Assembly: GCA_036703985.1 (NCBI GenBank)
Contig: DATNQN010000108.1
Span: forward strand, 62,001-126,000
DNA: 64,000 nt
Reading direction: 5' to 3'
From: Leptolyngbyaceae cyanobacterium
GTDB taxonomy: Bacteria > Cyanobacteriota > Cyanobacteriia > Cyanobacteriales > Aerosakkonemataceae
The notes under the pieces were generated by a model. The model searched no databases. It had not been told where the DNA came from and saw nothing but the letters and a program-made list of their open reading frames with translations. Below are positions 1-64,000 of this stretch, piece after piece; position 1 is the first letter of the stretch, and each line of letters begins with the position of its first letter. A program made the position numbers and the translations under genes.

Positions 1-1750
1 CAAAAGTGGTACGAATTGGCAACGGTGATTTGCTGGCAGTAATCACAATTCCCTTATTTTTAGTTGTTAATGCCCAGTCATAACAAACTTGGATACTGTT
101 AGCATCGGGTGGGAATAATGGGAACACATTGCCATTTCGCATCATCGCCGCAAAATATGCTTCAATTTCCGGGCGTTGGTGCGTCCAACCGTTGCGTCCT
201 TGCTCTAATGCGCCTGCGGTATATAAAGTAATCGTGGAAGGAGTTGGACGGCGTAATTCTGCCATTGCTTGGGTGACAGTTTGCCAAATTGGTAATCCGT
301 TGATGGCAAAAGATTCGTAGGAACACCACAAGCTTCTTGCACCCATCAAAGATAAACCAACGGCTAATCCCGCACAAGCATCTTCACTCAAAGGTTCGTA
401 AACTTGTCCGTTTGGTGATTGATTGTAAAGGTCATCTGTGGTGGGGTGAATAATCTTTAATGCCTGGTTTATATTGGCAATTGCAGATGCTTCGTTACCG
501 TCAGCGTTGGTGACTAAAAAAGCGCGATCGCATTCTCCCACTTTCCCAACTAATCGCCCCATTGCGGTTGTTGAAACTTTCGGTTCTCCACCAACTGAAT
601 ACTCTTCTAAAGGTAATTGACCTAATTCTGGTAACGGTAATACAGATTCCGTTACCGCAGTTTTGGCCGCAGGGCCACCACCTGCCCGTTCGCAATTTGT
701 TCGCACTAATTGCCAAGCTTCCACAGACAATGCACGACCTTTCAAAGCTTCGGAAATGTGCGGCGCATCTAATGTATCTTTAGGATAAAGATTGTGAGAT
801 TTTGCTCCCCGTGCATGAACTCCTGCACCTTTCAATTGCTTGATAATAAATGCCGTTAGTTTACCGCCAAGTGCAGATTTTGCTGCTTTATCTACACTAG
901 CTAAAATTGCTTTGGTGAAAGCAAGACGCTGTTCAAAAGAGAAAGCGGTGCTATCAACATAATCACCGGGTTGGTTTTTATCATCAAAGTTTTTAGCATC
1001 TACTAAAATAACTTCTGCAAAACCATTACCTTTCCAATAAGCGATCATTTCCTCATTGGTTTTAGTGGAAACCATGCTATGGTGTTCCTGACTGTAACCG
1101 TTCCAAACTAACACTGGTAAAAAGTTAGTTGCACTGGGATAAGCAGTGTGGAAATGTGCCATACTGCTCATCGGATAAGGTTCGCCCATCCCGCCATCAC
1201 CCATCGTGAAGGGGAAAAGTTTGTCTCTGTGCAATAAAGCAGCTGCCATTGCAAAGTGCTGACCTTGACCGAGTGGGCCAGCAGGTGCGAGAATACCGGG
1301 AATGTAGCCGGAAAGGTGGCCCAAAAGACCGTGCTTTTCGCGGAAACGATCGCGCAACTGCTGCACAGTAGAAATACCCATGTCCTCCAAAGAGCGATCG
1401 AGGAACATCGAACTATAAAATCCCGGCGCGTGGTGTCCCACTTCCGTGAGAATATTCTTATAACCCAGCAAAATTAAAGCGGCATGAGCTTCCGCAGAAC
1501 TGGCAAAACCGCCTGGGTGTCCCGAAGCTTTACTACCCGTGATTTGCAAAGTAAGATAACGAAGAGCGTCAGCTAGCAGCAAAGTTTGATACACTGCGGC
1601 TGGGTCGGTAGGATCGGAAATGGCGACATTGCCTTCTGCGATCGCAGGTTTTACACCATACGTCTCGAAATGCGGTAGCGCTTCGCCAAAGTATTGAATA
1701 CCTTCGCAAAAATCGGGGACTGAGGTTGCTTTTGGGGTCGTTGCAGTCAT
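1..1750 (-). CDS. Transketolase-like ThDP-dependent enzyme (3' end beyond window)
   Basis: Read on the minus strand, a frame of 583 codons is open from the ATG at 1750 to the window edge, so the C-terminus is missing. The N-terminal half has the transketolase order of motifs: SGHPGG, then GPLGQG, then GDGGMGE, which resembles the ThDP-binding GDG segment. The central part (TAMGRLVGKVGECDRAFLVT, then LSEDACAGLAVGLSLMGAR) looks like the pyrimidine-binding domain. It lacks the phosphoketolase signatures (GPGHGG, GGELGYSL), so I prefer a transketolase-family enzyme acting on sugar phosphates; the substrate cannot be read from sequence. AAGGA sits about seven bases before the ATG and supports this start. 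It is followed, on the other strand, by the P450 gene. Confidence 0.8.
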   Translation of the reverse strand, partial: MTATTPKATSVPDFCEGIQYFGEALPHFETYGVKPAIAEGNVAISDPTDPAAVYQTLLLADALRYLTLQITGSKASGHPGGFASSAEAHAALILLGYKNILTEVGHHAPGFYSSMFLDRSLEDMGISTVQQLRDRFREKHGLLGHLSGYIPGILAPAGPLGQGQHFAMAAALLHRDKLFPFTMGDGGMGEPYPMSSMAHFHTAYPSATNFLPVLVWNGYSQEHHSMVSTKTNEEMIAYWKGNGFAEVILVDAKNFDDKNQPGDYVDSTAFSFEQRLAFTKAILASVDKAAKSALGGKLTAFIIKQLKGAGVHARGAKSHNLYPKDTLDAPHISEALKGRALSVEAWQLVRTNCERAGGGPAAKTAVTESVLPLPELGQLPLEEYSVGGEPKVSTTAMGRLVGKVGECDRAFLVTNADGNEASAIANINQALKIIHPTTDDLYNQSPNGQVYEPLSEDACAGLAVGLSLMGARSLWCSYESFAINGLPIWQTVTQAMAELRRPTPSTITLYTAGALEQGRNGWTHQRPEIEAYFAAMMRNGNVFPLFPPDANSIQVCYDWALTTKNKGIVITASKSPLPIRTTF

Positions 1751-2262
1751 GCTGAGTTCCTTAATGTGTATGAGGAGACAGTACGTGCTGAATTTATTTA
1801 ACAAAGATTTTACAACTTTTATGTTGCGAAAGTAGATTACTTATCAGTAATGCACAGATAATTAAGTTAAATGTCATTTGTCATTGGTCATTGGTCATTT
1901 GCGATCGGCGATCGTAATCTCATACCCGGTAACATCGATTACCTAAAAAAATCCCCTTCTTATCTGCGTTTATCTGCGTACCCTGCGGGAAGGCTATCGC
2001 CTATATCTGCTTACATCTGCGGTAAAAATTTAACCTCTGATTCCCACAGATCGTTTTTCCCATCACACTTACCCTACCAATACAACCGGACACGACATAA
2101 TTTGCTGATTTCCCCAGTTGGCATTCAACATATTTGTCTCTAATTTGCTATAATCTCTATCCTTTTAAAAAAGCAATTATCAGCAATCGAAAATCGATCG
2201 ACCTACACTAAAACTTAATTGAATTAACTTAGAAAAAAGATCTGCAATATCAAACAGTAGCA
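1751..2262. other. Divergent intergenic region with simple and palindromic repeats
   Basis: This gap separates the divergent transketolase-like and P450 genes and should hold both promoters. It contains a short tandem repeat of TCATTGG (1876-1901), HIP1-like GATCG runs, and a palindromic repeat segment near 1978-2012 (CCCTGCGGGAAGGC, then CGCC) that resembles a segment at 28598-28625. A reading frame of 90 codons inside it is composed of these repeats and is not taken as a gene. I see no clear promoter or operator. Confidence 0.5.
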
Positions 2263-3648
2263 ATGAAACTACCACCCGGCCCGCAAACACCCACCTTTAT
2301 CCAAACTCTCCAATGGGTCTTTCGTCCCATGCCATATATGGAAGAGTGCGCCAAACGCTATGGCGATATCTTTTCCATTAGATTAGGCACTAAATTCGAT
2401 CCTTTAGTGTTCGTAAGTAATCCAAAAGCCTTGCAACAAATTTTGTCAAGTGACACCAAGCAATTCGAGGCACCAGGTCAGTTCAACGGAATTTTTGAAT
2501 TTTTGCTAGGAAAGCAGTCCGTGATCATGCTCAGTGGCGCTGCACATCAACGTCAGCGTCAGTTGATGATGCCTCCCTTTCATGGTGAAAGGATGCGAAC
2601 TTACGGTGATACGATCGACAATATTACAAACGACATCATCAATAAATGGCAGATAGGCAAACCTTTCAGCGCTCGTTCTGTCACCCAAGCGATCGCCCTG
2701 CGGACGATCCTAGAAGCAGTATTTGGCCTCTATGAAGGGCCACGCGCCGAAAAACTAGAAAAACTGCTTAGTAAATTGCTGGATGAAACAGGTACGCCTT
2801 TGAGCGTTACCATGCTTTATTTTCCAGCTTTGCAAAAAGATTTAGGTGCTTGGAGTCCGTGGGGGAGATTTTTACGCCAACGGCAGCAAGTTGACCAACT
2901 CATTTATGAAGAAATTCGAGAACGGAGAAAAAATCCCGATTCATCTCGTACCGATATTCTCAGTATGCTCATAGCAGCTAGAGATGAACAAGGACAATCA
3001 ATGACCGATGAAGAATTGCGAGATGAATTGATGACCCTTTTGATCGCCGGTCACGAAACTACTGCTACCGCTTTAGCTTGGGCATTGTATTGGATTCACA
3101 AACTGCCAGAAGTACGCCAGAAATTAGTAGAAGAACTCGATAGTTTGGGAAACGATGCAGACTCTAATGCTATTTTCAAATTACCTTATCTGAATGCCGT
3201 TTGTTCGGAAACTTTGCGGATTTATCCAGTGGGAATGCTTACTTTCCCAAGAGTGCCGAAAGAACCAGTATCGCGGGGAAGTTACGATTTAGAACCGGGT
3301 ACGGTGTTGATGGGTTCTATTTATCTGATACATCAACGAGAAGATTTATATCCAGAACCGAAACAATTTAAACCAGAAAGATTTTTGGAAAGGCAATATT
3401 CTCCTTATGAATTTCTGCCTTTCGGTGCAGGTGCGAGACGTTGTATTGGTTTTGCTTTTGCTTTGTTTGAAATGAAAATAGCTTTAGCGAAGATACTCAG
3501 TCGCGTTGAATTGGCACTTGCTGACGATCGCGAGGTAAAACCGATAAGACGTGGTTTAGTGACAGCGCCAAATCGTAGCATTCAGTTAGTGGTAAAAGGA
3601 GAACGTCAGGTGCAGTCGCGGAAATTGGAGACAGTGGGAGCAAATTAA
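2263..3648 (+). CDS. Cytochrome P450, CYP110-like
   Basis: A 461-aa soluble bacterial-type cytochrome P450. The I-helix oxygen-activation motif AGHETT is at residues 262-267, the K-helix ETLR at 316-319, and the heme-binding loop FGAGARRCIG at 387-396 with the thiolate ligand Cys394. The start MKLPPGPQTP and the overall length match the CYP110 family of filamentous cyanobacteria, some members of which hydroxylate long-chain fatty acids or terpenoids; the substrate here is not predictable. There is no membrane anchor. It stands alone: no ferredoxin or ferredoxin reductase gene is adjacent, so electrons must come from elsewhere. A hairpin repeat lies about 60 bases downstream. Confidence 0.93.
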   Translation: MKLPPGPQTPTFIQTLQWVFRPMPYMEECAKRYGDIFSIRLGTKFDPLVFVSNPKALQQILSSDTKQFEAPGQFNGIFEFLLGKQSVIMLSGAAHQRQRQLMMPPFHGERMRTYGDTIDNITNDIINKWQIGKPFSARSVTQAIALRTILEAVFGLYEGPRAEKLEKLLSKLLDETGTPLSVTMLYFPALQKDLGAWSPWGRFLRQRQQVDQLIYEEIRERRKNPDSSRTDILSMLIAARDEQGQSMTDEELRDELMTLLIAGHETTATALAWALYWIHKLPEVRQKLVEELDSLGNDADSNAIFKLPYLNAVCSETLRIYPVGMLTFPRVPKEPVSRGSYDLEPGTVLMGSIYLIHQREDLYPEPKQFKPERFLERQYSPYEFLPFGAGARRCIGFAFALFEMKIALAKILSRVELALADDREVKPIRRGLVTAPNRSIQLVVKGERQVQSRKLETVGAN

Positions 3649-3708
3649 AAATTAACAGGATATCAGGGGACTGAATAATTACAGCAGATTCCAGTTAACG
3701 TGAGGGAT

Positions 3709-3741
3709 AGAAACCCGATTTCTTCAAGAAACCGGGTTTCT
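3709..3741. repeat. AGAAACCCGG hairpin repeat, copy 1 (double unit)
   Basis: Two inverted units of the palindrome AGAAACCCGGTTTCT, slightly diverged in the left unit (GATT instead of GGTT), joined by TCAAG. Further copies are at 19392, 39529 and 46678. It lies between the convergent P450 and CHAT genes and could act as a transcript end for either. Confidence 0.8.
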
Positions 3742-3781
3742 GTTATACTAAATCCGGATTTTAAAAAATTAGACCTTGTTG

Positions 3782-6484
3782 CTACAACCAATTCCCCACC
3801 AACACGAACGGCGACCAATAAAATGGATGCTCGTACTTCGGTGTTTTTAACAAAGCTAATTGAGCGCGACGCAATGCTTCGGCTTTCGTCATATTAGGTT
3901 GGGTAAGTTGTCGATAAAATTCCGCAATTAGGGTAGCGGTAGATAAATCTCGAACCGACCACAAAGTTGCTAAAGTACTGCGTGCGCCGGATCTTACTGC
4001 TACTCCTGCTAATCCTAAAGTGGCTCGATTATCCCCCGCCGCCGTTTGACAAGCACTGAGAACAAGTAATTCAATGGGATTAGTTTGGCTGCTTTCCCTA
4101 GAACGCAATAAGTCTTCAAATTCTCTGATATTCAATTTTTGATTCCAAGTGAGAATGAATGTTTCTTCGGGATTGGAACTAAATTGTCCGTGAGTAGCAA
4201 AATGTACGATCGGGAAAGCATCTGCGTTGATTTTATTAAACAAATTAGTTTCCGTGAAGTCTTGATTTAACAGGACTTGGGTAGGTAGTTCGTTTGCAAT
4301 TTCTTTTAACTCATTTTCTACACCAGGCAAAGCTAAAAAACCGCTTCTAGCTTCTGTTAATCCAGCAGTTAACGCTTTGATTTTGGTGCGTGCTAAACCT
4401 AATGTTGGTAGTAGTTGCAAACCGGGAGTCAGGGCGATGCTGTATTTTTCTATTAAATATTTTCGTCCATCATAAAGTACTGACATCGGCACGTTTCGCA
4501 ATACGCCATCAAGCACGAATACCAAAGTTTTAATGTTACTGGTGGCTAATTCCTTTTCCGCTGGCTCGATCAACCAATCATAAATTTTTTGGGAAATTTG
4601 CAAACGAGAATTAGCGGAAAAAGCTGGGTTAATTGATTGGAGAAGTTCGTCAATATTACTTTCGATCTCCGTTTTGGGTAACTTGGTTCTATAGTGGAAT
4701 AAAGGTTGATCTGGTAACGATACAATAACTTCTAAACTATTTTCTAAAATAATCGGATAAATAACGGCTGCTTCTGTATCAATTGCATCAATTTGTTTCG
4801 GTTTAACGTCTAAGCAAGCTTCTCGGAAAAAGTTATCTAGTTCGGCTAATTGAAGTGCTTCGATAATTTGTCGTGCTTGTTTGAGATTTGGTTGACTTGG
4901 TTGTTGTTCAAATAAGAGTAATTCTACTAATTCTCGATGTACGGGTTCTACGCTTTCTCGAAAGGAAAACTGCACGTCGGGATTAATTGCTGCTAAGTCG
5001 CTGCGGAGAATTTGCAAGGTATTCACTGCTTGGGTATAAGCTGCGATAGCGCTAGCGCGCGACGCTGTTGCGTTCGCATTTTGAATATTTCCTTTCTGTT
5101 TATAAATTTTACCCAACTGCCAAGCATAGTTAGCCATCATATCATTAGCGCTAATTGATTGGGCAATATTTAACGCTTGTTGCGTTAATTTTTCAGCGTC
5201 AACCCATCGTTGATTTTTTTCATATAATTTAGCCATCGCTCCCAAAGCATAAGATTCTGCTTTCGGATCGTCTAATGCTCTGGCTTGTTTTACGGCATTA
5301 GCTAGTAGTTGACTTATCTCATTTGTCGAGGAAACATCGCTAATATTTGACGGCAATTTCAGTAAATTATTAGCTAAATTAACTTGTAAATAAATGGAAA
5401 GTCGGCTGGAATTAAGGTCGTTAATTTTTGATTTTACTTGTGGCAGTAATACTTGGACGGTTTCCCAGTTTTCGCTCTCTATGGTTAAACTGAGTTGATT
5501 GAGTAAAGCTTCTAGCTGATTAATTTGACTAGGTGCGATCGCAAATGCTTGCCGATAAAAATCAAGCGCTTTTTTACTATCTCCAACACTTCTAGCATGA
5601 TTGCCCAAACTAAAAAGAATGGCGCTAGTTTCGGCGGGAGAATTGAATTTTTGAGCGATCGCCAAACTTTGGTTTAAAACTTCTTGAGATTGGCGCAAGT
5701 CTCCCAAAACTTGCAATGCTTCTCCCAAGCTCCTTAAACCCGTAGCTTTGAGTAAAGAATCAGGCAAAGATTTGAATCGCTCGTTCACATTTTCTAAGTT
5801 ATTTTTAGCTTTTTGGTATAATCCCAAAGCTTGTAATGCTTGTGCTTGATTAATTTGACTACCGATAATACCGATTTCATCCCCTGCTTTGGCATATGCT
5901 GCTTCTGCTTGTTTCCAAGTAGTTAAAGCCGCTTCCGTTTGTCCGATCGCTAACTGAAGATTGGCTTGGGTATTGAAAGCTTGACCTAAAATGGCCAGAT
6001 TTTTTCGCTCTAACTTGATTTGAGTTTGTAGAATGTTTAAACTTTTCGCGATCGCGTTTTTCCCATCCTCCCATTTCCCCAATTCTTGATAAGCGTTAGA
6101 TAGATGATTTAAACCAATCGCATAAATCAGGCGATCGCCTTTTACTTCCAGTTCTTTCGCTGCTTGTTCCCAAACAGTCGCCGCCTCAGAAAAACGTCCG
6201 GCTTCGTAGAGAATTTTTCCCCTCTCTAAAAGCGAAACAGTATTTGATTCGGACAAACTAACCCCCCAAACTCCTTCTCGATCCCCCCTGCCCCCCTTTT
6301 TAAGGCCGGAAAGCCCCTCTCCTGGCAGGGGAGGGGTTGGGGAGGGGTCAGCCCCGGCATTTTGACTAAAGTTAATTGAAAAAACACTATTTAATTGATG
6401 ATTAGTTTTACCAATTGCCGGAGCAACAATAGTAGCTATTAATAAACTTAGCAAACTCAAACAAAAAAATTTAAATATTTTCAT
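3782..6484 (-). CDS. Secreted TPR-CHAT (caspase-like) protein
   Basis: A 900-aa protein: signal peptide or N-terminal anchor at residues 1-25, a low-complexity linker at about 35-80, TPR-type helical repeats at roughly 90-490, and a C-terminal CHAT domain at about 640-900. CHAT domains are caspase-fold cysteine protease-like domains; the catalytic pair is present as HFATHG (His765) and LSACQTA (Cys812). The N-terminal export signal suggests action outside the cytoplasm, unlike CRISPR-linked TPR-CHAT. It starts only 9 bases after the stop of the TPS-domain exoprotein upstream, so the two form an operon, and the exoprotein is an attractive substrate or partner (inference). Two blocks of dispersed repeat DNA are translated inside it (near residues 43-74 and 469-481). 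Confidence 0.9.
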   Translation of the reverse strand: MKIFKFFCLSLLSLLIATIVAPAIGKTNHQLNSVFSINFSQNAGADPSPTPPLPGEGLSGLKKGGRGDREGVWGVSLSESNTVSLLERGKILYEAGRFSEAATVWEQAAKELEVKGDRLIYAIGLNHLSNAYQELGKWEDGKNAIAKSLNILQTQIKLERKNLAILGQAFNTQANLQLAIGQTEAALTTWKQAEAAYAKAGDEIGIIGSQINQAQALQALGLYQKAKNNLENVNERFKSLPDSLLKATGLRSLGEALQVLGDLRQSQEVLNQSLAIAQKFNSPAETSAILFSLGNHARSVGDSKKALDFYRQAFAIAPSQINQLEALLNQLSLTIESENWETVQVLLPQVKSKINDLNSSRLSIYLQVNLANNLLKLPSNISDVSSTNEISQLLANAVKQARALDDPKAESYALGAMAKLYEKNQRWVDAEKLTQQALNIAQSISANDMMANYAWQLGKIYKQKGNIQNANATASRASAIAAYTQAVNTLQILRSDLAAINPDVQFSFRESVEPVHRELVELLLFEQQPSQPNLKQARQIIEALQLAELDNFFREACLDVKPKQIDAIDTEAAVIYPIILENSLEVIVSLPDQPLFHYRTKLPKTEIESNIDELLQSINPAFSANSRLQISQKIYDWLIEPAEKELATSNIKTLVFVLDGVLRNVPMSVLYDGRKYLIEKYSIALTPGLQLLPTLGLARTKIKALTAGLTEARSGFLALPGVENELKEIANELPTQVLLNQDFTETNLFNKINADAFPIVHFATHGQFSSNPEETFILTWNQKLNIREFEDLLRSRESSQTNPIELLVLSACQTAAGDNRATLGLAGVAVRSGARSTLATLWSVRDLSTATLIAEFYRQLTQPNMTKAEALRRAQLALLKTPKYEHPFYWSPFVLVGNWL
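5042..5078 (-). repeat. In-frame palindromic repeat inside the CHAT gene TPR region
   Basis: A GC-rich run of overlapping short palindromes (GCGCTAGCGC, GCGACGC, GCGTTCGC) sits in otherwise ordinary AT-balanced coding sequence. It is translated as about 13 Ala/Ser/Thr/Arg-rich residues (ASRASAIA core) between two TPR helices. The composition looks like a dispersed cyanobacterial palindromic repeat that inserted in frame. Confidence 0.55.
6262..6354 (-). repeat. In-frame G/C-tract repeat inside the CHAT gene linker
   Basis: A run of C- and G-tracts with a hairpin (CCCCTCTCCT, GGC, AGGGGAGGGG) is embedded just after the signal-peptide region and read as a Pro/Gly-rich stretch (SPTPPLPGEGLSGLKKGGRG). 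The same type of tract occurs as intergenic repeats in this genome (for example 28265-28532), so I read it as a dispersed repeat that kept the frame open. Confidence 0.65.
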
Positions 6485-6493
6485 TATTTTTAC

Positions 6494-8974
6494 TCAAATA
6501 CCGCAATTATTTGGTTGATTCCAAGCATTTTGCCCTGTCGCTTTTTCAGCATTAGCAACCAGTTGCAATTGTCCTTTTTCGTTAAGACTCCATCCAGTTG
6601 CTTCCCTAATTAGGGATTGATAATTTAGGTTTGGCGATCGATGATTTGAATTAACCGGCAAAGATGAAACTCTCTGTAGGTTTTCCATCCGCGATTCCCC
6701 ATTTGCTAAAATTCGCACATCTCGCCAAAGCGCTCTCCCTCGCAGGGTTTGATTGGGATCGATCGGCAAACCACCCCTTCCCGTAACCACAAATCGATTA
6801 CCGCGATCGGCTGCACAACCAGCCACAATTTCAGTAGTAGGATCGGCAACATTTTCTGGTAATTCAATCAATCCCGCACCGGGATTAACATCAGGAGTAT
6901 TAATTTCTACCGTCCCGCTTAATTGAGGATTTCCCCCCGTCGCAGTGATATCGCTTTCTGTTGTTTCTGCTTGCCTAAATTGGCTACCAAAAATACCAGC
7001 ACTATTAATGTTTACTCTACCACCTTGATTGGCAATAGAATTAGCAGTGATATCGCTATTTTCCAGCGCCACAAACGTATCGGTTTCCAAAGAGATATTA
7101 CCACCATTCCCAGTACCGCCAGCAGTAGCAGTAATTGCACTGTTATTGCGTAATTGCAAAATTTGAGTTTGCAACCGAATATTACCACCTTCACCGGATG
7201 TAGTAGCAGCCGTAATTCCACCAGAATTAGTCAGATAAATTGCCCCAGCATTTACGCTCAGCAAACCAGCATTTCCAGAACCATCATTTCTAACGCTGAT
7301 TAATCCACCATTTAGTACTCTCAAACTTCCCGCGTTGATGGTGACGTTTCCCGAAGCACCAGAAGGTGTAGGTGGTAACCCTAAAATTTGTCTGACATTT
7401 GGATCGGCGAGATTAGCAGAAGAATCGATCAAACTAGGATTAATCGAACCGAATACCGTACCGCTGACTTCCACGAATTCAGCAGCATTAATGGTCACGC
7501 TCCCCGCATTTCCAGAAGCTAAGGTAGAGGAAATTACTCTTCCTCCATCTTTTAAAACTAATCTGGAAGTTGCGATATTTAAACTGCCTGCATTGCCTGC
7601 ATTAAAAGTAGCAGCACCGACAGTACTGGGGGCAAAAATCATTGGCTGAATTCCCGTTAATTCTATAGAATTAGCATTAACAACTACATCGCCGCCGTTC
7701 CCACTACCATAGGTTGTAGTACCAACAATTCCGCCATTTAATGTGGTTAATTGTTGAGTGGATACAGTAACATTACCGCTATTTCCCGCACTATAAGCAG
7801 TTGTGTTGAGCGTGCTAAGAGAAGATGGGTTAAATAAGGAAAATCCGATTGCTTCTACAGATTCGGAAGCATTAACCTTTACGTTACCTCCCGTAGCGGG
7901 ACTCAAGCTTCTGGCAGTAATAATTCCTCCTTCTCGCAAGCTCAACCCCCTGGTTGATATATTTATATCTCCTCCATTGCCAATTCCTATGGCATTGCTA
8001 ATCAAGCCACTAGCGATCGCTCCGTCGGTAGTAGTGCCAACTAGTTCGAGAGATTCGGTTGCGTTAACTTCGATTTTTCCAGGGGGTTGAATACCGGGAT
8101 TTTCGATTAATGCGACCGAACCATCGCGAATGGAAATCGAACGTGCTTGAATTTGAATGGAGTGACTGGCATCAGTTAACGATCGTGCTGATATTTCTAC
8201 ATCTTTAAAATTTTGAATACCCGAATAATCTAGCGTCCAATCAATTGGATCGAGATTAACTATACCTGTTTCTACGCTACCTAATTTGATTTTTTCTCCT
8301 GTGAGAATACCACCTTCTAAAGCTATGCCATTACCGACTAAAACTATCGAGTTACCTGGTTGCACCCGCAGTCCATTTTCGTTACCTCTGATGAATACCG
8401 GGTATGCTGAGTTGACGAGATTTAGGTTGTGCCCTGTATTTTCGATCGCGATCGCAGCGGAATTTGCCCCGAATTGCAAACCAGTAGGTACGTTTATCGT
8501 CAATAATGCTGGCGTTTGCAAGTTGGTGGCACTGAAAAAGCTACCATCAGCAAATCTAATACTATTTGCCGTACTTGCAATCAACGAACCGCCGATATTT
8601 AATCGGGCATTAGGCCCGAAAACGATACCGCTGGGATTAATCAATAATAAATTGGCAGTACCGTTGGCGCGAAGTATACCGTCAATATTTGAGAGTTTGC
8701 TACCTGTCACGCGGGTAATAATATTTTGAACATCAAGAGAATTGTTAAAAAATGCTTCGCTTCCTCTGGGTATAGAAAATTCTTGAAAGCTATGAAACAG
8801 GTTTTTTCCAACACTGGTTCCTCCTTGAATCACCACCCTATTACCATTGATTACTGTTGAGTTTTCTGGTAAAGAGGTATCCGGCCAAATTTGCGCGGTG
8901 GTTGGCAGGTTAATGCAAAATAAAAAGAAGGCTAAAGTACTGGATATGTATAGATAGCGATCGGTCTGTTTCAT
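6494..8974 (-). CDS. Two-partner-secretion exoprotein with filamentous haemagglutinin N-terminal domain
   Basis: An 826-aa TpsA-like protein. Residues 1-28 are a signal peptide ending TTAQ. The TPS domain follows, with the signature NPSGIVFGPNA at 113-123 (family consensus NPNG), then a long beta-helix of repeated strands rich in GGxI, SGNAG and ALTI-like turns, and a C-terminal tail with a cysteine pair (GCAADR, and NNCGI at the end). Such proteins cross the outer membrane through a TpsB/ShlB transporter; none is encoded in this window. No agglutinin or toxin domain is seen at the C-terminus, so a surface or adhesion role is the default. The CHAT gene follows after 9 bases in the same operon. 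Confidence 0.9.
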   Translation of the reverse strand: MKQTDRYLYISSTLAFFLFCINLPTTAQIWPDTSLPENSTVINGNRVVIQGGTSVGKNLFHSFQEFSIPRGSEAFFNNSLDVQNIITRVTGSKLSNIDGILRANGTANLLLINPSGIVFGPNARLNIGGSLIASTANSIRFADGSFFSATNLQTPALLTINVPTGLQFGANSAAIAIENTGHNLNLVNSAYPVFIRGNENGLRVQPGNSIVLVGNGIALEGGILTGEKIKLGSVETGIVNLDPIDWTLDYSGIQNFKDVEISARSLTDASHSIQIQARSISIRDGSVALIENPGIQPPGKIEVNATESLELVGTTTDGAIASGLISNAIGIGNGGDINISTRGLSLREGGIITARSLSPATGGNVKVNASESVEAIGFSLFNPSSLSTLNTTAYSAGNSGNVTVSTQQLTTLNGGIVGTTTYGSGNGGDVVVNANSIELTGIQPMIFAPSTVGAATFNAGNAGSLNIATSRLVLKDGGRVISSTLASGNAGSVTINAAEFVEVSGTVFGSINPSLIDSSANLADPNVRQILGLPPTPSGASGNVTINAGSLRVLNGGLISVRNDGSGNAGLLSVNAGAIYLTNSGGITAATTSGEGGNIRLQTQILQLRNNSAITATAGGTGNGGNISLETDTFVALENSDITANSIANQGGRVNINSAGIFGSQFRQAETTESDITATGGNPQLSGTVEINTPDVNPGAGLIELPENVADPTTEIVAGCAADRGNRFVVTGRGGLPIDPNQTLRGRALWRDVRILANGESRMENLQRVSSLPVNSNHRSPNLNYQSLIREATGWSLNEKGQLQLVANAEKATGQNAWNQPNNCGI

Positions 8975-9327
8975 GGAAATTTTTTAGATTATTTTTGATG
9001 TACTGGTATATTTTAAGTATAAAAAACAACAATTTTTTAAGTTAATTGCATAAATATCCGTAATAATGCTTAATTAAAAGTAGGAAAGGTAGGGCAGCCG
9101 ATTTATACATTTCATACAAGTGGGAAAAGTAGGAAAAATAACTGAATTCTTGTCTCTTTACAACCGCCAAAACTATTACTACAATTAATAATTAACTATA
9201 CTACTTAAAAGTAACACCAATTACCTACTTAGTATCTCTGAGTAAAAAAAGTAGTTTATTTAACAACTGCAAATACGATATAGACTGCTACGCATAAAAA
9301 TGTTAGTTTTCATGAGGATTTTCCATT
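8975..9327. other. Divergent promoter region between the TPS/CHAT operon and the DUF928 gene
   Basis: An AT-rich gap between divergent units; both promoters should lie here. Short degenerate repeats of AGTAGGAAA type occur at 9079-9140. GAGG at 9313-9316 is the ribosome-binding site of the DUF928 gene. Divergent layout makes co-regulation of the two halves of the island plausible. Confidence 0.5.
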
Positions 9328-10110
9328 ATGACTAGGTTAAATCGCTTTCTGCCGCTCGCCCTTTTTTCGATGACCCTTGCCTCGGAACTATTCCTGAACT
9401 TAGCATTACCGAACGAGTTACAAGCACGGCCAGCTTCCGGTCATCCCACGTCTGACTCTCCCCAAACTACGCAACTCAGCGTCACTTTCGAGCCGCAGGG
9501 AGAAGGCAAACCGGATAACTCGGCAGGGGGAGCTTCTCGCAGTCCGGATGGCAAGATTTGTCCCCAAGATACCACGATTAGCCAAACATTTATTACACCC
9601 TTAATTCCCGTTAAAAACGAAGCATTAACAGTTGCCGCACATCCGACATTTTTGGTTTATATGCCGCCCACCTCTGCCAGAAAGGTATTTTTTAGTTTGC
9701 AGGATGAAAGCAAAAATAATCTTTACCAAAAAATATTACCAATTACGGGCGAATCGGGAATAATTAGCATTAAGCTGCCAACTGACGTACCGCCACTAGA
9801 AAAAGGCAAAAATTACAAGTGGTATTTTCAAGTTATGTGTCAAAACGCGCTGAGACCTGACAGCCCGGGAATCGAGGCGCAAATCAAACGAGTGGAGTCT
9901 GTTTCAGCGTTGAGTAGTAATTTAGACAAAATCGGCTCGCTCGAACAGGCAGCCGTCTACGGCAAAAATGGTATTTGGTACGATACTTTAGCAACCTTAG
10001 CGGATTTAAGAAGAAGCCAACCTGAAAATACTGCCTATACAACTAATTGGCAACAAATTTTAAAATCGGTTGGATTAGAAGCGATCGCAAAAGAACCACT
10101 TTTGCCATAA
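9328..10110 (+). CDS. DUF928 family secreted protein
   Basis: A 260-aa protein with an N-terminal signal peptide (about residues 1-33). The conserved DUF928 body follows: a strand-rich segment (PTFLVYMPPTSARKVFF) and the typical KNYKWYFQVMC motif, then a helical C-terminus. DUF928 is a cyanobacterial family of unknown function that repeatedly occurs next to CHASE2, CHAT and TPS genes. It is exported, so it probably acts with the CHASE2 sensors whose sensing domains face the same compartment. The next gene begins about 60 bases downstream on the same strand, suggesting one transcript. GAGG lies 12 bases before the ATG. Confidence 0.85.
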   Translation: MTRLNRFLPLALFSMTLASELFLNLALPNELQARPASGHPTSDSPQTTQLSVTFEPQGEGKPDNSAGGASRSPDGKICPQDTTISQTFITPLIPVKNEALTVAAHPTFLVYMPPTSARKVFFSLQDESKNNLYQKILPITGESGIISIKLPTDVPPLEKGKNYKWYFQVMCQNALRPDSPGIEAQIKRVESVSALSSNLDKIGSLEQAAVYGKNGIWYDTLATLADLRRSQPENTAYTTNWQQILKSVGLEAIAKEPLLP

Positions 10111-10168
10111 AACCTATATCCTTGGTGCATTGGGAATCTACACGAACAAACAAGTTGCTCGGATCGAA

Positions 10169-13100
10169 ATGCTAAAGCAATGGCTTGGCGCTTTAATTAT
10201 CGCACCTACCGTAGCGGGGTTAGTCATTGCTGCTAATGCAGTAGGACTATTTCAAATGCTAGAATGGGCAACTCTCGATCAATATTTTCGCTTGCGTCCT
10301 CGCGAACCTATTGACCATCGAATTGCGATCGTCACGATTAACGAATCAGACATCCAAAAAATCGGCAAATGGCCGATTCCCGATGGCGTTTTAGCCCAAG
10401 CGATCGATAACCTAAAAGCACGCCAGCCAAAAGCGATTGGTTTAGACCTTTACCGAGATTTACAAGTACCACCTGGTTCTGAACGATTAATTCAAACCTT
10501 TAAATCCACCCCAAACTTGATCGGCGTTGAAAAAAAAGTTGGAGATACGGTTGCACCTTCACCAACTTTAAAAAAACTAGGTCAAGTTGCCCTCGCCGAT
10601 TTAGTGTTAGATGCAGATGGCAAAGTGCGCCGGGGATTAATGTCAATTAAAACTGATGAAGGTCAAACTAGATTAAGTTTGAGCGCCCATCTCAGTTTAA
10701 TGTATTTAGAATCGAAAGGAATTTCTTTGCGAAGAATCGATACTACTTCGACAGAGAAAAAAAAGGGAATAAGTAAATTAGGATTAGGTAAAGCCGTCTT
10801 CGTACCTTTAACGGGAAACGATGGCGGCTATGTGGGCGCTAATTCTGGTGGCTATCAAGTTTTGTTGAACTTTCGCGGAGATTTAGACAGTTTTAATACC
10901 ATATCCCTAGCCGATGTTTTAGACAATAGAATTGGTAATCAAATAGAAGGAAAAATAGTTTTAATTGGGGCAACTGGACAAAGCCTTAATGACTTATTTC
11001 TCACTCCTTATAGCAGCAATATATTCAGCAGTCCCCAGCGAACACCAGGCGTAGTTATTCACGCTAACTTAATCAGTCAAACATTAAGCGCGTCACTCGA
11101 TGGACGACCTTTAATTAAAGTTTGGCCAGAATTACTAGAATGGCTGTGGATTTTTTTTTGGTCTGGATGTGGCGCAACTTCAGGATTGATTTTTGCTCAT
11201 AAGCGATGGACGGTTGTCAGTATTTTATTACTAGGATGCGCTCTGCTGGGGATTTCTTATCTAACTTTTTTAATTGGCTGGTGGATTCCGGTAGTTGCTC
11301 CAATGTTAGCTTTAATTGGTGCTGGTGCTGGCAACACCGGTTATATTCTGGTTACCAACTTGCGGCTTTACCATAAAAAATTAGAAGATTATTCGCGCCA
11401 CTTAGAAGAAAAAGTAAAAGCCCGCACTAAAGAATTAGAACAGCAAAAAAACCACTTACAAATCCAAACAATTGAACTCGCTCAAGCCAAAGAAACAGCC
11501 ATTGCTGCCAGCGCTGCTAAAAGCAGTTTTTTAGCCAATATGAGTCACGAATTGCGTACTCCTCTGAACGCTATTTTAGGGTTTACGCAATTAATGAGTC
11601 ACGATCCTTCTTTATCCGAAGAAAACCTAGAGTACATAGAAATTATCAATTCTAGCGGAGAGCATTTATTGGGATTGATTAACGATGTACTAGAAATGTC
11701 AAAAATCGAAGCGGGGCGGCAGGAAATTAAAGAAAATGATTTTAATTTATATCGACTATTGGAAAATTTAAAGGAAATGCTGCGACTGAAAGCCGAAGAA
11801 AAAGGTTTGCAGTTAATTTTTGAAATTGCCCAGAACGTACCGCACTACATTAAAACAGATGAAAAAAAATTACGGCAAATTTTGATTAACTTGCTGGGAA
11901 ATGGCATTAAATTTACCCAGTTTGGTTATGTTAAATTACAAGTAAAAATAGACTTTACCAGCATAAACCATAAAATAGAAAATCACAAAAACGGCCAAGG
12001 TAATGCTCGTATCCGTTTAATATTCGCTGTAGAAGATACGGGTGCTGGAATAGCAGAAAATGAACTTCACCTATTATTTGAAACTTTTGCACAGACAGAA
12101 ACAGGTCGTCAATCCGGACAAGGAACTGGTTTAGGTTTAGCGATCAGTCGCAAATTAGTGCAATTAATGGGGGGAGATATTTCGATTAAGAGTGGTTTAG
12201 GAAAAGGTACGACATTTACTTTTGATATTCTAGTTGCGCTGACCGATACAGATGAAAATTTAATTTTACAGCTTACCCAAAGACCGATCGCCCTAGAACC
12301 AGGCCAACCCGATTATCGCATCTTGGTCGTGGATGAGGTAAAGGAAACTCGTCAATTGATGGTAAGACTCCTCACCCCGGTTGGGTTCCAAGTAAGAGAA
12401 GCTATTCATGGTGAAGATGCGATCGCCCTTTCGGAAAGTTGGCAACCTCACTCGATCTGGATCGGGATGCCAATGTCCGGAATAGATGGATATGAAGCGA
12501 TCCGAAAGATCGCAGCCACCGCTCGAACTCAACCGATCAAGATCGTCGCGCTCACCACCCGCGCTTCAGCAGAAGAGATAAATCGTCTGTCGTCAGTTGG
12601 TTGCGATGATTTTGTCAGCCATCCTTTTCAAGAACAGGAGATTTTTGCCAAAATGTCCCAACATTTAGGTGTGCGTTACTTATATGAAATGCCGGAGGAA
12701 AGAGAACCAAACAACGGCTGTTCTAAAATTGAGATCGAACCCTCACAACCCGTACCGCAATCGAACAATTATTCATCTTCTGAAGTGGATGAAATGCCGC
12801 TCGATTGGTATGAAGACCTAAATTATGCAGCTTCTCAAGGTGACGATATTTTGATTTATCAACTAATCGAACAAATTCCTCAATCAAATAGTACTTTGGC
12901 TAATCGATTAACCGAACTTACCTATAATTTCTATTTTCAACAAATTTTAGAATTAACTCAACTAAAAATTCCCAGTCTTCAAAATACCTTATCAACCGTG
13001 ACATTAATAAAAAGTGACGGGGAACTTCACTTAGAAAGTAAAGAAAAAGAAAGTCTCAAACCCCTTCTAGCAACGAATAATTCTGTTACTACTCCTTGCT

Positions 13101-14557
13101 TTGCAAGTCATACCGAAACATTGGCTGAATCAAGCCAATTTTATCCTGCCAACTTTGACTATAGCAGCATCGAACCAGAAGCAACTAAAAATCAAGATAG
13201 TTTGGCTAAAATTCTCGTGGTTGACGATCTAGCGGAAAACCTACGCCTTTTGTCTAGTATACTCAGCCAAAAAGGTTATCAAGTTGAAGCATTCCTCGAT
13301 GGCATAACCGCTTTAAATGCAGCCAAAATCAACCCACCAGATTTGATTTTACTCGATATTAATATGCCTAAAATGGATGGTTATCAAGTTTGTAAAAATT
13401 TAAAAGAAAGTCCCCAAACTAATCAAATACCAGTAATATTTATTAGCGCGATGAATGAAGTAAATGATAAGGTGAAAGCTTTTAAAATGGGGGGAGCGGA
13501 TTATATTAATAAGCCATTCCAAATTGAAGAAGTATTGGCTAGAGTAGAAAACCACTTAACTATTAGTCGGTTACAAAAACAATTAGTTTTTCAAAACGAA
13601 AACCTGCAAAAAGAGGTAGTTAATCGGATTTTGGCAGAGGAAGCATTGCGACTATCAGAATCCAAAGAACGGGAAAAAGCGCAACAACTATCTCAAGCTA
13701 TTCAACAGTTAACTCAAGCTCAAGCAAAATTAGTGCAGCAGGAAAAAATGTCTAGCTTGGGTCAATTAGTAGCTGGAATCGCTCACGAAATAAACAATCC
13801 AGTGAACTTTATTCACGCTAATTTAGACCATCTTCATAATTATAATCAAGAATTGCTTAACTTGTTGCATTTATATCAAAATCATTTTCCGGATATACCT
13901 GCCGAAATTTCCAATCAAATCGAAACAATTGATATCAAATTTTTGGTAGAAGACCTCACGAAAATATTAAATTCTATGAAGGTGGGAACTCAGCGCATTG
14001 TGGAAATCGTGAAGTCGTTGCGAACGTTTTCTCGCTTGGATGAATCAGAAGTAAAATCAGTAGATATTCATGAAGGTATAAACAGTACTTTAATGATCTT
14101 AGAGCATCGACTGAAATCTCAAACAGACAAATTATCAATAGAAGTAATCAAAGAATATGGTAATTTACCAAAAATAGAATGCTATGCAGGGCAACTCAAT
14201 CAGGTATTTATGAATATTATTGCTAATGGAATAGATGCTCTAGAAGAGCGCAAACGCCGTAAAGATTATGGAAATTGGAAACCACAAATTCGCGTTCGTA
14301 CAGAAGTTTTGAGCGATCGAAAAGTGGGGATTTACATTACTGATAATGGAGTAGGTATGACAGAAGAAATCCGGCGAAGATTATTCGATCCTTTCTTTAC
14401 TACCAAAGATGTAGGTAAAGGTACTGGATTGGGAATGTCGATTAGCTATCAAATTGCCGTTGATAAGCATGGAGGAGAAATTCGTTGCGTATCTGCACCG
14501 GGACAAGGGACAATGTTTGCGATCGAAATACCGATCGCGCAAATCGGCACTCAATAA
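10169..14557 (+). CDS. CHASE2 hybrid histidine kinase with two kinase modules and a degenerate receiver
   Basis: A 1462-aa membrane sensor kinase. Order: N-terminal membrane helix, extracytoplasmic CHASE2 domain (about 12-320), three membrane helices (about 325-400), coiled coil, HisKA with His460 in SHELRTP, HATPase, receiver 1 (about 710-830), linker, receiver 2 with Asp1063 in LLDINMP, coiled coil, second HisKA with His1206 in AHEINNP and second HATPase ending GKGTGLGM. Receiver 1 has Gly766 where the phosphorylated Asp belongs and His instead of the conserved Lys before Pro-Phe, so it cannot take phosphate in the usual way. The frame also allows a TTG start at 10130 (13 residues longer); neither start has a good Shine-Dalgarno, and I prefer the ATG. 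It probably responds to an envelope signal together with its neighbours. Confidence 0.92.
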
Positions 14558-14709
14558 TTAGTTAATTGCGACTAGTAATTAGTACTTATACTTTTTTAAT
14601 CTTTCTATAGATAGAAGTAAAAAAAATGGGTAAGAAGCTAGATTAAACCAGCTACCGTCAAATCGAATTTTTGTACAAAAAACTTTATCACCGAATGCTA
14701 AAATAGCAA

Positions 14710-17481
14710 ATGAAGTGTGACATCTATCAAGTCGGCGGCAGTTTAAAAAGTGATGCTCCCACCTATGTGGAGCGACAAGCAGATGAGCAAATTTACCAAG
14801 CTTTAAAACAAGGTGATTTTTGTTATGTCCTCAACTGTCGGCAAATGGGTAAGTCTTCCCTGTTAGTGAGGACTAAGCATCGTCTAGAACAAGAAGGTTT
14901 TAAATGTACGACAGTCGATATGACTAATATCGGCAGTGAAAATATCACCCCTTCTCAATGGTACAAGGGAGTGATTGCCGATTTATCTTCGGGATTTAAA
15001 CTCTTAGGAAAATTCAACTTAAAAACTTGGTGGCAAGAGCAAGAAGGTATTCCTTTACCTCAAAGATTGAGCCGCTTTATTTCGGAAATATTATTAGTAC
15101 AATTTAGCGAAGAAAAAATATATATATTTATTGATGAAATAGATAGTATTCTCAGCTTGGGTTTTCCAGTTGATGACTTTTTTGCTTTGATTCGCTTTTT
15201 TTATAACCAAAGAGCGATCGATCCCGAATTCAACCGAATTACATTTGCCATATTTGGAGTTGCCACACCAGCCGATTTGATTCAAGATAAAAATCGCACT
15301 CCCTTCAATATCGGTCAAGCAATTGAATTAGATGGGTTTTCTTTAGAACAAGTTCAACCTTTAACCCAAGGATTAGAAGTAGAAAATGTTAACTCAAATG
15401 CGATTATTAAAGAGATTTTAAATTGGACGGAAGGACAGCCATTTCTTACCCAGAAAATCTGCCAATTAGTACTAAATTATAGTAAAGAAACCGTGAGTGG
15501 AATGCTAAGAGTTCCGCCCGGTACAGAATCTTTTTGGGTAGAAAGTATAGTCAGAACGCGACTGGTTGATAAGTGGGAATTCCAAGACGAACCACAGCAT
15601 TTACGGACAATTCGCGATCGCATTTTAGCCAACGAGTTAATTGCCGGACGCTTACTGGGAATTTATCAACAAGTCCTCGCCGGGGAGGAAGTGGGAGTAA
15701 ATGACAGCCGAGAACATATTGAACTAGTACTATCCGGTTTGGTGCGTAACGACCGGGGAAAGCTGAAAGTAAAAAACCGTATTTATCAAGCCGTATTTAA
15801 TCTTGAATGGGTAGCAAAACAACTAGAAAATCTACGTCCCTACGCTCAAAACTTCCAAGCTTGGATGACCTCCGCACAGCAAGACGAATCTCATCTTTTG
15901 CGGGGCATTGCATTGCAAAGTGCCCTGAATTGGGCAGAAAACAAAAAGCTATCCGATCTGGATTATCGTTTTTTAGCTGCCAGTCAAACACTTGCCAAAC
16001 GAGAAGTTGAAATTTATTTAGCTGCGGAAAAACAAGCTAGAAGACTAGAAAGAGAAAAAGCACAATTTGCTTTACAATCTGCCCAACAAGCTCATCAAAT
16101 ATTGGCAAAAGCCCGCAAAAATGCCAAACAAAACTCTCAAAATATCAGGTTAGCTAAAGGTTGGATCGCGAGTATTGCGGGTATAGTTGCCAGTTCGGTG
16201 ATTATTCTGCGCTTGACGGGACTATTGCAGGGCATGGAGTGGAACGTATTAGATCGATTTTTTCAAGCGCGTCCTATAGCGCGGATAGAAACTCGGATCG
16301 CGATCGTTACTATTGATGATTCGGATATTAGCAGAATCGGTCAGTATCCGCTTTCCGATCGGGTATTGGCTACTGCCATAGAGACAATAAAAACCTATAA
16401 GCCAAGAGCAATCGGGTTGGATTTGTATCGAGATTTACCCGTGCAGCCGGGAGAACGCCAATTAGCCGAAGTGTTTAGAAATACTCCTAATTTAATCGGT
16501 ACTCAAAAAGTTGTAGGTAGCAAAATTCCCCCACCACCAGTATTAGCGCAATTAGATCGGGTGGGCTTTGCCGATCAGGTGTTGGATGGAGATGGGAAAG
16601 TGCGCCGCGCCTTGCTTTCCGTGCAACCACCGGGCGGTACGTTACACCTAAATCTCGGTTTGCGACTAGCCCTTACCTACCTAGAAGCAGAAGGAATTAC
16701 CCCACAAGACGTTCCCTATCATCCCCATCAAAGGCGTTTGGGTAAAGCATTAATAGTTCCCTTTCAATCTAACGATGGCGGTTATGTAAGGGCTGATGCA
16801 GGGGGGTATCAAGTTTTACTTAATTTTCACGGTACTAGAGAAAGTTTCGAGACTTTTTCGATGTCCGATTTGTTGGCAAATCAAATTCCGCCAGAAAAAC
16901 TGCGCGATCGCATTGTTTTGATCGGATCGATCGCCGATAGCGTCAACGATTTATTTCAAACTCCCTACAGCAGCCGAATTTTTGGCCCTGCCAAACAAAT
17001 GGCAGGAGTAACCATTCATGCCAATATCGCCAGCCAAATTTTGAGCGCCGCTTTAGATGGGCGTCCCATGCTGCAAGTTTGGTCGGAAGCATCCGAGTGG
17101 CTGTGGATTTTATTTTGGTGCGGCATCGGGGCAGCCTTAGCTTGGCTGGTCAAAAATTCAAAATTGGTTGTAATTTTAGTACTCGTGGTCGAAGGAGGAT
17201 TAATTGCGATCGCTTTTTTTGCCTTTTTACAAGGTTGGTGGATTCCGGTGATTCCGCCATTAATTGGGTTAGCAATATCTGCAATTACTCTGCCGATCGT
17301 CACTGCCAAACAATTAGAACGAATTCAACTCGGTTTGACCCTCAAATACTTAATCACCGTTTCCAAACAGCAACCAGCCGCCGGACAAATAGCCATTGAA
17401 TATCTCAAGCTATCGGAAACTCCCGAAAATCAGGTATTAATCGATCGGATGTGGCAGGAATTTTACTTAGAGAATGGGTAG
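14710..17481 (+). CDS. AAA-like domain protein fused to CHASE2
   Basis: A 923-aa protein. The N-terminal part (about 1-370) is the cyanobacterial AAA-like P-loop domain, with the phosphate-binding loop CRQMGKSS at residues 43-50 and IFIDEID as Walker B. A basic coiled-coil segment (about 435-480) is followed by a membrane helix, a CHASE2 domain (about 520-790) and three membrane helices near 795-880. The CHASE2 part is clearly paralogous to that of the upstream kinase (shared [10 protein letters not shown] and NDGGYV motifs), but the kinase is replaced by an N-terminal ATPase. It may be the second sensor of the same system, coupling an envelope signal to the ATPase. It lies 152 bases after the kinase. 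Confidence 0.9.
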   Translation: MKCDIYQVGGSLKSDAPTYVERQADEQIYQALKQGDFCYVLNCRQMGKSSLLVRTKHRLEQEGFKCTTVDMTNIGSENITPSQWYKGVIADLSSGFKLLGKFNLKTWWQEQEGIPLPQRLSRFISEILLVQFSEEKIYIFIDEIDSILSLGFPVDDFFALIRFFYNQRAIDPEFNRITFAIFGVATPADLIQDKNRTPFNIGQAIELDGFSLEQVQPLTQGLEVENVNSNAIIKEILNWTEGQPFLTQKICQLVLNYSKETVSGMLRVPPGTESFWVESIVRTRLVDKWEFQDEPQHLRTIRDRILANELIAGRLLGIYQQVLAGEEVGVNDSREHIELVLSGLVRNDRGKLKVKNRIYQAVFNLEWVAKQLENLRPYAQNFQAWMTSAQQDESHLLRGIALQSALNWAENKKLSDLDYRFLAASQTLAKREVEIYLAAEKQARRLEREKAQFALQSAQQAHQILAKARKNAKQNSQNIRLAKGWIASIAGIVASSVIILRLTGLLQGMEWNVLDRFFQARPIARIETRIAIVTIDDSDISRIGQYPLSDRVLATAIETIKTYKPRAIGLDLYRDLPVQPGERQLAEVFRNTPNLIGTQKVVGSKIPPPPVLAQLDRVGFADQVLDGDGKVRRALLSVQPPGGTLHLNLGLRLALTYLEAEGITPQDVPYHPHQRRLGKALIVPFQSNDGGYVRADAGGYQVLLNFHGTRESFETFSMSDLLANQIPPEKLRDRIVLIGSIADSVNDLFQTPYSSRIFGPAKQMAGVTIHANIASQILSAALDGRPMLQVWSEASEWLWILFWCGIGAALAWLVKNSKLVVILVLVVEGGLIAIAFFAFLQGWWIPVIPPLIGLAISAITLPIVTAKQLERIQLGLTLKYLITVSKQQPAAGQIAIEYLKLSETPENQVLIDRMWQEFYLENG

Positions 17482-18247
17482 TGGTGAGATGCGATCGCGA
17501 TCGTGCCTTAACTGCTAGTTTACCGATTTGACGGGTGAAAGTAGAAATTGAACCGTAATCAGAACCCGATAAATTTACTTAAGTGCGATCGCTTAATTTC
17601 GAGAACAATAGTTTCTTGCAATTATCTAGGTGAAATTAAGTAAAATTAGAAAAGCTATATTAATTATTACTTACGTAACAGGAATTTGTCAAGAAATGTT
17701 GTGGTGATTTTCACTGAAAATTCATTCAGTCTTAGCTTAATTTTTAAGTATTTTTGGGATTAAAAGCGTTGATTACCAGCAATTTGGCTGATTTTTTTTC
17801 GTATATTGGCAGTATTTTTCTGTATCTTTAGATGTAAATTTTTGATGAAGACTTACTCAAATTGTTGACCTGACCAATCTGGATATGCCAATTTGTTTTT
17901 AGTAATGAAATTGAGATGAGCGGTAAACTACTGCAATAGCTAAATTTTAAAGATATTGATTTGGTAGTTTTTACTAGTTTTAAAATCATTGCCTATCGAA
18001 TTTTAAGTAGATCGAAAAGTTTTTCAAAAGCCTTTGGTATGAGCAATTTCTTATCCTAGCTCTACTTAACGAACTTCTGACAGAACGAGTATTTCAGACT
18101 AGCTCAAAAGAACTTACCATTTAGGGATCTTCACCTTCTAGCTTAGAGAAATCTGATAAAGTACCCGTTTTATCGTAAGTTTTCGGTGTACTGACTTTTA
18201 GAGGTTCGGTACTTTCAACCTTATAATTACTTGGAGAAATAGAAATT
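17482..18247 (+). other. Long upstream region of the first PEP-CTERM gene
   Basis: There is no credible gene in these 766 bases. The left part has HIP1-like GCGATCGC runs. From 17839 onward it aligns with the region upstream of the second PEP-CTERM gene (19970 onward). Near 18233-18236 GGAG precedes the ATG at 18248 by 11 bases, the same arrangement as in the second gene. The untranslated leader may be several hundred bases long. Confidence 0.6.
17839..17935 (+). promoter_or_regulatory. Shared PEP-CTERM upstream element, copy 1
   Basis: TTTTTGATGAAG (17839-17850), 12 bases, then TGTTGAC (17863-17869); 54 bases after the start of that box comes TGAGCGGTAAAC (17917). The same boxes with identical 12- and 54-base spacing occur upstream of the second PEP-CTERM gene, and the first two boxes with the same 12-base spacing upstream of the third. 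TTGAC inside the second box could be a -35 element. Confidence 0.65.
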
Positions 18248-19258
18248 ATGGCTTCTTTAACTACCCTACAAAAGTTATCGATCGTAACAGCGAGTGCAAT
18301 GTTTGTTGCGATGGGAGCAGTTAGTTCGGCACAAGCTTTCACTCTGAGTAATGGACCAGGAGACGGAACCCTAACCATAGGTGTAGATGGATATGGTTCT
18401 TTTGGCTCGGCTGTAGGATCGACTACTAGCAATGCTTATTACGATCCGATCGGTTCTGGAACTGGTGCTGGAACTTCCTTTGAGTCCGGTGTCGCTATTA
18501 GATTTGGTAATAGTGGACAAAGGAAATTCTTAACTAGTGGTTCAATAGGCGGCTCGGGGTATCTAGGAAATCCAACGGTCACGGGAACCAACACTTCAGC
18601 AAATAGTAGTTTCAATTATGGTGGTCTGCTGTTTAACTTAAATCAAATTCTCACACCAACTTATACAAATGGAGTACAAACTGGCTCGACATTAACCCAA
18701 ACTTACAATATTACTAATACCGCCAATACTAGCCTCAGCTTCGAGTTATTACGTTACCTAGATGGTGACTTGTACTTTGATGGTTCGTTAATTGACGGTG
18801 GTGGTAGGCTGGTAGCAAATGGAAGGGAAATTTTATTTGAAACCGATAGTGCTACTGGCTCCAATACTTCTACAACATTTGTTGGTATCTCAGCTGATGG
18901 AGGTACAATACCAGTTGTCAGCCGCTACGAAATAGATTCTTTTTCTGGTTTGCGTAGCAGGATTATCGCGGGCACGGCTTTAGATAGTACGATCCGAGGT
19001 GATGGATTAGATGCTGACGAATTTATTGATGCTGGTAACGGGTATGATGTGACTCTAGCTTTGAACAATCTATTTTCTTTGAGTGCAGGCGGAAGTACAA
19101 CTTATACCACCCGTACCTACTTTGGCGCAGGTACCCCTCAAAGTGTCGCCGATGTTCCCGAACCCGCTTCCACCTTGGGTCTGCTCGCTCTAGGCACAAT
19201 AGGTGCAGGTTCGATGCTGAAGCGCAAACAGCAAAAGAAAGCAACCCTCAAAGCATAA
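18248..19258 (+). CDS. PEP-CTERM sorting domain protein
   Basis: A 336-aa exported protein: signal peptide (about 1-30, ending SSAQA), a Gly/Ser/Thr-rich strand-forming body without recognisable enzyme motifs, and a C-terminal sorting signal beginning VPEP at residue 303, followed by a hydrophobic helix and a basic tail (KRKQQKK). PEP-CTERM proteins are processed by an exosortase and commonly accompany exopolysaccharide production; no exosortase gene is in the window. The signal peptide and tail are closely related to those of the gene at 20193, so the two are paralogues or share modules. The ribosome-binding site TTGGAG lies 11 bases before the ATG. Confidence 0.9.
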   Translation: MASLTTLQKLSIVTASAMFVAMGAVSSAQAFTLSNGPGDGTLTIGVDGYGSFGSAVGSTTSNAYYDPIGSGTGAGTSFESGVAIRFGNSGQRKFLTSGSIGGSGYLGNPTVTGTNTSANSSFNYGGLLFNLNQILTPTYTNGVQTGSTLTQTYNITNTANTSLSFELLRYLDGDLYFDGSLIDGGGRLVANGREILFETDSATGSNTSTTFVGISADGGTIPVVSRYEIDSFSGLRSRIIAGTALDSTIRGDGLDADEFIDAGNGYDVTLALNNLFSLSAGGSTTYTTRTYFGAGTPQSVADVPEPASTLGLLALGTIGAGSMLKRKQQKKATLKA

Positions 19259-19391
19259 CCTAGTTACCTGAACTGATTCAATTACAGAAGATCGGACTAA
19301 ATTTGCCATAAATCTGTCCGAGCAATCCAAGAAAACTCCGTGTTTTCCCAGTGGAAAGCGCGGCTATTTTTTTTGATGAAGCAGTAGTGCT

Positions 19392-19406
19392 AGAAACCCG
19401 GTTTCT
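19392..19406. repeat. AGAAACCCGGTTTCT palindrome, copy 2
   Basis: A single perfect 15-base unit of the dispersed palindrome also found doubled at 3709 and 39529 and, one base different in the middle, at 46678. Confidence 0.8.
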
Positions 19407-19969
19407 GAGGATTTTAAGCAATGAATTTAAAGATCTTCTGGGAAAAAAGCAGACTCCGTTGAGAAAGCCTTAGTGTTCTCTATTTCTATACAAGATGGCA
19501 AAACTTCCTGGAGGTCGTAATCTGGGGTGGTTGCGATCGCGATCGCGCACCTATCATGTAAAAAATGCCAGTTCCTAGTTACTTTCAAGAAACACATTCT
19601 AAAACCCTTATGGTTATTCAATTTCAGCTAATGGTGTTTCTTTCATTTATTGTAGGCGTGTAATCGCGCCCTTTGGGGCTCAGATCTTGCACCAAGCATA
19701 TAAACCGGGCTAATTAGTTATATTTTCGGAATATTCATCAAGCATTCTAGCAACCGTAAAAGCAGTTAAGGCATTCGGAACATTGCTGAAACTGTGATTA
19801 CTAGTTCCTTCTTCCCCTAGTCCCTCGCCTCTAGTCCCTCCCTATAGTAAGTATTTTACGCAATATGGCCGATCGGAAGACACGAATCTCAGCATTTTAG
19901 CTGAATTTAGATTTTATTTTGGCCGTATCTGGCTTTTTTTATCAATATTTTCCTCTATTTTTATATATT

Positions 19970-20066
19970 TTTTTGATGAAGTTGAATTCATACTGTTGAC
20001 TCTACTGATGTGCGTATGACAATCTGTTGTTAGTGATGAGATTCAAATGAGCGCCAAATTACCGAC
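19970..20066 (+). promoter_or_regulatory. Shared PEP-CTERM upstream element, copy 2
   Basis: TTTTTGATGAAG (19970-19981), 12 bases, TGTTGAC (19994-20000), then TGAGCGCCAAAT at 20048, exactly 54 bases after the start of the second box as in copy 1. Between the boxes and beyond them many further positions agree with copy 1 (for example CAATCTG against CAATTTG, and TTAGTGATGA against TTAGTAATGA). Confidence 0.65.
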
Positions 20067-20192
20067 ATAAGTTAAATTACACAAAATTTTAATGGGTGCT
20101 TTCTACTAACTAATAAAAAATTATCGGTAATCGCACGTACTTATAGATTCTTCCTGCTGTCAGCATTCATTTGTTTGGAGATGCTCGGAATA

Positions 20193-20768
20193 ATGGCTAT
20201 TTTAACTGTGATGAAAAAGTTGTCCGCTACTGCGGGAGCAGCATTGATTGCTGTGGGAATGGCAGGAGCAGCACGAGCCGCTAGCTTTAACTTTTCTTAT
20301 ACCCTTGATAATGGAAGCATCCTCAAAGGCATCTTGGAAGGCGATGTTCAAGCAGACGGCGATCGAGTTTTCGTTTCATCTGTGACGAATACTAGCTTTA
20401 AAGGTATAGTTAGCCCCGATTTACCCTTCGTTCAGTCTATAGTTCGTTTCCTGGGCGGATCTTCTGAAACTATAACAGTTAGCTTCAGCGGCCAGCACAT
20501 GGATATCATGGCTTCTACCCAATTGGATGGCGGAGATGGCTTTCTGTTTGAGAGTGTAGGAAAGGTATATGGTATCCCTGTCTATGTTAGTGGCAATTCT
20601 TTTGGCGGTAAAATTGAAGCGTACAAACCCGATCGATGGCAGCTTACATCATCTGCTTCCAACTCCGCTTCTGTTAACGAACCTGGCTCTACATTAGGTT
20701 TATTAGTATTTGGTGCAATAGGTACGGGTTTGATGCTCCAGCGCAAACAGCAAAAGAAACGAGGCTAA
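20193..20768 (+). CDS. PEP-CTERM sorting domain protein, smaller paralogue
   Basis: A 191-aa exported protein with a signal peptide (about 1-27, ending ARA), a short strand-rich body and a C-terminal sorting signal with VNEPGSTLG in place of VPEP at about residue 161, a hydrophobic helix and a basic KQQKK tail. I chose the ATG at 20193 although the frame is open from TTG 20175: MAILT aligns with MASLT of the gene at 18248, and TTGGAG then lies 12 bases upstream, the same arrangement as there. The Pro-to-Asn change in the sorting motif is worth noting, because it may weaken exosortase recognition. Function unknown; probably surface or matrix associated. Confidence 0.85.
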   Translation: MAILTVMKKLSATAGAALIAVGMAGAARAASFNFSYTLDNGSILKGILEGDVQADGDRVFVSSVTNTSFKGIVSPDLPFVQSIVRFLGGSSETITVSFSGQHMDIMASTQLDGGDGFLFESVGKVYGIPVYVSGNSFGGKIEAYKPDRWQLTSSASNSASVNEPGSTLGLLVFGAIGTGLMLQRKQQKKRG

Positions 20769-20952
20769 ATACCAGTTCACTTGCTTAGGTATCGCTAATT
20801 TCTCCCCCTGTCCCCTGCCAAAATAGTCAACGCGACCGAATTTAAGCGAACTGGTACACATCTGCTTACCCCTCAACCCGCAGAAAGATCACCATCGGTG
20901 GTAATCTGAGAAATGGCATTGCTAAATGTTAAGACTCTTTTCCCTTATCTAA

Positions 20953-22425
<1,473 letters not shown>

Positions 22426-22529
22426 AACATAGGGCATAGGGTATGGGGAGGGGGTAATGGTAAGACGCCCTCTCTGCCCTGTTACCAATTCCCGATTAGT
22501 AATCTAAAACCCTTAAATCTAAAATCGAG

Positions 22530-22946
22530 ATGACTTTAAAAGTTCGCGTAATTGCCCCAGACAAAACTGTTTGGGATTCTACCGCCCAAGAATTGATTCT
22601 CCCCAGCACCACCGGACAGTTGGGTATCCTGACCGGTCACGCTCCTCTTTTGACGGCTTTGGATATCGGCGTGATGCGAGTTCGCGGTGATAAAAATTGG
22701 ACGCCCATTGCTTTAATGGGTGGATTTGCGGAAGTCGAAAACGACGAAGTAACTATTTTGGTTAACGGTGCAGAACGGGCTGATTCGATCGACATCGAAA
22801 AAGCACGTACTGCTTACAACCAAGCCCAAGAGCGCTTTAATCAAGTCCAAAACAGCGAAAACCGTCAAGAAAAAATTCAGGCTACCCAAGCTCTGAAAAA
22901 GGCACGCGCCCGTTTTCAAGCAGCTGGTGGCATGGTGCAAATTTAA
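22530..22946 (+). CDS. atpC: F1F0 ATP synthase subunit epsilon
   Basis: A 138-aa epsilon subunit of the rotor stalk: an N-terminal beta sandwich ([30 protein letters not shown]) and a C-terminal two-helix arm (about 90-135) that can inhibit rotation. The length is normal. It is co-transcribed with atpD; a terminator-like hairpin follows at 22970. Cyanobacterial literature calls it atpE. Confidence 0.98.
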
Positions 22947-22969
22947 ACGCGGGTGGCTAGCGTTCACCT

Positions 22970-23006
22970 TTAAAGCACTGGAGGATGCGTTCCTTCAGTG
23001 CTTTAA
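22970..23006 (+). terminator. Terminator-like hairpin after atpC
   Basis: A 15-bp stem (TTAAAGCACTGGAGG against CCTTCAGTGCTTTAA, one G-U pair) with a 7-base loop lies 24 bases after the atpC stop. There is no long T-run after it, so it may instead be a transcript-stabilising stem. Confidence 0.6.
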
Positions 23007-23172
23007 ATTAATTTCACATTTATCAACTAAATACTAGTAGATATAAAGAATTCATGAAGTTAGATAATATATCTGTAAAAAATGCCTCTATCTTTGGTAT
23101 GAAATACAATAATTAGTTAAGATTAGTCAGATTGCTTGCGTAGTCAGGGTAAATTTCCCCTAGCAAAAAATT

Positions 23173-23216
23173 ATTATCTATCGACCTCCTACGGAAACGT
23201 GGTGAGGATAGATAAA
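23173..23216 (+). ncRNA. Candidate structured RNA hairpin
   Basis: Arms TTATCTATC (23174-23182) and GATAGATAA (23207-23215) close a loop containing CCTCCTACGGAAACGTGG and TGAGG. It lies in an intergenic gap with no gene within 75 bases. The GGAAAC-bearing loop reminded me of the cyanobacterial Yfr2 RNA family, but I cannot verify this. It could also be part of the leader of the glycosyltransferase operon. Confidence 0.3.
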
Positions 23217-23294
23217 ATTGCGTTAATTTAGAACAGAGTTATCTTAGTGGCCTACTTGTAGATACGGATAATATTAAAGCAAATAATTTCCAAT

Positions 23295-24323
23295 ATGGTT
23301 GATTTTACGGTTGCGATTCCTACTTATAACGGAGCAGCTAGATTAGCAGCAGTTTTACGACGACTGCAAAAACAGGTAAATACGGAAGGCTTTTCCTGGG
23401 AAATTATCGTGGTTGACAACAACAGCCAAGATAATACTGCTAAACTGGTGCGAGAATATCAAGAAATTTGGTCGTCAGCTTATCCGTTAAAATATGTATG
23501 CGAGCTTAATCAAGGAGCGGCATTCGCGAGAAATAGAGCAGTAAAAGAAGCTAGAGGTAAGTTTGTTGGTTTTTTAGATGATGATAATTTGCCAGAGTCT
23601 GACTGGGTAGAAACTGCTTACGAATTCGGTAAAGCACATCCGAAGGCAGGAGCTTACGGTAGCCAAGTAAAAGGTAAATTTGAAGTAGAACCGCCGCCAA
23701 ATTTTGCAAAAATTGCTGGTTTTTTTGGCATTACAAATCGAGAAAATACTCCGCATCGCTACGAACCGCGTCAAAAGATGCTCCCAGCCGGAGCGGGTTT
23801 AGTTGTTCGCAAACAAGCTTGGTTGGAAAACGTTCCTAACCGCTTGGTTCTCAATCATAAAGGAAAAGAAGAAGGATTGGCTAGCGAAGATTTAGAGGCT
23901 TTATTGTATATTCAAAAAGCAGGTTGGGAAATTTGGTATAACCCTCAAATGCTGATTTATCATGAGATTCCTAGCTGGCGGTTGTCAAAAGATTATCTGA
24001 AGTCGGTAGGTCGTTGCGTTGGTTTGAGCCGCCATCATTTGCGGATGGTAAGATTAAAAGATTGGCAAAAACCCCTGTTAATTCCTGTTTACTTTTTAAA
24101 TGATTTGCGGCGATTAATAATATATTGGTTGAAAAATCACCGTGCAGTTAAAAAAGATGCGATCGCAGCTTGCGAACTCGAACTATTGCGGTGCAGTTTG
24201 ATTAGTCCTTTATTTCTTTGGAAAAAGCGATATTTAGAGTCTAAACATACAGGTAAAGTCAGTCAAAAAAAGCTAGTTGAATTGCCATTGGAAAAGCAGC
24301 CATTATCTAGCAAATCAAGATAA
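23295..24323 (+). CDS. HpsE-like family 2 glycosyltransferase (1)
   Basis: A 342-aa GT-A fold glycosyltransferase. The N-terminus DFTVAIPTYNGA and the VVDNNSQDNT motif bind the nucleotide sugar; DDD at residues 95-97 is the metal-binding DXD-type motif. The C-terminal third is basic and membrane-associating. It resembles the glycosyltransferases of the hormogonium polysaccharide (hps) locus of filamentous cyanobacteria, especially HpsE, but donor and acceptor are unknown. The next gene, a paralogue, starts 15 bases downstream. It is the first gene of the plus-strand glycan operon. Confidence 0.88.
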   Translation: MVDFTVAIPTYNGAARLAAVLRRLQKQVNTEGFSWEIIVVDNNSQDNTAKLVREYQEIWSSAYPLKYVCELNQGAAFARNRAVKEARGKFVGFLDDDNLPESDWVETAYEFGKAHPKAGAYGSQVKGKFEVEPPPNFAKIAGFFGITNRENTPHRYEPRQKMLPAGAGLVVRKQAWLENVPNRLVLNHKGKEEGLASEDLEALLYIQKAGWEIWYNPQMLIYHEIPSWRLSKDYLKSVGRCVGLSRHHLRMVRLKDWQKPLLIPVYFLNDLRRLIIYWLKNHRAVKKDAIAACELELLRCSLISPLFLWKKRYLESKHTGKVSQKKLVELPLEKQPLSSKSR

Positions 24324-24338
24324 CTTAAAAAGAAGCCT

Positions 24339-25310
24339 ATGGACTTTACCGTAGCCATCCCAACTTACAATGGAGCCAGCCGTTTACCCCTGGTTCTAGA
24401 ACGACTGCGCCAACAGGTGAATACCGAACATTTCGCCTGGGAAATCGTTGTTGTTGATAATAATAGTAAAGATAATACACCGGGAGTTGTAGAAGAATAT
24501 CAAGCAAATTGGCCAGAAAAAGTCCCTTTGAGATATTGTTTAGAAACCGAACAAGGAGCGGCTTTTGCTAGATTGCGTGCAGTTAGAGAAGCAAAAGGCG
24601 AATTAATTGGTTTTTTGGATGATGATAATTTACCGGATAGTAACTGGGTGGTGGCTGCTTACTCCTTTGGCAAAGAACATCCCAAAGCGGGAGCTTTTGG
24701 CGGTCAAATTCACGGCGAATATGAAGCAAAACCGCCTGCAAATTTTAAAAGGATCCAATCATTTCTAGCAGTTATAGAGCGAGGCTCAAAACCAAAGCTA
24801 TACGAGCCGGATAAGTTAATTTTACCTGCTGGAGCCGCTTTTGTAGTTCGTAAAAAAGCTTGGTGCGAATCTGTTCTCAACCGCCCCATGCTAATTGGTC
24901 GAGTGGGAGGACAGATGTTAGGAGGAGAGGATTACGAGCCATTGCTATATATACATAAAGCCGGGTGGGAAATTTGGTATAATCCAGCCATGCACGCTTA
25001 TCATCAAATTCCCTATTGGCGGTTAGAAAGAGATTACTTAATTGCTCTAAGTCGAGCCTGTGGTTTGTGCATTTGTCATCTTCGCATGATTAATGCTAAA
25101 GAAGGACACAAGCCAATTTTGATGGCTCGGATTTTTTTGAGTAATATGCGTCGGGTGGTACGGCATCTGCGCCAATATCGAGAGCAAGTTACTACTGATA
25201 TTGTTGCAGCTTGCGAAATGGAATTCTTCTTGAGTTGTATGGCTAGTCCTTTTTATTTTATTAAAACTTCTCTAGTTTCGCGACTACCTGGATTTTATGA
25301 AAAAAAATAA
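24339..25310 (+). CDS. HpsE-like family 2 glycosyltransferase (2)
   Basis: A 323-aa paralogue of the preceding gene, sharing DFTVAIPTYNGAS, VVDNNSKDNT and FLDDDNLPDSNWV. It is closer to the gene at 32398 than to its direct neighbour: both share SRLPLVL, RLRQQ and FGGQIHG. Located 15 bases after the previous stop with AAGAAG before the start, so translated from the same transcript. It probably adds one sugar to a lipid-linked or growing surface glycan at the cytoplasmic membrane. Confidence 0.88.
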   Translation: MDFTVAIPTYNGASRLPLVLERLRQQVNTEHFAWEIVVVDNNSKDNTPGVVEEYQANWPEKVPLRYCLETEQGAAFARLRAVREAKGELIGFLDDDNLPDSNWVVAAYSFGKEHPKAGAFGGQIHGEYEAKPPANFKRIQSFLAVIERGSKPKLYEPDKLILPAGAAFVVRKKAWCESVLNRPMLIGRVGGQMLGGEDYEPLLYIHKAGWEIWYNPAMHAYHQIPYWRLERDYLIALSRACGLCICHLRMINAKEGHKPILMARIFLSNMRRVVRHLRQYREQVTTDIVAACEMEFFLSCMASPFYFIKTSLVSRLPGFYEKK

Positions 25311-25403
25311 AAATATAAAACGCACTGAAATTGATAAATAAAAGGTAGAAACAGTAGTTAAGTTAGTTGGATTGTTTAAAAACATCTATTAGTTCAATAA
25401 CAT

Positions 25404-26507
25404 ATGGAAGTAACGACTAATTCAACAACGCAGCCACTAAAAAAAGGTAAGCCTGATTACATGATTCAGCTAGATGCTTTACGGGCAATAGCTGTATTTG
25501 GCGTATTGGTTTACCACTGGCTACCGAAAGAATTCTTTTTAAATTCAAAATTGGAATGGGGTGTACTTGGAGTTAAGCTTTTTTTTGTACTAAGCGGTTT
25601 TTTAATTACTGGGATTTTGTTGAAATGTAGAGATAAAATTGAACTCTATGGCCTAAATACAGGAGAGATCGTAAGAAAATTTTACATCCGCCGCTTTTTG
25701 CGTCTGTTACCGATATATTATCTAATTCTTTTTCTAACTATCGTCTCTGTTTCAGGGTGGAATTCTTCTTATGTTTGGCATTTTACTTATACATCTAACA
25801 TTTATTATACTTTCAATAAATGGGATGTTAATTCACCTTTCTGGACTTTAGCAGTAGAGGGGCAATTTTATTTATTTTGGCCTTTAATCATTCTTTTTGT
25901 TCCCAGAAAACACTTATTAAAAATTATTTTAGTAACTATTTCAATAGCGCCTTTATTCAGGATATTATTTTTCGATGCTTTCCAGAGCGGAGTTCAAATT
26001 CAACTTCTTACCTTTGCCTGTTTAGATACTTTAGGAATGGGGTCTTTACTAGCATATTACTATTACGATGAAGAGCTACTAAAAAACAAAACCTATTTAT
26101 CTAATTTTTGTTTTTGGGTAGGAGGTACGTTGTTCATAGCTTTAATTTTTACTAAACAGTATATAGAAGGCAGAATCGGAGTAGGTTTATTTGACACCGT
26201 TACCGCTCTTTATTTCACATGGTTGGTAGATCGCGCAGCACAGGGTTTCGGCGGTATTGCAGGAAATATTTTAGAATTCAAACCATTGGTAAATGTTGGT
26301 AAAATTAGTTATGGTATTTATGTATACCACTCTTTTGTAGCTTGTAAAGTTCCGGAAATTTTCATTAGCAAGTTAAACATATATTACTCAAAGAATATAT
26401 GGATTGAATTCTTTTTACAAACTGTAGCAACTCTAATTATTGCTTCATTGTCATGGCAATTTTTTGAAAACCCTATCAATAATTTCAAAAAATATTTTAA
26501 GATTTAA
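25404..26507 (+). CDS. Membrane acyltransferase, OafA/YrhL type
   Basis: A 367-aa integral membrane protein of the acyltransferase 3 family with about ten predicted hydrophobic helices. The family signature is intact: QLDALRAIAVFGVLVYHW near the N-terminus (catalytic-type His in YHW) and GVLGVKLFFVLSGFLITG. Such enzymes acylate sugars of surface polysaccharides with acetyl or other acyl groups. The position between glycosyltransferases and phosphatase-superfamily genes supports O-acetylation of the glycan made by this cluster. It is more AT-rich than its neighbours. Confidence 0.9.
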   Translation: MEVTTNSTTQPLKKGKPDYMIQLDALRAIAVFGVLVYHWLPKEFFLNSKLEWGVLGVKLFFVLSGFLITGILLKCRDKIELYGLNTGEIVRKFYIRRFLRLLPIYYLILFLTIVSVSGWNSSYVWHFTYTSNIYYTFNKWDVNSPFWTLAVEGQFYLFWPLIILFVPRKHLLKIILVTISIAPLFRILFFDAFQSGVQIQLLTFACLDTLGMGSLLAYYYYDEELLKNKTYLSNFCFWVGGTLFIALIFTKQYIEGRIGVGLFDTVTALYFTWLVDRAAQGFGGIAGNILEFKPLVNVGKISYGIYVYHSFVACKVPEIFISKLNIYYSKNIWIEFFLQTVATLIIASLSWQFFENPINNFKKYFKI

Positions 26508-26584
26508 TTATTAATAATAAGGTGGACAATGCTAAACCTGCTTGTTATAAGCAAGATAATCAGAAAAAAACAGGAGAATAATTT

Positions 26585-28246
26585 ATGAAAAAACCAGTTA
26601 TCGCGATCGGATTAGATGCAGCATCCCCTATGCTGATTGAAAAATGGATCGAGCAGGGATATCTGAAAAATCTCAGCCGTTTGAAGGAGCAAGGAACTTA
26701 CACTCGCTTAAAAACTAACGATCGCTATAAAGCGGAAACAACCTGGACGAGCTTTTTAACTGGCTGTTCCCCCGATAAAACTGGCTGTTGGGGACAAATT
26801 AAATTTCAGAATGGAAGTTACGAAGTCGAAGAAGTTAGCCCGTTTTATGATTTTGTGGAATATCAGCCGTTTTATGCTTTGGGGGATAACTACCGAGTGG
26901 CAGTTTTTGATATGCCACAAACTACCCTTTGCGATCGCGTAAACGGTATGCAAATTTTAGGCTGGGGCGCACACGCACCCATGACTCCCAGCCACTCACA
27001 ACCGCCGGAACTTTTAGGGGAATTTACTAAAAAATATGGCAATCATCCCGCTTTTAATAAAGATCATGCCGATACTTTAAATAAAGATGCGCTTTTCCAA
27101 TTACAAAAAGCTTTAGAAGTTGGAGTATCTCGCCGTTCGGCTATTTGTCAGGATTTGCTGCAACGAGAAAAGTGGGATTTATTTTTAACTATTTTTGGTG
27201 AAACTCATGCCGCCGAGCATTTTTTGTGGCATCAAAGTCAGGCAGATCATCCTTTATATGGGTTAGTTAAAAGCGTTGAAGATGACCCGTTATTGAAAGT
27301 TTTTGAAGCAGTCGATCGGGCGGTGGGAGAAATTTTAGCTGTCGCGCCGGAAGATGCTTGTATTTTGGTGTTTGCGGCGCACGGGATGGGAACGAACACG
27401 ATGGATTTGCCGGGGATGTTGTTTTTGCCGGAGTTGTTGTATCGATGGAGTTTTGGCAAAGCTGCGATCGCACCCGGTAAAATCGGCACTGCACCAGGAA
27501 AACCGCTTTCTGTGTATAAAAAGCGCGGCTGGTACGGACAAGTTTGGAGTATGCAGTCTGACTCCAATCCCCTCAGAAGTTTCTTAAGGCGCGAACTACC
27601 AACGAGCATTTTCGATCGTTTAGAAAAGTTTTTAGGTAAACCTCAAGAAACTGGCTTAGATTCTCCCTACGAATTAAGAAATCGAGGAGATAAACTTTGG
27701 TGGCAATCAGCGCGTTGGTATCAACCAGTTTGGCATCAAATGAAAGCTTTTGCTTTGCCAACCTATTCGGAAGGAAGAATTCGGATTAACTTGCAAGGAC
27801 GGGAACCGCAAGGTATCGTTACTCCTTCAGAATATACAGCCGTTTGCGATGAAATAGAAAAATTTTTGTCTCGCCTGAAAGATGGCAGAACTGGCAAATT
27901 AATGGTAAAAGATGTGATTCGGACGCGCCATTCTCCTTTAGAGCAAAATCCCAAATTACCACCAGCCGATTTGATTGTTTGTTGGCAGGAAAATGAGCCA
28001 AGTGATGTGGTAGATAGTCCAGATTTCGGACGAATTGGCCCGGTTCCCCATCATCGCACTGGCAGTCATTTGCAAGATGGATTTGTGATGATTAAAGGTG
28101 CTGATGTTGAAGTTGGCGATCGTTTGCCAGATGTTCACAATTTAGATCTTGCTCCGACAATTTTAGAGTTGATGGGTGCGAAGGTTCCAACATATTTTGA
28201 TGGAAAATCTTTGGTTTCTAATCAGGCTTCTGTTTCTTTAAGTTAG
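26585..28246 (+). CDS. Alkaline-phosphatase-superfamily phosphodiesterase-like protein (1)
   Basis: A 553-aa protein of the type I phosphodiesterase / nucleotide pyrophosphatase group. The N-terminal metal-ligand region IAIGLDAASP and the nucleophile region TTWTSFLTGCSPDKTG are present. The later metal site reads AAHGMG, where most relatives have SDHGM, so one Asp ligand appears replaced. No signal peptide is seen, so it is probably cytoplasmic. Its context with glycosyltransferases suggests hydrolysis or transfer of phosphodiester groups on glycan or lipid precursors (inference). GGAG precedes the ATG. The gene at 30712 is a close paralogue. Confidence 0.85.
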   Translation: MKKPVIAIGLDAASPMLIEKWIEQGYLKNLSRLKEQGTYTRLKTNDRYKAETTWTSFLTGCSPDKTGCWGQIKFQNGSYEVEEVSPFYDFVEYQPFYALGDNYRVAVFDMPQTTLCDRVNGMQILGWGAHAPMTPSHSQPPELLGEFTKKYGNHPAFNKDHADTLNKDALFQLQKALEVGVSRRSAICQDLLQREKWDLFLTIFGETHAAEHFLWHQSQADHPLYGLVKSVEDDPLLKVFEAVDRAVGEILAVAPEDACILVFAAHGMGTNTMDLPGMLFLPELLYRWSFGKAAIAPGKIGTAPGKPLSVYKKRGWYGQVWSMQSDSNPLRSFLRRELPTSIFDRLEKFLGKPQETGLDSPYELRNRGDKLWWQSARWYQPVWHQMKAFALPTYSEGRIRINLQGREPQGIVTPSEYTAVCDEIEKFLSRLKDGRTGKLMVKDVIRTRHSPLEQNPKLPPADLIVCWQENEPSDVVDSPDFGRIGPVPHHRTGSHLQDGFVMIKGADVEVGDRLPDVHNLDLAPTILELMGAKVPTYFDGKSLVSNQASVSLS

Positions 28247-28700
28247 TAGGTTGCTAGTTACAATCGATCCCCCTAACCCCCCTTAAAAAGGCAGGGCTAA
28301 TTCATTGTCATTAAAGAAAATTGGGGAGCAGGAGAGAAGATTATAGTTAAATTATTTTTCCCCTTTTCCCTCTTTCCCATTTTCCCATTTTCCCCTTTCC
28401 CATTTTCCCCTTTGCCCCTTTCCCCCTTTCCCCTCTATTCAATTTATTTGATAACAATAAATTAGCCCTGCCTTTTTAAGGGGGGAACCGGATCTCTTAG
28501 TCCCCCTTAAAAAGGGAGATTTAGGGGGATCGATATATGTGCAACTTCACATTAAATTGATATAAACTTATAACTAGCAACTTGAGTTAGAAGGTTGGGT
28601 TACCCTACGGGAAGGCTTCGCCTACGTGCCTCAACCAACCTCCTATCTGTGGTGCGTTACACTGGCGTTAACGCACCCTACTTTACGATTGCGGGAATTT
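28247..28700. other. Repeat-filled intergenic region
   Basis: Almost the whole gap is repetitive: a 268-base palindromic element (28265-28532), a hairpin segment with CCCTACGGGAAGGC (28605-28625), and a palindrome GGTGCGTTA, CACTGGCG, TTAACGCACC (28651-28677). The glycosyltransferase frame downstream is open back into these repeats (from 28626), but protein similarity begins only at 28701. Confidence 0.6.
28265..28532. repeat. MITE-like palindromic element
   Basis: Ends CGATCCCCCTAA (28265-28276) and TTAGGGGGATCG (28521-28532) are perfect 12-base inverted repeats. Inside them a perfect 26-base inverted repeat occurs (28277-28302 against 28460-28485, core TTAAAAAGGCAGGGCTAA). The centre has a pyrimidine tract of repeated CCCATTTTCCCC units. 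No coding capacity; non-autonomous element or dispersed repeat. Confidence 0.75.
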
Positions 28701-29654
28701 ATGCCGACTATATCTGTGGTGATTCCAGCTTTTAATGCAGAAAAGACTATTCAAGAGACGATCGAATCAGTTTTGAATCAAACATTTTCAGATTTTGAAT
28801 TGCTGGTGATTAATGATGGTTCGCAAGATTCTACTTTGGATGTAATTGATAATATAAAAGATGAGCGAATCAAGGTATTTTCCTATCCCAATGCAGGAGT
28901 AGCGGCAAGTAGAAATCGCGGCATTGCTCAAGCTACTGGGGAATATATTGCTTTTTTAGATGCAGACGATTTGTGGACATCTGATAAACTAGAAGCTCAA
29001 TTAAAAGCTCTCCAAGAAAATCCCCAAGCAGCAGTAGCTTATAGTTGGACTGATTATATTGATGAATACAGTCAATTTTTACGTCCGGGAATGCACGTTA
29101 CTGTTAATGGAGATGTGTATGCCGAAATTTTAGAGAAGTTCTTTCTAGAAAATGGTTCTAATTTTTTGGTACGAAAAGAAGCTTTGCTGGTAGTAGGTGG
29201 TTTTGATGAGTTAATATTTGGGCCGGAAGATTGGGATATTTGTATTCGTTTAGCAGCAAAATATCAGTTTGTCGCCGTACCGCGATCGCAAATCTTGTAC
29301 AGATTAAATCGAACTTCTAATCAATCCATTTCTTCCCAATTAGCTAGGCAGGAATCACAAAATTTAAAGGTAATAGAAAAAGCTTTTCAGCAAGCTCCCG
29401 ACTCTCTGAAAAGCTTAAAAAGAACTGCTTTGGCTAACTTGTACAAATATCTTACTTTTAGAGCGATCGAAACTTCCTGCGATCGCTCTAATAGCTTAAC
29501 AGCAGCTAGATATTTGTTTAATGCGATTAAATACAACCCTGCGTTATTAAAGCAAGTTAAAGTGATGGCATCGGCTTGGTTCAAAATTATGGCAATTGCT
29601 TTTTTACCTCCCCAGCAATCTCGTCAATTAACAATCAAATCTAAAAAAGTTTAG
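28701..29654 (+). CDS. Family 2 glycosyltransferase (non-HpsE type)
   Basis: A 317-aa GT-A glycosyltransferase with the common bacterial start TISVVIPAFNAEKTI, the INDGSQDST motif and FLDADDLW as the metal-binding site. It is a different subfamily from the three HpsE-like enzymes. I start it at ATG 28701 because the first 25 codons of the longer frame (from 28626) are repeat DNA. Its stop lies 3 bases from the stop of the convergent epimerase-like gene. Confidence 0.88.
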   Translation: MPTISVVIPAFNAEKTIQETIESVLNQTFSDFELLVINDGSQDSTLDVIDNIKDERIKVFSYPNAGVAASRNRGIAQATGEYIAFLDADDLWTSDKLEAQLKALQENPQAAVAYSWTDYIDEYSQFLRPGMHVTVNGDVYAEILEKFFLENGSNFLVRKEALLVVGGFDELIFGPEDWDICIRLAAKYQFVAVPRSQILYRLNRTSNQSISSQLARQESQNLKVIEKAFQQAPDSLKSLKRTALANLYKYLTFRAIETSCDRSNSLTAARYLFNAIKYNPALLKQVKVMASAWFKIMAIAFLPPQQSRQLTIKSKKV

Positions 29655-29657
29655 CCT

Positions 29658-30650
29658 CTAAATGTATCCCTTTTCTCTATACCAATTTGCTGTCTGCTGA
29701 ATCCCTTCCTGGTAAGAAACTTTAGGTTGATAACCTAAATCTTTTTTTGCTTTTGATATATCGAAAATGCGATTAGCCAGAAACATATCTAAGGGTTTGG
29801 AAAAAGGCAAATCATAATGCAAATACTTGTAGATTAAATTGGAAACCGTATTGATTGGCTGATAAAATAAGGCAGGCGATCCATCAAAGGAATTGTTAAC
29901 GTTTAATTCTTCAGCAATTAAGCTAACTAAATCTTTAACTTTAATCGGGTTTTCGCTGGCAATATTATAAATTTCACCTTCAATATCTTTAACTCGACCG
30001 CAGAGTTTTATCCCTTCTACGATATCAGCTACACAAGTAGGATGTTCGTAATTTTCACCAGAACCAATCATGCGAAAATTTTGGTTAGCAATATCTTTAA
30101 ACAACTTTAACCAATTAGATGTTCTCGCACCAAGAACCCCTGTTAACCGAGCAACAACTACTGGTAAATCATGCTTTTGATGATAAGATAACATAACTTG
30201 TTCGGCGATCCATTTACACTCTCGGCGTAAGTTATTTGGATTGGGTTTTGTTGTCTCATCAACAGGCGAATTGGTGATAAAACCGTATACCCCAACGCTA
30301 CTCGTATAAACCAATCTTTCTACATTTGCTTTTAGAGCGGCGCGTGCTACATTTTCAGTTCCTTGAATGTTCGTTTGGCGAACTTGCTCTACGATATGTT
30401 TTTTAGGAAATCGATAGCGAGGTCGCATCAACGCAAGATGATAAACTTGCTGACAACCTTGAATAGCTTTTTCCATTGCATTGCTATCTAAAACATCTCC
30501 ATACACAATTTCAACATCTAGGGATTTCAGTACAGAAGTATTACTTTTATCGCTATGAGCTAACGCTCTGACTTTATATCCTTCGTTAACTAATTTTTCT
30601 ACTAAGTAACCGCCGACAAATCCTGTAGCTCCAGTAACAATAACTTTCAT
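29658..30650 (-). CDS. NAD-dependent epimerase/dehydratase-like protein lacking the catalytic Tyr
   Basis: A 330-aa extended short-chain dehydrogenase/reductase. The Rossmann motif TGATGFVG is at residues 6-13, acidic DVLD follows, and the Ser/Thr site is present in VYTSSVGVYG. The usual YxxxK reads RRECK (142-146), so the catalytic Tyr is replaced by Arg while Lys146 remains. It may therefore be an atypical SDR with another role, or use a different acid-base. It is the only minus-strand gene inside the plus-strand glycan cluster and diverges from the phosphodiesterase-like gene at 30712. The substrate is probably a nucleotide sugar (context). Confidence 0.85.
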   Translation of the reverse strand: MKVIVTGATGFVGGYLVEKLVNEGYKVRALAHSDKSNTSVLKSLDVEIVYGDVLDSNAMEKAIQGCQQVYHLALMRPRYRFPKKHIVEQVRQTNIQGTENVARAALKANVERLVYTSSVGVYGFITNSPVDETTKPNPNNLRRECKWIAEQVMLSYHQKHDLPVVVARLTGVLGARTSNWLKLFKDIANQNFRMIGSGENYEHPTCVADIVEGIKLCGRVKDIEGEIYNIASENPIKVKDLVSLIAEELNVNNSFDGSPALFYQPINTVSNLIYKYLHYDLPFSKPLDMFLANRIFDISKAKKDLGYQPKVSYQEGIQQTANWYREKGYI

Positions 30651-30711
30651 AATTTGCTTAAAATAAGTTTGTTATAATTATAAATGAGAGTTAGTTGAAA
30701 TGGGGTAAATA

Positions 30712-32391
30712 ATGAATAAACCCGTAATTGCGATCGGACTCGATGCAACTAATCCAGAATTGCTGGAAAAATGGATGAGTGAAGGGCATTTGCCAAATTT
30801 GAGTAAAATGCGAGAACGGGGAAGTTACGGACGGCTAAATAACTTTGTAGAATATAGCGATGGAGTTACCCAAACTGCCGATACAGAAAGAATATGGGTG
30901 ACGTTTTTAACGGGTTGCTTGCCTCACAAAACGGGTTATTGGGCTTCGTTAAAATTAGAAAGAGGTACGTACAATTTTACGCGCGATCGCATTGCTGCCA
31001 TTTACGATTATCAAGAATATCCTTTATTTTATGCTTTGGACGAAAAACATCTAGTTTGTATATTTGATGTTCCCGGTGCAACTCTTTCTAACCAAGTCAA
31101 TGGATTGCAAGTTTTGGGTTGGGGAGGACACGCCCAAAACACATTAAATCATTCTCAACCACCCGAACTTTTATCCGATTTAATCAAAGAATATGGGAAA
31201 AATCCTTTAATTAATAATGATTTCGGTTTTTGGTGGGATAAAGCTTATATCAACAGAATTCAAAAATCTATTAATCGTAGCACTTCTGCACGCGCTGCGA
31301 TTTGCCGCGACTTAATCAAACGCCAACCTTGGAATTTATTTTTAACAGTTTTTGGCGATACTCATGCAGTGAGTCACGATTTTTGGCATTTGAGTCAACC
31401 GGATCATCCCCTTTATTCCCACCATCCAGTCGATACAACTTCCGGTGATGCCATACTCGATGCTTTTAAAGAAGTCGATCGAGCAGTAGGAGAAATTTTA
31501 GCAGCGGCTCCTAAAGATGCCTATAAATTAATATTTTCAGTTCACGGCATGGGAAAAAATACAGCGGATTTGTTCACGATGGTATATTTAGCCGAGATGA
31601 TGTATCGGTTTAGTTTTCCTGGTAAATCAATGCTGCCTGGTGGAAAACTGGGAACGACACCACCGCCAATTATTACTAATCCAAAAAGACGTACTTGGAT
31701 GGGAGAAGTTTGGCAATACTTCGACAATACAAATTTAACTAAAAGCTTATTAAAAAGATGGACGCCAGGAAAGTTACAAAAGAAACTAGATAAACTTTTT
31801 GGTAATGTCGGTTTTTCCGCTTTAAGTCAACCAACTGAAGGAAATTTATACTGGCATCCGACAATTTGGTATCAACAATTTTGGCCGGAAATGAAAGCAT
31901 TTTCGCTACCCTTCTTTGAAGGAGGGCATATCCGAATTAACTTGAAGGGAAGAGAACCAAACGGTATTGTAGATGTGTCTGAATACAATAGTTTATGTGA
32001 AGAATTAACCGAAAAATTATATCGTCTGACAGATGGCAGAACTGGAGAACCGATCGTCCAAAAAGTGATACGGACTAGGGATAATGGTATGGATGACGAT
32101 CGCAAATTACCCGATCCGGATTTGGTCGTGTTGTGGCGCGATCGCCCTACTGATGTGGTTGATAGCCCTGATTGGGGACGCATTGGCCCAATTACTTACG
32201 GTCGCAGCGGCGGTCATCGTCCTTACGGATTTTTGCTAGCTGAAGGTGAGGGAATTCCCGCAAATTCTAGTTTATCTGAAGGTCGAGCAGTCGATTTAAC
32301 TGCTACTATTTTAGATTTGATGGGTGCAGAAATTCCGGAGTATTTGGATGGTCAATCTTTGCTGAAATCATCTTTTGCGCGATCGCTTTAG
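30712..32391 (+). CDS. Alkaline-phosphatase-superfamily phosphodiesterase-like protein (2)
   Basis: A 559-aa paralogue of the gene at 26585, with matching IAIGLDATNP, TFLTGCLPHKTGYW, VLGWGGHA, INLKGREPNG and DVVDSPDWGRIGP segments. The metal site again lacks the Asp (SVHGMG). No signal peptide. GGGG precedes the ATG. It is followed after 6 bases by an HpsE-like glycosyltransferase, so the two are co-translated, mirroring the glycosyltransferase/phosphatase association of the first half of the cluster. Confidence 0.85.
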   Translation: MNKPVIAIGLDATNPELLEKWMSEGHLPNLSKMRERGSYGRLNNFVEYSDGVTQTADTERIWVTFLTGCLPHKTGYWASLKLERGTYNFTRDRIAAIYDYQEYPLFYALDEKHLVCIFDVPGATLSNQVNGLQVLGWGGHAQNTLNHSQPPELLSDLIKEYGKNPLINNDFGFWWDKAYINRIQKSINRSTSARAAICRDLIKRQPWNLFLTVFGDTHAVSHDFWHLSQPDHPLYSHHPVDTTSGDAILDAFKEVDRAVGEILAAAPKDAYKLIFSVHGMGKNTADLFTMVYLAEMMYRFSFPGKSMLPGGKLGTTPPPIITNPKRRTWMGEVWQYFDNTNLTKSLLKRWTPGKLQKKLDKLFGNVGFSALSQPTEGNLYWHPTIWYQQFWPEMKAFSLPFFEGGHIRINLKGREPNGIVDVSEYNSLCEELTEKLYRLTDGRTGEPIVQKVIRTRDNGMDDDRKLPDPDLVVLWRDRPTDVVDSPDWGRIGPITYGRSGGHRPYGFLLAEGEGIPANSSLSEGRAVDLTATILDLMGAEIPEYLDGQSLLKSSFARSL

Positions 32392-32397
32392 TAAATC

Positions 32398-33339
32398 ATG
32401 TCCGTTCAATTTACAGTAGCCATTCCAACTTACAATGGAGCTAGTCGGTTGCCCCTAGTTCTAGACCGCTTGCGCCAACAGGCAAATACCGAACATTTTA
32501 ATTGGGAAATAATGGTTGTTGACAATAACAGCAAAGATAATACGAAAGAGGTTGTTGAAGAATATCAAAAAAACTGGCCCGATCGAATTACACTCAGGTA
32601 TTGTTTTGAAGCAGAACAAGGATTAGCTTTTGCCAGACAGCGAGGTGTTGTGGAAGCAAAAGGTGAATGGATTGGTTTTTTAGATGATGATAATTTACCC
32701 GATTGTAACTGGGTAGCGGCTGCTTATTTATTTGGCAAAGAACATCCCAAAGCAGGAGCTTTTGGAGGTCAAATTCACGGAGATTTTGAAGTAGAACCGC
32801 CAGAGAATTTTCAAAGAATCCAATCTTTTTTTGCCATTAGAAACCGAGGGGAAGAACCCCATGAATACGATCCGGAAAATTTGAGTTTACCTCCTGGTGC
32901 GGGAATGGTAGTTCGCAAACAAGCGTGGTGCGAAAACGTTCCCAGTCGCCTGGTGCGGACTGGTAGGGGAGGTAACGATTTTGAAGTGTTGTTGCACATA
33001 TCCCGGGGAGGATGGGAAATTTGGTATAACCCAATGATGAATATTTATCATCAAATTCCCCAATATCGGTTGGAAAGAGAATACTTGATTGCTTTAATTC
33101 GTAATGCTGGGCTCTGTATTTGCGAACTCCGTTTAATCAAAATCAAAAATTGGCAAAAACCAATAATTATGATGAAGATTATGCTAGGAAGTGGGCGTCG
33201 AGCGTTACTACACTTGCTTAAGTATCGCGAAAAAGTTAAAACTGATTTGGTGGCTGCTTGCGAAATGGAATTCTTTTTAAGCTCTTCCTTGAGTCCTTTA
33301 TTTTATTTGAAAAATGTCTTGAGTCGTAGGTTGGGTTGA
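32398..33339 (+). CDS. HpsE-like family 2 glycosyltransferase (3)
   Basis: A 313-aa enzyme with QFTVAIPTYNGASRLPLVL, VVDNNSKDNT and FLDDDNLPDCNW. Closest in the window to the gene at 24339 (shared SFGKEHPKAGAFGGQIHG-like region and the WEIWYNP motif). It lies 6 bases after the phosphodiesterase-like gene, a tight operon. A role in surface polysaccharide synthesis is inferred from family and context. Confidence 0.88.
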   Translation: MSVQFTVAIPTYNGASRLPLVLDRLRQQANTEHFNWEIMVVDNNSKDNTKEVVEEYQKNWPDRITLRYCFEAEQGLAFARQRGVVEAKGEWIGFLDDDNLPDCNWVAAAYLFGKEHPKAGAFGGQIHGDFEVEPPENFQRIQSFFAIRNRGEEPHEYDPENLSLPPGAGMVVRKQAWCENVPSRLVRTGRGGNDFEVLLHISRGGWEIWYNPMMNIYHQIPQYRLEREYLIALIRNAGLCICELRLIKIKNWQKPIIMMKIMLGSGRRALLHLLKYREKVKTDLVAACEMEFFLSSSLSPLFYLKNVLSRRLG

Positions 33340-33409
33340 TGCACAAAACCCAACCTAAAAAAAATGGCAAGATGTTGTTAAACAAACTAGCTTTATTGTG
33401 ACTAAATCT

Positions 33410-34984
33410 CTAATTATTTACCAGAGATTTCTGACAAAAAGCTGCGATCGGTTTTCCTTCCGCATCAGGCAGTGACACTTCTAAAAGGGAAGCTAATGTG
33501 GGAGCAAAGTCGATTACCGAAATTGGGTCTTCAATTTTCCCTGGGTGAATTGATGGGCCGATCGCAAACACCATGCCATTTCCCTCGGATTTGTGATCTC
33601 CCGTGCGGACACCGCCAAAAACTTTTTCAATTGTGCCGATTTTGGGAGAAGAAACCCTAGAAATTGGCGCTTCCCGATGCCATTCAACTAATAAGTCGGG
33701 AAGATAATCCATGTTTTTTCCTTCATAGATATCTGCGGTACGAATCACCCTAGAAACTAATGGTTTGCCCGTATCGAGATTCACAACTGCCATCAAATCT
33801 TCAGTCAATTGTTGGCAGAAAGCTTCGTATTCTGCTCCCGGTTGAATCTTCCCATTCGGTTCGCGACCAACCAAATTGATCCGGATTCCTCCGTAAGTGT
33901 CATTGTTGGGAACTGTAAAACATTTACGAATTGCACGACTGGGTTCTTTTAAACCCTGACGCAATGGTTTATCGTTCTTCCAAAAGCGATTTCTTAAAGG
34001 TTTCCAAATGTAATTTCGCAGAGGTTTAAGTAAGTTTCGGATGATAGGATTTTGCTCCCAAGATGAATTGAGAACTTTCGCAACTTGTTGACGCACTACA
34101 GGTGTTTTCACATTTTCCAGGCGAGAAAGAATATCATCTAATAAGAACGTGCCATCATAGTGTGGCCCCATTCCATGACTGGCAAGGACAAAAACAGTCG
34201 TGTCTTCTCCCACCTGTTTTAAAAGTCTTCCAATTGCAGCATCGATCGCGATATAAGTATCTCGGATTGGATTACCAACTGCATTGGCGATTTCCGGATC
34301 GTGTTTTGGGTGAGTTGAGTCGTGAATATTCCAACACTGATGACCGACACAATGACTATCACTAAAAACTGTCAGAAATAAATCCCATTCTCCTTGAGCT
34401 AAAAAGTAACTGGATAGTTCTTCTTTTTTTTCAATTCTAGTCATTAATCGATCGCGGAATTCTTGGAATCCTATAGCGGTACGTTTAACAGTATTGCAGT
34501 CCCCAATGGGATCTCGACCAAACTTTAACTGTACTTCTAAAGCGAGGGAATGAGGCCAAGTATAGATATTCCCTACAAAATCAGGGTCATGAGTTCCCCA
34601 ATCAACAATTTGAATTCCATTTAGATTCTCTGATGGAAAACTTTTCGGGACATCGATAATAGCAACTCGCCGACCCGCTTGGCTGAAAACATCCCAGAAT
34701 GGTTTTCCCTCTACATCAAAAACCGAAAATTTTTTAGTATTATATGTACCTGGAATTAACTGACTGTAGCAGTATCGAGTGTGTTGTGCGGGTGAAACCC
34801 CTGTCCAAAAAGAAGGCCAAACTGCGCCTACAAAAAGCCCGATTGGATTTTTAGTAATTCCCCAAGCTGCGCGTTCAAACAGGGATTTAAAAGTAGGAAG
34901 TAAGCCTTCATTGGCCCACTGAGTAATTAAATCTTTATCTGCTGCATCTATACCGATGAACAGGATTTTTGTTTTGTCGCTCAT
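33410..34984 (-). CDS. Alkaline-phosphatase-superfamily phosphodiesterase-like protein (3)
   Basis: A 524-aa third member of the family, on the opposite strand and more diverged: LFIGIDAADK at the start, WPSFWTGVSPAQHTRY at the nucleophile region, LASHGMG at the late metal site (Asp again absent) and INLVGREPNG. AAGGAAA lies before the ATG. Its presence beside the other two suggests related but separate phosphodiester substrates. Downstream on the other strand the glycosyltransferase gene ends about 70 bases away. Confidence 0.83.
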   Translation of the reverse strand: MSDKTKILFIGIDAADKDLITQWANEGLLPTFKSLFERAAWGITKNPIGLFVGAVWPSFWTGVSPAQHTRYCYSQLIPGTYNTKKFSVFDVEGKPFWDVFSQAGRRVAIIDVPKSFPSENLNGIQIVDWGTHDPDFVGNIYTWPHSLALEVQLKFGRDPIGDCNTVKRTAIGFQEFRDRLMTRIEKKEELSSYFLAQGEWDLFLTVFSDSHCVGHQCWNIHDSTHPKHDPEIANAVGNPIRDTYIAIDAAIGRLLKQVGEDTTVFVLASHGMGPHYDGTFLLDDILSRLENVKTPVVRQQVAKVLNSSWEQNPIIRNLLKPLRNYIWKPLRNRFWKNDKPLRQGLKEPSRAIRKCFTVPNNDTYGGIRINLVGREPNGKIQPGAEYEAFCQQLTEDLMAVVNLDTGKPLVSRVIRTADIYEGKNMDYLPDLLVEWHREAPISRVSSPKIGTIEKVFGGVRTGDHKSEGNGMVFAIGPSIHPGKIEDPISVIDFAPTLASLLEVSLPDAEGKPIAAFCQKSLVNN

Positions 34985-35070
34985 TTAATATTTCCTTGAC
35001 AACAAGTAATTGTTATATTTCAACTTATTCAGTACCAGATTACTCGTTAATTAGAAAAATGCCAACTTTT

Positions 35071-35829
35071 TTATTGAAGTTTTGTTAAAATTTTTGTTAA
35101 TTCTTGATTTAAAATTTCATATCCCTTGTCATTGAGGTGTAAGGTATCAAGCTCGTACTTATTTTTACCGTTCTCAGCTAAAAGCAAATAGCTATCTAAA
35201 ATAATTACGTTTGGTGCTTGCAATGAAGATATGTAAGAATTTACCTCTACGATAGCGCGATCGACATCTGACGACCAAAACGGTTTGCGTGCTAGCGGCA
35301 CGTTACCAACTGGGAAAATCGTGGTGAGGATAACGGTAGCACCGACAGATTGCGATCGCTTGACGATCTCCTGTATATTTGCTTTGCAATTAGCGATAAT
35401 GCTAGCTTTTTGGTAGGGAAACAGCGGAATCGTTTTCAAATCGTTAATACAGACTTGCACAACCACAATTTTTGGACGTAACGGCAAAATCTGTTTGTCA
35501 AAACGTGCCAAAACTTGAGTAGAAGTTTGACCAGTAATACCGCGATTCACAAACGAAAAACCCTTGATATCATCAGGAAAATCCCATTCTTCTGCACGGG
35601 AATCACCAAAAAATACTACAGTTTTAGCTGAAGAATTACTTACACCAGATTGTTTGTCTTTGCCACTAAAATATGATAAACCTAACGGATCTAAGCGAGT
35701 TTGATTTAATAGCAGATAGTAATGTCTCGCTGCCACGAATAAAATTGCATTGAGCGCCACCGATGCAATCAATGCAACCACAGATAAGATGAAAGCTAAA
35801 CGAAAAATTTGGGGTGGTTTTTGCATCAT
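35071..35829 (-). CDS. Membrane-anchored SGNH/GDSL hydrolase
   Basis: A 252-aa protein with one N-terminal membrane helix (about 10-32) and an SGNH hydrolase domain: VVFFGDSRAEEWDF (block I with Ser), NRGITGQTS (block II Gly), VVVQVCINDLKT (block III Asn) and DTLHLNDKGYEIL (block V Asp and His). The active site would face outward from the membrane. Such enzymes deacetylate or esterify surface glycans, which suits the neighbouring acyltransferase. The frame is open from TTG 35838, but two ATGs follow; I use 35829. Confidence 0.85.
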   Translation of the reverse strand: MMQKPPQIFRLAFILSVVALIASVALNAILFVAARHYYLLLNQTRLDPLGLSYFSGKDKQSGVSNSSAKTVVFFGDSRAEEWDFPDDIKGFSFVNRGITGQTSTQVLARFDKQILPLRPKIVVVQVCINDLKTIPLFPYQKASIIANCKANIQEIVKRSQSVGATVILTTIFPVGNVPLARKPFWSSDVDRAIVEVNSYISSLQAPNVIILDSYLLLAENGKNKYELDTLHLNDKGYEILNQELTKILTKLQ

Positions 35830-35882
35830 AGGTGGCAACTCGAACGAACATTAACAAAATAGAAGTTTCCGAATCAGTCGCC

Positions 35883-35963
35883 AGAATTCAGAACTTAATT
35901 ATTGGCGAGTTTGGTTTTTTTTACTAATTTATTCTGGATTCTGGCTTCTGAATTCTGGCTTCT
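35883..35963. repeat. GAATTC/TTCTGG simple direct repeats
   Basis: Degenerate units of TTCTGGCTTCTGAA type lie here between two minus-strand genes; the reverse complement of the same word family occurs at 50036-50099. It is a common filler repeat of filamentous cyanobacteria. Confidence 0.5.
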
Positions 35964-37361
35964 TCAAGCTGGTGTTTTTACCGTGTAATACTCATTCTTA
36001 GCATACACGCTAATAATCGTATTGCCAACTTCAAAAAATATTCCTTCTCGTTCATCTTTAGAAAAATGCAAATCGGGATATTTCGCGCCAATTATATCGG
36101 CAGTTTGCGCTTGAACATCCATTGCATCGGGTAACTTTCCAGTAGAACCGATGTAGAAAACCACTGGGTTGATTTTTTCCCGATAAATTTTTTCTACATA
36201 GTCCTCTAGTTTGTCACTTGCCGCAGTTAAAGCTGCTACAAATTCATCCCGATTTACCTTTTCTCCGTGCCATTTTTCCTGCAACATTGGCATAAGATGA
36301 TCTGCCCCAACTTTTGATAAGATAGCGGCAACCTTACAGTTATCTTCAATACCGAGAAAATCATCAAAAATCTGCTGCATCAACTCATCAACCTTGGTGA
36401 TTTTAGTGCGAGATGATAGAGTTTTGTGGTAAAAGACAACATTATCATCCAAGATAGCATCAAAGGTAGGCTTGTTCAGCTTTTTGCCGCTACCTTCCAG
36501 ATACACATCATACATTCGATCGAGAAATTTATTCGCAGAGTGAAGCTGGCCGAGATTGAGGATTTCTTTGCTACCAATATCGACTTTGTAGGTTTTTCGG
36601 AAATCTACCGTGCCATTAGCAAGTGCTGCGTGTAAATCGCGATATTCTGTCGTCGTGGGAAAGTTGAGATGAAGGTTTTTCGACAAATAGTGCTTTTCTA
36701 ATTCTTGCAGTTGTTCGGGGGTGTAAATATCTGACTTTTTCCGCAACAAAGCTGATAAAATACTGGAAAGTATTTTAATTTGTGCTAATTCGTCGAATAC
36801 TCCATCTAAGTTGGCATAAGTTACCCGCTCGGGAACTAAAGGTAAGTTGTCTAACTGAATAGTGTATTCTTTGCGGAAGTCATAATTTTCCGTTTCAATT
36901 ACACCTTTTTCTTTCAACAACTCAAACACTTTTTTGTTGCTGATTTTGATTTGCAGCGACTTGAGATTTACTTCACCGTTGCTGACGATCGTATAATTAT
37001 TGAAAGTTTCAACGTTGGTAAATAACAAGCCAGCTACTTCCGCGAGCGGGTTGCCATCGGCGGATTTTACCAGTTTCACAGGTCTGGTAATCAGCATATT
37101 GAGTGTAGCGGTATGGCGGTTAAGTTTAAATGAAACAATCCGAACATATTCGCCACTATCCATAGATTCAGCTTTGATTAAAGGCTCAAATAAGTCACCC
37201 TTTTCGTCTCTGTAACCTTTAATTCTTTTGAGTCCTTGGCGGTGATATTTTTCCTGTAAATGTTGAAAATTAACAATGATATGTTTGCGGTTTTCTTCTA
37301 ACAGCTTGACTAACTCTAAAAGAGAAGTTTGATGGGGGGATTTCTGAATATTTAACACCAT
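35964..37361 (-). CDS. Unrecognised 465-aa protein
   Basis: I do not recognise this family. It is a soluble, charged, mostly helical protein with no signal peptide or membrane helix. The N-terminal part is strand-forming (YVRIVSFKLNRHTATLNM), the centre is rich in Lys/Leu helices, and the C-terminus ends in strands (NTIISVYAKNEYYTVKTPA). The ATG at 37361 is chosen over a TTG at 37385 because GAGGAAG lies 9 bases before it. The gene diverges from a phage-type Gp157 gene 290 bases away, so a phage-derived or phage-related role is possible but unproven. Confidence 0.7.
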   Translation of the reverse strand: MVLNIQKSPHQTSLLELVKLLEENRKHIIVNFQHLQEKYHRQGLKRIKGYRDEKGDLFEPLIKAESMDSGEYVRIVSFKLNRHTATLNMLITRPVKLVKSADGNPLAEVAGLLFTNVETFNNYTIVSNGEVNLKSLQIKISNKKVFELLKEKGVIETENYDFRKEYTIQLDNLPLVPERVTYANLDGVFDELAQIKILSSILSALLRKKSDIYTPEQLQELEKHYLSKNLHLNFPTTTEYRDLHAALANGTVDFRKTYKVDIGSKEILNLGQLHSANKFLDRMYDVYLEGSGKKLNKPTFDAILDDNVVFYHKTLSSRTKITKVDELMQQIFDDFLGIEDNCKVAAILSKVGADHLMPMLQEKWHGEKVNRDEFVAALTAASDKLEDYVEKIYREKINPVVFYIGSTGKLPDAMDVQAQTADIIGAKYPDLHFSKDEREGIFFEVGNTIISVYAKNEYYTVKTPA

Positions 37362-37651
37362 AATGCGATTCTTCCTCTGTTCCAATATTGATGCCCAGCA
37401 AAACTAATGCTGCACCCTGCTCAAGGGGAGGTATGGCAATGCGATCGCGCTCTCTCAAACGAGAATCATTGCCGCAAGGTAGCCAGACTAACCCAAATGA
37501 ATTACATCCTCATTTGCGTTTATCTGCGATTAAAAATCTGAAAGAAATTTGGCTGCAATTGGAAAACTTTAGACAAAATGTGATGAAGTGTCTTTACTCT
37601 TATATTATACTTCAAAATTAAGGGGTTTGGGCAAATTGAGGAGCCAATTTA

Positions 37652-38203
37652 ATGGAAAGCACCGTTCCGCCAAATGTACCAGCACAACCGCGAACTTTAT
37701 TCAATATTTCCGACGAACTGAGCCAGTTAAATGTGCTGCTGGATGAATTAGATGGGGATGACGAAGAGAGCAAACAGCTAATTACCGATTACCTGGAACA
37801 GTTGGGGGAAGAACGCGATCGCAAACTGGATAATTACGCCGCCTTGATTGCTGAATTAGAAGCAAAAGCAGAAGTTCGCAAAGCAGAAGCAAAACGTTTG
37901 GCAAATTTAGCCGCTAGCGATGAAAAAAAAGCCCAAATGCTGAAAGAACGGCTAAAATGGTTCTTTGAAACCAACAGCTTGAAAACCGTCGAAACAAGTC
38001 GCTACAAATTGAGTTTGGCAAAAAGCGGTGGAAAACCCCCATTAATCCTCGATGATTCGGTTTCAGCGACTGAATTGCCGGAAAAATTTCAGAAAGTAAG
38101 TGTGGAAGTAGATAAAACGGCGATTAGAGCAGCATTAGAAGCAGGGGAAGATTTAGATTTTGCACGGTTAGGCGATCGCAGTTCCAACATCCGCATTCGA
38201 TAA
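37652..38203 (+). CDS. Siphovirus Gp157-like protein
   Basis: A 183-aa protein: an acidic helical N-terminus, a long coiled coil (about 55-115, rich in Ala/Glu/Lys), and a C-terminal segment with YKLSLAKSGGKPPLIL, LPEKFQKVSVEVDKTAIRAAL and a final NIRIR, the pattern of the phage Gp157 family. Members occur in phages and as stray chromosomal genes; a streptococcal one was linked to phage resistance. Strong ribosome-binding site GAGGAG, 9 bases before the ATG. No other phage gene is seen nearby, so it is a domesticated or remnant gene. Confidence 0.75.
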   Translation: MESTVPPNVPAQPRTLFNISDELSQLNVLLDELDGDDEESKQLITDYLEQLGEERDRKLDNYAALIAELEAKAEVRKAEAKRLANLAASDEKKAQMLKERLKWFFETNSLKTVETSRYKLSLAKSGGKPPLILDDSVSATELPEKFQKVSVEVDKTAIRAALEAGEDLDFARLGDRSSNIRIR

Positions 38204-38717
38204 TTGGCAATATCATGTTCGGTTGATTAGTTTTGATTACCGCATCTCTAGCAAAAACCTGAAAACCCCTTCTCTGTCTACCTCCTGTCCTCAGCAGGAT
38301 GGTAAATTTCTGCTCGGAATGCGCTAACTACCGGAAGCGATCGCAGCAAGCAGCCACTAAGTCCAGTTTATCAGCTAGAGCCACAATCAGTCAGGGTTTA
38401 TGCTTACTAGTGTTTATCAAAGATAATACGGTCAGTCATACCTAACTTTACATCATCTTCATATAGTTCGCTTGTCCTTGAAACTGCTCAAAGCCAGATG
38501 GATTAAGCAATGCAAGCAAAAATATCCCCTGCATAACAACAATCCAAAATATAATTTTTTGATAAAGTAACGCAAAAATTGTAGACACTTTCTCAGTTTA
38601 TTTTCTTAAATAAACTACTAATTTGCAGTTTGCACATTGAAAAAGACAAAAAATAACCGTAATTTCTCTGAATACCGCTGAGCGGTTAACGCAAGACAAT
38701 CAGCATTTACCAAACCA
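38204..38717. other. Upstream region of the third PEP-CTERM gene
   Basis: No credible gene in these 514 bases. The right end carries the PEP-CTERM upstream boxes (38556-38586) and a TGAGCGGTTAAC box at 38679. The left part has no recognisable structure. Confidence 0.5.
38556..38586 (+). promoter_or_regulatory. Shared PEP-CTERM upstream element, copy 3
   Basis: TTTTTGATAAAG (38556-38567), 12 bases, TGTAGAC (38580-38586), 132 bases before the ATG at 38718. The 12-base spacing is identical to copies 1 and 2, while the rest of the region is not alignable except a TGAGCGGTTAAC box at 38679. Confidence 0.6.
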
Positions 38718-39476
38718 ATGAAAAACATATTTACTAAAATTGCCACCGGTGCAGTTACAAGTACTGCTCTTTCTGTTGCGATCGCAGTTGATGTTCCGAC
38801 AGCAAGCGCAGCCAGCCTTTTTATTGCCAATCACGGGTTTGAAGAAACAATCCTGGAAGAAGGCGGATATACTTACAGAGAACCAATTCCAGGTTGGCAA
38901 ATCTACGACCCCAACAACCTTTTCGCCAACGGAAATTCCAATTATTCCGTATTTAATGCTGTCGAAGCTTCTTATCCTGGCGGTATAGTTGCAGAAGGCA
39001 ATAATGTGGGCGCTATTTTTCTGGCAAACGAAGTAGGAAGCGGTGTCGCAGGGTTTTCCCAAATCCTCGGTGATGTCCTGACTGCTGGTAAAGCCTATAC
39101 TTTGAAAGTGAATATAGGCGATCCCTTCCCCGACGAATATACTGGCGAGGGTTTCCCCGGCTACGCCGTACAATTGCTAGCAGGCGGTCAGGTGATTGCC
39201 GAAGACTTTAACACCCAAAGTTTCAATCCGGGCACTTTTATCACTTCCACCGTATCCTATACAGCTAGCGCTAATGACAACTACTTAGGTCAAGCACTGG
39301 AAATCCGATTGCTCAACGTCCTAACAGGTACGGGTAAAGAAGTTAATTTCGATAACGTTCGCTTAGACGCAACTTCAGTTCCCGAACCTACATCAATTTT
39401 TGGCTTATTGGGATTAGGTGCTTTCGGTGCGGTTTCAGCTTTTAAGAAAAAGCGCACGTCCTCCCAACGGGGATAG
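38718..39476 (+). CDS. PEP-CTERM sorting domain protein
   Basis: A 252-aa exported protein: signal peptide (about 1-33, ending ASAAS), a body with NHGFEE at the start, an IPGWQIYDPN motif and INIGD-like strands typical of carbohydrate-binding-like jelly rolls in PEP-CTERM proteins, and a C-terminal VPEPTSIFGLLGLG helix (from residue 221) with a KKKR tail. Likely an extracellular or cell-surface protein processed by an exosortase encoded elsewhere. Its body is unrelated to the two at 18248 and 20193, although it shares their upstream motif. Confidence 0.88.
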   Translation: MKNIFTKIATGAVTSTALSVAIAVDVPTASAASLFIANHGFEETILEEGGYTYREPIPGWQIYDPNNLFANGNSNYSVFNAVEASYPGGIVAEGNNVGAIFLANEVGSGVAGFSQILGDVLTAGKAYTLKVNIGDPFPDEYTGEGFPGYAVQLLAGGQVIAEDFNTQSFNPGTFITSTVSYTASANDNYLGQALEIRLLNVLTGTGKEVNFDNVRLDATSVPEPTSIFGLLGLGAFGAVSAFKKKRTSSQRG

Positions 39477-39528
39477 CTTAACAGTTGGTGTTAGCTCTGA
39501 TGGCAACAACGAGTTAACCAAGGTACAT

Positions 39529-39561
39529 AGAAACCCGGTTTCTCCAAGAAACCGGGTTTCT
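39529..39561. repeat. AGAAACCCGG hairpin repeat, copy 3 (double unit)
   Basis: Two inverted units AGAAACCCGGTTTCT and AGAAACCGGGTTTCT joined around CCA; nearly identical in layout to 3709-3741. Located 50 bases after the PEP-CTERM stop, where it could act as a transcript end. Confidence 0.8.
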
Positions 39562-39697
39562 AGCCATTACTTCACGCAACGGAAATCAGCTATAATACTC
39601 ACCTCTTCACTATTACGTAAAGCTTAAAAATTTCATCAACCCTCAGAGAACTTGCTAGCGTGTAACTACATACTCCCTTTGAGGGATGATTTTTTTT

Positions 39698-41809
39698 ATG
39701 AAAATTTTTCAAAAAAACCGTAAATTCTGGGGGTTAGCCGCATCAGTAGCAGCTTCCCTCGCGTTGGCGGGTGGCATTCAGCCGACTAACGCAACTTTAG
39801 ATGACCAAAATCAAAATCCCTCGCCAGAAATCATCGTAGCACAAACGCCATCAAGTAATGCACAGATAGCAAATAACGATCGCCAACCTCAAACAATTCA
39901 AAAAGCAGAAGCTTGGTTATTAATTCCCATCTTGGTAGCAGCTGGCGTCGTGATATTTGTTCCCTTATTCTTTGGGGGTTTAGTTGTCATTAGCGAACGA
40001 GAAGTAGGGATTGTCGTCAAGAAATTTACCATTGCCGGTCGCGCACTTCCGCCCGGTCGTTTGATCGCCTTAAATGGAGAAGCTGGTTATCAAGCTGATA
40101 CCCTAGCACCCGGTTGGCACTGGGGTTATTGGCCCTGGCAATACTCGGTTCGCAAAGAAACTGTGACGGTAGTTCCGCAAGGAGAAATTGCGCTTTTAGT
40201 AGCAGCAGATGGCGTTCCCATTCCACCAGAACGCATCTTAGGAAAAGTCGTAGAATGCGATAACTTTCAAAATGCCCGAAAATTCCTCACCAACGGTGGC
40301 GAAAAAGGTCGTCAGTTAGGCTTTTTAACTGCTGGTACTCACCGGATTAACACCGCTTTGTTCAAAGTAATTACTGCTGCGAATGCCATCAAACATGGCA
40401 TGGCTGCGGAACAATTGCGAGTTTACACGGTAGCATCCGACCGAGTAGGCATTGTCATTACTTTAGACGGCGTTCCCATCCAAGAAGGAGAAATAGCTGG
40501 CCCAGTTGTAGCCGATCACAATAACTTCCAAAACGGTCAGAAATTCATCCAAGCAGGGGGAAGAAGAGGTTTGCAAGAACAAATTCTCTTATCTGGTTCT
40601 TGGAACTTAAATCCTTGGTTCGTACAAGTAGAACAAGTGCCGATGACGGAAATTCCGATCGGCTATGTTGGCGTGGTAATTTCTTATGTAGGCAAAGCGC
40701 ACGAAGATGTCAGCGGCGCATCTTTCACCCACGGCGATTTAGTGCGTCCCGGACATAAAGGGGTGTGGACGGAACCGCTTTACCCCGGCAAACATCCGGT
40801 GAATACTCGCATTATGAAAGTAGAATTAGTGCCGACAACTAATATAGTATTGAACTGGTCGGCACGCACGGAAAGACATAATTACGATTCAAAATTAGCT
40901 TCTTTAACCGTGCGTTCTACTGATGGTTTTGCTTTTGATTTAGAAGTTGCTCAAATTATTCACGTCGGTGCTTTAGATGCGCCAAAAGTGATTTCTCGCG
41001 TTGGCGCAATGCAGAATTTGGTAGATCATGTATTAGAACCAACGATTGGTAATTACTTCCGCAATTCCGCCCAAGCTTACACGGTGTTAGATTTCTTAAG
41101 TGCTAGAACTGAACGACAAGCGGAAGCATCCGAGTATATTAGAACAGCTTTGCTGAGTTATGATGTGCAGGCGATCGATACTTTAATTGGTGATATTCAA
41201 CCGCCAGCACAGTTGATGCAAACTCAGACCGATCGCAAAATTGCCGAAGAACAACGCAAAACCTTTGAAGTGCAACAAATGGCACAAACACAACGGCAAC
41301 AACTGGTGAGGGAAACTGCTTTAGCTGATATTCAAGAAGAAATGGTGAAAGCAGAACAAAGCGTCAGCATTGCCGAACAAAAAGCCAATGCACAGATCAA
41401 ACAAGCAACCGGTGAAGCTGAATCTACTAAACTAAAAGCGATTGCCGAAGCTGATGCAATTCGCGCCACTGGTACTGCTAAAGCCGATACTTACCACGCT
41501 GGTGTGGAAGCATTAGGATCGCAAGGTTACACGGCGATGCAGTTAATGCAAATTATCGGCGATCGTAAAGTGCGTTTAATTCCCGATATCTTAGTTAACG
41601 GTAGCAACGGCGGTAACGGTTTAGTTGATGGTTTGCTAACCATGTTGTTATGGAATCAATCAGGTAGTAAATCGAATAACGGTACACCGACTGTTCCTCC
41701 CCAAGCTGGGGAATCAACATTACCTAAATCAGACAACGTTCCGGTAATTCCCGTTGAGTTTTTACCAGAACCAGAAAAAGGTAAACCTAAACCGTCAAAT
41801 AATCGATAA
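39698..41809 (+). CDS. SPFH/flotillin-like membrane protein
   Basis: A 703-aa protein: N-terminal signal-like segment (about 10-33), membrane helix (about 73-97), an extended insert, an SPFH/band 7 domain (roughly 370-530) and an Ala/Glu/Gln-rich coiled coil (about 530-630) with the AEAxx heptads of flotillins, then a Pro-rich tail. Such proteins scaffold membrane microdomains. Unusually, two homologous segments precede the SPFH domain (DGVPIPPERILGKVV...NFQN and DGVPIQEGEIAGPVV...NFQN), an internal duplication. I prefer ATG 39698 over 39686 because GAGGG (39681-39685) then has normal spacing. A hairpin follows the stop. Confidence 0.85.
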   Translation: MKIFQKNRKFWGLAASVAASLALAGGIQPTNATLDDQNQNPSPEIIVAQTPSSNAQIANNDRQPQTIQKAEAWLLIPILVAAGVVIFVPLFFGGLVVISEREVGIVVKKFTIAGRALPPGRLIALNGEAGYQADTLAPGWHWGYWPWQYSVRKETVTVVPQGEIALLVAADGVPIPPERILGKVVECDNFQNARKFLTNGGEKGRQLGFLTAGTHRINTALFKVITAANAIKHGMAAEQLRVYTVASDRVGIVITLDGVPIQEGEIAGPVVADHNNFQNGQKFIQAGGRRGLQEQILLSGSWNLNPWFVQVEQVPMTEIPIGYVGVVISYVGKAHEDVSGASFTHGDLVRPGHKGVWTEPLYPGKHPVNTRIMKVELVPTTNIVLNWSARTERHNYDSKLASLTVRSTDGFAFDLEVAQIIHVGALDAPKVISRVGAMQNLVDHVLEPTIGNYFRNSAQAYTVLDFLSARTERQAEASEYIRTALLSYDVQAIDTLIGDIQPPAQLMQTQTDRKIAEEQRKTFEVQQMAQTQRQQLVRETALADIQEEMVKAEQSVSIAEQKANAQIKQATGEAESTKLKAIAEADAIRATGTAKADTYHAGVEALGSQGYTAMQLMQIIGDRKVRLIPDILVNGSNGGNGLVDGLLTMLLWNQSGSKSNNGTPTVPPQAGESTLPKSDNVPVIPVEFLPEPEKGKPKPSNNR

Positions 41810-41828
41810 GTTCCTGGGTCGATCGAAT

Positions 41829-41857
41829 AAGTAAGGTGGGAGAGTCTCACCTTACTT
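41829..41857 (+). terminator. Terminator-like hairpin after the SPFH gene
   Basis: Arms AAGTAAGGTG and CACCTTACTT (10 bp) with a 9-base loop, 20 bases after the stop codon. Only a weak T-run follows, so bidirectional use for the convergent gene at 41888 is also possible. Confidence 0.55.
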
Positions 41858-41887
41858 GTTGTAAGGTAAATTGCGGCCTTGCAAATA

Positions 41888-42439
41888 TCACAACAAATCC
41901 TGTAAAAAAGCTGTTAATTCAGTCCGTCCTTCTTGAGTAATTAAGTTATAAATAACTTCTGCTTGTCCGTTGGGAGTGTAGAATCGATAAAATCGATGAT
42001 CTTCTCCAATTCGCCGCACGTAAATGAGGGGAACACCAACAGAAGAGAGGAATTTAGCTTTTTTGCGATCGCGCACCTGTGTATCTAGCAAATCATGGTA
42101 GTGAGATTGACATTCGACAACTAACTTGGCTTTGCGGGTAGCACGATAGCCTCGTTCTATTACGGTGATGTCTACTTTGGAACTAACTAAAAATTGCCAG
42201 TCATCTTTTGGTAGCCAACGATTTTCAGGACGGCGACAGATTACTTCTAGTGGGACTTGGGGACAGTAGCGAAAGCGATCGCCTAATACCATTTCCAGAA
42301 TATCCATAATTACCATTTCCAATTCGTTCACGATTTCGCCGCTTTGGAAGTAGACGAAAGTTTGTAGCGAGTCATCATCGCTATTGTCAATGGGAGAAAG
42401 TTCGTCGTCTGCGAAAAGACTAAGTTGATAGGCTCTCAT
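41888..42439 (-). CDS. DUF2726-like nuclease-fold protein
   Basis: A 183-aa protein. The centre has the features of the DUF2726 family, which has a restriction-endonuclease-like fold: KVDITVI followed by KLVVECQSHYHD and the RDRKKAKFLSSVGVPLIYVR segment (Asp, Glu and the RDxxK helix). No partner domains. DNA cleavage is possible but unproven. AGGA precedes the ATG. It diverges from the large STAND gene at 42609. Confidence 0.7.
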   Translation of the reverse strand: MRAYQLSLFADDELSPIDNSDDDSLQTFVYFQSGEIVNELEMVIMDILEMVLGDRFRYCPQVPLEVICRRPENRWLPKDDWQFLVSSKVDITVIERGYRATRKAKLVVECQSHYHDLLDTQVRDRKKAKFLSSVGVPLIYVRRIGEDHRFYRFYTPNGQAEVIYNLITQEGRTELTAFLQDLL

Positions 42440-42608
42440 AGAGTGAATCCTTAAACGCTAATGATTTAAGCCTATAGAGAGTGAACTATGTTTCTCCAGA
42501 GTAGATTGGTGAAGATAATTAAGTTCCCCAAACTTCCCCAATTTTGCCTTTCAGTTACATCTGCTAGCAGGTTAATCTAAGAACAATACAAATGAACTAA
42601 CTGGTTAG

Positions 42609-45600
42609 ATGGCTCAAAAACGTAAACCCCGTAGCGTGCAGGCTACTGAAGCAGGGCTGAAAATACTTAAAGAATTCAAAGCTGCTAATCGTGACAGCGA
42701 AGGGCAGCGGCTCACTTTGCAGCGTATCGCGGATAAAGCAGGCGTAGATCCGAAGACCTTCAAGACCTTCTTCTACGGTGGTGGGGTCGATCCGGAGTCG
42801 GCATCTGCGATCTGTGAAAAGGCTTTTGGCTTAAAAGTGACAGATATTGTTGGAGTCGAAGCATGGAACCAGGTTACTTCAAAGCCAAAATCTCAAAATC
42901 CAGAATATTCAGGAGTAGTAGACAATCCAGCCTTGGGAACTCAGACAACTCTCAAACATCACAACAATACACCAAATAGCGGTGCTGTTGAGTTTGTTGG
43001 GCGTAGTAAGCAACTTTCGGAATTGCATCAACTTTTAGAGCAGAACAATCAAGTTGTAATTGCCGCGATCGCTGGTATGGGCGGTGTTGGCAAAACTGAA
43101 CTGGCTATTCAGTATGCTAAAGAGCATAAAGACACATATAAAGGTGGTATTTGCTGGTTATATCCAAAACGCGGAGATATCGGCGGTCAAATTGTCGAAT
43201 TTGCGATTACTCATTTTCAAAACTTGATCTTGCCCAAGGGACTGACATTAGCTGGCCAAGTCGAATTCTGCTGGCAACATTGGGCTGAAGGTCAAGTGCT
43301 AATTGTTATTGATGATGTTGTTGATTATAAGCAAATTAAGCCTTATTTGCCCTCTGAATCTCGCTTTAAAGTATTGTTTACAACACGGGAAAAGTTTCCA
43401 AAGCCTCTTGTACGCTTGGATTTAGATGTATTAAAACCGAGAGGCGCTTTTGATCTACTCAAGTCCTTGGTTGGTCGAGACAGGCTCAAACGAGAACCTT
43501 GGGTTGCAAGAAAGCTGTGTAAGTGGCTAGGTTATTTGCCTTTAGGCTTGGAATTAGTGGGGCACTACTTAGCGCAAGATGAAAATTTATCTTTAGCAGA
43601 AATGTTGCGCCGATTGGAGCGCAAACGCTTAAGACATCATGCTTTGGAAAATCCAGAACCGACTATGACGGCTCAACTAGGAGTTGCTGATGCTTTTGAG
43701 TTGAGTTGGGAACGCTTGGATGAAACTGCACAGCGTTTAGGCTGTCATCTGAGTTTGTATGCACTAGCTCCTATTCCTTGGAAACCGAATGAATTACAGA
43801 TTGTAGTGAGTGAAGAAGATGAAAAAGTTATCAAAGAAGCATTAGAAGCGCAGGGAATTACACCGGAAATATTAGAAGAACTGGCAAACTCAATAGAAGC
43901 TACAGAGGAAGCAAAAAATAAGCTAGTCCGAATGAATTTGTTACAACCTTGCGGTTATGGTACTTACCGTCTGCATCAACTTATCAGAGAATTTTTGCGA
44001 GAAAAGCTAGAGACGCTACCAGACGCAGAAGAATTGAAATGTTATTTTGTAAAATTTATGGTAGAAATTGCAAAACATATACCAAGTCCGCCAAATCATA
44101 ATGATAGATTAACTATTACTTCTCTTATTCCCCATTTTGAAGAAGTCATTGAAGAAATGACAAATTATCTGGCAAACTCAGACTTTGGCTATCTTTTCAC
44201 TCTTGTAATTTCTTTTTATGAAAACCAATGTTTGTACTTATTTGCAGAGCAGTGGTGTTATAAATTACGCAAAAAGGGACAAGATCGTTTTCAGGGAGAT
44301 AATCTTTTTGTGGCTTTTGTTCAAAAAAGGTTAGCGCTAATCTTAAGATTGCAAGGACGGTATAGTGAATCAGAAACTATTTACAAAATGTTGATTGAAT
44401 TTTTCAAAACTCGTAGTGATGATCGTCATATCTATTTGCTAGTTACTCAATACGAGCTTGCCTTAGTTTACATACAGCAAGATCGTTTTGATGAAGCTGA
44501 AGCAACATTAAAGAAATGTTTAAATGATGTAAATCAAACAAATATTTACTCGTATTTAGATAACGAATTTAATGATTTAGTCGAAGTATATCAAAACCAA
44601 GAATATTTGAATTACGCTGGAAATTTGTCTATCAAAGATTCATCCTATACAAAAGATGCTAAAGATAAAGAGCCTCATATATTGATTAGTGTTTTAAATA
44701 GTCTAGGAAATTTGTATCAAGAGCAAGGTCGGTATCCGGAAGCTGAACTTTTACTAAAGAAAAGCCTAGATTTTGCTAAAAATTTATTAGGCGAGAATCA
44801 CGTAAGTATTGCTGTTTATCAAAATAACTTAGCGCATCTTTACAAACTTCAAGGAAAATATGAAGAGGCTAAATATTTATTTGCTCAATCTCTAGATATA
44901 CTTAAATCCTTTTGGGGTGAAAATCATCCACAGCTAGCCTATATTCTCAGCAATCTAGGAAATCTATATAGTTTGCAAGGCATTCCAGATCAAGCTGAAT
45001 CATTCTTTAAGCAGGCTTTACAGATGAGAAAAAATTTTTTAGGCGAAAATCATCTTGACTATGCTGCTAGTCTCAATGATTTGGGTTTGCTTTATACAGA
45101 ACTAGGTCGTTATAAAGCTGCCAAACCGTTGCTTTTAAAATCATTAGAAATAAAAGAAAACTTAATAGGTAAAAGGCATTTGGATTATGCCATCAGTTTG
45201 AATAACTTAGGGATGCTCTACTTTTTCCAACAACAACTTGCAAAGGCAGAACCGTTGTATTTAGAATCTTTGCAGATAAGAATAGAAATCTTAGGCGAAG
45301 AACATCCTGATGTTGCATCTACTTTACATAACTTAGCAGAATTGTATTCCTATCAAGAAAGATTTGATGAAGCAGAGGCGTTTTGGAAAAAAGCTTTGGA
45401 CATCGCCTTTAGGACTTTAGGAGACAACCACCCTGATACTGTTTTGTACCAACAAATGCTGCAATTTCTACCCCTTATTCGCACTATACCTATTGAATTA
45501 AAACAGAAAATGATGTCTGAATATCTTGATATATTTAATAAACATCCTATGTTAAAAAAGCTTTCAAAAGCAAGAAGAAAAGCCCAAGGTTTTGGAAAGC

Positions 45601-45986
45601 AACCTGGTGTTTCAATTATCAAAGGTATTCAAAGTAAGGATATTCTTCAAAGCCCAAATTTCACCAATTACCTTGTCCCAATAGCTCAAAGGATATTTTC
45701 TCAATTAAGCAACCACATTAAGAAGCAAGCAACTGAAGGTTATCAGAAATTAGGCAAGGGCATTGTCTTGATTGAAGTACAAAGCTCCTATGATGAGCTT
45801 CGGATAAGTTATCGAGAACAAGAAGATTGTGTTAAAGCATCTCAAAATGCTCCTAGTGAGATGTGGAATTCAGTACTGATGTATTTAGATATGTACAACC
45901 CTGAAGATAATTTTATTGTTTTGATTGTAGATCCATTAGAAAATCCGGGGACAAATACTTGCCATCACTATATGTTACCTTTTTAA
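42609..45986 (+). CDS. STAND ATPase: HTH-like domain, NB-ARC and TPR repeats
   Basis: An 1125-aa protein. Residues about 1-85 form a small helical DNA-binding-like domain (LTLQRIADKAGVDPKTFKTFF). An NB-ARC NTPase follows (about 125-450): FVGR, P-loop GMGGVGKT at 156-163, Walker B VLIVIDDV, sensor FTTRE, and a winged-helix part. Kinesin-light-chain-type TPRs with 42-residue spacing (ALYTELGRY and GENHPD-like motifs) run about 560-960. A C-terminal region (about 970-1125) has no recognised domain. STAND proteins act as ligand-triggered switches; in bacteria many act in signalling or anti-phage defence. Nearby BrnT/BrnA and nuclease-fold genes fit an accessory region. Confidence 0.88.
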   Translation: MAQKRKPRSVQATEAGLKILKEFKAANRDSEGQRLTLQRIADKAGVDPKTFKTFFYGGGVDPESASAICEKAFGLKVTDIVGVEAWNQVTSKPKSQNPEYSGVVDNPALGTQTTLKHHNNTPNSGAVEFVGRSKQLSELHQLLEQNNQVVIAAIAGMGGVGKTELAIQYAKEHKDTYKGGICWLYPKRGDIGGQIVEFAITHFQNLILPKGLTLAGQVEFCWQHWAEGQVLIVIDDVVDYKQIKPYLPSESRFKVLFTTREKFPKPLVRLDLDVLKPRGAFDLLKSLVGRDRLKREPWVARKLCKWLGYLPLGLELVGHYLAQDENLSLAEMLRRLERKRLRHHALENPEPTMTAQLGVADAFELSWERLDETAQRLGCHLSLYALAPIPWKPNELQIVVSEEDEKVIKEALEAQGITPEILEELANSIEATEEAKNKLVRMNLLQPCGYGTYRLHQLIREFLREKLETLPDAEELKCYFVKFMVEIAKHIPSPPNHNDRLTITSLIPHFEEVIEEMTNYLANSDFGYLFTLVISFYENQCLYLFAEQWCYKLRKKGQDRFQGDNLFVAFVQKRLALILRLQGRYSESETIYKMLIEFFKTRSDDRHIYLLVTQYELALVYIQQDRFDEAEATLKKCLNDVNQTNIYSYLDNEFNDLVEVYQNQEYLNYAGNLSIKDSSYTKDAKDKEPHILISVLNSLGNLYQEQGRYPEAELLLKKSLDFAKNLLGENHVSIAVYQNNLAHLYKLQGKYEEAKYLFAQSLDILKSFWGENHPQLAYILSNLGNLYSLQGIPDQAESFFKQALQMRKNFLGENHLDYAASLNDLGLLYTELGRYKAAKPLLLKSLEIKENLIGKRHLDYAISLNNLGMLYFFQQQLAKAEPLYLESLQIRIEILGEEHPDVASTLHNLAELYSYQERFDEAEAFWKKALDIAFRTLGDNHPDTVLYQQMLQFLPLIRTIPIELKQKMMSEYLDIFNKHPMLKKLSKARRKAQGFGKQPGVSIIKGIQSKDILQSPNFTNYLVPIAQRIFSQLSNHIKKQATEGYQKLGKGIVLIEVQSSYDELRISYREQEDCVKASQNAPSEMWNSVLMYLDMYNPEDNFIVLIVDPLENPGTNTCHHYMLPF

Positions 45987-46087
45987 TAGAAGATTAAAAG
46001 TAAATTTGGGGAGAAATGCGATCGCGCTTTTCCCATCTCAGAAAATAGATTAGTTATCAATGTCAATAGAATGCGATCGTACTTTGG

Positions 46088-46366
46088 TTAAACTACCTGT
46101 TTACCACCACTACTTTCGATATAACGCCGTAACACCGAATTAATCGTAGTTCTGTACTCTGCACTTTGCTCTCGAAACCATGCCATCACATCAGCATCTA
46201 GCTGAATCAAATTACGCGCTTGTCCTGCTGGTACTCTCAGCGTAGCATTCTCAAAAAACTCATCAGTCAGGGGTGGAATATCGGAGTAATCGATATCCTC
46301 ATCATTCATCGCCTCTAGCGCCGCCCAATAAGTACGAGAGGTATTGTTGGAATCGTTGACGCTCAT
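46088..46366 (-). CDS. brnA: BrnA family antitoxin
   Basis: A 92-aa protein with the BrnA pattern SDIPPLTDEFF and a C-terminal ribbon-helix-helix-type segment (LIQLDADVMAWFREQSAEY, then INSVLRRYIES). It neutralises BrnT and represses the operon in characterised systems. Its start overlaps the end of the toxin gene by 65 bases. A later ATG at 46309 would leave an 8-base overlap, but family similarity extends upstream of it and AAAGG precedes 46366, so I keep the longer form. Confidence 0.88.
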   Translation of the reverse strand: MSVNDSNNTSRTYWAALEAMNDEDIDYSDIPPLTDEFFENATLRVPAGQARNLIQLDADVMAWFREQSAEYRTTINSVLRRYIESSGGKQVV

Positions 46367-46607
46367 ATCGGTTAGCCTTTCGTGCTGATATGATCCGAAT
46401 TATATCATCTTGCCTTTCTGTCCAGACAACAACCGCTACACCGTTTTGCAAAAAGCCGATTCCGATCCAGCGATCCTCGCCATAGTCAGTACGCTCATCA
46501 AGCTCACTTAGCATTGGGCCATCAAATATCTGAGGAACATCTGCGAAATCAATCCGATGTTTGGCAATATTTTCCGATCTCTTCGCTTCGTCCCATTCAA
46601 ACTGCAT
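46302..46607 (-). CDS. brnT: BrnT family toxin
   Basis: A 101-aa RelE-like ribonuclease toxin of the type II BrnT/BrnA system. The signature FEWDEAKRSENIAKHRIDF is at the N-terminus, followed by GFLQNGVAVVVWTERQDDIIRIISARKANRYER. It is translated first and overlaps the antitoxin gene. All family motifs are present, so it looks intact. Confidence 0.9.
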   Translation of the reverse strand: MQFEWDEAKRSENIAKHRIDFADVPQIFDGPMLSELDERTDYGEDRWIGIGFLQNGVAVVVWTERQDDIIRIISARKANRYERQRFQQYLSYLLGGARGDE

Positions 46608-46677
46608 GGAGGCTAGATAGATGCTAACTAGTCTGTAAATTTATGATAAATGATTTGGCAGCTACACAAATACTAGC

Positions 46678-46692
46678 AGAAACCGGGTTTCT
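46678..46692. repeat. AGAAACCGGGTTTCT palindrome, copy 4
   Basis: Single unit of the dispersed palindrome, located between the BrnT gene and the UbiB-like kinase gene, 16 bases after the latter's stop codon. Confidence 0.75.
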
Positions 46693-46708
46693 AACCACTC
46701 AAACCATA

Positions 46709-48385
46709 TTACGATCGCAACCTTCCCGATCGCAAAATACTAATAATCAACCACAAGCCCAAAAAACTCGCCACCGCAAACAAAGCAGTACTTAAAAATG
46801 ATAACTGACTCGTCTGCGCTTTAGTAGAAATAATCGCTGCCCCCATAATCAGGGAACCAACTACAATACTAAATGATAATCGATTAGCCGAATCATCTAA
46901 ACTGCGGCGCAAGCCATCCACTTCTGGCACAGTTATATTCCATTTTAAAGTTTCCGAAGTAATTCGTTCTAACAATAACTCTACTTGGCGAGGAGATTCC
47001 AGCGACAAACTCTTGATGTCTAACGCAGTTCTCAACAGAGTTTGCACCGGGTTATCTCCTAACAACTGTCGCCTAAATAAATCTGTTAGTAAAGGCTTAA
47101 TTTCATCTAACAGGTTAACTCCGGGATCGAAAGTACGTCCTGCACCTTCTAAATTAGCAATTGTTTTAGCATACAAACCCATATTGCTGGGTAACCGAAT
47201 TCTATTATCCCTAGCAAGTTGCAGCACTTCATAAAATACTTGACTGAAATTTATTTCTGACAAACTGCGATTGTAATATTTTCTCAGCATTCGGTCATAA
47301 TCATTTTCCAAATCTGCTAAATTGGTTGCTTCCGCTGATTCGGCTAGTTGCAAAGTTAATTGAGTGCAACGTTGGGCATCCATATTCACAATTGCCAACA
47401 TCATTTCCGTTAAAATGCGCTGGCTGCGGGGGTCTAAACGTCCCATCAAACCGCAATCCAGTAATGCAACTCGCCCATCTTTTAGATAGAAAATATTGCC
47501 GGGGTGGGGGTCAGCATGAAAAAGTCCATCAATAAAAAGTTGCTGAATAAAAGCGCGGAATAAAAGAGTCGTAACTTGTCGCCGTTTTTGAGCGGGAGAA
47601 AGTGCTTCTTTGCCGTTGTTATCATTACTTTCTGTGGTGAAAGTTGCTGATAAAAGCGGTACGCCATCCAGCCATTCTAAAACCAGCAATTTGTCAGTTG
47701 TTAAATCCCAATGAACTTCTGGTACTACCAATTGTTCGGGATCGAACCAACGGCTGGTAGACATATTTCGCCGCAGTTCGTCGGTGTAGCTGGCTTCTTT
47801 AGTAAAATGCAACTCATCGCGCAATGCAGTGGTAAATTCTTCAGCTAATCCTTTAAAATCATAAGTATGGCCGAAATCTGTGCGATCGACTAAATCGGCA
47901 ATGCCCCGAATTAAGCTAATATCTTGTTCTACCACGATATCAATGGCGGGACGCTGAAGTTTTAAGGCTACTTCTCTGCCATCTGCCAATACTGCTTTAT
48001 GAGTTTGGGCGATCGAACCTGCCGCAACTGCTCTAGGATTAATAGATGTAAAAACTTCTTCTAAAGGTTGTTTTAATTGTTGTCGCAGCACCACTTCAAT
48101 ATCTACCCAAGGTACTGGCGGTACGTCATCTTGCAGAGTAGATAATTCATCAATATAAGATGCTGGCAACAAGTCGGGACGAGTGCTTAAAAGTTGTCCT
48201 AGTTTAACATAAACTGGCCCTAATTCTATTAATATTTTGCGAAGAACGGCTGGGGGTGGTAGTTGAGGTGCATCTGGTTTTCCACCAGTCAGCAACCGCC
48301 GCATATATTCCCAACCGTTACCAAATACAACTTCGATAATTTCTCGTTGGCGAGAAACGCTTTGAGTTAAAAACATAATTTTCAT
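46709..48385 (-). CDS. ABC1/UbiB (AarF) family atypical kinase
   Basis: A 558-aa protein. KxGQ motif VKLGQLLSTRPDLLP in the N-terminal extension, the Ala-rich nucleotide loop VAAGSIAQTHKAVL, catalytic-type HADPHPGN, and metal-binding LLDCGLMG, then two C-terminal hydrophobic helices (about 505-550). This family is linked to prenylquinone metabolism; cyanobacteria and plastids have several members, also affecting plastoquinone or tocopherol. The length is normal. It is likely membrane-associated through the C-terminal hairpin. A second ATG three codons downstream is an equally possible start. Confidence 0.92.
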   Translation of the reverse strand: MKIMFLTQSVSRQREIIEVVFGNGWEYMRRLLTGGKPDAPQLPPPAVLRKILIELGPVYVKLGQLLSTRPDLLPASYIDELSTLQDDVPPVPWVDIEVVLRQQLKQPLEEVFTSINPRAVAAGSIAQTHKAVLADGREVALKLQRPAIDIVVEQDISLIRGIADLVDRTDFGHTYDFKGLAEEFTTALRDELHFTKEASYTDELRRNMSTSRWFDPEQLVVPEVHWDLTTDKLLVLEWLDGVPLLSATFTTESNDNNGKEALSPAQKRRQVTTLLFRAFIQQLFIDGLFHADPHPGNIFYLKDGRVALLDCGLMGRLDPRSQRILTEMMLAIVNMDAQRCTQLTLQLAESAEATNLADLENDYDRMLRKYYNRSLSEINFSQVFYEVLQLARDNRIRLPSNMGLYAKTIANLEGAGRTFDPGVNLLDEIKPLLTDLFRRQLLGDNPVQTLLRTALDIKSLSLESPRQVELLLERITSETLKWNITVPEVDGLRRSLDDSANRLSFSIVVGSLIMGAAIISTKAQTSQLSFLSTALFAVASFLGLWLIISILRSGRLRS

Positions 48386-48449
48386 TGTTATTTGTTATTT
48401 GTCATTTGCGATCGATGACGCATGGTTAAAAAAATAGTATTAGCTATTT

Positions 48450-48518
48450 GTTTGTAGTGAGGACTTTAGTCCTCTGCCCTTCTTAATCATATAAGAACTA
48501 AAGTCCTTACTACAAACT
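48450..48518. repeat. Inverted repeat, 21-base arms
   Basis: GTTTGTAGTGAGGACTTTAG with T (48450-48470) is repeated inverted at 48498-48518 with one mismatch, around a 27-base loop. It lies upstream of the UbiB-like gene start and downstream of the YidD gene stop (both minus strand). Looks like a dispersed non-coding palindrome; may form a terminator-like stem in the YidD transcript. Confidence 0.7.
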
Positions 48519-48539
48519 TCGGATATAATATCCCATTTA

Positions 48540-48836
48540 CTAAAGAGGTAAACAGCAGGGAAGAACGATGCACCCAAAACCAGCATTTGTTTGATTTGAG
48601 GTTAAAATTTTGCTGGCGGCTGTGCAATTTCTGAATCTTTGTAGGGAAGATTGCACCACTGAAACTAAACTTTGTTCGGTTAACGTGCGTTTCACATAAT
48701 CCGAACAAGATTCCCCACCGTATAATACTCGATGGGGACAAGCAAAACCCTTTTTGGGTGAAATATACTTTTGATAACCGCTAATGCAATTAATTAGTGT
48801 TACCTGGGCTACGGATTCAAATGTGCTGGTTTGCAT
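48540..48836 (-). CDS. yidD: YidD-like membrane protein insertion efficiency factor (variant)
   Basis: A 98-aa protein. GYQKYISPKKGFACPHR and YGGESCSDYVKR correspond to the YidD family pattern (YQKYISP, CRF..TCSxYA), with RFRNC as the C-terminal Cys. Standard YidD proteins assist membrane protein insertion with YidC. This is a diverged cyanobacterial form: the PTCS core is replaced by GGESCS. The frame is open back to 48878, but M48836 (MQTSTFESVA) gives the usual N-terminus with GGTGG upstream. Standalone gene between guanylyltransferase and UbiB-like genes. Confidence 0.7.
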   Translation of the reverse strand: MQTSTFESVAQVTLINCISGYQKYISPKKGFACPHRVLYGGESCSDYVKRTLTEQSLVSVVQSSLQRFRNCTAASKILTSNQTNAGFGCIVLPCCLPL

Positions 48837-48917
48837 AACAGCCACCAAGCAAAAAAAGGTACGGTTAAGTTGTATCAAACTGAGTCATGCTCTTCCATCT
48901 GTCAAGGGTTTTAGTTT

Positions 48918-49979
48918 TTACAACAAGTTAGAGAATTTGGGATCGTCTTGTAGTTTTTTGAGTACTTGTTTGATTTCCTGCGTGCGGTCTTTTTTCACGA
49001 TTAGGGTAACGTTGCGATCGCGTACCACTACCACATCCTCCAAACCGATCGTAACAATCACCTCAGACTCATCGCCAGCATAAAGAATTGTTCCTTGGGT
49101 ATCCATCCCGACGTGGGTAGCTAACTCCACGTTCGGTTGATCTCCTTTTAGCAAACGTTCGATCGCATTCCAATCACCCAAATCATCCCAGCCAAAAGAT
49201 GCGGGTATCACATACGCCAAATTAGTTTTCTCCATCAAAGCGTAATCGATACTCTTTTTCGGCAATTGAGAATAAGCAACCACATCCTTTTCTAGCAAAG
49301 GATTGATAATTTCCGGCGCGTGAATGCGGAGTTCATTTAAAACTACCCCAGCGCGAAACACGAACATACCGCTATTCCAGCTAAAACGTCCCGTCGCTAA
49401 AAACTCTTGTGCAGTTTCGCGATCGGGTTTTTCCGTAAAACGACTTACCCGATAAGCAGGAAGTTCTCCAAACGTACCAACTTCTTCCCCTTGTTCGATA
49501 TAACCATAACCAGTAGACCCATAACTGGGTTTAATACCCAAAGTAACAATGGCATCCTTCTCCGTGGCGAGTTGCGTAGCCGCTTGCAAAGTTCGGATAT
49601 AAGCTGACTCGTCCGCAATCCAATGATCCGCCGGGAAAAATCCCACAACGCAATTTTCTCCATAGCGTCTGGCAATTTCCAGAGTAGCCCAAGCTACCGC
49701 TGGCCCAGTGTCCCGCCCTTCCGGTTCTACCAACAAATTTTCATTCGGCAATTCGGGTAATTGCGATCGTACTCCCTCCGCCAACTGATTGGAAGTACAC
49801 ACCCACAACTTCTCCCACACTCCCGCCAGCGCCAAAAGTCGGTCTGACGTTGCTTGCAGCAGACTCCTACCACTACCATCTAAACTTAAAAATTGCTTCG
49901 GTCGCTCTTTACGACTCAGGGGCCAAAATCTTTCTCCTTTCCCACCAGCCAGAATAACAGGTATCAAAGAGTTACTCAT
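48918..49979 (-). CDS. Mannose-1-phosphate guanylyltransferase
   Basis: A 353-aa nucleotidyltransferase making GDP-mannose from mannose-1-phosphate and GTP. The signature LAGGKGERFWPLSRKERPKQ is near residue 10, FFPADHWI carries the metal-binding Asp, FTEKPD follows the sugar site and WDDLGDW is intact. The length equals the short, single-domain form (no isomerase domain). It supplies GDP-mannose or derived fucose for surface glycans and could feed the cluster at 23295-33339. Confidence 0.93.
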   Translation of the reverse strand: MSNSLIPVILAGGKGERFWPLSRKERPKQFLSLDGSGRSLLQATSDRLLALAGVWEKLWVCTSNQLAEGVRSQLPELPNENLLVEPEGRDTGPAVAWATLEIARRYGENCVVGFFPADHWIADESAYIRTLQAATQLATEKDAIVTLGIKPSYGSTGYGYIEQGEEVGTFGELPAYRVSRFTEKPDRETAQEFLATGRFSWNSGMFVFRAGVVLNELRIHAPEIINPLLEKDVVAYSQLPKKSIDYALMEKTNLAYVIPASFGWDDLGDWNAIERLLKGDQPNVELATHVGMDTQGTILYAGDESEVIVTIGLEDVVVVRDRNVTLIVKKDRTQEIKQVLKKLQDDPKFSNLL

Positions 49980-50035
49980 AAATTATCTCTATCTCTTCTC
50001 GCCTTATCCTACAAGGTTTCTCTGAAGGATGAATT

Positions 50036-50099
50036 CAGAATTCAGGAGTCAGAATTCAGAAGTCAGGAGTCAGAAGTCAGCAGTTGGAATTCAGGAGTC
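50036..50099. repeat. GAATTCAGGAGTCA-type direct repeats
   Basis: Five or so degenerate units of GAATTCAGGAGTCA / AGAAGTCAGGAGTCA follow one another between the guanylyltransferase and LCP genes. Spacers are absent, so this is not a CRISPR array. The reverse complement family occurs at 35883-35963. Confidence 0.65.
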
Positions 50100-50269
50100 A
50101 CTAAATTTCCCCTTTCCCTTTCCCTTTCCCCCATCGTCTCACTAAATTTCCGCCAAATTGTAAAAATCCTGATTTTGCGATCGAGAAGCACAAGTTATAA
50201 TCTGCGATGACTTGTGTGTAGAACAAAACACGCAAGCTGAATGTTTTAGGTGTGATCGGAGTGTAACCA

Positions 50270-51679
50270 GTGTTAGACGGAATAGAACCCCTCAAAAGTG
50301 GGCCAGATTCTCAACCTGCGAGTTTTTCGCCAAAATCCCAACCCCATTCTGGGCCAGATTTTTTATCTCTCTCTACTCAAACCATTCGTTTACCATTACC
50401 AATTAAACGTCTTCCCATTGGCAAATGGTTACTTTGGGGTGGGGCATTAGTCGCTACCACAGTTGTGTCTGCTACTGTCGGGGCAACGATCGCGCTGTTG
50501 ACACCATTATCACAACAAATATCGCAAAATCAAAGTTGGTCGATCCAAGATTTATGGCGAAACGCTAATATTTACCGCTTAACGCGACCAGTTAACATTT
50601 TGGTGATGGGAATCGACCGAGTTCTTGATGTGCCCCAAGATTCTCCCGCCACTATGAACGGTCGCAGCGATACCATGTTATTAGTACGAATTAATCCCGA
50701 AGATAATTCGGTTAAAATTCTTTCTATTCCACGAGATACTCGCGTCGAAAATTCAGAATTAAGTATCAAGAAAATTAACCAAGCTAATGCTGATGGAGGC
50801 CCTGCTTTAGCAGCTAAAATTGTCAGCAACACTCTCAATGAAGTGCCAGTTGATAGATACGTGCGAGTAACTACCGATGCTTTTAAAGAATTAGTAGATT
50901 TAGTGGGCGGAATAGAAGTTTTCGTTCCCTCCAAAATGGAATATGTAGATAATACTCAACATTTAAACATAAATTTAGAACCAGGCTGGCAAGTTTTAAA
51001 TGGCGAACAAGCGGAACAATTTGCCCGTTTCCGCCATGATGAAAATGGTGATATTGGCAGAGTGCAACGACAGCAAGCTTTAATTAAAGCATTGCGAGAA
51101 CGGTTAACTAGTCCCACCACGTTACCTCGCTTACCTCAATTGATGCGAATCATGCAAAGGTACGTTGACACTAATATTGATTTAGAAGAAATGTTAGCGT
51201 TAGCCAATTTTGCCCTCAAGTTGGATAAAACTGACGTACAAATGGTGATGTTACCCGGTCGTTTCAGTCAGCCGAAAGAGTACGTGGCTAGTTACTGGAT
51301 TATGGATAAGACTGGACGCGATCGCATAATGGAAAATTACTTTGGAGTAGTTCCCCAAAAGATTGCTAAAAATACCGAACGTACCGAACATTCACCTCGG
51401 ATTGCCATCCAAAATGCTTCCGGCGAACCTAACATGAGTCGTCGAGTAGCTGATTATTTGAAAGCCCAAGGTTTCCGCAATATTTACTTAGTTAAAGATT
51501 GGCCGGATCGCGAACATAAAACTCAAATTATCGTCCAACAAGGCGATTTACAAGCCGCCGAAAATTTAAAAGCTGCCTTAGGTTTGGGAAACATTGAAGC
51601 AGCATCTATTGGTGATATCGAATCAGACTTAACTTTGCGCGTAGGTGAAGATTGGCTGGATTCTCTCACTAAATTTTAA
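50270..51679 (+). CDS. LCP (LytR-CpsA-Psr) family protein with LytR C-terminal domain
   Basis: A 469-aa membrane protein: Pro-rich cytoplasmic N-terminus, one membrane helix (about 52-78), LCP domain (about 105-265) with the typical NILVMGIDR, GRSDTMLLVRINP, ILSIPRDTRV and QFARFRHDENGDIGRVQRQ motifs, and a LytR C-terminal domain (about 370-455). LCP enzymes transfer lipid-linked glycans onto peptidoglycan or other acceptors outside the membrane. The only start is GTG at 50270, with GGAG 8 bases before. It would fit final attachment of an envelope polysaccharide. Confidence 0.9.
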   Translation: MLDGIEPLKSGPDSQPASFSPKSQPHSGPDFLSLSTQTIRLPLPIKRLPIGKWLLWGGALVATTVVSATVGATIALLTPLSQQISQNQSWSIQDLWRNANIYRLTRPVNILVMGIDRVLDVPQDSPATMNGRSDTMLLVRINPEDNSVKILSIPRDTRVENSELSIKKINQANADGGPALAAKIVSNTLNEVPVDRYVRVTTDAFKELVDLVGGIEVFVPSKMEYVDNTQHLNINLEPGWQVLNGEQAEQFARFRHDENGDIGRVQRQQALIKALRERLTSPTTLPRLPQLMRIMQRYVDTNIDLEEMLALANFALKLDKTDVQMVMLPGRFSQPKEYVASYWIMDKTGRDRIMENYFGVVPQKIAKNTERTEHSPRIAIQNASGEPNMSRRVADYLKAQGFRNIYLVKDWPDREHKTQIIVQQGDLQAAENLKAALGLGNIEAASIGDIESDLTLRVGEDWLDSLTKF

Positions 51680-51692
51680 TGTCAAACACTAT

Positions 51693-51729
51693 GAAAGGGT
51701 GATGCAATCTGATACCTGCATCACCTTTC
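51693..51729 (+). terminator. Terminator-like hairpin after the LCP gene
   Basis: Arms GAAAGGGTGATGCA and TGCATCACCTTTC pair with one bulged G and a 10-base loop, 13 bases after the stop codon. No T-run follows. Confidence 0.55.
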
Positions 51730-51893
51730 TGTGGATGGGTCACATCAAGCATGAGTGAAAATACGGTTTAATGCTTCTACCAAAGGAGGTATAATAATAA
51801 TTTAAATAAAAATTTGCCAATTTTGTTGGCAGGGAGCAAGATTTGTTCCAGGTTTAAAGAAATTGTATAATCACATTCAATTTATTTTAAGTT

Positions 51894-52964
51894 ATGGTTC
51901 AATCGAATATCCTGGAACTTGCTAAGCAGGGAGATGCCAAATCGATCGCTTCTGCGATTAATTATCTTCTGCAAGATAAAGATATTATTGCCCAAGCTGA
52001 TATCAAGGACAATTGTCTGCGCGTGCTTCTGGAGTCAACACAAGTCCCACCACAACAATCATCGGTTAAATTTATTCACCAACTGATGCTCAAGTTGGCA
52101 ATCGAATCAATTAAAATTGTCAAAATATATGGCAGGCAAAAAGGGCAAAGTTCCGCTGCTTGGAGAGATTCCATTATTTTAAATAATCCCATCCAAGAAC
52201 TGGCCAGCGAAAGCAGTATTACACGGGTTAATCAAGAAGTTAATCAACAGAATAAGGAAGAAGCTAATCAAGAGGAGAAGCAAACAAAGTCTAATTTTTG
52301 GCCAGTATGGTTTCCTTATCCAACTTCCTGGTTAAAAGCCGTAGTTGTCTTTGGGTTTTTATCAATAATTGGGTTTTCGATTAGGACTAGCGGACAAGTA
52401 GGCTACTTTTTAGCCAGAGTAGCAGATAGCCCGGAACCGTTTATTTTCTTTATTATATTAGGATTGCTGTCACCGATCGTCATATTTGCGATCGCGCACC
52501 ACATCCTACATCTTTTTCTCGGGCGCTTCATGCCATCCATTCAAGCACCGGAAATTGCCAAACATCAAGGATTATTACCAGGATTAATCAGTTGGTGGGA
52601 AGGTTTTTATGGCTGGCTGGTCATCTATTTAGCTACGCTGGCAGTATCAGCTACGACTCTGGGTATAGCAGTTGTTTTCATTCCTTTATCAAATTTTCTT
52701 TATCAAAACTTACTCTATAACTACAATCCAGAAGATGAACAAAAAGTATTAATTGCATTGAGCGTAATTTGGATTATTTACGCTGCTGTGATTTACCAAG
52801 TCGAAAATTTATTTAAACGTCGAATGATTTCCACCTATTCTAACATTAATAAACCCGCATTAATTACACCATCTGCTGTTGATTCGCCAATCGAGGTAGA
52901 ACTCGATCGAATGCGCGGTGAAATGGGTTTAACTTCTATGAAAGGAAAGCGCAAATCATCATAA
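51894..52964 (+). CDS. Membrane protein of unknown function with N-terminal helical domain
   Basis: A 356-aa protein. The N-terminal part (LAKQGDAKSIASAINYLL, then CLRVLLESTQVPP and IHQLMLKLAIESIKIVKIYGRQ) is a domain often seen at the start of cyanobacterial proteins of unknown role. A Glu/Gln/Lys linker (about 108-135) leads to four hydrophobic helices (about 145-165, 180-210, 235-265 and 285-305). No enzyme motif is recognised. Confidence 0.75.
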   Translation: MVQSNILELAKQGDAKSIASAINYLLQDKDIIAQADIKDNCLRVLLESTQVPPQQSSVKFIHQLMLKLAIESIKIVKIYGRQKGQSSAAWRDSIILNNPIQELASESSITRVNQEVNQQNKEEANQEEKQTKSNFWPVWFPYPTSWLKAVVVFGFLSIIGFSIRTSGQVGYFLARVADSPEPFIFFIILGLLSPIVIFAIAHHILHLFLGRFMPSIQAPEIAKHQGLLPGLISWWEGFYGWLVIYLATLAVSATTLGIAVVFIPLSNFLYQNLLYNYNPEDEQKVLIALSVIWIIYAAVIYQVENLFKRRMISTYSNINKPALITPSAVDSPIEVELDRMRGEMGLTSMKGKRKSS

Positions 52965-53127
52965 CTAAATTAACAATTTAAGTGAATATCAAAAAACACT
53001 ACTGCATGATTCCCTATTGTTAGTTAATAGTGATAAAGTAATTTATTAAGAAAAAATAAGCCAAAATAGTTTTCAAAAAATTAATTATATAATAATTATT
53101 GTTTTCCTTAAAAGCGCGTTGAATAGT

Positions 53128-53601
53128 ATGAAAAAATTAGTAACTTTGTTTGGAATATTAATTTTACTAATGGGGTGCAGCAATGTCAGTAGCACTACGC
53201 AGCCAAACAATAGTCCTAGTGCCGTTGCAGTAGCAACCCAACCTTCTCCTTCTGGAGAAAACAACTCGGCATCAAATGGAGAATTGATCGGTAAGAAAAT
53301 CAAAATTTATTCTGAACAGTGGCAGGTAGAAATTGCATACCTTACTCCTGAAAAGCTGCATTGGAAAAACGTAACTCCTGGGGCGACACCGAAAGAAGCT
53401 GATGCAAAAATGAGTTACAAAAAATTAAACGATTACCAACATTTCGTTAGCTGGATTGAGGAAGACGGAGTAACTATTAGTCAAGTAGTAGATACGAAAG
53501 CCATGAAGGTGTATGAATTCGCATCGTATAAATCAGAAAAATCACCTTTAGGCGGACGGGAAGGACGCTATGTAGAAGGGAAAATAGAATTTGTGAATTA
53601 G
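53128..53601 (+). CDS. Small lipoprotein with MoaF-like domain
   Basis: A 157-aa lipoprotein: signal peptide with lipobox LMGC (Cys17), a Ser/Asn/Pro linker and a C-terminal beta-barrel-like domain of about 105 residues (KIKIYSEQWQVEIAYLTPEKLHW, VDTKAMKVYEF) that resembles MoaF-type calycin domains. The role is unknown; probably a periplasmic ligand-binding protein. The frame is open from TTG 53119; I use the ATG three codons later because it gives the usual MKKL signal start. Confidence 0.7.
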   Translation: MKKLVTLFGILILLMGCSNVSSTTQPNNSPSAVAVATQPSPSGENNSASNGELIGKKIKIYSEQWQVEIAYLTPEKLHWKNVTPGATPKEADAKMSYKKLNDYQHFVSWIEEDGVTISQVVDTKAMKVYEFASYKSEKSPLGGREGRYVEGKIEFVN

Positions 53602-53649
53602 GTAGTAGGTAGCGGGGGAGAACAAAATTATCCCCCACTTTATTAAATA

Positions 53650-54435
53650 TCAAAGAGTATCCGGATCGATGCCCATTTCTCGCAATCGATCGAGTAAAGA
53701 TTGCGATCGCGATCGTTCCTGTTCTAACAAAGCCTCCGCCTGTTCAGCCCGTTGGCGTTCTTGTTCAGCCCGTTGGCGTTCCAATCCTTCTCGTTCCTCC
53801 GGCCAGAGTAACATATTTCCTTGGGTATCCCACCAGCGCAACCAGTAACCCGTCCTTCCCTCGTGCGTTCCTTCCCAGACACCCAAAAATAAATCTAATC
53901 CGGGAATACTATAACGTCCGGAATCATCGGGAGTTAGTCGTTCGTAACGTTCCGATTCTAAACCGTAAACTTCCAGCCGTCCCGTATTTGGCCGAAAAAT
54001 TACGTATCGGGGGACTTTAATCACCTGTTCGTAAAAAAACCACTTACCGATTTTTTCCGTAGACTCGACTGAATACTCTTCCCCGTAAGTAGCAGAAAGG
54101 AATTCCATCACTACTTGGGGAACAGTTCCTTGGGTATGGGGAGTGTAGCTGCGCCGAGGTTGCGTTGACTGCCAAGGTTCTACGGGACGCACGTACATCC
54201 AATCCGGCGCTTTACAGATAATTTCTTCTTCAATTGCCGCGCATAAGGCAAAATTAGATACGATCAGCGCATTTTGGCAGATTTCCGGAAATGCCATCAA
54301 GGGCTGACGCAGTGCAGATGCAAGTAAAGGTTGGTCGGTATTTTCCACGGGATCGTCTGGCAAAATAAAATCATCTGGCAAAATCGGCCAGGTAATTGAC
54401 AGTGGTGGGACTGATGTTTGAACGATCGCAACCAT
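53650..54435 (-). CDS. Uma2 family (DUF820) protein with coiled-coil tail
   Basis: A 261-aa protein of the Uma2/DUF820 family, which has a restriction-endonuclease-like fold and is hugely expanded in cyanobacteria. Family blocks seen: PDWMYVRPVEP, VVMEFLSATYGEEYSVESTEK, FYEQVIKVPRYVIF and LFLGVWEG. The tail (about 213-261) is a charged coiled coil (ERQRAEQ repeats, LREMGIDPDTL end). The ERQRAEQ repeat is encoded by a tandem 21-base DNA duplication at about 53736-53783. Function unproven. Confidence 0.85.
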   Translation of the reverse strand: MVAIVQTSVPPLSITWPILPDDFILPDDPVENTDQPLLASALRQPLMAFPEICQNALIVSNFALCAAIEEEIICKAPDWMYVRPVEPWQSTQPRRSYTPHTQGTVPQVVMEFLSATYGEEYSVESTEKIGKWFFYEQVIKVPRYVIFRPNTGRLEVYGLESERYERLTPDDSGRYSIPGLDLFLGVWEGTHEGRTGYWLRWWDTQGNMLLWPEEREGLERQRAEQERQRAEQAEALLEQERSRSQSLLDRLREMGIDPDTL

Positions 54436-54581
54436 TATCTCATCTCGGAGTGGGAGTTCATCTAGATATTAATGTGCGAATATCGATATTGTTGATGAAA
54501 ATAGCTATAAACGATGAATAACTAATATTAACATATAATTACTAACCTTTTGAGATTCGATCGAGTTCAAAAAGACTATTT

Positions 54582-55124
54582 ATGATGTTTTTACCAATCT
54601 CTAAACCAAAAAACTTGACAAATATTTTGCGATGGTTAATTACCCTAATAGTCGCTTTAGTGATTGCGTTTTTGTGGATAATGCTATGTGCAACTCCAGT
54701 TGCTTTAGCACAAACGAAGACAATTAATTACACGAAAACTAATTTGGAGTATCGCGATTTTTCCCATACAGATTTACAGGGTGTCGTGTTTGCGGCAGCG
54801 GAAATGCGAGGGGCAACCTTGGCGGGTTCTGACTTGACTAATTCGATTTTGACACAGGCAGTTTTACTCGATGCCAATCTGGAAGGTGCAAATCTCACTG
54901 GTGCTTTTGTAGACCAAGTAAATTTTACTAATGCAAACTTAACCAACGTGATTTTTAAAGAAGCGCTGACGACTGGTGCTAGATTTGATGGTGCAGCGAT
55001 CGCTGGGGCTGACTTTACCAATGCGTTAGTCGATCGCTATGAAGTGCGACAAATGTGCAAACGGGCAGATGGTGTAAATCCAGTCACCGGAGTTTCCACT
55101 AGAGAAAGTTTAGGCTGTCCCTGA
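54582..55124 (+). CDS. Exported pentapeptide-repeat protein
   Basis: A 180-aa protein: N-terminal hydrophobic signal (about 17-44, ending ALAQ) and about 16 pentapeptide repeats A(D/N)LXX ([25 protein letters not shown]) at about 58-148, forming a right-handed quadrilateral beta-helix, then a short tail with two cysteines ([14 protein letters not shown]). Small exported or thylakoid-lumen pentapeptide proteins of this kind are typical of cyanobacteria; the role is not known. Confidence 0.88.
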
Positions 55125-55362
55125 AGATAGGGAAGGGGGAAAGGGAAAGGGAAAGGGAATGAAGGCAAGATCGGTAATATCAAGTTTTGTTGCAACGGAC
55201 TTATACTAGGTGATTCTGATTGTAGGGGCAATACTGCTCGGTTAAAAGGGAAAGGGGAAGGGGGAAAGGATGGGATGTATTCTTTTACCGGGTATTCCAC
55301 CACCACTGGAAATCTAGCTATTTGCAATCTGACATCGCTCCTAGTGTTACTTGGCAAATTTT

Positions 55363-56391
55363 ATGCTCGAAAACTGGCAAGCGTTACTCGCACAATTAAA
55401 AGTGTTTGAAAGCGATGAAAGCCAAGAAATTTGGCAGCCAGAACAACTTAAATTATTTGAATTGGAAACAGGCATTATTTTACCTGAACAATACAAGGAA
55501 TTTTGTCAAGTATTTGGGACAGGTATGTTCGGTGATTATATGAGAATTTACTGTCCCAATATTTATATGTCTAATTTATTCATAAACTCCGTTAAAGATG
55601 ATGTAAATAACTTTCCCGACCCCAGTCATGGAAAGATTATGGATGTGGAATCTCTAAAAAAATTACTTGAATTTGCTTTTATGTTTGGGGATAATCCCAG
55701 TTCTGATATAGTTTTTTGGGATCTCAGTAGCTATAGCAAATCAGATGATAGTTACGATATTTATATAGCAAATAGTGACTGTTTTGCTGGCGATATTCAT
55801 AAAATCGGTAGAAATTTTTACGAGTTTATACGTGATTTTTGCCTGGGAACGAGGTCTTATGAACTGCTTCCAGAGTCAATGCGTCCAGCCCCTCAAGAGC
55901 TTACCCTTACCTTTTATCCTTTTAACTCCAAATCAGAAAGTATTGACAGCGATTCATGGATGCAAAATCGATTGATTTGGCAGAAAAACATTGCTTCTGG
56001 GGTTGTTCGTAAAATGGCACAAAATTACGAAGATCGAGGCCATTTACAAGAAGCTTTATTGCTTCACATCCAACATTTGAAAATAGCTGGTACATTCGGA
56101 TTGGAAGCGAACTTCTCATTTACGAAACTCAAAGAATTGCTGGATACTATTGGAGAGCAAAAAATTCGTGCTATTTGTCAAGCATCCGATTACCCTCCTG
56201 AAGAATTGCTGCTATTTATAACATTGGTAAATACTAATTTAACAAGTAAAGCAAACGCAAAACAGCAGTTTGAACACTTAGATGCCGAAAATCTACCAGA
56301 CCCAGATGCTGAATTTCAACAAGTTTGGCAAGACTTTCTCCAATCAGCGCGGGAACGTTTAGAAACAGAGCAATTAAGCTTTGGAACTTGA
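55363..56391 (+). CDS. SMI1/KNR4 family protein
   Basis: A 342-aa protein. The N-terminal half carries the SUKH/SMI1-KNR4 pattern (LKLFELETGIILPEQYKEFC, GDYMRIYCPN, VFWDLSSYS, FYEFIRDF). The C-terminal half is helical and unassigned. SUKH proteins often act as immunity proteins against polymorphic toxins, but no toxin gene is adjacent. The frame starts with a TTG at 55351; I use ATG 55363 because protein similarity begins with LENWQALL. Confidence 0.75.
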   Translation: MLENWQALLAQLKVFESDESQEIWQPEQLKLFELETGIILPEQYKEFCQVFGTGMFGDYMRIYCPNIYMSNLFINSVKDDVNNFPDPSHGKIMDVESLKKLLEFAFMFGDNPSSDIVFWDLSSYSKSDDSYDIYIANSDCFAGDIHKIGRNFYEFIRDFCLGTRSYELLPESMRPAPQELTLTFYPFNSKSESIDSDSWMQNRLIWQKNIASGVVRKMAQNYEDRGHLQEALLLHIQHLKIAGTFGLEANFSFTKLKELLDTIGEQKIRAICQASDYPPEELLLFITLVNTNLTSKANAKQQFEHLDAENLPDPDAEFQQVWQDFLQSARERLETEQLSFGT

Positions 56392-56487
56392 ATACAAATC
56401 GGAACGATCGCACTCTTACGGGTCATAACGGCTCAGTTTTGTATGTTGCTATTAGGTCAAATAGTCCTGAAAAGTGAAAAAGGAAAA

Positions 56488-56829
56488 ATGAAAATATTAT
56501 CGACATTCGCAATTGTAGTTATGTGTTTTTTTCTTTCAAGTTGCTTTGAACTGTCTGCCCCTAATTTAATAATTCCCAAACCAAATGAAATAGATAGGAT
56601 AACTGTATACAATGATGAAAATGAGACTATTTTGGTGATTATTGAAGACCGTAGTAAAATTATAAATATTCTTGAATTCTTGAAAAAACACAATCATGGT
56701 TGGGAGTACCCTTTAGGAGATACTATGCCAATTTATCCTTATCAGGCTTTATTTACAAAGCGGGAAGAAATAAAAATTATAATTAGGACTTACGCACCTG
56801 ATGAGATGGGTAGGGGCGGGTTTAGCTGA
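56488..56829 (+). CDS. Small lipoprotein with repeat-encoded C-terminus
   Basis: A 113-aa lipoprotein with lipobox LSSC (Cys19) and a short body (IDRITVYNDENETI, IINILEFLKKHNHGW). The ATG at 56488 is chosen because AAGGA lies just before it, although the frame is open from 56443. From about residue 100 onward the sequence is encoded by an inserted palindromic element (56785-56910), so the last 14 residues (RTYAPDEMGRGGFS) are not native and the original C-terminus is probably lost. Function unknown; may be a decaying gene. Confidence 0.6.
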   Translation: MKILSTFAIVVMCFFLSSCFELSAPNLIIPKPNEIDRITVYNDENETILVIIEDRSKIINILEFLKKHNHGWEYPLGDTMPIYPYQALFTKREEIKIIIRTYAPDEMGRGGFS

Positions 56830-56910
56830 TAAATTAAGCATTTAACAGATAACCTGACTGCAAAACCCGCCCCTACAAAGCTTGATTTCTCGTAACTTTG
56901 CGTAAGTCCT
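56785..56910. mobile_element. MITE-like element inserted into the lipoprotein gene
   Basis: The 126-base element has perfect 12-base terminal inverted repeats, AGGACTTACGCA (56785-56796) and TGCGTAAGTCCT (56899-56910), and an internal perfect 14-base inverted repeat, GTAGGGGCGGGTTT (56810-56823) against 56863-56876. It has no coding capacity of its own and no evident target duplication. Non-autonomous transposon of MITE type. Confidence 0.8.
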
Positions 56911-56916
56911 GATAAG

Positions 56917-57651
56917 TTAAAGTCTTACAGTTGAATGGTTGCTAGCTGTTCCTAATTTAATACCGATTAAATTGCTCATTTCTTGCCAGTTGAGCACGTC
57001 TTGCAGTAAAGATTGATAGCCGGCTACATTGGGGTGAAGTCCATCTTCGGTAAGGCGTTTGAGTATCCAATCTTCACCGCGATTTATCCATAGATCGAAG
57101 ATATCCAAATAAGGAATATTTCGCATCTGACAAGCTAGTTTAGTTGCTTCTTTATAGCGATATTGGTCAGCGCGATCGTAATAAAAACAATCTAAAAACG
57201 GCATTTTGCTTTCATCCACCGGCACCATACCCACAAACAGCACCGCACAAAGCTGTTGCGCTTGTTCGAGTAAAGCCGCGATTTCTAGTTGAAAAGTATC
57301 GAAATCCGTGTAGTTGCGTCCGTTGGAACGTCCCAAACGTGCCGAATCATTCACGCCAACTGAAAGCACGATCGCATCCGGTACTCGATTTCGCAGTTCG
57401 CCCCGATGCCGGAATTCCTGTTCTAACCTTTGCCCTACCTGCTTGACGCCATCTCCCCGCACTCCCAAATTATAAAGTACGTGACCGGGACTAGCAGGTA
57501 ACATCCATTGGCGGCGCAGTCTTTCTACCCAGCCCCCACCTTCATGATCCCCATATCCATAGACTAAGCTATCTCCCAGCGCTACAATCTTCATGGGATG
57601 GCTCTTTACTTGGTGGAACTGTGCAGGAGCAGGAACTACCAATGTTGGCAT
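56917..57651 (-). CDS. SGNH/GDSL hydrolase family protein
   Basis: A 244-aa soluble esterase-like protein. Catalytic blocks: KIVALGDSLVYGYGD (Ser block I), YNLGVRGDGV (Gly block II), IVLSVGVNDSARLG (Asn block III) and DGLHPNVAGYQSL (Asp/His block V). No signal peptide; probably cytoplasmic, substrate unknown. A shorter start at 57594 (MKIVALGD) is possible; longer family members favour 57651. It ends 6 bases from the MITE-like element. Confidence 0.85.
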   Translation of the reverse strand: MPTLVVPAPAQFHQVKSHPMKIVALGDSLVYGYGDHEGGGWVERLRRQWMLPASPGHVLYNLGVRGDGVKQVGQRLEQEFRHRGELRNRVPDAIVLSVGVNDSARLGRSNGRNYTDFDTFQLEIAALLEQAQQLCAVLFVGMVPVDESKMPFLDCFYYDRADQYRYKEATKLACQMRNIPYLDIFDLWINRGEDWILKRLTEDGLHPNVAGYQSLLQDVLNWQEMSNLIGIKLGTASNHSTVRL

Positions 57652-57852
57652 AGGTCTTCATACTTACGAAAAGTGAATAGTTTTTAAATCTTGACATATT
57701 GAGAAGAATCTACACAATATCTACAGAAAGAAGTGTTCGATTTGTAGCTATTTAGCACTTCTTCCCTTGTGCGATCGGGATTCTCAAGCCAGATCACACG
57801 GCTCTTGGAACTGACTGGTAAACTGGGAATTGACCTGTAAAACCCAAATTCT

Positions 57853-58086
57853 ATGTACAAGCGTTCCAAATTCGAGACAACTCAAACTCAAATCATGTAT
57901 CGGGCGGAAGATTTAATCAGTGCTGCCTCGAATCGCTATAGGATTACGGTTCAGGTTGCCAATCGTGCAAAACGTCGCCGCTATGAAGATTTTGATAACA
58001 TCGACGATCCGATGATGAAACCCGTAATCCGCGCCATCATCGAAATGTCCGATGAGTTAACGCAACCAGAGATTATCGGAGAATAA
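57853..58086 (+). CDS. rpoZ: DNA-directed RNA polymerase subunit omega
   Basis: A 77-aa omega subunit, which folds beneath beta-prime and aids polymerase assembly. The pattern [20 protein letters not shown] and VANRAKRRR is diagnostic for the cyanobacterial form. The length is normal for cyanobacteria. The start is the only in-frame ATG that keeps the conserved N-terminus. The next gene follows after 230 bases. Confidence 0.95.
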
Positions 58087-58318
58087 GGAATCTTTGTAGG
58101 CATCGGGCATCGGGTATGGGAAATGTTGATATTCTAATGATTCTGGTGAATCTGAGAAAGCCTTTCGCGCTATGTACGGAAGATCCCATTAAATCTGTTG
58201 GTTCATAGTTCATGATTCATAGTTGGTAATTAGCAAATGAATCGTGAACTATCCTTTTTTGTGAATAAAATTTTCTCTCGATTTTCTTACTTTAGGTGGG
58301 AAATAAAGGCTTTAGGGT

Positions 58319-58918
58319 ATGTCCAGTAAACTAATTTTTACGGCTACAGTTCTCACCATAACTGGTTTAATCATTTTTGGTTCGGGTTTTGGTAATTTCT
58401 TTAGCCTAGTCGATGCACCTGCTCAAGCACAACAATTGCGACCCCAAGACGTTTGGCGGCAGGTTTATCAGCAATTGCCAGAGTTGCCCCTGGAGAATGA
58501 ATATGTTAGTAAGGAAAACGGGCAACCAGCAACCGATAACACCCTGGTAAGTCGGTTAATTCGGTATCACCTTTATGTAAAAGGGCGTCCTCCGATGTAT
58601 CGATTGGATTGGAAATTAACGATCGCAGATTATTTAGGGGCGCACGATTTGATGAATGAAGGCTCCTATCCCGGTTATGATAGTTTGCGACAAAATCCGA
58701 TGGAACGCGATCGCGCTGCCATTACTCGCCTCACCAGATCCCAAAGGGATGCTTTAGTAAATGCGATCGTCGGTATTTTTAACCCCAACGTCGCCGCCCA
58801 ACCTCAACCAACTCCCACACCCAGCACTTCACCAGCACAACCATCACCAGTGCGATCGAATCCTTACACACCCCCACGCTTACCTCAACCGGGAGATGCT
58901 AGATTACTCATGCCTTGA
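58319..58918 (+). CDS. Exported protein of unknown function with Pro-rich tail
   Basis: A 199-aa protein: a hydrophobic N-terminus (about 5-40, signal peptide ending AQAQ), a conserved globular part (VWRQVYQQLPELPLENEY, YHLYVKGRPPMYRLDWKLTIADYLGAHDLM) and a Pro/Thr/Ser-rich tail. I know this pattern only as cyanobacterial hypothetical proteins. Placed between rpoZ and DUF1818, an arrangement with no evident functional link. Confidence 0.78.
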   Translation: MSSKLIFTATVLTITGLIIFGSGFGNFFSLVDAPAQAQQLRPQDVWRQVYQQLPELPLENEYVSKENGQPATDNTLVSRLIRYHLYVKGRPPMYRLDWKLTIADYLGAHDLMNEGSYPGYDSLRQNPMERDRAAITRLTRSQRDALVNAIVGIFNPNVAAQPQPTPTPSTSPAQPSPVRSNPYTPPRLPQPGDARLLMP

Positions 58919-59045
58919 TGGGGAGATGGGGGAATGGGGGGATGGGGAGATGAGGATACGCTTAAGAAAAGTTTTACCTTTTACCTTTCCCCCTGCCTCC
59001 TGTCCCCTGCCCCCTGCCCCTTTCCCCCTACACCCCTGCGCCACT
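58919..59045. repeat. G-rich / C-rich low-complexity tract
   Basis: Repeats of GGGGAGATG and GGGGGAT on the left, then CCCCCTGCC / CCCCTTT units. Purine/pyrimidine filler similar to 55130-55275. No coding potential. Confidence 0.5.
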
Positions 59046-59087
59046 CCTCAATCTAAAATCTAAAATCGAATATCTAAAATCAGCATA

Positions 59088-59453
59088 ATGGAACGTCTGA
59101 TCAAAAATGGAGAGGGATGGCGCATCGGTTGGAACCCCAACGCCACTGAATTTAAAGGATTAGTCGGTGGGGATCGTTGGGGATTTGAACTAACAGAAGC
59201 AGAATTAAATGACTTTTGCCGCTTGTTGACTCAACTGGCGCGAAGCATGAAAGAAATTGCCAACGAATTAATGGATGAAGAGAAGATTGCTTGCGAAGCT
59301 GAAAGCGATTTACTTTGGATGGAAGTAGAAGGCTATCCCCACTCCTACAGTCTCCACTTGATTGTAAACCGATGCCGTCGCTGCGAAGGCACTTGGCCTC
59401 CCACTGCCGTACCGGGCTTGCTGCAAGCAGTCCAAGTTTTACAAGTTTTCTAG
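59088..59453 (+). CDS. DUF1818 family protein
   Basis: A 121-aa protein of the cyanobacteria/plastid-specific DUF1818 family: MERLIKNGEGWRIGWNP, GLVGGDRWGFELTEAE and the C-terminal GTWPPTAVPGLLQA are the hallmarks. Single domain of normal length, soluble, with a cysteine pair in NRCRRCEGTWP. Biochemical function is unknown. It directly precedes a tRNA-Pro gene. Confidence 0.9.
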   Translation: MERLIKNGEGWRIGWNPNATEFKGLVGGDRWGFELTEAELNDFCRLLTQLARSMKEIANELMDEEKIACEAESDLLWMEVEGYPHSYSLHLIVNRCRRCEGTWPPTAVPGLLQAVQVLQVF

Positions 59454-59497
59454 TTGCCAATCTATTTAGATGTGCTATATTAGTAAAGCATCGAAAT

Positions 59498-59571
59498 CGG
59501 GGCGTAGCGCAGCTTGGTAGCGCACTACTTTGGGGTAGTAGGGGTCGTGGGTTCGAATCCCGCCGCTCCGA
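59498..59571 (+). tRNA. tRNA-Pro (anticodon GGG)
   Basis: A complete 74-base cloverleaf: acceptor stem CGGGGCG / CGCTCCG, D arm GCGC-AGCTTGGTA-GCGC, anticodon stem CTACT / AGTAG around loop TTGGGGT (anticodon GGG), and T arm with GTTCGAATC. Discriminator A at 59571; CCA is not encoded. It reads CCC and CCU codons. Confidence 0.95.
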
Positions 59572-59618
59572 TATCTAAGAAAACAGCCAGAAACCCTACT
59601 GGCAGATGAAGACAAAGA

Positions 59619-59659
59619 TTAACTCTAGAGATTAGACTATCTCTGGAGTTAATTTTTTT
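59619..59659 (+). terminator. Rho-independent terminator after tRNA-Pro
   Basis: Stem TTAACTCTAGAGA (59619-59631) against TCTCTGGAGTTAA (59640-59652), one G-U pair, 8-base loop, followed by seven T. Well-formed intrinsic terminator for the DUF1818/tRNA transcript. Confidence 0.85.
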
Positions 59660-59932
59660 GTTTGCATATTGACTATTGACTATCATCTGACTATCACGCA
59701 AGTAAAGCGCTACTGTAGATAGTCAAAGCTATGCAACTAAAAAGCACTTCTCAGAAAGCTTCCAAAGAAACAGAAAACTGTACTAAAATTTGTTGGTAAT
59801 ATTAAGTAATTTCTTGTCACTCTTTATTAGGTCGAATTAATTTATTTATTCAATGGATTAATTTTTTTCAAAGACTCATCAATGTTATTATAAAAAGACC
59901 ATTGGTAAGTTTGTCATCAGTAATATAGTCAC

Positions 59933-59959
59933 AAAAAAGCCAGTGATAGCTCACTGGCT
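59933..59959 (-). terminator. Rho-independent terminator, minus strand
   Basis: Perfect 9-bp stem AGCCAGTGA / TCACTGGCT with 4-base loop; on the minus strand it is followed by six T. It lies about 50 bases downstream of the small minus-strand gene at 60010-60219 and supports its transcription. Confidence 0.8.
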
Positions 59960-60009
59960 GATTGCACCTAGTCTAGGTTAAAAGTACCTATAGTAATATC
60001 TGGAACTTT

Positions 60010-60219
60010 CTATTTAATTGTCCGGCTTTGGGTTTCCTCCTCTGCTTTGGATGACTTATTACCGTTTTTCCCGATTAGGCATACACCAACAACTTTTACT
60101 AAAGCGTCTAATGGAACTCCTAAACTGACAGGGGAATAATTCTGACTAGGTATGCCAAACGTAACGCAACTAGCTAACCCAAGCAGAATAATACCGAGTC
60201 TGGGGTGCTTTTGTAGCAA
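60010..60219 (-). CDS. Small exported or membrane-anchored protein (69 aa)
   Basis: A 69-aa frame starting with TTG at 60219. A perfect AAGGAG lies 7 bases upstream and an intrinsic terminator lies downstream, which together make it a credible gene despite its size. Residues 1-25 (HPRLGIILLGLASCVTFG) look like a signal or anchor with a lipobox-like LASC; the remainder is a hydrophobic stretch (LVKVVGVCLIG) and a charged tail. The family is not recognised. Confidence 0.5.
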   Translation of the reverse strand: MLQKHPRLGIILLGLASCVTFGIPSQNYSPVSLGVPLDALVKVVGVCLIGKNGNKSSKAEEETQSRTIK

Positions 60220-60486
60220 ACTGGTACTCCTTATAAATATAAGTAGTCATCAGAAAGCCCAGCTAGGTGCTTAAAGCAAGCTGTCAATGTACTTATTAGA
60301 GAATATCACCTAATAGTTATTGTTCAAAATTTTTAGAAAGGAAAATAAACAATAAAAAGCAAAACAAACTATTACTTAACGCTGTGATTTAAATCCTCGC
60401 TTTTAGTGATGATAATCACAATATGTCCGATGGTTTCGACTTTTAATTTTGGGATAATTAAAAATAACCATAGTTAGAATAACTAT

Positions 60487-61785
60487 ATGTGTAATGCTTG
60501 GAACCATCCACCAGGATGTAACTGCGGCTGGCGTGGTAGGGGTGGAGGAAATGGTAGGGGAATTTATACAAGTTTATTTAGTTCACCTTCAAAAGCAGCA
60601 TCAGATGAAAATGATTACGAAAGGAGTGAAACATATCCTACTCAATGTTGGTGGTGCGGAGCTTTTGTATTTTACCACACTAACGGATATGGCGATTCAG
60701 TTTTGTTTGATAGCTTGGGATATCCTTGGGAAATACATTCATGCTGGGAAACTCATTGGCAAACAGAGAAAGATAGACGACGAGTTATCAATTATCTTTT
60801 ACATGACAACAATCAGGCTGAACAAAAACGTATGATTCTTATGGGTGCTGTTAGAAAGATAAAAGGAATAACCTTTGGTAGTTTGGGCTTTTATGGTGCA
60901 ACTGAAGACGCAGTAGCTCGTCAATTGGGTATATCTATATACCAATTAAGACAAGATTATGGCGATATTTATAAGGTAGATTCTGCTGGAATTCGGTTTA
61001 TTTCTAAATTAGAAAGCATAGTAGAATTTAATAAAAATAGAAAATCGAATGTAAGAATAAATACCCCTATAAAACAACAAATATTAAATGAAAACGCCAA
61101 ATCAGATGCAACAATAATAGGACAGGAAAATGAGGCGCTATATTTACGTGATGGATGGTACTGTTTATATGTAAGACGTGGTATGGAATTTAAAATTATT
61201 GCTGATTTGGCTACCGCAATCAAAAATAATTTACTACCTAATCGTGTACAGTTGCAAACGTATGCTTACATTGATAATAAATTTAGATTATCAGATGTAA
61301 TTACAGATATTGCATATCCTTATTCATATAGTGAACTATCTAAGAGAATAGATTCACATAATCATAGTTATGTACTTTTGGAAATAAAGAATATACTTTC
61401 CCGAAGGACATATCATAAGACATTTGGTATTTTACTTAAGGTAATAAATTTATGTTGCAAAACTATCCCAGGTGTAGTTGGATTTGCAGAAAGTGAAAGT
61501 GAAACTATAGTAAGTTCTGTAGAAGTTAAAGAAGAAGAATTAAAACGAGTGCTATATCAACGTAACAATTTATCTCATTTCGATGATATAACAGGAAAAT
61601 TTGGATTTAAGCGTGGTGAAATATTAATACAAACAACAATTACACCACGCGGTAAAATTGTCAAATCCAAAGTGAAATTTATTGCTTTTGTAAACGATGA
61701 GAATGTAAGAGTTCAACATTTACAAACAAAACAAATATATGTAACTCCTCTATGCTCCATTGCTGGAAACGAGGAAACTGAATAA
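60487..61785 (+). CDS. Cys/His-rich protein of unknown function
   Basis: A 432-aa protein, clearly more AT-rich than its neighbours, so possibly acquired. The N-terminus has CNAWNHPPGCNCGW (Cys2, His7, Cys11, Cys13), then CWWCG (Cys54, Cys57) with VFYHTNGYGDSVLFDSLGYPWEIHSCW (in two parts: His64, His84, Cys86), a possible metal-binding module. A Ser/Gly-rich linker joins the two clusters. A helical segment (DAVARQLGISIYQLRQDYG, about 140-160) looks HTH-like. The C-terminal part is strand-rich with KFIAFVNDENVRVQHL. No signal peptide. I do not recognise the family; a metal-binding regulator or defence-related protein are both possible. Confidence 0.75.
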   Translation: MCNAWNHPPGCNCGWRGRGGGNGRGIYTSLFSSPSKAASDENDYERSETYPTQCWWCGAFVFYHTNGYGDSVLFDSLGYPWEIHSCWETHWQTEKDRRRVINYLLHDNNQAEQKRMILMGAVRKIKGITFGSLGFYGATEDAVARQLGISIYQLRQDYGDIYKVDSAGIRFISKLESIVEFNKNRKSNVRINTPIKQQILNENAKSDATIIGQENEALYLRDGWYCLYVRRGMEFKIIADLATAIKNNLLPNRVQLQTYAYIDNKFRLSDVITDIAYPYSYSELSKRIDSHNHSYVLLEIKNILSRRTYHKTFGILLKVINLCCKTIPGVVGFAESESETIVSSVEVKEEELKRVLYQRNNLSHFDDITGKFGFKRGEILIQTTITPRGKIVKSKVKFIAFVNDENVRVQHLQTKQIYVTPLCSIAGNEETE

Positions 61786-62081
61786 AGTCGTATATTATAC
61801 AACGGTTTCTGCTGTTATGAGGTACAGAAGAACTAGATTTTAGTTAGCCATATTAAAGATATTTTTATCCAACTACTTTCGATCGCACCCTTCTACCAGA
61901 GAACTACATCAAAGCTAACCTACGGTACTCATTCAGACATACAAAACAGCGACAGGCAAAAAAGCAACATTCTGTCTATTTACAGACCTCTCTTCTGCCC
62001 GTGTATAGACTAAATCGCTCAGTTAAATTCGTTACCTTGTTTACATAACTTTATAAATAGAAAGATTTCTGTAAACAAGCC

Positions 62082-62339
62082 ATGCTCGATCTTCAAGAAG
62101 CCACCAAAGATTACTGGCGCAAGTTAGACCAGTTAGAAGCTGCTTACAATAGAGGCGAAGTTTCCATTGAAGAAGTGGATGCTAAGGTGCAATTGTTAAT
62201 GAAAGAACTCGGCCAAGCGCGTCGAGAGGCTTTTACTTACCTGTGGCATAGTCTGCGCCTTTGGTGTTCTGAGCGAAAAGAAATTATCTTAGGTGTGGCG
62301 ATGCTGGGCATCATTACTTGGGCTGCAAACAGTATTTAA
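62082..62339 (+). CDS. Small tail-anchored membrane protein
   Basis: An 85-aa protein: charged coiled coil at about 5-50 (DYWRKLDQLEAAYNRGEVS, VDAKVQLLMKELGQARRE) and one C-terminal membrane helix (about 68-84, IILGVAMLGIITWAA). No known family recalled. The next gene starts 25 bases downstream, so the two form a small operon. Confidence 0.65.
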   Translation: MLDLQEATKDYWRKLDQLEAAYNRGEVSIEEVDAKVQLLMKELGQARREAFTYLWHSLRLWCSERKEIILGVAMLGIITWAANSI

Positions 62340-62364
62340 CACAGTCGAATTGTGGAGAATAGTC

Positions 62365-62601
62365 ATGGAAAGAGAGATTACCGATCGCAATGGAATTACC
62401 TGGAAATGCGTTCAAGCTTATTCAGGGCTTTCCGACTTGGAAGAAACTCAAGATGCAGCTAAGGTGAAAGGCGAAGAGGATAGTTACTGGGTAGTCTGCA
62501 CGCCCAGTGGTGGGGCAAAGTCAGTGCGGCTCAAACTTAAGGGTCAATGGGAAACATCCTACTCTGACGAAATGTTACTGAGTGAAATCCAAGCACAGTA
62601 G
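62365..62601 (+). CDS. Small soluble protein of unknown function
   Basis: A 78-aa protein (EREITDRNGITWKCVQAYSGL, then YWVVCTPSGGAKSVRLKLKGQW) of simple strand-rich pattern. GGAG precedes the ATG at 62365, which I prefer to the ATG at 62293 because the latter would overlap the previous gene. Co-oriented and close to the tail-anchored protein gene. Family unknown. Confidence 0.65.
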   Translation: MEREITDRNGITWKCVQAYSGLSDLEETQDAAKVKGEEDSYWVVCTPSGGAKSVRLKLKGQWETSYSDEMLLSEIQAQ

Positions 62602-63048
62602 TAATCACCTTAATCTAACTCTTTTATACTTAGGTAATGAGGTGTTGCAAAAACAATAATCCTTTAAGGGTTGTCGTTTTCTGAAATTGTTTTATGTCTC
62701 TAGACTACTTAACATATAAACAAACTGGGACTCGTTTATAAGTAGGTATACCACTGCGATCATCGATATTAGAACTAAATAAAATATTAGCTTCCGGATC
62801 AAACATAAAAGCAGCCTATTCACGAATTGCACCGCAAATAATTTCGATATTATCTAACTCTGTCAACCGCTATCTAACGCCTGCTGATGTTATCTTAATG
62901 GAAATTGCTTACCAGCTAATTGATAATAGTAAGCTGTTTTTGAGCGACCCTTATAATACAAATTTGCTGAATAACCAAGCAAATGACGTTATTTATGTAG
63001 AAGGTGATGTGCATTGGCCATTAATGCAAATAAGATATAGAGGAAGCT
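62602..63048. other. Decayed intergenic region before the sulfotransferase gene
   Basis: The left 100 bases are featureless. 62705-62887 (minus) holds a frame with two internal stops that otherwise reads as protein, and 62898-63059 (plus) holds a short open frame overlapping the next gene start. Together they suggest a decayed locus with a strand switch. Confidence 0.45.
62705..62887 (-). pseudogene. Gene relic with two in-frame stops
   Basis: On the minus strand the frame ending at the TAG of 62705 reads FDPEANILFSSNIDDRSG then IPTYKRVPVCLYVK, a protein-like C-terminus, but stops occur at 62818-62816 and 62872-62870 with coherent sequence on both sides (LTELDNIEIICGAIRE between them). I read this as the 3' end of a dead gene; the family is not recognised. 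Confidence 0.4.
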
Positions 63049-63059
63049 ATGACAATTAA
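62898..63059 (+). CDS. Short frame overlapping the sulfotransferase start (possible remnant)
   Basis: ATG at 62898 opens 53 codons (MEIAYQLIDNSKLFLSDPYN, NDVIYVEGDVHWPLMQIRY) that end 11 bases inside the next gene. The frame stays open further upstream without a start signal, so it may be the C-terminal piece of a lost gene. Translational coupling to the downstream gene is possible. No ribosome-binding site is seen. Confidence 0.3.
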   Translation: MEIAYQLIDNSKLFLSDPYNTNLLNNQANDVIYVEGDVHWPLMQIRYRGSYDN

Positions 63060-63711
63060 AGTAATCGGTGCGGGTTTTGGAAGAACGGGAACTTCATCTC
63101 TAAAAGCTGCTTTAGAAGAACTCGGTTTTAACAAGTGTTACCACATGATAGAACTGCTCCAACGCCCATCTGATGTAACCTTCTGGGAAGATGCCAGTGA
63201 TGGCAAACCCGTCAATTGGGATGCTTTGTTTGATGGTTACCAAGCGATCGTTGATTTTCCTGGTTACCGTTATTACCAGCAATTGATGCAGCACTATCCA
63301 GATGCCAAAGTGCTGTTGAGTATTCGAGATGCCGATAATTGGTATGAGAGTACTTTGGATACCATCTACAAAGCAGGGCCAACAAGTTGGCAGAAGTTAA
63401 AGCTAGCTTTTATGCTTCCCTTTTCCCCAAGATTGCGACAGCTAATTCGGGTATTTCGGATGGCAGATCGAGATGTTTGGCAGAAGGATTTTCAAGGGAA
63501 ATTTGAAGATAAGCAATTGGCTCACGAGATTTTTCATCAACACATCGAACAAGTCAAGCGCGTTGTGCCATCAGAGCGGTTGTTAGTTTACCAAGTTAAA
63601 GAGGGTTGGCAACCATTGTGTCAGTTCCTTGATGTACCCGTTCCTGACCAGCCTTTCCCACATCTCAACGAACGCGCCACCTTTGGACAAGCATCTAAAC
63701 AGTTGTTTTAA
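63049..63711 (+). CDS. Sulfotransferase family protein
   Basis: A 220-aa P-loop protein. GAGFGRTGTSSLKAALEELG at the N-terminus is the PAPS 5'-phosphosulfate-binding-like loop, KVLLSIRDADNWYES corresponds to the 3'-phosphate-binding segment, and LLVYQVKEGWQPLCQFL to the C-terminal family motif. Members transfer sulfate from PAPS to small molecules or glycans, though some of this subfamily are uncharacterised. GAGGAAG precedes the ATG. No signal peptide. The acceptor is unknown. Confidence 0.87.
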   Translation: MTIKVIGAGFGRTGTSSLKAALEELGFNKCYHMIELLQRPSDVTFWEDASDGKPVNWDALFDGYQAIVDFPGYRYYQQLMQHYPDAKVLLSIRDADNWYESTLDTIYKAGPTSWQKLKLAFMLPFSPRLRQLIRVFRMADRDVWQKDFQGKFEDKQLAHEIFHQHIEQVKRVVPSERLLVYQVKEGWQPLCQFLDVPVPDQPFPHLNERATFGQASKQLF

Positions 63712-63826
63712 GGCTACGCCGTCATGCAAGATTTCAAAAAAAACAGCCCTTGGCGAGGCTGAAGTAATCGGGTATCGGTTCAAATTTAAATAGGGAGTGT
63801 CGAGTTCCGTTGAAAAAGATTGCTAG

Positions 63827-64000
63827 TTACATCACGATCGATAGTTCATCAGCAACTTGAATTCGTCCTTTGACTAAAGAACGAATCAAACGATCGAGAC
63901 AACCCCGTTCTTCATCGCTGATAGATTCGTCGAGAATGGCAGCCATCATACCGTAGCGATCGGCTTTGGTGAGGCGGTGGGTATCGGAAACGGTAGCGAT
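63827..64000 (-). CDS. Small cyanobacterial protein, 5' end beyond window
   Basis: The last 57 codons and stop of a minus-strand gene (SDTHRLTKADRYGMMAAIL, DEERGCLDRLIRSLVKGRIQ). The DRYGMMAAILDESISDEE pattern is one I associate with short conserved hypothetical proteins of cyanobacteria. The start lies outside the window. No function known. Confidence 0.7.
   Translation of the reverse strand: MATVSDTHRLTKADRYGMMAAILDESISDEERGCLDRLIRSLVKGRIQVADELSIVM

What the first reader, a model, noticed from the sequence alone, without database searches (positions are those of the whole stretch)
38556..38690. Third copy of the PEP-CTERM motif 18 kb away from the pair
The first two PEP-CTERM genes could share upstream DNA simply by tandem duplication. 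The third, at 38718, has an unrelated body and unalignable flanks, yet keeps both boxes at the same 12-base spacing. That makes functional constraint more likely than common descent of the region.
Basis: seen in the sequence. Interest (0 to 1): 0.6.

Follow-up and report, generated by a model that had tools for sequence, protein, structure and literature searches.

The report
Shared promoter element of surface-protein genes
Three genes for exported surface proteins carry the same control-like DNA sequence in front of them, and related genomes carry it in front of many genes of the same export system and of the sugar coat, which points to a shared control system that I did not find described.

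Summary
TTTTTGATRAAG-N12-TGTWGAC has three exact matches in the 7.68-Mb genome, all in the window and each before a PEP-CTERM-type gene. The pair share 138 bp upstream at 72%; the third copy shares little beyond the boxes. Yet it scores 31.0 bits on a matrix trained without it, against 21.1 at most in two 4-Mb nulls.

Other genomes show a longer element: AT block, TTTTTTGATRAAGATTnnnTnAAAnTACTGAC, then often an extended -10 19-20 nt on. I read it as a sigma70-type promoter (box 2 = -35) with an imperfect inverted repeat (box 1 plus 'spacer') as regulator site. In 388 genomes of the order, 63 fetched hits outside the training set precede PEP-CTERM-like genes (31), polysaccharide genes (6), cyanoexosortase A (1), fatty-acyl-AMP ligases (7), other genes (11) or no gene (7). 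This suggests a PEP-CTERM/exopolysaccharide regulon. Its regulator is unknown.

Constraint is supported for the element as a class, not for this gene's ancestry.

The parts
38549..38555 (+). AT-rich block before box 1 of the third copy (ATATAAT)
   Evidence: aligned by model R3 at 38549-38597
38556..38567 (+). box 1 of the third copy, TTTTTGATAAAG; read as the left half of the regulator site
38568..38579 (+). 12-nt spacer of the third copy, TAACGCAAAAAT; keeps the A-tract, not the right half-site TTCA (4 of 11 complementary pairs)
38580..38586 (+). box 2 of the third copy, TGTAGAC; read as -35
38606..38611 (+). TTAAAT, the hexamer 19 nt after box 2; does not fit TGn-nAnnnT, so no clear -10 in the third copy
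38718..39476 (+). PEP-CTERM gene with HpiC1-like body
17839..17869 (+). first copy: box 1 17839-17850, spacer, box 2 17863-17869
17884..17894 (+). extended -10 candidate TATGCCAATTT of the first copy
18248..19258 (+). PEP-CTERM gene of the first copy
19970..20000 (+). second copy: box 1 19970-19981, spacer, box 2 19994-20000
20015..20025 (+). extended -10 candidate TATGACAATCT of the second copy
20193..20768 (+). gene of the second copy, weak PEP-CTERM-like tail; start at ATG 20193 chosen by eye, the listed frame opens at TTG 20175

Best explanation
The motif is part of a cyanobacterial promoter/operator element that co-regulates PEP-CTERM surface-protein genes with exopolysaccharide genes and, in one genome seen, the cyanoexosortase. 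Box 2 (YTGAC) is the -35 hexamer; in most copies of related genomes an extended -10 (TGn-nAnnnT) follows 19-20 nt later. Box 1 plus the 'spacer' (about TTTTGATGAAGATTCAGTAAAA, imperfect inverted repeat TTTTnnTGAAnnTTCAnnAAAA) is the site of an unidentified dimeric regulator, probably an activator, centred near -50. The third copy at 38556 is a diverged member: it keeps the AT block, left half-site, A-tract and -35-like box, but not the right half-site or the extended -10. Shown: sequence conservation, spacing, and position before these gene classes. Inferred: transcription start, binding protein, activation, co-regulation, and that the third copy works.
For: Third copy above both nulls with a matrix trained without it. 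Model R1 from seven elements, run on 40 related genomes: of 11 hits at E<1e-4 outside its training set and the own genome, 10 precede PEP-CTERM genes or a fragment of one (two of the 10 before the same gene). Model R2, trained on PEP-CTERM elements only, on 388 genomes of the class: of the 7 best hits outside the own genome, 6 precede PEP-CTERM (2), sugar-nucleotide transferase (2, several hundred nt downstream; one by likeness only), Wzz and PGA_cap genes. Model R3 on 388 genomes of the order: of 63 fetched hits, 31 PEP-CTERM-like, 6 polysaccharide, 1 cyanoexosortase A (TIGR03763, 297.6 bits, cut-off 150). Orientation: at 16 loci with equal flanks a PEP-CTERM-like gene lies downstream on the same strand in 11 and on the other side in 1; at 20 near-miss control places 1 and 0. 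Extended -10 TGn-nAnnnT at 19 nt in 13 of 25 copies and at 20 nt in 5 more, chance about 0.5% per position. Near-invariant columns include the G of box 2 and the A and T of the -10. Inverted symmetry centred at the end of box 1: P 0.012 by column permutation.
Against: No transcription start and no binding protein is known. In the own genome 4 of 6 copies, the third among them, lack the extended -10. Relatives of the third gene lack the element. Only 6 of 31 PEP-CTERM matches of the own genome carry it. Of the 32 R2 class hits that I looked at, 20 precede neither class, or no gene, or lie in frames. R3 hits are not independent: 11 of the 31 are one orthologous gene of the kind of training element L271, others are relatives of L191, L223, L245/L247 or the WecG elements. 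Seven precede fatty-acyl-AMP ligases, which I did not expect. The symmetry is moderate (P 0.039 in the PEP-CTERM rows alone).
Confidence: 0.58

Rival explanations
1. Descent only: the element travels with duplicated 5' modules (upstream DNA plus signal peptide) and its similarity reflects shared ancestry without a binding function.
For: The pair share 138 bp upstream at 72%. Many carriers share a signal peptide of the type MATSTLMKKLS and similar tails. The Nostoc-like hits are one orthologous gene.
Against: The third copy shares the boxes without the flanks. Carriers include genes without that signal peptide and of other function: WecG, Wzz, PGA_cap, cyanoexosortase A.
Confidence: 0.17
2. Alternative-sigma promoter: box 1 is the -35 and box 2 the -10 of a specialised sigma factor, and the conserved block downstream lies in the transcript.
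For: Fixed 12-nt distance and strong conservation of box 1. The third copy and three other copies of the own genome keep box 1 without the downstream extended -10. Tandem box 1/box 2 units before one gene in G006.
Against: The second letter of box 2 varies (TGT, TAC, CAC), whereas a second block with near-invariant A and T stands 19-20 nt on. The J-Box of SigJ is absent: 0 of 39.
Confidence: 0.18
3. The third copy alone is a chance or decayed likeness, though the element is real elsewhere.
For: It lacks the right half-site and the extended -10. R2 gives it only 15.0 bits with the next window hit at 11.7. R2 did not list it in the own genome at E 0.2, where only 150 of 5798 candidates were scored. 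Relatives have no element.
Against: 31.0 bits against a null maximum of 21.1, about 4e-4 expected per genome before asking that it lie before a PEP-CTERM gene on the right strand.
Confidence: 0.15

Closest known systems
PrsK/PrsR sigma-54 site before proteobacterial PEP-CTERM genes (Haft 2006, PMC1569441; passages and section 7 read)
   Same: A shared promoter-region motif before many PEP-CTERM genes, with polysaccharide and exosortase genes in the picture.
   Different: There a 17-nt motif 1 and a sigma-54 motif about 63 nt apart, reported for Proteobacteria only. Here no -24/-12 site fits and the units are 12 nt apart.
SigJ J-Box promoters of Nostoc hormogonia (PMC6495340, passages and section 8; PMC12188702, passages and section 19)
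   Same: Cyanobacterial promoters tied to motility, polysaccharide and crtB; five Nostoc PEP-CTERM genes depend on SigJ.
   Different: J-Box GGGaAtacT is absent here (0 of 39), and those five genes are said to lack it too. A 'second motif' of that study has its sequence in a supplement that I could not open.
XssQ sites of the synechan genes (PMC8205485, passages)
   Same: Activator sites near the start of cyanobacterial polysaccharide genes.
   Different: Consensus AAGTTnnAC: 0 of 39 perfect, no better than shuffles.
Zur boxes, e.g. before the PEP-CTERM gene zepA of Anabaena (PMC10957091, passages)
   Same: A palindromic site at the promoter of a PEP-CTERM gene; TGATRAA resembles one arm.
   Different: Second arm absent; mean 5.31 mismatches against 5.53 in shuffles (the consensus used is recalled).

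Membership tests
PrsR/sigma-54 PEP-CTERM regulatory site | sigma-54 motif, TGGCAC-N5-TTGCW like (letters recalled) | tested here: not met
   mean 4.13 mismatches against 4.23 in shuffles, 0 of 39 perfect
PrsR/sigma-54 PEP-CTERM regulatory site | PrsR, PrsK and PrsT genes in the genome | not tested
   no search made
SigJ J-Box promoter | GGGaAtacT at -10 | tested here: not met
   0 of 39 perfect, mean 3.21 mismatches against 3.02 in shuffles
XssQ site | AAGTTnnAC, single or tandem | tested here: not met
   0 of 39 perfect
Zur, Fur, NtcA and HLR1 (RpaB) boxes | their consensus sites (recalled) | tested here: not met
   0 of 39 perfect for each; mismatches near the shuffled mean, NtcA 1.85 against 1.66
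sigma70-type promoter | TTGAC-like -35 and extended -10 at a fixed distance | tested here: inconclusive
   TGn-nAnnnT at 19 nt in 13 and at 20 nt in 5 of 25 copies; absent in 7, the third copy among them; no start mapped
dimeric regulator operator | inverted repeat | tested here: inconclusive
   best of the centres tested, P 0.012 by permutation; the third copy has 4 of 11 pairs
known structured RNA | match to an Rfam family | tested here: not met
   only a tRNA at 59498-59571 in the window at gathering threshold
PEP-CTERM protein (third gene) | C-terminal PEP-CTERM domain | tested here: met
   PF07589 23.9 bits, cut-off 20.7; TIGR02595 22.8 bits, cut-off 16

The most novel reading that the evidence does not exclude
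One undescribed regulator governs a cyanobacterial cell-surface regulon (PEP-CTERM substrates, their cyanoexosortase, and polysaccharide genes such as WecG, Wzz, cytidylyltransferase and glycosyltransferases) through one promoter-proximal operator that single genes gain and lose.
Probability: 0.42. Interest if true: 0.72.

Novelty: new variant of a known kind. Interest (0 to 1): 0.6.

Why it matters
PEP-CTERM genes are numerous in cyanobacteria and their control is open: the 2006 study reported its shared upstream motif for Proteobacteria only, and a 2025 study describes SigJ-dependent Nostoc PEP-CTERM genes without a J-Box. An element with a consensus and named parts makes the regulator searchable by DNA pull-down and the regulon testable in a laboratory strain, and would tie exosortase cargo to sugar-coat synthesis at the promoter.

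Tried and rejected
Pattern search of the own genome with 3 mismatches: noise, 24 places against 19 in the control. Pattern search of 291 genomes of the order with 1 mismatch: 14 places outside the own genome against 5 in the reversed control; of 13 looked at (L087 repeats L086), 3 precede PEP-CTERM genes (L085, L090, L097), the others do not. Exact TTTTTGATRAAG-N12-TGTTGAC in the named genome collection: 12 stretches, none cyanobacterial by title, so the exact form is too strict. R1 on 388 genomes of the class at E<=0.05: of 30 weak or distant places examined (26 of them from this search, 4 or both), 3 precede PEP-CTERM genes, 7 polysaccharide-type genes and 12 lie inside long frames. R2 on 36 genomes of the order of G476: 8 places at E<=0.005, one of them (L272) overlapping the earlier L118 and no new gene class; 4 of 8 precede polysaccharide genes. 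R2 on 40 genomes of the family of G244 and on the own family; there, too, many weaker hits have no such gene. Rfam: nothing at the elements. Known sites: none fit. Multi-domain HpiC1-like relatives: the loci of L056-L084 peak at 13.8 bits, null level. Regulator: not found; I made no search for a DNA-binding protein. A response regulator behind one element (L231) shows no DNA-binding domain.

Choices that affect counts. From the broad matrix I left out L188/L207 (N runs), L174 and L186 (near-duplicates) and other weak places; L177, L184, L217, L231, L239 and L241 were kept although they do not precede a PEP-CTERM gene that I could recognise, chosen for their site. Of 34 R2 class hits outside the own genome I looked at 32 (G316 and G305 not): 5 precede PEP-CTERM and 7 polysaccharide genes, two of the 12 seen through overlapping R3 hits. 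Besides the 63 R3 hits, five places outside its training set known from earlier calls (G168, G200, G021, G632:C1257, G008:C232) show no PEP-CTERM gene behind them. Of 56 proteins behind R3 hits TIGR02595 matches 16 and PF07589 15 at E 0.05; the count of 31 rests on a tail pattern of my own, looks at the first two frames, and includes 11 Nostoc-like orthologues mostly with PES/PET tails.

Literature: nothing describing this element in eight searches. Read: PMC12188702 passages and section 19; PMC1569441 passages and section 7; PMC6495340 passages and section 8; PMC8205485 and PMC10957091 passages; all others as search listings only.

Full report
Setting. The window lies in an unnamed 7.68-Mb genome in 151 contigs. 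It carries 43 GCGATCGC palindromes where 0.63 are expected, which I recall as a cyanobacterial sign; a cyanoexosortase A gene in the same order fits.

Observation. TTTTTGATAAAG and TGTAGAC stand at 38556-38567 and 38580-38586, 12 nt apart, before the gene at 38718-39476. The pattern TTTTTGATRAAG-N12-TGTWGAC is exact at three places in the window, and those are the only exact places in the genome. The three genes encode signal-peptide-like proteins with PEP-CTERM tails; that of the second is weak. The third protein has an HpiC1-like body that the other two lack.

More than chance. The pattern had been written with the third copy in hand, so I built a matrix from 22 other elements. The third copy scores 31.0 bits; the next place in the window scores 12.8 and two 4-Mb nulls reach 20.2 and 21.1. 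Model R2 from the same 22 places it third in the window at E 0.0013, with the next place at 0.014; model R3 at 5.5e-4, next 0.0083. In the whole-genome R2 search it was not listed at E 0.2, where only 150 of 5798 candidates were scored; R1 had listed it there at E 0.026.

Descent or constraint. The pair share 138 bp upstream at 72%, so descent can explain the pair. The third copy shares the boxes and part of the spacer; the other bins are mostly at background identity. In other genomes the element recurs before genes with unrelated bodies: of 11 R1 hits at E<1e-4 outside the own genome and the training set, 10 precede PEP-CTERM genes or a fragment with such a tail, two of them before one gene; the eleventh precedes a small secreted protein. 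PEP-CTERM carriers were seen also in families f2, f5, f12, f15, f21, f29, f33, f50 and f57 of the tool's numbering.

The counter-result. Seven relatives of the third gene from five genomes have no element within 700 bp, although G008 and G004 have it before other PEP-CTERM genes. The element therefore goes with a set of genes that changes from genome to genome, not with this gene's ancestry. In the own genome 6 of 31 PEP-CTERM matches carry it.

Anatomy. Over 38 elements the consensus is nATATATTTTTTTGATGAAGATTnnnTnAAAnTACTGAC, followed after 19 nt, which end in TATGn, by CAATnT. In the PEP-CTERM set the invariant or near-invariant columns include the T-run, GAT, AAG, one A of the A-tract, the G of box 2, and the A and last T of CAnnnT. 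TGn-nAnnnT stands 19 nt after box 2 in 13 of 25 copies and 20 nt after it in 5; a given position has it by chance at about 0.5%. Seven copies lack it: L085, L185, L187 and, in the own genome, L028, L050, L141 and the third copy. The WecG elements L118 and L130 have it at 19 nt and L140 one base off. I read box 2 as -35 and the block as an extended -10. Box 1 plus spacer has inverted symmetry centred at the end of box 1, near -50 on that reading. It is the best of the centres tested, with P 0.012 by permuting columns within the arms, 0.004 in the 12 non-PEP-CTERM rows and 0.039 in the 27 PEP-CTERM rows. G006 has two units next to each other before one gene, which fits a binding site that can be repeated.

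Gene content. R2, trained on PEP-CTERM elements only, was run on 388 genomes of the class. Of its seven best hits outside the own genome six precede PEP-CTERM (2), sugar-nucleotide transferase (2), Wzz and PGA_cap genes; the two transferase genes start 578 and 713 nt on, and one was named by likeness only; the seventh precedes an SBBP-repeat protein. Over the 32 hits looked at, the figures are 5 PEP-CTERM and 7 polysaccharide. R3 on 388 genomes of the order gave hits in 59 genomes at E<=5e-4. Of 63 fetched hits outside its training set, 31 have a PEP-CTERM-like gene behind them; 6 precede cytidylyltransferase, group-1 glycosyltransferase, WecG (2), epimerase and family-2 glycosyltransferase genes; 1 precedes cyanoexosortase A; 7 precede fatty-acyl-AMP ligases; 11 precede other genes; 7 have no frame behind them. 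Many of these are relatives of training elements (11 of the 31 are one orthologous gene of the kind of L271; the WecG and cytidylyltransferase hits match training genes), so they show how far the element is kept more than how often it arose. In the orientation control, 11 of 16 loci have a PEP-CTERM-like gene downstream on the same strand and 1 on the other side; of 20 near-miss control places 1 and 0. E-values of the models are rough, and in the large searches only 11-13 candidates per genome were scored.

What it is not. J-Box, XssQ, Zur, Fur, NtcA, HLR1 and sigma-54 consensus sites do not fit (all but the J-Box and XssQ consensus are recalled). No Rfam family covers the elements in the window.

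Conclusion. The finding is real and part of something larger: a promoter element shared by PEP-CTERM and sugar-coat genes in cyanobacteria, of which eight literature searches showed no description. The third copy is a diverged member whose function is plausible but not shown. I file it as a new variant of a known kind, since a shared PEP-CTERM promoter element with another architecture is known from Proteobacteria.

Noticed in passing
window 19368-19381: A lone TTTTTTTGATGAAG (box 1 without box 2) lies between the two genes of the pair, downstream of the first.
   Followed up: no
window 38718-39476: The body of the third protein is HpiC1-like (PF22825, named after a cyclase of alkaloid synthesis), here on a PEP-CTERM surface protein; relatives in other genomes repeat the domain in frames of about 700-900 aa.
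   Followed up: partly
L300:1974-2840: A cyanoexosortase A gene (TIGR03763) about 410 nt behind an element.
   Followed up: partly
L291, L292, L293, L294, L315, L330, L338: Seven fatty-acyl-AMP ligase genes behind elements in families f12, f15 and f20; their link to the surface genes is unexplained.
   Followed up: no
L178 (G006:C280:31795-31915): Two neighbouring units of the element before one PEP-CTERM gene.
   Followed up: no
L181 (G004:C40): A well-kept element before what looks like a remnant of a PEP-CTERM gene.
   Followed up: no
L244 and L309: Related SBBP-repeat proteins behind elements in two distant families, f56 and f12.
   Followed up: no
window 20968-22425: The ATP synthase beta subunit gene (TIGR01039) follows the PEP-CTERM pair.
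   Followed up: no
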